DNA of 20,405 nt from a virus. The notes below the pieces were generated by a model. The model was not told where the DNA came from. It did no database searches and saw only the letters and a list, made by a program, of their open reading frames with translations. The stretch is taken from positions 1 through 20,405 of the IMG/VR virus record IMGVR_UViG_3300000553_001903; one strand, written 5' to 3'. Made by a program: the position numbers and the translations under genes. Shown one piece after another: positions 1 to 20,405 of the stretch (the first letter of the stretch is position 1; the number at the start of each line of letters is the position of its first letter).

Positions 1-366
1 AACCAACCAGATCCTGAAGTTACTGATGCTTTTCATTTCGATATGATGCAGCTATATAAAACGTACTTTGGCTTTGATGATGTTATCTCAGCCAGAGTAC
101 GTAACTCAAATTATTATAAACCTAGTACGGGGATGGTTGACTTCTTCGTAGAAACATATAAAATAGATAGAAGTAAAAGTTTTTTCATTGGCGACCGTTG
201 GCGAGATGTTGTTTGCGGATACAATGCTGGTGTAAAAACAATTTGGGTTAAAGATGGTTTATTTGATGAGTATGAGTGCCCAAAAGAATATAACCATATT
301 AAGCCAGACTATGAAGCTGAAAATGTATATAGAGCATGTTCTTTAATATGGAGTTTGAATAAATGA
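1..366 (+). CDS. HAD-family phosphatase, GmhB-like (3' part, 5' end outside window)
   Basis: The reading frame is open from base 1, so this is the C-terminal part of a longer gene. Visible HAD features are a KPSTGM segment (nt 118-135, the motif III lysine) and FIGDRWRD (nt 184-207, the acidic motif IV), followed by an AGVKT segment. This order is typical of D-glycero-D-manno-heptose-1,7-bisphosphate phosphatases (GmhB) and the related histidinol-phosphatase group. The nucleophile motif DxD lies outside the window. The stop overlaps the transaldolase start (ATGA), so the two are translationally coupled. The kinase at 2741 would make the substrate of a GmhB enzyme, which supports a heptose role. 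Another small sugar-phosphate phosphatase cannot be excluded. Confidence 0.75.
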   Translation, partial: NQPDPEVTDAFHFDMMQLYKTYFGFDDVISARVRNSNYYKPSTGMVDFFVETYKIDRSKSFFIGDRWRDVVCGYNAGVKTIWVKDGLFDEYECPKEYNHIKPDYEAENVYRACSLIWSLNK

Positions 367-1085
367 CTTTGAAGTTATACGCCGATGGCGCTGATATGGA
401 TGGCATTAAGAAAGCAGCTGCTGACTTAGATATTAGTGGTTTCACTACCAATCCTACATTGATGAAGCAAGCTGGCATTACTGACTATGAAGGTTTTGCT
501 AAAGAAGCAATCACATATCTTAAAGCCAATCGGCCTGAAACTTGCCTGAGTCTTGAAGTGTTTGCTGATGAACCAGCAGAAATTCTTCGTCAGGCTCGTT
601 TGATTGACTCATGGGGTAAGGATGCTGGATATTCTGTTTATGTAAAAATTCCAGTAATGCATATCGATGGTACCAGTACTGCACCAATTATTAACCAACT
701 GAGTAAAGAAGGTATCAAGCTAAACGTAACAGCTGTATTTACTGAAGATCAGGTTAGCGAAGTTATTGATGCATTGAACGATGTAACACCAGCTATCGTT
801 TCTATCTTTGCTGGTCGAATTAATGATGCAGGTTATGATGCAGTCGATATGATTGATGGTATTGTTACTGAATATTATAAAAGGGAAAACATCGAGTTCC
901 TTTGGGCTAGTTCTCGTCAAGCATTTAGCTATGTTGAAGCAGAACGTTGTAGTGTAGATATTATCACCATGACGCCTGACCTAATTAAGAAGGTCAAAGG
1001 TTTCGGTAAAGATCTTACACAATTTTCCCAAGAAACCTGTCAAATGTTTTTTAATGATGCAGCAGCAAGTGGATTTAGTATCTAA
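363..1085 (+). CDS. talC: Transaldolase (TalC/FSA-like)
   Basis: This 240-aa class I aldolase matches the short transaldolase / fructose-6-phosphate aldolase family. It has an N-terminal strand with D8 (YADGAD), the TTNP signature at residues 28-31, the Schiff-base lysine K95 in VYVKIPV, a FAGRI segment near 149 and an LWASSR strand near 180. Transaldolase interconverts sedoheptulose-7-phosphate plus glyceraldehyde-3-phosphate with erythrose-4-phosphate plus fructose-6-phosphate. T4-like cyanophages carry short transaldolases as auxiliary metabolic genes. Here the neighbours suggest it may supply sedoheptulose-7-phosphate for heptose synthesis, which is inference. The start overlaps the upstream stop by 4 nt. 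The downstream gene is an antisense endonuclease that begins right after this stop. Confidence 0.92.
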   Translation: MTLKLYADGADMDGIKKAAADLDISGFTTNPTLMKQAGITDYEGFAKEAITYLKANRPETCLSLEVFADEPAEILRQARLIDSWGKDAGYSVYVKIPVMHIDGTSTAPIINQLSKEGIKLNVTAVFTEDQVSEVIDALNDVTPAIVSIFAGRINDAGYDAVDMIDGIVTEYYKRENIEFLWASSRQAFSYVEAERCSVDIITMTPDLIKKVKGFGKDLTQFSQETCQMFFNDAAASGFSI

Positions 1086-1645
1086 TTTTTAGGCTTATGT
1101 CCTCTTCGCCATTCGATTCCTGGACATTCTCTAGATCTAATATTAATAATACCGTTATTCCAAAAAAACAAACCCTTACCTAATTCTGACATCGGATTAT
1201 TTTTACCTTTCATTTTAAGAGAATGTCCTGGTCTTTTTTTATTTAAAAATGGATTAATTCTATTACGATTCATTTCTGCTATATCTGGTCTTTTTTTGCC
1301 ATACATAGAATTTTTAGAACCTTTTCCAAATCCTAATGGTTTTTTATTGGTAAATATTCCACCAATATTTTCATTTAACCATATATCAGATGTTAAAACG
1401 TTTAGTTTAGTTAGTACTTTCTTTTCCTAATTTTGGGCTGATATTTCATCTGTAAATATTTTTCTGACTTCTATAATATCGGGCAAACCAAAAGATTGTA
1501 TAAATGCTTTTACAAATTTTGATGATGTTTGATAAGGATTAAATAGATCAGATGGATGACAACCTTTAGCGTAACGAACACCATAATAGTATTTTTTGTG
1601 TTCAGACCATCCAATAAGATAAGTGTAAGGCGTATAAATAGACAT
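1082..1645 (-). pseudogene. GIY-YIG/NUMOD3 homing endonuclease interrupted by one in-frame TAG
   Basis: On the minus strand one frame of 188 codons runs from an ATG at 1645 to a stop at 1082-1084. It is broken only by a TAG at 1427-1429. The N-terminal half has YLIGW...KYYYGVRYA...HPSDLF, which is the GIY-YIG fold of phage Seg-type enzymes. After the TAG the frame continues with EKKVL, WLNENIGG, a NUMOD3-like SMYGKKRP segment and a C-terminal WNNGIINIRS...CPG tail. The TAG sits where relatives usually have Trp (A-x-x-W-E), so TGG to TAG is the simplest change. It is antisense to its neighbours, with its own RBS (TAGGAGAT) and late-type promoter. It is a fresh pseudogene unless TAG is read through. 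Confidence 0.85.
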
Positions 1646-1670
1646 AGCTGGATCTCCTAACAGATTTAGA

Positions 1671-1700
1671 GTAGGTAGGGATGACAGTCCCGTGACCTAC
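1671..1700 (-). promoter_or_regulatory. Bulged leader hairpin of the endonuclease gene
   Basis: Read on the minus strand: 6-bp stem GTAGGT/ACCTAC, 3-nt bulge CAC, 4-bp stem GGGA/TCCC, 6-nt loop, 1-nt bulge T. It lies between the TATAAATA box and the RBS of the endonuclease. A hairpin with the same layout but a different sequence precedes the second endonuclease (19895-19925). No U tract follows on either strand, so it is not a terminator. Its role is unknown; translational control of the late transcript is a guess. Confidence 0.7.
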
Positions 1701-1711
1701 AATTGATAATA

Positions 1712-1719
1712 TATTTATA
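1712..1719 (-). promoter_or_regulatory. T4-type late promoter box TATAAATA (minus strand)
   Basis: This is an exact match to the T4 late consensus TATAAATA, about 67 nt upstream of the endonuclease ATG at 1645 and pointing into it. T4-family homing endonucleases often have their own late promoters. The second endonuclease in this window has the same box at a similar distance. Confidence 0.65.
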
Positions 1720-1724
1720 GAAAG

Positions 1725-2738
1725 GTGAAACTTAATATGCCGTTTGAAGAGAACGAAGTATCCCAAAATGCAAATGGTGGTACGGAACTAGCGAAGCGTA
1801 GACTCGGTGACCTGATTGACCAAGAGCTACTAAGCAATTTCCAAATTGTTTGTTCGCGACCACGTGAACTTGATATGTCTAAGATTCGTTTGTTCTGGTG
1901 TCATGACCTACCAGAAGATCCAGAGTCAAAGAAGATTCAAACACAAGAGTTCCGTGATAGCTTTCATAAGTTTGTATTCATCAGTGACTGGCAGTATACA
2001 CGTTACCAGTTGATCCATGGTGTACCATATGACCAGAAGTCTATTGTACTTGAGTCTGGTATTGATCCAGCACCAAATGATGTATTCACAATGAAAGATG
2101 ATAAGACTATTCGTCTTGCTTATACCTCAACACCTCAACGTGGTTTGGATATTCTTCTTCCTGTGTTTGAGAAGTTGGCAGAAACTGATCCTAACATTCA
2201 TCTTGATGTATTTTCCAGCTTTAAGATTTATGGTTGGGATGATTATGATAAGCAGTTCGAACCATTGTATGATCGTGTACGCAAGCACCCACAGATGACC
2301 TATCATGGCTTCGTACCTAATGCTGACCTAAAAGCCCATCTTAATACTTGCCATATTTTAGCATATCCTAACATCTGGCTTGAAACCAGCTGCCGTGCAA
2401 TGCTTGAGGCTATGTCAGCTGGAATGATTTGCGTTCATCCTAACTATGGTGCATTACCAGAAACATCTGGTGGCTTGAATATTATGTACCAAGGTGACTC
2501 ACAGAATAAAACGATTCATGCTGATGTATTCTATAGGCATTTGACCAGTGCAGTTGATTTTGTCCGTAGCGGTAATCATTTACCTATGATCAACTTCAAT
2601 AAAGCATTCGTTGATAGCCGTTATAATATTGATAAAATCAAGACACAATGGACTATGATGCTTACTGACTTGGTTAACCAATACCCACCAGAAAAACGTG
2701 GCAAACCAGAACAACGATTCGTTTACAGGACTCATTAA
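1725..2738 (+). CDS. Family-4 type (GT-B) glycosyltransferase
   Basis: The product is a 337-aa retaining GT-B enzyme. It has an N-terminal VSQNANGGTEL segment (glycine-rich acceptor-side loop), a TSTPQRGLDILL segment near 134-145 that begins the C-terminal nucleotide-sugar domain, and the E-x7-E motif LETSCRAMLE (E220 and E228). This pattern is typical of GT4. It would transfer a sugar from a nucleotide donor to an unknown acceptor such as DNA, a virion protein or a host surface glycan. The 5' end is uncertain. GTG at 1725 keeps an N-terminus (KLNMPFE) that looks family-typical but overlaps the likely RBS AAAGG; ATG at 1737 has better spacing. The activated-heptose neighbours suggest a heptose donor, which is inference. 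Confidence 0.88.
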   Translation: MKLNMPFEENEVSQNANGGTELAKRRLGDLIDQELLSNFQIVCSRPRELDMSKIRLFWCHDLPEDPESKKIQTQEFRDSFHKFVFISDWQYTRYQLIHGVPYDQKSIVLESGIDPAPNDVFTMKDDKTIRLAYTSTPQRGLDILLPVFEKLAETDPNIHLDVFSSFKIYGWDDYDKQFEPLYDRVRKHPQMTYHGFVPNADLKAHLNTCHILAYPNIWLETSCRAMLEAMSAGMICVHPNYGALPETSGGLNIMYQGDSQNKTIHADVFYRHLTSAVDFVRSGNHLPMINFNKAFVDSRYNIDKIKTQWTMMLTDLVNQYPPEKRGKPEQRFVYRTH

Positions 2739-2740
2739 TT

Positions 2741-3733
2741 ATGATCATTACAAAGACCCCACTTCGTATTAGTTTTTTTAGTGGTGGTAGTGATATGCCA
2801 GCCTTCTTTAATCAGGAGGCTGGCGCTGCATTATCAGTAACCATCGATAAGTGCATTTACATTGCTGTGCATAAAACTCAACACATTGGTATTAAAACAA
2901 TGTATGATGAAGTATCACAGGTAGAAGATGTTAGCGATATGCAACATTCTATCACTCGTGAAACATTGAAGCTAGTTGGTATTGATAAAGAACTAACGAT
3001 TGCTTCTATTTCTGATATTATTGCAAAAGGTTCAGGTCTTGGTTCTTCTTCAGCCTTTACTACTGGCTTGATTCATGCTCTTGCTAGTTTGCAGGAAACA
3101 GCTGACCTGCTATCACCAGAGTTACTGGCGCAAACAGCATATAACATTGAACGTAACCTATGCGGCTATCCAGTAGGTAAGCAGGATCAATATGCGGCTG
3201 CTTATGGTGGTATGAATTTGTTTGAGTTCAATACAAACGATACTGTTACTGTTAAATCATTCGCATACCAACAGCACAATATCGATAAGCTACAAGATAA
3301 CCTGTTGCTAGTATACAGTGGTAAGTCTCGTTCAGCTAATAGCATCCTACAGAAGCAAGCAGCAGCTATGCTTGATGTTAATAAATTCAACATGGTTAAG
3401 CGTAGCCGTGATAAGGCATATACTGCTGCTGAATACATTACCAATGGTCAAATTGATGACTTTGGTGCGTTGTTGCATGATGCTTGGATGGATAAGAAGG
3501 GTGTCGTTGGAGAAATCTCGCAATACTATTTCGACTTTGTATATTCAAAGGCTATTGAAGCTGGTGCATTAGGTGGCAAACTGCTTGGTGCTGGTGGTGG
3601 TGGTTTCTTTGTGTTCTATGTTACTCCCGATAAGCGTGAAGAAGTTATTCAGGCAGTGACCACAGGGACTGAGTGTAAAGTGTTCGACTTCAAATTCACT
3701 AACTATGGCAGTCGTTTAATGTCTAACTGTTAA
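2741..3733 (+). CDS. hddA: GHMP sugar kinase, D-glycero-D-manno-heptose-7-phosphate kinase-like
   Basis: The product is a full-length 330-aa GHMP kinase. Motif 1 is PLRISFFSGGSD (7-18), motif 2 the ATP-binding GSGLGSSSA (97-105), and motif 3 KLLGAGGGGFF (280-290). A GYPVGKQDQYAAAYGG segment near 146 is typical of the HddA/FKP-type sugar-1-kinases. HddA phosphorylates heptose-7-phosphate at C1. The gene starts 2 nt after the glycosyltransferase stop, and a GmhB-like phosphatase and a transaldolase lie upstream. Substrate assignment rests on motif 1 and context; another GHMP sugar kinase specificity remains possible. Confidence 0.82.
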   Translation: MIITKTPLRISFFSGGSDMPAFFNQEAGAALSVTIDKCIYIAVHKTQHIGIKTMYDEVSQVEDVSDMQHSITRETLKLVGIDKELTIASISDIIAKGSGLGSSSAFTTGLIHALASLQETADLLSPELLAQTAYNIERNLCGYPVGKQDQYAAAYGGMNLFEFNTNDTVTVKSFAYQQHNIDKLQDNLLLVYSGKSRSANSILQKQAAAMLDVNKFNMVKRSRDKAYTAAEYITNGQIDDFGALLHDAWMDKKGVVGEISQYYFDFVYSKAIEAGALGGKLLGAGGGGFFVFYVTPDKREEVIQAVTTGTECKVFDFKFTNYGSRLMSNC

Positions 3734-3747
3734 CATAAATAAAAGAG

Positions 3748-3775
3748 TTGACATTTAGAGTAAGGAAGTTATAAT
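3748..3775 (+). promoter_or_regulatory. Sigma70-type promoter overlapping a start codon
   Basis: A perfect TTGACA (3748-3753) and a perfect TATAAT (3770-3775) are separated by 16 nt. The -10 box overlaps the ATG at 3774, so transcripts from it would begin inside that gene. They would serve the RNase H operon downstream rather than the 3774 gene. The SD of the 3774 gene (AAGGAA) lies in the spacer. Both boxes could be chance, but they match consensus fully. Confidence 0.5.
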
Positions 3776-4160
3776 GGATAATGTGATACAGTTTCCGAAG
3801 AAAAATAATAACGATAAATTCGTCCCAAATGATTTGGAGGAAATTGAAGAGCGTATGGAAGATTTGAAATTGGTTCATATCCAAGAAACATTGCTCCCCG
3901 TACTACACAATCTCTTCTCTAGTTTAGCAGTCGCTGGTTTCGATTTTGGTGTTGAGGAAGAAGAACTCGATCCATATATTAAAGACGGTGCACTTGTTGT
4001 AGAATCATTAAAGTCTATGCTCTGTAAACACCACGGTATATTTCATCCACTTTCAATATTGGCTGAAAATATGTTTGTTCCTGATGAAGAACAAGAAGGT
4101 GCATTTAAAATATCTGACAATATAAGTATAACGATGCAAACTAAAACTGAAGTTGAATAA
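3774..4160 (+). CDS. Conserved-looking acidic phage protein, function unknown
   Basis: This 128-aa protein has a short VIQFPKK start, a strongly acidic first third (EEIEERMEDLK), a hydrophobic central helix region (LLPVLHNLFSSLAVAGF) and an acidic C-terminus. I recognise no catalytic motif. It has a clear SD (AAGGAA, 9 nt before the ATG). It lies directly before RNase H, a position often held by small conserved replication-block proteins in T4-like phages. An accessory role near replication is only inference. Confidence 0.8.
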   Translation: MDNVIQFPKKNNNDKFVPNDLEEIEERMEDLKLVHIQETLLPVLHNLFSSLAVAGFDFGVEEEELDPYIKDGALVVESLKSMLCKHHGIFHPLSILAENMFVPDEEQEGAFKISDNISITMQTKTEVE

Positions 4161-4173
4161 TTTACATTATGGT

Positions 4174-4187
4174 AGGAGGCTACAATT
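4174..4187 (+). promoter_or_regulatory. Strong SD followed by a non-AUG (AUU) start
   Basis: AGGAGG at 4174-4179 is followed after 5 nt by ATT at 4185-4187. The frame has a TAG at 4173-4175, so no upstream ATG is possible, and the first in-frame ATG (4212) lies beyond the conserved N-terminal strand. The SD spacing therefore points to the ATT as the initiator of RNase H. Confidence 0.75.
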
Positions 4188-5027
4188 ATTATCGTTGATC
4201 TGAATCAGGTCATGTTATCTAATCTAATGATGCAGTTAGGTAATCATACTAATGCTCAGTTAGAAGAGAATATGGTTCGCCATATGGTCCTTAATGCTTT
4301 GCGATCATATAAACAAAAGTTTGCCGATGAGTATGGCGAAATGATTATTGCTTGTGATAACAAGAATTACTGGCGTAAACAAGTGTTTCCATACTACAAA
4401 GCCAATCGCAAGAAGAACATCGAAAACTCTGAACTTAACTGGCAGTCTATTTTCGAATGCATGAATAAGATTCGTGCTGAACTCAAAGAATATTTCCCAT
4501 ACCGTGTTATTGATATCGAATCAGCGGAAGCCGATGACATCATTGCGACTCTTGTAGTAGAGCACAGTGAGTTTCCTGCACAGGATATTCTTATTCTATC
4601 TGGTGATAAAGACTTCATTCAGCTACATAAGTATGATAATGTTAAGCAATATGATCCTGTACGTAAAAGGTTTATTCAACACGAAATGCCAGAAGCATAC
4701 CTCCAAGAACATATTCTTAAAGGTGATTCAGGCGATGGTGTACCTAACGTATTATCAAATGACAACTGTTTCGTTGTTGGTGAACGTCAGAAGCCACTAA
4801 CACAAAAGAAGATGCAAACTATTATCGAGAACGGTATTGACGATAAGCTGAAGCGTAACTATATGCGTAACAAGCAGTTGATTGATCTTACTATGATTCC
4901 TGAAGAGATCAAAGAAAAAGTATTGGAATCATATAATACACAAAAGCCAAAAGGTAAAGAGAAGCTAATGAACTACTTCATAGTCAATCGCCTTAAGAAT
5001 CTAATGGAAAACATTGCGGAGTTTTAA
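4185..5027 (+). CDS. rnh: RNase H / 5'-3' exonuclease, T4 Rnh type, AUU start
   Basis: This T4 RNase H homologue removes RNA primers and acts as a 5' nuclease on lagging-strand fragments. Read from ATT it is 280 aa and begins (M)IIVDLNQVM, the conserved strand with the first catalytic Asp (T4: LIDFSQI). Other family marks are MVRHMVLNALRSYK, CDNKNYWRKQVFPYYKANR (the YWR...YK.NR bridge region), the acidic pair AEADDIIA, and LSGDKDFIQLHKYDNVKQ, followed by LKGDSGDGVPNV (helix-3-turn region). Starting at the first ATG (4212) would delete the catalytic Asp. The stop is followed at once by the next ATG. Confidence 0.93.
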   Translation: MIIVDLNQVMLSNLMMQLGNHTNAQLEENMVRHMVLNALRSYKQKFADEYGEMIIACDNKNYWRKQVFPYYKANRKKNIENSELNWQSIFECMNKIRAELKEYFPYRVIDIESAEADDIIATLVVEHSEFPAQDILILSGDKDFIQLHKYDNVKQYDPVRKRFIQHEMPEAYLQEHILKGDSGDGVPNVLSNDNCFVVGERQKPLTQKKMQTIIENGIDDKLKRNYMRNKQLIDLTMIPEEIKEKVLESYNTQKPKGKEKLMNYFIVNRLKNLMENIAEF

Positions 5028-5462
5028 ATGGGTACGAGAATTGGAATAGCAGAGTATCTTGAGAAAGTAAGTAAGCTCAAGAAGAACGAAGAAAAGGTAG
5101 CTTCACTAAAAGAAAGTGATTGCTATGCATTGCGCACTATTCTTCAGGCAGCATTTGATCCTCGTATCAAATTTCTATTGCCAGAAGGCGATGCACCATA
5201 TAAACCAAATGACCTAGTTGACCAAGAGAACGTACTGTTCGCTGAAGCACGTAAGTTATTACACTTTGTTGAGGGTGGAAATCCTGGACTAAAGCAACTA
5301 AAGCGTGAAGCAATGTTTATTGAATTACTAGAAACAGTAGCACCAGCTGATGCAAAGATGTTGATGGCTATTAAGGATAAGAAATCGCCGTTTAAGGGTC
5401 TCACGGCTGAAGTAGCAAAGCAGGCATTCCCAGATCTTTTTCCTCAGGAGAACACCAAGTAA
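5028..5462 (+). CDS. DUF6433-like conserved phage protein
   Basis: This 144-aa protein is mainly helical. It has a lysine-rich N-terminus, then YALRTILQAAFDPRIKFLLPEG near 33-54, and a C-terminal FPDLF. The AFDP-x-I-x-x-x-LPEG-x-x-PY pattern resembles a family that follows RNase H in T4-like phages and is, I believe, catalogued as DUF6433. It starts immediately after the rnh stop. Function is unknown. Its position suggests a partner in replication or repair, which is inference. Confidence 0.8.
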   Translation: MGTRIGIAEYLEKVSKLKKNEEKVASLKESDCYALRTILQAAFDPRIKFLLPEGDAPYKPNDLVDQENVLFAEARKLLHFVEGGNPGLKQLKREAMFIELLETVAPADAKMLMAIKDKKSPFKGLTAEVAKQAFPDLFPQENTK

Positions 5463-5463
5463 C

Positions 5464-5661
5464 ATGTCCAAGAGTCGTCAAAAAAAGTTCAATGTTATCG
5501 ATCGCGAATATATGGACGGTGATTATGAAACTAAGAAAACAGTAAATGATCGCCGTAAAGAGAAAAGATTTGATCGTGCTCTAAGAACTAAAAATATTGA
5601 TGTGTTACTTGACATGGAAGAATACGAGGAAGAAAATGCCCACCTACAATTTCTTAAATAA
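5464..5661 (+). CDS. Small charged phage protein, function unknown
   Basis: This 65-aa protein has a basic N-terminal half (KSRQKK, DRRKEKRFDRALR) and an acidic C-terminal segment (DMEEYEEENA). It has an SD (GGAG) 12 nt upstream and starts 1 nt after the previous stop. It overlaps the next gene by 26 nt. The charge split suggests a nucleic-acid or protein adaptor, but I see no known domain. Confidence 0.75.
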   Translation: MSKSRQKKFNVIDREYMDGDYETKKTVNDRRKEKRFDRALRTKNIDVLLDMEEYEEENAHLQFLK

Positions 5662-5875
5662 TGATACAGGTGATGAGTTCGAAGAGTTCATGTCTATTAG
5701 TGAACTTGATGAATATTTGTTATCTAACCCAAATATTACGCAGCTAGTTAATGGAGCCCCTGCTATAATCTCAGGATATCATAAGAAACCAGATGCAGGT
5801 TTCCGTGATGTACTGAAGAAGATTAAACGCGAAGCAAATAGAGGTATTAAAAGATCAACTGTCAATACCTTTTAA
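5636..5875 (+). CDS. Small protein with FmdB-like MPTY start, function unknown
   Basis: This 79-aa protein begins MPTYNFLNNDTGDEFEEFMS. That is the start pattern of FmdB-like zinc-ribbon proteins, but without their cysteines, as seen in T4-like phage versions. I chose the ATG at 5636 (GAGGA 6 nt upstream) over earlier in-frame starts because it gives this family-like N-terminus. The C-terminus is basic (KKIKREANRGIKR). It overlaps the previous gene by 26 nt. Confidence 0.78.
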   Translation: MPTYNFLNNDTGDEFEEFMSISELDEYLLSNPNITQLVNGAPAIISGYHKKPDAGFRDVLKKIKREANRGIKRSTVNTF

Positions 5876-5909
5876 GGGAACCAGTAACGATAACACATAA
5901 AGAGTACCA

Positions 5910-6653
5910 ATGTCAGAAAAACGCCTAACGAGAAAAGAACGTCGTCGTAATCAGCAACAGCAAGGCGGGATAGAGGAAAATCCTCAAAAACTAAATTTTA
6001 CTCTAAAAGATATACAACCATTAACTGAGAACCAACGTAAAACATTTGAAGCATACGAAGCTAATAAGAATATCCTACTTCATGGTATCGCAGGTACTGG
6101 TAAAAGTTTCATCGCTAACTACCTAGCAACTAGAGAAATACTACAACCTAATAGCAAGTACAAAAAGATTGTTATTATTCGTAGTACTGTCGCCGTTCGT
6201 GATCTTGGATTCCTTCCTGGTAATGCCAAAGAAAAAGCTAAAGTGTATGAAGCACCTTACTATGCTATTTTCAGTGAGTTATTTGGCAGAGGAGATGCCT
6301 ATGAATATCTTAAAGCTAAGAATGTTGTTGATTTTATTTCCACATCTTTCATACGTGGTATTACTCTTAATGATTGTATCATTGTGGTTGACGAAATAGC
6401 TAACATGACAGGCCATGAACTTGACTCTGTTATTACTCGTATTGGTAAGAACTGTAAAATTATGTTATGCGGCGATTTTAGACAGTCAGATTTTACATTT
6501 GAGCGTGATAAGAATGGATTGCTTGACTTCATGCGTGTTCTTCAGAAGATGAAGTCCTTTGAGTTCATTGACTTTCAAAAGGAAGATATTGTGAGATCTT
6601 CTCTTGTCAAGGAATATATTATTATGAAAGACAACCTTAACGTGGTGTTATGA
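5910..6653 (+). CDS. phoH: PhoH-like P-loop ATPase
   Basis: This 247-aa protein is close to family length. Walker A GIAGTGKS is at 59-66, a PhoH-typical segment IRSTVAVRDLGFLPG at 90-104, Walker B IIVVDE at 157-162, and a sensor-like LCGDFRQSDF at 186-195. PhoH proteins are ATPases related to the helicase core of superfamily 1 and are frequent in T4-like phages; nucleic-acid remodelling is suspected but not settled. The basic N-terminal tail (RLTRKERRRNQQQQ) fits nucleic-acid contact. The stop overlaps the exonuclease start (ATGA). Confidence 0.92.
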   Translation: MSEKRLTRKERRRNQQQQGGIEENPQKLNFTLKDIQPLTENQRKTFEAYEANKNILLHGIAGTGKSFIANYLATREILQPNSKYKKIVIIRSTVAVRDLGFLPGNAKEKAKVYEAPYYAIFSELFGRGDAYEYLKAKNVVDFISTSFIRGITLNDCIIVVDEIANMTGHELDSVITRIGKNCKIMLCGDFRQSDFTFERDKNGLLDFMRVLQKMKSFEFIDFQKEDIVRSSLVKEYIIMKDNLNVVL

Positions 6654-7288
6654 TTACATTAAAACTATATGATAAGCCTGAAATTGAAACTACAGAAATA
6701 GATGGGAAGCGTCATTACTTAACTCCCGATGGCGTATTCCCATCTGTTACTACTGTTCTTGGTAGTAAGCTAGACAAGAGCGGATTAGATGCTTGGCGTA
6801 AGAAGGTTGGTGAAGTAGAGGCCAATAAGATATCTACCCAAGCAGCCAACAGAGGAACAGCCATCCATGATATGGCTGAGAAGTACTTACTAGGTGAAGA
6901 TTACCGTAAGGGACAGATGCCAGTTAATCTGTTTACCTTCGCACCTATACGTGATGTATTAGATAAAAGAGTCACAACAGTATATGGATTAGAGTATCCA
7001 TTGTGGTCGAAGGAACTGAATACAGCTGGTAGAACTGACCTAATAGCTGACTTCGATGGTATACCAAGTATTGTTGACTTTAAAACATCCAGACGATTGA
7101 AGGAAGAGAAGCATATCGAAAGCTATTTCCTTCAGGCTACATGTTATGCTAGCATGGCCAACGAAAGACTACTTACAGACATTAAGCAAATAGCAATTGT
7201 TATTGCCGTAGATCATGAAGAACCACAGGTATTCGTTAAGAATACTGCTGATTACTTCGATAAGATGAGATTTATATTTACCTCCTAA
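6650..7288 (+). CDS. PD-(D/E)XK exonuclease (Cas4/MGME1-like)
   Basis: This 212-aa nuclease has the family order: SVTTVLG (32-38), the helix motif RGTAIHDMAEKYL (68-80), an acidic residue in GLEYPLW (E115), GRTDLIADFDG (D130) and IVDFKTSRR (D143, K145, the D-x-K core), then a QATCYASM helix near 162. These mark RecB-like single-strand exonucleases such as Cas4 and MGME1. I see no iron-sulfur cysteine cluster, so MGME1-like fits better. It probably acts in replication or recombination. It ends the PhoH operon, and a strong promoter follows. Confidence 0.88.
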   Translation: MITLKLYDKPEIETTEIDGKRHYLTPDGVFPSVTTVLGSKLDKSGLDAWRKKVGEVEANKISTQAANRGTAIHDMAEKYLLGEDYRKGQMPVNLFTFAPIRDVLDKRVTTVYGLEYPLWSKELNTAGRTDLIADFDGIPSIVDFKTSRRLKEEKHIESYFLQATCYASMANERLLTDIKQIAIVIAVDHEEPQVFVKNTADYFDKMRFIFTS

Positions 7289-7291
7289 ATT

Positions 7292-7354
7292 CTCCAATGA
7301 TATCAACGATATATTTTTCTTGACATTTTATTAGTACTGAGCTATACTGACAAT
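7292..7354 (+). promoter_or_regulatory. Early-type promoter, repeat copy P1
   Basis: TTGACA (7320-7325), 17-nt spacer, TATACT (7343-7348). An upstream block CTCCAATGATATCAACGATA begins 28 nt before the -35. The initial transcribed sequence is AATATGA at 7352. Three further copies with identical spacing are at 9002, 9758 and 11400. It drives the 7374 gene cluster. Confidence 0.85.
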
Positions 7355-7373
7355 ATGAATAGGAGAGAACAAA

Positions 7374-7724
7374 ATGTTTAATAGCCGTTTGATTAACGAA
7401 CTACGTCTTGAGATTGACGAACTGAAGAATAATAATTCTAGGCTAGTAAAGCAATTAGATTCTAAGGCTTTAGAGATCAACCATCTCACTGATAAAATTC
7501 ATGAACTAACAAGGAAGATGTATTATGATCATTTGAACTGTAGTATCATCATTGACTGGTCAAGCATTAATGTTGTAGCGGTAAGACGTATCAATTACTC
7601 TGTTACCAAGCTGACCTATGTGAAACCTGATGGCGACTACTCATACATTGATATTGAGTGCAATGAGGATATGCATGAGGCATTGTGCGATGAGTATACT
7701 GAATATTTGGATAGTAAGTCATGA
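7374..7724 (+). CDS. Coiled-coil small protein, function unknown
   Basis: This 116-aa protein has an N-terminal coiled coil of about 45 residues (LRLEIDELKNNNSRLVKQL...). A compact C-terminal half rich in beta residues follows, from about residue 55. It is the first gene after promoter P1, with SD AGGAGAG 7 nt before the ATG. Its stop overlaps the next start (ATGA). First-gene position after a strong host-type promoter suggests very early expression. No family recognised. Confidence 0.82.
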   Translation: MFNSRLINELRLEIDELKNNNSRLVKQLDSKALEINHLTDKIHELTRKMYYDHLNCSIIIDWSSINVVAVRRINYSVTKLTYVKPDGDYSYIDIECNEDMHEALCDEYTEYLDSKS

Positions 7725-7930
7725 ACGATAACGAGTATAGAGATAACTTAGAAGCTGTACTAGAGCAACTGAAGCTATTGAAGTATGGCGGAGTCAACCT
7801 ATCTGACCTGTCTACCAGACAAACCATGGAGTTATTTGGATTGATGGGTGTAGTTGAAGAAACACAAAAGAAGCTGGAAGAAACCTATAGTGGGTTTCCA
7901 GGCAATGTTATAATGATGGATAAGAAGTAA
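7721..7930 (+). CDS. Small helical protein, function unknown
   Basis: This 69-aa, mainly helical protein (NLEAVLEQLKLLK, then QTMELFGLMGVVEETQKKLEE) overlaps the previous stop (ATGA) and the next start (TAATG), so it is translated in a coupled chain. No motif is recognised. Charge pattern and length fit a small adaptor or inhibitor, but that is a guess. Confidence 0.75.
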   Translation: MNDNEYRDNLEAVLEQLKLLKYGGVNLSDLSTRQTMELFGLMGVVEETQKKLEETYSGFPGNVIMMDKK

Positions 7931-8208
7931 TGGATCGCTGTAGTGTATGTAAGTATGCTAGACCAATAGATGTCAATGTTAAGCTACTTAATACTATCAT
8001 CAAGAGTAAGCAAGAGATACTGGATGAGTATTGCAGTCGCCCGATACTAGAGCGTGACTTCTATATTGAAAAGATGTTTAATCTAGGCCTATCGCAGTTA
8101 AAGGATAAACTTAGAGAAGAAGAAATGATTGTATGTCATAGATTTCCTGATACTATAAAGAAAGATAAGACTGACTACTGTGGGGAGTTTCAACATGACA
8201 ATAGATGA
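7930..8208 (+). CDS. Small zinc-ribbon-like Cys protein
   Basis: This 92-aa protein has a CxxC pair (C4, C7), then C69 in VCHRFPD and C84 in DYCGEF. Such a CxxC ... C-x-RFP ... D-x-CGEF frame is recurrent in small phage proteins and suggests a four-cysteine zinc site brought together across a long helical middle. The first codon shares its A with the upstream TAA. Function unknown; protein or nucleic-acid binding is plausible. Confidence 0.8.
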   Translation: MDRCSVCKYARPIDVNVKLLNTIIKSKQEILDEYCSRPILERDFYIEKMFNLGLSQLKDKLREEEMIVCHRFPDTIKKDKTDYCGEFQHDNR

Positions 8209-8401
8209 TGTTGACTATGAAACTAAGCTAGTAGTTACTGAATGGGTAATGAAACATATAGTAGAACATGCAATTGAAGGTGGTAGCTATCGATATCTAA
8301 TCTATGAACGTCTAGGATTTGGACCTGATGCTTATGCACCATTATGCAATCATGGCCTTACTATTAGTAATGAGTTCAGTTTGAAAGATTACAATATCTA
8401 A
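8195..8401 (+). CDS. Small protein, function unknown
   Basis: This 68-aa protein starts at the ATG at 8195, chosen because GGGGAG lies 8 nt upstream. An in-frame GTG at 8180 is possible but lacks an SD. It overlaps the previous gene by 14 nt. The sequence has an amphipathic helix (VVTEWVMKHIVEHAIEGG) and a GFGPDAYAPLCNHGLTISNEF tail. Family not recognised. Confidence 0.72.
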   Translation: MTIDDVDYETKLVVTEWVMKHIVEHAIEGGSYRYLIYERLGFGPDAYAPLCNHGLTISNEFSLKDYNI

Positions 8402-8535
8402 TGAGTCAGTATACAAATACTAATGACCAAGCTGACCTGCGTGACCTATACATGCATATGAATACTAATGACCAGTCTGACCTGCGTGACCAGACTGACC
8501 AACAATACCAACTGTACCTAAGGAACCAACAATGA
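8401..8535 (+). CDS. Tiny protein made of tripeptide repeats
   Basis: This is a 44-codon ORF whose ATG shares one base with the upstream TAA and whose TGA overlaps the next ATG. The protein is built from xD(Q/L) triplets: NDQ-ADL-RDL, a spacer, then NDQ-SDL-RDQ-TDQ. At the DNA level TGACC recurs every 9 nt at 8424, 8433, 8442, 8469, 8478, 8487 and 8496. It has no SD of its own, so expression would rely on coupling. It may be a real peptide or an expanded DNA repeat that stays in frame. Confidence 0.5.
   Translation: MSQYTNTNDQADLRDLYMHMNTNDQSDLRDQTDQQYQLYLRNQQ
8424..8500 (+). repeat. 9-nt periodic repeat (TGACC core), with a larger duplication
   Basis: Seven TGACC cores lie on an exact 9-nt grid with one 27-nt gap. 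The two halves form a longer imperfect duplication: AATACTAATGACCA is followed by CTGACCTGCGTGACC in both. Slippage or local duplication would produce this. The period is a multiple of 3, so the frame is preserved. Confidence 0.85.
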
Positions 8536-8744
8536 CCAAGAAAGTATACAAAACAAACGTAAGCCTATCATTCTATACTGAAGTAAATGATCGTACTGAT
8601 ACAAATTGGAGTATGTCATTTGATGCGAGTGATACAACAGTAAATACAGTACTAGAAAAGGTGCAACTTATGCTACATGCACTCGGGTATATTACTGATG
8701 GACAAGTAGTACGTCTAGTAAGTGACTATGGATCTGATGACTGA
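8532..8744 (+). CDS. Small protein, function unknown
   Basis: This 70-aa protein with a likely beta-rich start (VYKTNVSLSFYTEV...WSMSFDAS) followed by a helix (VNTVLEKVQLMLHALGY) and an acidic end is the last gene of the P1 operon. It is followed by a repeat-rich gap and a terminator. SD AAGGAA lies 7 nt before the ATG. No family recognised. Confidence 0.75.
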   Translation: MTKKVYKTNVSLSFYTEVNDRTDTNWSMSFDASDTTVNTVLEKVQLMLHALGYITDGQVVRLVSDYGSDD

Positions 8745-8852
8745 TTACTATCGGTTACTCACTGATTACTCATTAGAATATCTATAACTCATTAGAATAT
8801 CTATAACTCATTAGTTATTCTAATCGATTTAAATCGAATTAAATTAAATCGA
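8740..8852. repeat. AT-rich gap with 19-nt tandem repeat and palindrome
   Basis: The intergenic stretch after 8744 holds a 10-mer ACTGATTACT twice (8740, 8761). A 19-nt unit, ACTCATTAGAATATCTATA, follows in two full copies (8768-8786, 8787-8805) plus 9 nt of a third. Next are a perfect 14-nt palindrome TCGATTTAAATCGA (8824-8837) and another AAATCGA nearby. No gene is seen. A protein-binding or replication-initiation site is possible, but nothing proves it. Confidence 0.8.
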
Positions 8853-8862
8853 AGCGATGTGG

Positions 8863-8896
8863 AGTCTCTGCCAATTGAGTTTGGCGGGGACTTTTT
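8863..8896 (+). terminator. Strong rho-independent terminator
   Basis: A 12-bp stem, AGTCTCTGCCAA paired with TTGGCGGGGACT (two G-U pairs), closes a 6-nt loop and is followed by a run of T. It ends the P1 operon. Between it and promoter P2 (8897-9001) I see no gene. Confidence 0.88.
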
Positions 8897-9001
8897 CAGA
8901 TCAATGGCTTATGGGCGATTGTTAATGTGAAAAATAGTTTATTCGAGTAGTAACATTTATTATCGAGTGAAATCAATGGGTTAGCACACACGATCAAAAA
9001 A

Positions 9002-9064
9002 CTCCAGTGATATCAGTGTCTCTTTTTTCTTGACATTATAAGAAATCTCCGCTATAGTGATAAT
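9002..9064 (+). promoter_or_regulatory. Early-type promoter, repeat copy P2
   Basis: TTGACA (9030-9035), 17-nt spacer, TATAGT (9053-9058). The upstream CTCCAGTGATATCA block is present. AATATGATGA follows the -10 at the same offset as in P1 and P4. The 20 nt from 8995 on (CAAAAAACTCCAGTGATATC) also occur identically before P4. Confidence 0.85.
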
Positions 9065-9091
9065 ATGATGATTGATGAAAAAGGAAACGAA

Positions 9092-9313
9092 ATGAAAATG
9101 ACTATGTCCCAGGCACTAGCCTTACTCGCGTCAGCTAAATTTGAACCATTTACTGACTCTGACTGGCATGCGTTCTCTGGTTGTGATTCCGCCGACCCCA
9201 TGATTTACTATGATGAGGTCGCAGGATTGACTATTATCCATGATGGTGAAGTAATTGACTTTATCGATGATGATGGTGAATCTATAGCTCAACTTAAATT
9301 AACAACTAACTGA
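9092..9313 (+). CDS. Small acidic protein, function unknown
   Basis: This 73-aa protein starts at ATG 9092, preceded by AAAAAGGAAA. The earlier in-frame ATG at 9065 sits about at the expected transcription start and would be leaderless. The protein is acidic, with a helical start (MTMSQALALLASAKF) and a beta-rich C-terminal half (MIYYDEVAGLTIIHDGEVIDFIDDDGE). It is first in the P2 operon. No family recognised. Confidence 0.75.
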   Translation: MKMTMSQALALLASAKFEPFTDSDWHAFSGCDSADPMIYYDEVAGLTIIHDGEVIDFIDDDGESIAQLKLTTN

Positions 9314-9325
9314 GGATTATATACT

Positions 9326-9694
9326 ATGTCAACACGTTCAATGGTCGCTTTCGATAATACATCTGAAGTAGTTTCTATGCGAGTCCACTTTGATGGATAT
9401 CTATCTGGAGTAGGACATACTTTGCTCCATGATTATACTACTGTCGACAAAGTAGAAGATCTGATGGAATGTGGATATGTATCTTCACTGGAAACAGCGA
9501 TTGAATATATGCCAAACGATGCAAATGAACGGCCAGTAGTTCATAATAACATCAAAGAATTGATTGCTGAGTTTAAAGCATCAGATGCTGAGTTTCTGTA
9601 TCTATTCAATGGATATGGATGGGAATACATGAAATGGGATATGAATCAGCTTTTGTTGCTTGTTCCGTCTGATGTGGATCGGTTCAAAAAATAA
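9326..9694 (+). CDS. Conserved small phage protein with MSTRS...FDGY pattern
   Basis: This 122-aa protein begins MSTRSMVAFDN and has VHFDGYLSGVGHTLLHDY around 20-37. That pattern recurs in a widespread small phage family of unknown function (MSTRS.IAF ... WDGY ... G..L..HY). The C-terminal half has FLYLFNGYGWEYMKWD. SD GAGGAT lies upstream. It is second and last in the P2 operon. Confidence 0.8.
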   Translation: MSTRSMVAFDNTSEVVSMRVHFDGYLSGVGHTLLHDYTTVDKVEDLMECGYVSSLETAIEYMPNDANERPVVHNNIKELIAEFKASDAEFLYLFNGYGWEYMKWDMNQLLLLVPSDVDRFKK

Positions 9695-9757
9695 TTTCAC
9701 AAACAACGATTTTTATTACCTAATCATTGCAATGCCTTATGAGAACGGAGCTAAAAA

Positions 9758-9818
9758 CTCCAATGATATCAACGATACATTTTTCTTGACATTATAACAA
9801 ATCTCAGCTATGATGAAT
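9758..9818 (+). promoter_or_regulatory. Early-type promoter, repeat copy P3
   Basis: TTGACA (9786-9791), 17-nt spacer, TATGAT (9809-9814). The upstream block CTCCAATGATATCAACGATA starts 28 nt before the -35. Unlike the other copies, the sequence after the -10 is GAATTATAAG rather than an AATATGA start. Confidence 0.83.
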
Positions 9819-9844
9819 TATAAGTTGATGAAAAGGAAGTTTGA

Positions 9845-9979
9845 ATGTTTAAGTCTCTCGAGTCCCTCGCCGCTGGCGCCGATATCGTTTTCTTTGTGTA
9901 CGCCCCATGGATAGAGATGGGCTTTGGGCTTCTGGCTCTCTTTGCAATATACGAATTTTTCTTTGTGAAAGGCAACTAA
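9845..9979 (+). CDS. Small single-span membrane protein
   Basis: This 44-aa protein has a short N-terminal head, then a hydrophobic stretch (IVFFVYAPWIEMGFGLLALFAIYEFFF) that could form one long or two short membrane segments, and a KGN end. It is first after promoter P3, with SD AAGGAAG 6 nt before the ATG. A small phage membrane protein expressed early could act on the host envelope or in superinfection exclusion, which is inference only. Confidence 0.72.
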   Translation: MFKSLESLAAGADIVFFVYAPWIEMGFGLLALFAIYEFFFVKGN

Positions 9980-9980
9980 T

Positions 9981-10262
9981 ATGCGTGGTATGGATCTTAT
10001 TATATCGGATGCGAACGGCATCTATATCCCGAAGATCTTCGCTGATGGATACGAGTGGGAAGGCATCTCAGAAGAGGATCGTACGATTCTTAGAAGTGGG
10101 CCCGAACACGAGCACTACTGGGAAGCTTGGGATGATGTGATCTCGACTGCTCGTTTCACGGATCAGCACGGATACGTGTGGCAGTTATATCAGGATGGTG
10201 ATCTGTTCGCTGCCTGTTACGAATTAATTGATGAAGGACGAGAGGAGCAGTTCTATGACTAA
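9981..10262 (+). CDS. Small conserved-looking phage protein (DANGIYIP)
   Basis: This 93-aa acidic protein has the segment SDANGIYIPKIFADGYEW near the N-terminus and a C-terminal YVWQLYQDGDLFAACYELI. This layout resembles a family seen in many phage early regions, but I can give no function. It starts 1 nt after the previous stop and overlaps the next gene by 8 nt. Confidence 0.8.
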   Translation: MRGMDLIISDANGIYIPKIFADGYEWEGISEEDRTILRSGPEHEHYWEAWDDVISTARFTDQHGYVWQLYQDGDLFAACYELIDEGREEQFYD

Positions 10263-10446
10263 CTCATTCATAATCACAGAGGTAGATCCTACCTATAGCA
10301 CACAGTTTCCGATTGCTGTCTTCGATAATGAGGACGAGGCTATCCATGCTCGTCAGTGGGCTACCAAGCGCATGACAGAGGAAGCTGCTGACCGTGGGGT
10401 CTATTATAAGATCACCGAGTTCAAAACCAACAAACTCTATCACTAA
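10255..10446 (+). CDS. Small protein, function unknown
   Basis: This 63-aa protein starts at ATG 10255 (GAGGAG 7 nt upstream), inside the end of the previous gene. An earlier in-frame start at 10228 has no good SD. The pattern is FIITEVDPTYSTQFPIAVFDNEDEA followed by a helix with WATKRM, giving a beta-alpha look. No family recognised. Confidence 0.75.
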   Translation: MTNSFIITEVDPTYSTQFPIAVFDNEDEAIHARQWATKRMTEEAADRGVYYKITEFKTNKLYH

Positions 10447-10457
10447 GGAAAATGCAA

Positions 10458-10724
10458 ATGACTGATATTCACACCACTCTCCAATTCGTTTCGCTCGATG
10501 CAACCCATGACGATCTGAATCGTGTTATCGCAGCCATCAAATATCGTCGTGAGGAATTGGCACGCAAAGCCAAGCGTGCTCTTGATGTCGGCCAGAAGGT
10601 CAAATTCTCCTCTCGTAATACCACCTATCAGGGTGTCATCAAGTCCATCAAGGTGAAGAAAGCGATCGTCGACTGTGGCATCAGTAAGTACAACGTTCCA
10701 CTCTCGATGTTGGAAGCTGCATAA
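10458..10724 (+). CDS. Small KOW/SH3-like protein
   Basis: This 88-aa protein has a helical first half (DLNRVIAAIKYRREELARKAK). Its C-terminal half, VGQKVKF...YQGVIKSIKVKKAIVDCG...YNVPLSMLEAA, reads as a KOW-like small barrel, a fold used for RNA or protein contact in NusG-type and ribosomal proteins. I chose ATG 10458 over 10452 for SD spacing (AAGGAAA). It is last in the P3 operon before a 64-nt gap with no visible element. Confidence 0.78.
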   Translation: MTDIHTTLQFVSLDATHDDLNRVIAAIKYRREELARKAKRALDVGQKVKFSSRNTTYQGVIKSIKVKKAIVDCGISKYNVPLSMLEAA

Positions 10725-10788
10725 CATTTCTCTTTACTACTCCACTGAATTACGTTATTAATCATATATGTGAACAGGAACTAATAGT

Positions 10789-11244
10789 ATGACAAAGACC
10801 ATCACCAAGAAACAGCGTATCATCGACTGCATGGTTAAGCATCAGAAGCTGTCCTATCTCGAGGTATGTCAGAAGCTGACCGAAGAGGTAGAGATCCCCT
10901 TTGAGGAATCACGTAAGGCATATTGCTCGTTTCTCCGTAAGGGTTGGGCTCCAGGGAAGCTGGATAAGCCAGCCAAGACTACGAAGCCAGCGAAGCCAGT
11001 GAAGGCATCTAAGGAAGTCAAGGGCAAGTCTCAGATCGAGAAGCTATTGGCTGGTACCGAGAAGCTGACACAGCGTGGTAACGATGTCATTAAGCAGCGT
11101 AATCTCGACACCATGAAGGCAGTATCCACAGCCGATCAGAAGCGTCGACGCGAGTTGGCGGACTTCGAGATGGCTCTGCAGGAAGAAATCGATTCCCGTA
11201 CGCTGGTGCCGAAATTCCTTCACAAAGAACTGGGTCTCCTCTAA
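10789..11244 (+). CDS. Basic protein with Lys/Pro/Ala-rich linker
   Basis: This 151-aa protein has an N-terminal helical domain (residues 1-55, possibly winged-helix: KKQRIIDCMVKHQKLSYLEVCQKL). A low-complexity linker with KPAK repeats (about 60-80) follows, then a C-terminal charged coil. The KPAK linker recalls histone-H1-like tails, so DNA or RNA binding is plausible. Its stop overlaps the next start (TAATG). GC content is visibly higher than in the first 9 kb. Confidence 0.78.
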   Translation: MTKTITKKQRIIDCMVKHQKLSYLEVCQKLTEEVEIPFEESRKAYCSFLRKGWAPGKLDKPAKTTKPAKPVKASKEVKGKSQIEKLLAGTEKLTQRGNDVIKQRNLDTMKAVSTADQKRRRELADFEMALQEEIDSRTLVPKFLHKELGLL

Positions 11245-11408
11245 TGGAGTTATTGAAGCTGGTGTCAGCCTACTGTCGGTCAAGGAATCTGGACTATAAC
11301 CAGTATCTGAGTGGGCTGTTCGGTGGGCTGACGCCTGAGAATATCCCACCTCAATTCATCGAAAAACAGTATCGATATCATCTGGAGTGGATCAAAAAAC
11401 TCCAGTGA
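11244..11408 (+). CDS. Small protein running into promoter P4
   Basis: This 54-aa protein starts in the TAATG overlap of the previous gene. Its last codons (KKLQ, stop) are formed by the AAAAAACTCCAGTGA block of promoter P4, so coding sequence and promoter upstream element coincide. The middle is SRNLDYNQYLSGLFGGLTPENIPPQF. No family recognised. Confidence 0.65.
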   Translation: MELLKLVSAYCRSRNLDYNQYLSGLFGGLTPENIPPQFIEKQYRYHLEWIKKLQ

Positions 11409-11462
11409 TATCAACGATACTTTTTTCTTGACATTATAATAAAAGTAGGTTATACTCTTAAT
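11400..11462 (+). promoter_or_regulatory. Early-type promoter, repeat copy P4
   Basis: TTGACA (11428-11433), 17-nt spacer, TATACT (11451-11456). The upstream block CTCCAGTGATATCAACGATA is at the same offset as in the other copies. AATATGATGATG follows at 11460. It overlaps the end of the upstream small gene. Confidence 0.86.
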
Positions 11463-11489
11463 ATGATGATGATTAAGGGAAATGAATCA

Positions 11490-11678
11490 ATGACATATTA
11501 CGTTCTTGTATTCCACGATAAGGGCAATCTTGTGATGTTCGATAAGCCGATGATTTGGGATAATCGTGCTGGTGCTATTGAATACGCCGAAGTCCAGCTG
11601 ACATATGATTCAGGACTCGATTATAATATCCACGAATGTGTTTTATTCTCATCCCCGAAAGAGGTAGCAAATGATTAA
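11490..11678 (+). CDS. Small protein, function unknown
   Basis: This 62-aa protein starts at ATG 11490, with AAGGGA 9 nt upstream. The in-frame ATGs from 11463 lie at the expected transcription start and lack an SD. The sequence MTYYVLVFHDKGNLVMFDKP...AIEYAEVQLTYDSGL suggests an alpha/beta mini-domain. It is first in the P4 operon and overlaps the next gene by 8 nt. Confidence 0.75.
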   Translation: MTYYVLVFHDKGNLVMFDKPMIWDNRAGAIEYAEVQLTYDSGLDYNIHECVLFSSPKEVAND

Positions 11679-11958
11679 GTTAGACAACTACGACTTCGAA
11701 AACACTGCCAAGGCGGTATTCGCTATGAATCCATCCGTGCGTGACATGTTCGATGATTGGGAAGGTCTCTGTTCCTATATGGAGTCATTGGCTTATATGC
11801 ATATGGAAGGCACGAACAGCCTCTCGACTGCTGGCTTTCAGCTGACTGCATTCCCTATTGGTGATGACCGCATGGTTCGCGCCAGTGTCTCAGGCTACAC
11901 TGCACTGAAGTATGTCGAGACTGTGCAGGCTATGCAATTTATGATGGCTGCAGCATGA
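11671..11958 (+). CDS. Small protein, function unknown
   Basis: This 95-aa acidic protein has FENTAKAVFAMNPSVRDMFDDWEGLCSYMESLAYMH, a helical region, then a beta-like TAGFQLTAFPIGDDRMVRASVSGYTALKYVE. SD AAGAGG lies upstream. Its stop overlaps the next start (ATGA). No family recognised. Confidence 0.78.
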   Translation: MIKLDNYDFENTAKAVFAMNPSVRDMFDDWEGLCSYMESLAYMHMEGTNSLSTAGFQLTAFPIGDDRMVRASVSGYTALKYVETVQAMQFMMAAA

Positions 11959-12137
11959 AGAAGTACGTTACATATTATCCCGAAGTCGAGCTGAAAAATC
12001 TAGGTCTCTTCGCACCGATGGTCGTCTATAATCCAGGTGTACGGAGAAACATGTTCAATGATCCCATTTCCCCTTCGGCTAGTGTCATGCTGATCATTGG
12101 CCCTGAGGATTGGGATGCTCCCGAAAAATATGAATAA
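11955..12137 (+). CDS. Small protein, function unknown
   Basis: This 60-aa protein is rich in proline and aromatic residues (YVTYYPEVELKNLGLFAPMVVYNPGV), with an acidic C-terminus (GPEDWDAPEKYE). It is coupled to the previous gene by ATGA and is last in the P4 operon. A new promoter region follows. No family recognised. Confidence 0.72.
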   Translation: MKKYVTYYPEVELKNLGLFAPMVVYNPGVRRNMFNDPISPSASVMLIIGPEDWDAPEKYE

Positions 12138-12144
12138 AAAACAG

Positions 12145-12180
12145 TTTACTTATTTCGAAAACAGACGTAATATTATAATA
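12145..12180 (+). promoter_or_regulatory. Diverged promoter relative P5
   Basis: TTTACT (12145-12150), 17-nt spacer, TAATAT (12168-12173), then AATATGATGA starting 9 nt after the -10 start, the same offset as in P1, P2 and P4. The CTCCA...TGATATCA upstream block is absent. It lies before the DUF932 gene. Confidence 0.6.
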
Positions 12181-12208
12181 TGATGAACGGCCAAAACAGG
12201 AGATTCCA

Positions 12209-13168
12209 ATGGCTCATAATATTGAAATGATTAATGGCAAGGCACAAATGGCATATTCTGGTGCTGTTCCGTGGCATGGTCTTGGTACTGCAGTTCCAGC
12301 CGACTTGAGTCCTGAACAGATGCTCGAGGCTGCTGGTCTTAATTGGGGTGTTCAGAAGATCCCTGCTTTCGCGACTATCGCTGGTGAACAGGTTGCCATT
12401 GGTCAGTCAGCATTGGTTCGTTCTATGGATGATCAGATCCTCGATATCGTTTCTGATGACTGGAATCCCGTACAGAATCAGGAAGCATTCGAATTCTTCA
12501 ACGACTTCGTGGCAGCTGGTGATATGGAAATGCATACAGCTGGTTCGCTTCAGGACGGTAAGATCGTCTGGGGATTGGCCAAGGTGAAGGAATCATTCGA
12601 ACTCTTTAAGGGTGACAAGATCGATTCATATCTTCTCTTCTCTAACTTCCATAAGTACGGCTATTCCACCGACGTTCGTTTCACACCTATCCGTGTCGTC
12701 TGCAATAACACCCTGACGCTTTCATTGAACAGCAAGGTCGAGCGGATGGCAAAGATCTCTCACCGTAAGGTCTTCAATGGCGATAATGTCAAGGAGATGT
12801 TGGGTGTGGCGAAGGACAAGCTGGCCACCTATAAGGAAATGGCACAGTTCCTTGGTTCGAAGCGGTATACAGATGAGAACATCGTCGAGTACTTCTGTCG
12901 CGTATTCCCTGTTTCTGGTTCTAATGAAAACAAGAAGAAGGAAGTCTCCAAGAACGCCGATCTGGCTATGGGTGCTTTGTTCAATCAGCCAGGAACTGAG
13001 TATGCTACGGGGACGTGGTGGCAAGCATTCAATGCTGTAACTTATGTGACGGATCACCTTGCTGGTCGTAACGCTGACAATCGTCTTCAGTCAGCTTGGT
13101 ATGGTTATCATAAGGGTGTTAAGACGAAGGCATTGGAAACAGCTATTGAATACGCGGAGGCTGCGTGA
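12209..13168 (+). CDS. DUF932 (phage/plasmid-like TIGR03299) protein
   Basis: This 319-aa protein starts MAHNIEMINGKAQMAYSGAVPWHGLGTAV, the characteristic N-terminus of the DUF932 / TIGR03299 family (WHGLG). Further family marks are DDWNPVQNQEAFEFFNDF (about 84-101) and TPIRVVCNNTLTLSL (about 158-172). The family is common on phages and plasmids; its biochemical role is not established to my knowledge. SD CAGGAGAT lies 8 nt upstream. It is the largest gene of the early-type region and follows its own promoter, so it is probably made in quantity. Confidence 0.9.
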   Translation: MAHNIEMINGKAQMAYSGAVPWHGLGTAVPADLSPEQMLEAAGLNWGVQKIPAFATIAGEQVAIGQSALVRSMDDQILDIVSDDWNPVQNQEAFEFFNDFVAAGDMEMHTAGSLQDGKIVWGLAKVKESFELFKGDKIDSYLLFSNFHKYGYSTDVRFTPIRVVCNNTLTLSLNSKVERMAKISHRKVFNGDNVKEMLGVAKDKLATYKEMAQFLGSKRYTDENIVEYFCRVFPVSGSNENKKKEVSKNADLAMGALFNQPGTEYATGTWWQAFNAVTYVTDHLAGRNADNRLQSAWYGYHKGVKTKALETAIEYAEAA

Positions 13169-13671
13169 TGGACACAGGAATCGAAAACGCACGTCGAGTA
13201 GTGCACTGGATCGACATGGCGAAAGATGATCAGACGTTCACACGTAAGGATATCTTTAATGAATTAAACGCCACCTCGAGACACCCTGCTGTTCCGATGT
13301 CGGTCATTGATCATGTACTAGATCAACAGGTTCTTTCCGGTAAGATAAAATTAGATTATGACATGTCTAGTTTGATATGTACGGTATTGAGGAAGGTCAA
13401 GAAAGTAAACGATGTTAAGAAGTGTGACACTGATATCAAAAATCAGCTGCTAGACATCGAGATCCTCCTAAAGAAAATATTTGACAAGGTCAATCATGTG
13501 CCAGATAATTCAAAAAAGCAGCGATTGTGGAGTGCCAATGAACCGATCCCTCTAGAGGCAAAGTACATTGACATCATGTACACTGATGGTCGCATCGTCG
13601 AAAACTTCTATATCGGTAGGATGCCTCTGATGGGCAGTGACATTCTTGCTTGGCGGGAGTCAAAATCATGA
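13168..13671 (+). CDS. Protein of unknown function
   Basis: This 167-aa protein starts at ATG 13168 (TGATG overlap with the DUF932 stop; GGAGG 7 nt upstream). The N-terminal 60 residues look helical with FTRKDIFNELN...SVIDHVLDQQVLSGKI, compatible with a winged-helix. A central coil (DIKNQLLDIEILLKKIFDKV) and a C-terminal YIDIMYTDGRIVENFYIGRMPL segment follow. DNA binding is plausible but unproved. Its stop overlaps the next start (ATGA). Confidence 0.75.
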   Translation: MDTGIENARRVVHWIDMAKDDQTFTRKDIFNELNATSRHPAVPMSVIDHVLDQQVLSGKIKLDYDMSSLICTVLRKVKKVNDVKKCDTDIKNQLLDIEILLKKIFDKVNHVPDNSKKQRLWSANEPIPLEAKYIDIMYTDGRIVENFYIGRMPLMGSDILAWRESKS

Positions 13672-13841
13672 GAGCTTGGATGTATTATGAAACTGCAGAG
13701 GAACTAGAAGAGGCTGGCATTGTTCTTGCTGATGATCCTAAATTGGTTGGTCATGTTACAGATCCTGTATCAGGAAAAGAATTGGCTATTTTAATGACTG
13801 CCTCTAAAGATGTAATATTGGTGGAGGCTTCAAATGGTTAA
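13668..13841 (+). CDS. Small protein, function unknown
   Basis: This 57-aa acidic protein (AWMYYETAEELEEAGIVLADDPKLVGHV, then ELAILMTASKDVILVEA) starts at ATG 13668 in an ATGA overlap; GGGAGT lies upstream. An earlier in-frame start at 13650 has weaker support. It overlaps the next gene by 8 nt. No family recognised. Confidence 0.73.
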   Translation: MRAWMYYETAEELEEAGIVLADDPKLVGHVTDPVSGKELAILMTASKDVILVEASNG

Positions 13842-14001
13842 TTGGTTTATGCGGAATCAGAAGAGCATTGGGTACAGCATTGGTGGATTAAACATCCTCT
13901 CTGGCATCCTAAATCTCGCATTGGGGAACTACTTCCTCGGTTCGGCAGTGATTGGAACAGGTGTCGGCGTATGGGTACAAACATATCTCATGGAGAAGTA
14001 A
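13834..14001 (+). CDS. Small two-span membrane protein
   Basis: This 55-aa protein has a short polar start (MVNWFMRNQKS), then two glycine-rich hydrophobic stretches (IGGLNILSGILNLAL and FLGSAVIGTGVGVWV) that would form a membrane hairpin, ending MEK. SD GGTGGAGG lies 6 nt before the ATG. The role is unknown; small glycine-rich membrane hairpins in phages include holin-like and exclusion proteins, but nothing here decides. Confidence 0.72.
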   Translation: MVNWFMRNQKSIGYSIGGLNILSGILNLALGNYFLGSAVIGTGVGVWVQTYLMEK

Positions 14002-14004
14002 GTT

Positions 14005-14364
14005 ATGATCGATATCAATAAAAAGTACCGCACACGCGATGGCCGTGAAGTACGGATTTATGCAACGGATGGACATCCAGAAGAACCTGTTCATGGGGCA
14101 TTTAAGGACTTTGGTGGGAATTGGAATCACACTTCTTGGTACATGGATGGCACAAGCGTTTATAGCGTTAAGGGGGCCGACCTTATCGAAGTGAAGCCAC
14201 GCATCAAACGGACGATGTGGGTGAATGTTTATCCCGAATCTGTTTCGTTAAAAATCTTGAGTGTATTGTGGCCATCAAAAGAACGGGCGGACAATCAGGC
14301 TATGTCAAATCGCATCGCCTGTGCGAAGGTTGAAATAGACTGTGAAGAAGGAGAAGGGCTATGA
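14005..14364 (+). CDS. Conserved-looking small phage protein (YRTRDGREV)
   Basis: This 119-aa protein begins INKKYRTRDGREVRIYATDG, then HGAFKDFGGNWNHTSWYMDGTSV and ADLIEVKP. The R-T-R-D-G-R-x-V-R-I-Y, W-x-x-DG, DLIEV frame is recurrent in small phage beta-rich proteins of unknown function. The C-terminal half (RTMWVNVYPES...) looks like a separate small domain. SD GGAGAAG lies upstream. Its stop overlaps the next start (ATGA). Confidence 0.8.
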   Translation: MIDINKKYRTRDGREVRIYATDGHPEEPVHGAFKDFGGNWNHTSWYMDGTSVYSVKGADLIEVKPRIKRTMWVNVYPESVSLKILSVLWPSKERADNQAMSNRIACAKVEIDCEEGEGL

Positions 14365-14708
14365 CTAAGATCGTATACAATTCATGCTATGGTGGCTTTG
14401 GTCTGTCAAAGAAGGCTATTCAGCGTTACAGTGATCTGGCTGGATTGAGTCTCATCTACAAGAAAGAAGAGGATCGCGACTGGGGTAACTGGTATACACC
14501 CGATGGTGATCGTTGGGCATATAATGAGATTTCCCGTACAGATCCTTTTCTTGTACAGATAGTCGAAGAGCTAGGCGAAGAGGCTGATGGTGGCTGTGCT
14601 CGTTTGGTGATTGGTGAACTTCCAGCAGGTACGCTTTACCGTATCGATGAATATGATGGTATGGAATCAGTGTATACTCAGGACGATTATCAGTGGAGTG
14701 TTGCGTGA
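14361..14708 (+). CDS. Conserved small phage protein (YNxCYGGFGLS family)
   Basis: This 115-aa protein has KIVYNSCYGGFGLSKKAIQRY at the start, RTDPFLVQIVEELGEEADGGCA in the middle and AGTLYRIDEYDGMESV near the end. This frame (CYGGFGLS, DP.LV..VEELG, YRIDEYDG.E) marks a common small phage family without a known role. It is coupled to both neighbours by overlaps (ATGA and TGATG). Confidence 0.86.
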   Translation: MTKIVYNSCYGGFGLSKKAIQRYSDLAGLSLIYKKEEDRDWGNWYTPDGDRWAYNEISRTDPFLVQIVEELGEEADGGCARLVIGELPAGTLYRIDEYDGMESVYTQDDYQWSVA

Positions 14709-14932
14709 TGAGTGAAGTAGAGGATATGATCAAGGCATTGGACGCTGGTATGACAAATATCACTGGTATCAATGGAAAGCTACGTGAAGAAAATGAACAG
14801 CTCAAAAACCGTATTGAATTTCTCAAGGAAATGATGCAGAACGCTATTGACAGTATCGATGCTGACGATGTTTCAGGTGCATATGATTGGTTGATTGAAG
14901 GTTTCGTCGAGCCATTGAAGGAGAAAGAGTGA
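14708..14932 (+). CDS. Coiled-coil small protein
   Basis: This 74-aa acidic protein is dominated by a coiled coil (GKLREENEQLKNRIEFLKEMMQNAID) and ends WLIEGFVEPLKEKE. ATG 14708 was chosen for the TGATG overlap with the previous stop; an upstream in-frame ATG (14693) would lie inside that gene. The stop again overlaps the next start. No family recognised. Confidence 0.74.
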   Translation: MSEVEDMIKALDAGMTNITGINGKLREENEQLKNRIEFLKEMMQNAIDSIDADDVSGAYDWLIEGFVEPLKEKE

Positions 14933-15096
14933 TGCTACGTTGGTTATGGGACCTGCTGTTCACTCGCTCTAAGTGGACGATCATCAAGGAGATACCTGTG
15001 TACGATAGGAAGTATCCAGAGAAGCCCATGCATGTCATGTTCATTCTCCAAGATCAGAATGGAAACATCAAACAGAAAAAGATCGTAGGTAACTGA
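14932..15096 (+). CDS. Small basic protein, function unknown
   Basis: This 54-aa protein (MLRWLWDLLFTRSKWTIIKE...HVMFILQDQNGNIKQKKIVGN) has an amphipathic Trp-rich N-terminus that might touch membrane, and a beta-like C-terminus. Both ends overlap the neighbours as TGATG, so the chain 14361-15604 is tightly coupled. No family recognised. Confidence 0.7.
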   Translation: MLRWLWDLLFTRSKWTIIKEIPVYDRKYPEKPMHVMFILQDQNGNIKQKKIVGN

Positions 15097-15293
15097 TGGG
15101 TGCAGTAGAGGACATACACGAGCTTCGTGCCGTCATAGCTATGCACGATGTAGTCTATGGTGACAGGATCAAAGAGTTAGAGTCAGTCATCCGAGAGATC
15201 ATCTCACAGATCGATCAGGGTGGATCAGGTGGTAAGGTATTTGCTCGGGACTACTGCATCGAGAGAGCTCGTAGGGTTATGGAGAGTAAGTGA
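15096..15293 (+). CDS. Small helical protein, function unknown
   Basis: This 65-aa protein is helical (VEDIHELRAVIAMHD, then DRIKELESVIREIISQIDQGG), ending YCIERARRVMESK. TGATG overlaps occur at both ends. It could be a dimerising coil protein. No family recognised. Confidence 0.72.
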   Translation: MGAVEDIHELRAVIAMHDVVYGDRIKELESVIREIISQIDQGGSGGKVFARDYCIERARRVMESK

Positions 15294-15604
15294 TGAGTAA
15301 GCTATCAAAAGCGATCGAGACTAGCGTATACAAGTTTGCGGGCGGGTCGGCACAGGTCGACGCCACTCTGAAGTTCCAATCCAGGACGAAGATACATAAT
15401 CACGATGCTTCCTTAGATGGATACATTGACCATGTCGTCTCTAATAGTCGTAAACAGCTGATACACGAGGTGTTCGGCGAGTACATCAAGGATTTGAGCG
15501 ACATCAACGCCCTGCTGTGGAGAGACGGCAGCTATAATATGCGCCATGAGGTCAGCGACAGGCTGATGGCTCTCATGGACAAGATGAGGATTGACGAGAA
15601 ATGA
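15293..15604 (+). CDS. Small protein, function unknown
   Basis: This 103-aa protein is helix-rich with KLSKAIETSVYKFAGGSAQVDATLKFQ at the start and DLSDINALLWRDGSYNMRHEVSDRLMALMDKM at the end. ATG 15293 shares its A with the previous TGA. The stop overlaps the next start (ATGA). The base composition is GC-rich compared with the genes that follow. Confidence 0.75.
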   Translation: MSKLSKAIETSVYKFAGGSAQVDATLKFQSRTKIHNHDASLDGYIDHVVSNSRKQLIHEVFGEYIKDLSDINALLWRDGSYNMRHEVSDRLMALMDKMRIDEK

Positions 15605-15810
15605 TCATACAGCTTGAACCTACAATCCCATTAGAAACACCCAAAGGTTTTGCCAAAGCACATTTTCTTATCGACTACGGCCAAGAACATCATTTGCTAT
15701 GGGTATGTTTTCAGGATGACACTGGTGAATGCTGGTCTTGGTCTAACAAACAGGTAAAACTACAAGAAAACATCTCAATGTTACATGTGAGAAATAGGAA
15801 TATTACATAA
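15601..15810 (+). CDS. Small protein, function unknown
   Basis: This 69-aa beta-rich protein has KAHFLIDYGQEHHLLWVCFQDDTGECWSWSNKQVKLQENIS, a pattern (DYG.EHHLLW.....G..W...N..V......) typical of small phage proteins near early genes. Function unknown. The region from here on is clearly more AT-rich than the preceding genes. It ends in a TAATG overlap with the next gene. Confidence 0.78.
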   Translation: MIIQLEPTIPLETPKGFAKAHFLIDYGQEHHLLWVCFQDDTGECWSWSNKQVKLQENISMLHVRNRNIT

Positions 15811-15938
15811 TGAATGTTAACATGAAAATCCTTATCAAGTATCGTTATAAAGATAATGATGTTTGGGCATTGTGGAAGAACGAAGATGGTTCTCGTTGGT
15901 ATGAACATATTGTAATTAATGGAGTAGTCCAGTGGTAA
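15810..15938 (+). CDS. Tiny Trp-rich protein
   Basis: This 42-aa protein has four tryptophans (DVWALWKNEDGSRWYEH...VVQW) and reads like a single beta sheet. Its ATG shares its A with the upstream TAA, and its end overlaps the GTG start of the next gene. It resembles the C-terminal motif of the preceding protein only in Trp richness. No family recognised. Confidence 0.65.
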   Translation: MNVNMKILIKYRYKDNDVWALWKNEDGSRWYEHIVINGVVQW

Positions 15939-16471
15939 AACAGCCAGACTTTCTTGCTTTGATTAAAAACAAAACTGATTGGCAACCACTATTGACAGCT
16001 GTCGGACGTGGGTCTAAGAAGTTCGTTGAGCTAGTCGAAGAATATGGTGCTCATGGTGTTTATCAGGTTATTCATAAAAAAGACTTGACAGAAGATCTAG
16101 TTAATGCTAATATAGGTTATATTGGTAAGAGCACTAATATCTTCGGTCGTGTTTACGATATGAAGACTGGCCAGCATAACTGTTGCAATTATATCAAGCA
16201 CAATAATTATGATCGTTCTGATGTTTATGTACGTTATCTCTTTACCGATATCGGCAATGAAACGACTCTCGAAGATGCGCTTCATTCTGAAATGACTAAA
16301 CAGTATGGCTATCGTTTCTCATGGCGAGAAGCCTCTGCTGGTAATGATGGCGCAATGCTTCGACTTTACGAGGCTATCGACAAGATCGATAATATCGAAG
16401 AACTGAAGAATATCGCCAAATATGTTGAGGACAAAGCTGTCTCCCTTTTTCTGGAGACTTGGAAAGATTAA
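15932..16471 (+). CDS. Stand-alone GIY-YIG nuclease-like protein
   Basis: This 179-aa protein has an N-terminal helical segment (1-38) and then a GIY-YIG domain: GVYQV (42-46), NIGYIGKSTNIFGRVYD (60-76, with R73 as the conserved Arg) and LHSEMTKQYGY (118-128, with E120 as metal ligand). No NUMOD3 or other homing DNA-binding repeat follows, and the gene is on the plus strand in the operon, unlike the two antisense endonucleases. Host DNA attack or a role in phage DNA processing is possible. The start is GTG 15932 with GGAG 7 nt upstream; no nearby ATG exists. Confidence 0.8.
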   Translation: MVKQPDFLALIKNKTDWQPLLTAVGRGSKKFVELVEEYGAHGVYQVIHKKDLTEDLVNANIGYIGKSTNIFGRVYDMKTGQHNCCNYIKHNNYDRSDVYVRYLFTDIGNETTLEDALHSEMTKQYGYRFSWREASAGNDGAMLRLYEAIDKIDNIEELKNIAKYVEDKAVSLFLETWKD

Positions 16472-16474
16472 AGA

Positions 16475-17581
16475 ATGGCACAGCGACCAAAGTTGATTAA
16501 GCGTAGCAAACCAAAGCCTGTTCGTAAGACTCGCAGTGAACAGTACCTTGTGAATGTGAAGTATCTTGGTGATGAACCTACTGCTACGCAGATCGGAAAC
16601 TCAACGATCCGATCACTCAACTGGTACAATGCCATGTGCAGCAAGGAGGAGGCTCGCGAGTATATGGCTTCTTACCTTGCTGCACACAATCGTAAGGAAG
16701 ACCTCCAGCGGCTGAAGAAGGTTTCGGATACATGGCTCCCTCTTACAGCTTGCTGGCTCTCTAGGATGTCCCTAGCCGTTCCTATGGTGGCTCAGGCAAA
16801 CAACTGGGACTCACAGATAAACGAGTTTTTGAAAGAAGCCTTTACTCATCTGGAAGTCGAGAAAAAATCGATGGCTGTCGCCGATAAGCCATCGATTCAA
16901 GACCGTATCAAGGAAAGAGGCTATGATATTATCGGCGATATCGAAGAGATGATTGATAAGGAAGATTCTTTTTCTCTTTATGATTGGTTGAAGAAGAATG
17001 AAATTCCTGCTATGTATGCTGCTAAGATCTTAGAGTATTATACCCCATGGCTTGGCGAATTAGTTAATGCTTATGAAGGTAAAGTTGATGGCTATGATAA
17101 ATGGTCTAAGAAAGAACTGAAGCAGCGTATTGTTTTCTTTGGTAAGATGCTTGAGGATGCATCTAAGTACGGTTCGGTTGCTAAGAAAACAAAAGCCACT
17201 CGTAAACCAAAGCCAGTATCAACTGATAAGTTAGTTAAGAATGTTAAATTTCAAAAAGAAAGTAATGAGCATAAGATTGCATCGGTTACACCTAACTCTA
17301 TCATCGGTGCTCAAATTCTTTGGACTTTTAATACGAAGTATAATACTCTCAGCGTTTTTAATGCTATGGGTCCCAGTGGTCTTAATATTCGGGGCACTAC
17401 CATTGTTGATTTTGACGAGTCAACTTCTCGATCTATTAAAATTGGTCGCAAAACTAATGATCGGATTGAAGCTGTTCTAAAGGGTGGCAAAATTATTCTA
17501 AAGCGAATGATCGAGGAAATGGAAAATCCTGCCAATGGTCGTCTTAATGAAAATACTATTCTATTGAAGGTGACGAAATGA
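16475..17581 (+). CDS. Large conserved-looking phage protein, function unknown
   Basis: This 368-aa protein has a strongly basic N-terminal tail (RPKLIKRSKPKPVRKTRSEQY, no signal peptide) and a helical middle (about 30-230) with WNAM-like and WLPLTACWLSRM segments. A basic linker (KKTKATRKPKP, about 235-250) precedes a C-terminal beta-rich domain with GPSGLNIRGTTIVDFDESTSRSIKIGRK. The two basic stretches suggest nucleic-acid binding. The first 430 nt use more G and C at third codon positions than the rest, so the gene may be a composite. The stop overlaps the next start (ATGA). Confidence 0.8.
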   Translation: MAQRPKLIKRSKPKPVRKTRSEQYLVNVKYLGDEPTATQIGNSTIRSLNWYNAMCSKEEAREYMASYLAAHNRKEDLQRLKKVSDTWLPLTACWLSRMSLAVPMVAQANNWDSQINEFLKEAFTHLEVEKKSMAVADKPSIQDRIKERGYDIIGDIEEMIDKEDSFSLYDWLKKNEIPAMYAAKILEYYTPWLGELVNAYEGKVDGYDKWSKKELKQRIVFFGKMLEDASKYGSVAKKTKATRKPKPVSTDKLVKNVKFQKESNEHKIASVTPNSIIGAQILWTFNTKYNTLSVFNAMGPSGLNIRGTTIVDFDESTSRSIKIGRKTNDRIEAVLKGGKIILKRMIEEMENPANGRLNENTILLKVTK

Positions 17582-17808
17582 CAAGAAAAAGTTCAGACAT
17601 TATTGAAGATTTTATTAACTCGTTAGAAAAGTTGATCGATACTTTAGATGATGAATGGCATCACAATGATGAAGGTGAATGGCGTTCAGCTGATAATATT
17701 CGTCAAAATATATTGCCACTCGTTAAAGAAAAATTTAAAGAACATCTTGATGAATACATTGATCGCCGAATCGAAACGTATATGAAGGTAAATAATGCGA
17801 CTAAGTGA
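17578..17808 (+). CDS. Small acidic protein, function unknown
   Basis: This 76-aa helical acidic protein (IEDFINSLEKLIDTLDDEWHHNDEGEW, then LVKEKFKEHLDEYIDRRIETYMK) is coupled to the 368-aa gene by ATGA. It overlaps the next tiny gene by 14 nt. It may be a partner of the upstream basic protein, judging only from charge and coupling. Confidence 0.74.
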   Translation: MTRKSSDIIEDFINSLEKLIDTLDDEWHHNDEGEWRSADNIRQNILPLVKEKFKEHLDEYIDRRIETYMKVNNATK

Positions 17809-17956
17809 TAGGTGGTTTGTAAGTTGGATTTGGCCAAGGTATGGCGAAATATTCGTATGGAATCGTACTAGATTCAATGGTGGTGGTTATATGTTTGGTG
17901 CAGCACCTTATACGTATTGGAGAATTGGTCCTATTTTTGTAAAGAGGTATATGTGA
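17795..17956 (+). CDS. Small aromatic-rich protein, function unknown
   Basis: This 53-aa protein (MRLSDRWFVSWIWPRYGEIFVWNRTRFNGGG, ending GPIFVKRYM) is basic and rich in Trp and Tyr. SD AAGGT lies 7 nt before the ATG. Its TGA overlaps the next ATG (TGATG). No membrane helix is clear. Coding status rests on SD, coupling and the full open frame. Confidence 0.62.
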   Translation: MRLSDRWFVSWIWPRYGEIFVWNRTRFNGGGYMFGAAPYTYWRIGPIFVKRYM

Positions 17957-18282
17957 TGACTGATGATGAAGCAGATATGTACTATGATAAATGGCTAGTT
18001 GCAAAAACAACTATCAAACGTCTCACCGAAGGACCAGGTGGAATCATGGAGATGAAGCAGACGATTGCCAACAAAGAAACAGAAATTGATCGGTTGCAAA
18101 AATATAAAGTTTTTGTTACAATGGTAGCAAATGAGCCATCGGAACTTAGTTACGAAAAGATTAAGAACCAACGTGATTCGTGGAAGAAGCTAGCAATTGA
18201 GTTACTTGATAAGTTAGAACCTGATACTGGATTTACTGATGAAGAGATAGGGCATAGGAATACTAAAAATGAACAAGCGTAA
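17956..18282 (+). CDS. Coiled-coil small protein
   Basis: This 108-aa protein has a helical coil (GIMEMKQTIANKETEIDRLQKYKVF), a YEKIKNQRDSWKKLAIELLDKLEPD segment typical of small phage coiled-coil proteins, and an acidic end. ATG 17956 is in a TGATG overlap. The end overlaps the next gene by 14 nt. Confidence 0.75.
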   Translation: MTDDEADMYYDKWLVAKTTIKRLTEGPGGIMEMKQTIANKETEIDRLQKYKVFVTMVANEPSELSYEKIKNQRDSWKKLAIELLDKLEPDTGFTDEEIGHRNTKNEQA

Positions 18283-18742
18283 GTTGATTACTGATAGAAA
18301 CAGTTTGTCTGTCAATACTAAATCTTCTTTTCTTACTGAAAAAAATATCAAGAACATTGAAAATCATTACAAGGCTACCTATGTTTTAGAAACATGCGCT
18401 AAGGATCGTAGTGGTGATTGGGCTAACTTTCCAGCAGCTATCTTCTATACGGAAACAGCTCATCCAGAAGGTTCAAACTATTTCGCTCTTTATATTGATG
18501 ACACCAATCAGTTTATGATCGCTAATGGTTTATCAGCTGTTGATGGTGTAGTATTCCAAGGTTTAGAGGTTGAAGGTGTTGTGACATATTCTCGTTACCG
18601 TCATGATTATCGCGATGCTGGTAATGGTGCTTTCGTGGATGGCGGTAGAGATTATTTCCGCTATGGCGGTGATCAGTTCGAGGATTATAACATTGTAGAC
18701 TTTGTAGTAACTGATGGTAAATTGGAGTTTGTTAAATGGTAA
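18269..18742 (+). CDS. Protein of unknown function
   Basis: This 157-aa protein has a basic N-terminus (MNKRKLITDRN) and then a beta-rich body with YVLETCAKDRSGDWANFPAAIFYTE, SNYFALYIDDTNQFMIANG and a Tyr/Asp/Gly-rich stretch (YSRYRHDYRDAGNGAFVDGGRDYFRYGG). It overlaps both neighbours (14 nt and 7 nt). No family recognised. Confidence 0.76.
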   Translation: MNKRKLITDRNSLSVNTKSSFLTEKNIKNIENHYKATYVLETCAKDRSGDWANFPAAIFYTETAHPEGSNYFALYIDDTNQFMIANGLSAVDGVVFQGLEVEGVVTYSRYRHDYRDAGNGAFVDGGRDYFRYGGDQFEDYNIVDFVVTDGKLEFVKW

Positions 18743-18963
18743 TTGAAATTGATGATGAAACAATTGATAAAATTTTTCAAAACACCTTGATTCAAGATTA
18801 TAAAGGTTTGTTGAAACAGAAAAATGATCTTACTGACAAGCTGAATAAAGAATCTTTAAAACAATTTGAACTTGAAGATCTAAATGATACTGATCATTGG
18901 ATTAAAGGTATAGAGATCATGATGGAATATTACATTGGTCATAACTGGAAAGAAAAAACTTGA
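18736..18963 (+). CDS. Small phage protein, function unknown
   Basis: This 75-aa protein begins IEIDDETIDKIFQNTLIQDYKGL and has a central coil (QKNDLTDKLNKESLKQ) and WIKGIEIMMEYYIGHNW. Small proteins with a D-x-x-D-x-I-x-x-x-x-L...Y start are frequent in phage early regions without a known role. It is the last gene of the long plus-strand chain before the tmRNA. Confidence 0.78.
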   Translation: MVIEIDDETIDKIFQNTLIQDYKGLLKQKNDLTDKLNKESLKQFELEDLNDTDHWIKGIEIMMEYYIGHNWKEKT

Positions 18964-18982
18964 CTAATGATCTAATATACGG

Positions 18983-18990
18983 TATAAATA
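18983..18990 (+). promoter_or_regulatory. T4-type late promoter box upstream of the tmRNA
   Basis: Exact TATAAATA on the plus strand. Transcription would start near 18997, which fits the 5' edge of the acceptor piece of the tmRNA. Early read-through from upstream is also possible. Confidence 0.5.
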
Positions 18991-19063
18991 ATATATGCTG
19001 ATGTCGATGACGAAAGCGAAATAGACATGCTGGACGGGGGTGCAATTCCCCCCGCCTCCACCA

Positions 19064-19149
19064 CGGATACACTGGATAAGACCGCTGAGTCGTTCTTAAC
19101 TGCTAGAGCCAATTAATTTGGGGCGTCGTAAGGACGGTGTATCTTTGAT
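19064..19149 (+). other. Intervening segment of permuted tmRNA
   Basis: This segment joins the CCA end to the GGGGGCG start. Its ends pair as GATACAC (19066-19072) with GTGTATC (19137-19143), stacking on the acceptor stem. It should be removed during maturation (RNase P at 19150). Confidence 0.8.
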
Positions 19150-19215
19150 GGGGGCGAAATAGGATCGACAGGTGTGTTAAAGGCGGACCGAGACAGAAGC
19201 ATAAATAAGTTATCT

Positions 19216-19272
19216 GCAAAAAAAGCACATAATGACAATATTAATTATTCCGCAATGAAAATTGCTGCTTAA
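19216..19272 (+). CDS. tmRNA proteolysis-tag reading frame
   Basis: This frame would be read on the tmRNA, not from a start codon. From the GCA at 19216 it encodes AKKAHNDNINYSAMKIAA and then TAA. A second GCA at 19225 would give 15 residues. The NDN motif and the C-terminal AA match bacterial tags. TTATCT before the GCA resembles the usual TAGTC context of the resume codon. Confidence 0.8.
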   Translation, partial: AKKAHNDNINYSAMKIAA

Positions 19273-19303
19273 AAGATAAGTCTGGGGTATGAGTTCCACC
19301 CTA

Positions 19304-19867
19304 TCAAATAACGGACTCACTTTTCCTTTTTGCCCAATATTCTTTTTTCTTTAAAGACATCTTTTTTCTAGCTTCTAAATTATGTAAAGGTTTTTGATTT
19401 TCTTCAAATTTTTTATTAGCCCACCATAATTTTTTCTTTATAGATATTTTTTCTTTAGTTTCTAATGTGTATTGTTGAACTTTTGTAAGCCCTCTATTCC
19501 AACCACCAATGGAAGATTTGCCTTTATTAGTTCCTTTGCCATTTCCACCTACAGAGTTTTTCTTTACATTATAATATCTAACAGTACCATTTTTAACATT
19601 TTCTGATAATAATAATTCATTATCTTTTATCATATCTAAATATTTTTGTTCACATTCACGTAAATCATTAGTATCACTATACGTATATTCTAATACTCTA
19701 AATTTAAATGTATGTGGTCTTAATTTATAAGCTCTTTTCATAGGTTTATTTGAACAAATGTATTTGTCTTCAACTTTACCATAATGACCGCCAATATAAT
19801 ATAATTTTGCTTTGGTATCATACCAAATGTAAATATAACCAGTATACGATGAGGGATAAATAATCAT
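19304..19867 (-). CDS. GIY-YIG/NUMOD3 homing endonuclease
   Basis: This 187-aa protein starts at ATG 19867, chosen for AAAGGAGAA 6 nt upstream; a GTG at 19927 would be too close to the promoter. The GIY-YIG domain is in the first 90 residues (TGYIYIWYDTKAKLYYIGGHYG; ECEQKYLDMI with the metal-ligand Glu). NUMOD3-like basic repeats follow (GKSSIGGWNRGLTK, TKEKISIKKKLWWANK, ARKKMSLKKKEYWAKR). It is antisense to the surrounding RNA genes. Its TGA at 19304-19306 touches the tmRNA 3' edge. It probably cleaves an RNA-gene-linked target in related phages. Very AT-rich, like other mobile endonucleases. Confidence 0.9.
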   Translation of the reverse strand: MIIYPSSYTGYIYIWYDTKAKLYYIGGHYGKVEDKYICSNKPMKRAYKLRPHTFKFRVLEYTYSDTNDLRECEQKYLDMIKDNELLLSENVKNGTVRYYNVKKNSVGGNGKGTNKGKSSIGGWNRGLTKVQQYTLETKEKISIKKKLWWANKKFEENQKPLHNLEARKKMSLKKKEYWAKRKSESVI

Positions 19868-19894
19868 GCTGTGTTCTCCTTTGTTGAGCATAGA

Positions 19895-19925
19895 GTCAGT
19901 GGATATTAGTAGTATCGCGACTGAC
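19895..19925 (-). promoter_or_regulatory. Bulged leader hairpin of the second endonuclease
   Basis: Minus strand: 6-bp GTCAGT/ACTGAC, 3-nt bulge CGC, 4-bp GATA/TATC, 7-nt loop, 1-nt bulge C. This is the same layout as 1671-1700 with almost wholly different stem bases. It lies between the late box and the RBS. Confidence 0.7.
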
Positions 19926-19929
19926 ACTT

Positions 19930-19937
19930 TATTTATA
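19930..19937 (-). promoter_or_regulatory. T4-type late promoter box TATAAATA (minus strand)
   Basis: Exact consensus, 63 nt upstream of the endonuclease ATG at 19867, pointing into it. It matches the arrangement at 1712-1719. Confidence 0.65.
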
Positions 19938-19950
19938 AAAAGGCAGCGTT

Positions 19951-20082
19951 ATGAAAACTAAAGAACTCATCAATAAATTGTATGTCGCTGCTATTAAAGG
20001 TGACTCCCAAGAAGAGAAAAAGTTGTGGTTGAAGGTTCTTAAGAAAAGCCTTAAACACAAGAAAACTCACGCTGTCAAGTAA
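19951..20082 (+). CDS. Tiny basic protein, function unknown
   Basis: This 43-aa protein (MKTKELINKLYVAAIKGDSQ, then a Lys-rich end KKSLKHKKTHAVK) has SD AAAAAGG 8 nt before the ATG. It ends 2 nt before tRNA-Arg. The Lys-rich C-terminus suggests RNA or DNA contact. No family recognised. Confidence 0.7.
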   Translation: MKTKELINKLYVAAIKGDSQEEKKLWLKVLKKSLKHKKTHAVK

Positions 20083-20084
20083 TT

Positions 20085-20160
20085 GGTCACCTAGCTCAAC
20101 TGGAAGAGCAAGAGATTTCTACTCTCTAGGTTAGGGGTTCGAGTCCCTTGGTGATCGCCA
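20085..20160 (+). tRNA. tRNA-Arg (anticodon UCU)
   Basis: This is a complete 76-nt cloverleaf. Acceptor GGTCACC/GGTGATC (one G-U), D stem GCTC/GAGC, anticodon stem AGAGA/TCTCT with loop TTTCTAC (anticodon TCT at 20118-20120), T stem AGGGG/CCCTT with TTCGAGT, discriminator G and an encoded CCA. It reads AGA/AGG, codons used often in the AT-rich genes here. Confidence 0.95.
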
Positions 20161-20176
20161 TTTTTTGGAGGAAAGT

Positions 20177-20338
20177 ATGGAAGATAATTATTCGGTAATG
20201 TGCCTTAAGAAAGCTGCTTTCGTTGATGAACTGAATAATTATCTAACACTACTTTCTCCTGATCCATCAAATGATGTCATTATCAAATATTTGCAATCAC
20301 GTATTGCACAGCTTGATATTGCTATGAAAAAATATTAA
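20177..20338 (+). CDS. Small protein between tRNAs, function unknown
   Basis: This 53-aa protein (MEDNYSVMCLKKAAFVDELNNYL, then DPSNDVIIKYLQSRIAQLDIAMKKY) is all helical by appearance. A strong SD (GGAGGAAAG) precedes the ATG. It fills the gap between tRNA-Arg and the next tRNA exactly, so it is likely co-transcribed with them. No family recognised. Confidence 0.72.
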   Translation: MEDNYSVMCLKKAAFVDELNNYLTLLSPDPSNDVIIKYLQSRIAQLDIAMKKY

Positions 20339-20339
20339 T

Positions 20340-20405
20340 AGGGGAGTAGCCAAGCGGTCAAGGCTCACTGCTCATAACAGTGCGATCGGGGGTTCAAATC
20401 CCTCC
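20340..20405 (+). tRNA. tRNA with anticodon CAU (Met or Ile2), cut by window end
   Basis: The acceptor 5' strand AGGGGAG is followed by TA, D arm GCC...GGC, anticodon stem CACTG/CAGTG with loop CTCATAA (anticodon CAT at 20373-20375), and T arm GGGGG-TTCAAAT-CCCTC. The 3' acceptor strand lies outside. Met elongator, initiator and lysidine-type Ile cannot be told apart without the missing end; the acceptor has no obvious initiator mismatch visible. Confidence 0.88.

Follow-up and report, generated by a model that had tools for sequence, protein, structure and literature searches.

The two hairpins that precede the homing endonuclease genes of a 20.4-kb virus record (the window, by which we mean the whole stretch of DNA analysed) are, on comparative sequence evidence, copies of one conserved, widespread and previously uncatalogued RNA element of T4-like phages. 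We are nearly certain that the element is real and under selection. With a size of about 56 nt and two hairpins, it spans the endonuclease leader and Shine-Dalgarno sequence and ends about 0-3 nt from the start codon. Its fold most likely belongs to the strand opposite the gene, where it may act as an antisense brake on a selfish nuclease.

Few selfish genes are as common in T4-like phages as those for homing endonucleases. What is understood of how newly arrived ones are restrained comes largely from a handful of T4 hairpins. If the proposal is true, unrelated nucleases would have in common a portable RNA module, present in up to 15 copies in one phage, that serves as a general means of control; it would also be a conserved family of antisense RNA in lytic phages, for which such families are scarce. 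The element would also serve as a ready marker for finding nuclease cassettes.

Two endonuclease loci in the window

Late boxes and a PhoH-like ORF are present in the window, whose phage, to judge from the sequence, is apparently T4-like. A search of 50,697 phage records gave no near match to it. The two endonucleases are similar to those of Sinorhizobium, Rhizobium and Variovorax phages. Homing endonuclease 1 is a GIY-YIG enzyme (MSIYTPYTYLIGW...) encoded on the minus strand at 1082-1645, for which tblastn returned Rhizobium, Variovorax and Sinorhizobium phage endonucleases. A single in-frame TAG at 1427-1429 (minus strand) splits its otherwise open 1645-1082 frame, and the RNA element in front of it is intact. 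Homing endonuclease 2 (19304-19867, minus strand) is a SegABCDEFG-like GIY-YIG enzyme with homology to phiM12.

Each gene has a late-promoter box of its own, TATAAATA, on the minus strand at 1712-1719 for copy 1 and at 19930-19937 for copy 2; this sequence occurs four times in the window against 2.0 expected. A sequence-only reading of the window had reported both hairpins, both of these boxes and their distances of 67 and 63 nt from the genes, and all were recovered exactly as described. A second late box faces outward from within the start of each gene, on the plus strand: TATAAATA at 1633-1640 in endonuclease 1, where TATTTA is kept in 150 of the 181 relatives listed, and GATAAATA at 19855-19862 in endonuclease 2.

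A phage-encoded, circularly permuted (two-piece) tmRNA with the tag AKKAHNDNINYSAMKIAA lies at 19002-19272 on the plus strand, just downstream of a late box at 18983-18990. Such a permuted tmRNA also adjoins related endonucleases in contigs L003, L024, L025 and L029, which suggests that the tmRNA may be a favoured insertion neighbourhood.

A conserved fold of two covarying hairpins

Read on the strand opposite the endonuclease, the fold runs G, P2, A, P1. P2 has 8 pairs and an apical loop complementary to the Shine-Dalgarno sequence, while P1 consists of 6 pairs, a bulged G, 1 pair, a second bulged G, 3-4 pairs and a loop. In the predicted antisense RNA of copy 1 (plus strand), the P2 strands are CTGGATCT at 1648-1655 and AGATTTAG at 1662-1669, enclosing the apical loop at 1656-1661, and P1 occupies 1671-1700 with GTAGGT/ACCTAC, an A-T pair (1677/1693) between bulged G1692 and G1694, and GGGA/TCCC. 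In copy 2, also on the plus strand, P2 is formed by CTGTGTTC at 19869-19876 and GAGCATAG at 19886-19893, and P1 (19895-19925) by GTCAGT/ACTGAC, a G-C pair (19901/19918) between bulged G19917 and G19919, and GATA/TATC.

The same layout was found upstream of endonuclease relatives in viral contigs. Our starting set comprised 20 distinct leaders, gathered by protein homology, which aligned cleanly. In this set P1 is 99% paired, with both sides changed in 6/6 pairs, P1b is 94% paired and P2 84%. Cells in which both partners have changed number 83, compared with 26 in shuffles (0/500), and the excess holds in larger sets (288 vs 69 for 99 distinct copies, 292 vs 74 for 93). Overall, each of the six outer pairs of P1 is kept 97-99% paired while the sequence varies, and the earlier claim that pairing persists through sequence change is thereby borne out. 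The hairpin layout proposed with it was right as to the stems, but the apparent 3-nt bulge opposite a 1-nt bulge is an extra base pair flanked by two single-nucleotide bulges, and P2, a second covarying helix that encloses the Shine-Dalgarno sequence, had been missed. The middle base of the bulge and its partner are G/C in 158 copies, A/C in 72, A/T in 8 and G/T in 1, among at least 239 copies.

The two bulged G's and the CUG/UAG of P2 are invariant across copies. Most copies come from two DNA patterns that fix TCRCGG, CCCA, TCTA, GGAG and CAGC, so that the large alignments owe part of the invariance of these letters to the patterns themselves; among the 20 leaders obtained by protein homology the same letters hardly vary.

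Folding of single sequences is less telling. For the two window copies it gave z-scores of -1.0 and -1.6 for the leaders and -1.2 and -3.8 for the hairpins. The folding energies of two copies would not by themselves carry the claim, and it is the comparative evidence that is decisive. These modest values are what speaks for chance hairpins at two late promoters, an explanation refuted by hundreds of covarying copies and a clean score gap, and whose probability we consider negligible.

Distribution and association with nucleases

A covariance model built from the 20 leaders finds further copies in whole phage records, among them one each in Rhizobium phage RHph_I1_18 and Variovorax phage V45v66. 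The two DNA patterns, run on the viral collection, gave at least 182 matches, and the counts given below for pattern matches are among the matches listed. Model searches of 200 pattern-matched contigs yielded 236 matches, a single one of which did not exceed 45 bits, and the distinct copies in phage contigs number at least 239, with up to 12-15 per contig in contigs of 142-360 kb. The C4-like patterns biased this sample in favour of copies whose Shine-Dalgarno sequence is good; in some of those that the model alone detected this sequence is degenerate and P2 is still kept.

Rfam 15 covariance models at permissive thresholds gave no match over the element, which speaks against a known ribozyme or riboswitch, and two consensus elements compared by BLAST with the phage collection gave no useful match. 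The bacterial genome collection contained one true match, in a 3.8-kb contig, probably phage, of a metagenome bin. The covariance model had no match in T4, phiAS5, ValKK3, pf16, S-SKS1, S-SRM01, S-CBWM1, S-PM2 (NC_006820), phiM12, phiM19, phiN3, ACP17, Ps15 and others. Since some of these element-free phages have related nucleases, the nuclease does not require the element.

In 181 of the 182 pattern matches listed, a start codon follows CAGC by 0-3 nt. Among these matches, the downstream ORFs form 91 clusters at 60% identity, and Pfam and PHROGs assign them to GIY-YIG, SegE, HNH, HNH_3, endonuclease-VII-like and PD-(D/E)XK nucleases, most of which carry a homing endonuclease annotation. The element thus directly precedes at least four unrelated nuclease superfamilies (GIY-YIG, HNH, endonuclease-VII-like and PD-(D/E)XK). 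The idea of a selected RNA element travelling with endonuclease genes is upheld, as the covariance model finds copies before nucleases across many phage contigs; its restriction to GIY-YIG genes has to be abandoned. Relatives that keep the endonuclease and lose the pairing had been named as a possible refutation, and endonuclease relatives without the element do occur (L002, L038/L039 and those of phiM12 type), so the element is not obligatory, but pairing is kept wherever the element is present. In the phiM12-group relatives L041, L042, L044 and L047, which have no element, another inverted repeat comes right after TACTAAATA, for example CTCCGA...TCGGAG.

The element appears to move with the nuclease, with the edge of the cassette at the box. 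Downstream segments are akin to another element-linked nuclease in 169 of the 181 cases listed, as against 8/181 on the upstream side, and contigs L018 and L019 have the endonuclease and the element in common while their sequences diverge from the box outward. About five solo copies, all with high model scores, stand where the nuclease is absent or cut to a few codons (L108:1191-1250, minus strand; L113:4560-4616, plus; L119:142-198, plus; L147:7718-7776, minus; L270:3211-3269, minus), and all other copies precede nucleases. One solo copy directly precedes an ORF resembling a large terminase subunit. Solo copies keep the fold without a nuclease, and the element may therefore do more than restrain one.

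Nucleases of different families end in a C-terminal zinc-finger-like motif (CPHC...RWHFDNCK), among them those of L080, L082, L083, L204, L215 and others; a loose pattern finds it in 40/153 proteins. A shared zinc finger as RNA partner is not supported by so partial an occurrence.

The probable folding strand

An RNA under selection to form a helix tolerates G·U pairs, which appear as such on the transcribed strand and as A·C on the other. This asymmetry bears on a question beyond the reach of coordinates alone. Read on the endonuclease strand, P1 contains 29 A·C against 2 G·U mismatches (129 vs 115 in column shuffles) and P2 158 against 2 (208 vs 77), counts which are not independent events, as the copies are kin. 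The test uses positions left free by the patterns, P1.1-5 and P2.3-5. Of 68 distinct P1 stems, 18 contain an A·C, and so do 21 of 45 distinct P2 triplets, none of which has a G·U. Every copy of alignments A1, A3 and A4 has one A·C between P2.2 and P2.3, and the middle base of the 3-nt bulge obeys the same rule of A·C over G·U. Among 28 copies found without a DNA pattern, P1 and P2 together hold 18 A·C and 2 G·U.

Folding energies point the same way. In 189 of 190 copies the fold is more stable on the opposite strand (mean -17.8 vs -12.9 kcal/mol), while in a control region within the ORF this holds for 113 of 184, and P2 itself reaches -6.1 kcal/mol on the opposite strand compared with -2.4 in sense. 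Together, mismatches and energies place the functional fold most likely on the strand opposite the endonuclease, an assignment that we regard as very probable. The hairpin had been taken for a part of the endonuclease mRNA leader; in view of the A·C asymmetry, the fold energies and the outward late box, this is probably wrong.

Two late-promoter boxes facing each other

Two late-promoter boxes face each other around the fold, each about 5 nt from it. In most copies the box of the endonuclease itself lies 5 nt before P1 (the mode; otherwise 3-4). On the other side, the first 24 nt of 150 of the 181 ORFs listed contain TATTTA, which is complementary to the late box core, compared with about 1% in later windows. 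It falls in codons 2-5; the other 31/181 have no exact TATTTA. Its distance to CAGC is near-fixed, with a mode of 5. As TATTTA persists in all three frames (MxIY, MLFI/MIFI, MYL), it is conserved as nucleotides and not as protein, and MxIY was rejected as a conserved protein motif. T4 late promoters start transcription about 6 nt after the box, from which we infer that each of the two transcripts would begin at an edge of the fold. An antisense RNA transcribed from the inner late box is, on this sequence evidence, rather probable.

Other explanations of the inner box fared less well. In read-through RNA the endonuclease box (UAAAUA) could pair with UAUUUA; the cores are complementary, but the flanks do not covary, which argues against a pairing of the two boxes, as does the retention of TATTTA in 12 of 18 copies that have no endonuclease box. 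A leader of the neighbouring gene was also rejected: neighbours are antisense in 94 cases and sense in 59, and TATTTA is kept beside both, which links the RNA to the nuclease rather than to the neighbour.

A proposed cis-antisense brake and its alternatives

We propose that a cis-encoded antisense RNA made from the inner late box would repress the selfish nuclease gene. The inner box, at codons 2-5, would start a late transcript at the conserved GCUG, which would fold as G-P2-A-P1 and would be fully complementary to the 5' leader and Shine-Dalgarno sequence of the endonuclease. Pairing of this transcript with the mRNA would block ribosome loading or bring about degradation, and the nuclease would as a consequence be made late and in small amounts. 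The invariant bulged G's and the CUG/UAG of P2 are needless for simple antisense pairing and suggest a candidate protein partner; a protein probably recognises them and would stabilise the RNA or speed up the pairing. Promoter, RNA and nuclease would move as one cassette, so that incoming nucleases would carry their own brake, and multiple copies in one phage could be regulated together. We give this chain as a whole about an even chance. In its favour are the covariation of P1, P1b and P2, the strand asymmetry, the fold energies, the outward late box, the cassette edge at the box and the precedent of CfrI. Against it, no conserved terminator follows the antisense fold, the strand asymmetry would equally fit a single-stranded DNA hairpin, 31/181 listed ORFs have no exact TATTTA, a few solo copies keep the fold, and the invariant bases imply a partner that a plain antisense RNA would not need.

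The alternatives differ in the molecule that carries the fold. Hairpins folding in the late mRNA of the endonuclease could tune its translation or stability; in most copies the late box of that gene stands about 5 nt ahead of P1, the Shine-Dalgarno sequence is enclosed by P2, and hairpins of this sort have been described at the T4-type homing endonucleases I-TevI, mobE, segB and seg43(25). A sense-strand leader is nevertheless unlikely, given mismatches on that strand that are A·C and almost never G·U and a weak sense P2, and it leaves the outward box inside the ORF unexplained. The antisense transcript might instead be a small, stable RNA that, bound to the nucleases or to some protein of the phage or its host, controls all copies as a regulon. 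This would suit bulged G's and a CUG/UAG that stay invariant across unrelated nucleases, the many copies per genome and the solo copies without a nuclease; no common protein partner was found, the zinc-finger-like motif being confined to 40/153 proteins, nor any free-standing RNA gene except the solo copies, and we hold such action in trans to be distinctly improbable. Its boldest form, a new structured phage RNA class with two hairpins and paired bulged G's, which would act in trans as an RNA-protein complex, join all homing nucleases into one regulon and have been recruited repeatedly by unrelated families, is conceivable though doubtful.

The fold might, lastly, be one of DNA, either a hairpin of the opposite strand or an inverted-repeat protein site, serving cassette movement or control of the facing late promoters. 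The element does mark the cassette edge, its flanking boxes are inverted repeats, and G·T in single-stranded DNA would give the same strand asymmetry. A double-stranded site, however, would show no such asymmetry, there is no covariation between the box flanks, the ribosome-binding site is overlapped by P2 and the edges of the fold fall at the expected transcript starts, which together make a DNA element very unlikely.

Comparison with known systems

RNA structure and a late promoter also meet at I-TevI, I-TevII, I-TevIII, segB and Aeh1 mobE of T4-type phages, whose RBS-sequestering hairpins work within the sense mRNA and are confined to read-through transcripts (PMC2988022). In this combination the element is like them, although T4 itself has no match to the model. 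A restriction to read-through transcripts is not expected here: in most copies a late box lies about 5 nt before P1, so that a late transcript, with its start position inferred from T4, would contain the hairpin. In Aeromonas phage 25, a stable hairpin lies upstream of the RBS of the homing endonuclease seg43(25) and leaves the RBS unsequestered (PMC2988022). This single case, compared by description only, is presented in that paper with no mention of an antisense fold, a P2 or a family.

The closest setting is that of CfrI, an antisense RNA of about 225 nt that lies over a homing endonuclease in the T4-like cyanophage S-PM2 and is linked to psbA (PMC2984593, PMC12197685). CfrI is likewise an antisense RNA at a homing endonuclease but is longer, and S-PM2 (NC_006820) has no match to our model.

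In IS10, RNA-OUT exerts antisense control of the transposase as a short structured RNA complementary to the translation start of the enzyme. The element described here, which is known from sequence, differs from RNA-OUT in its invariant bases, its two hairpins, its phage late promoters and its unrelated nuclease families. The likeness lies in the arrangement: in both, an outward-reading promoter (here predicted) is placed just inside the gene of a selfish DNA enzyme, and the fold lies opposite the target gene, over its translation start.
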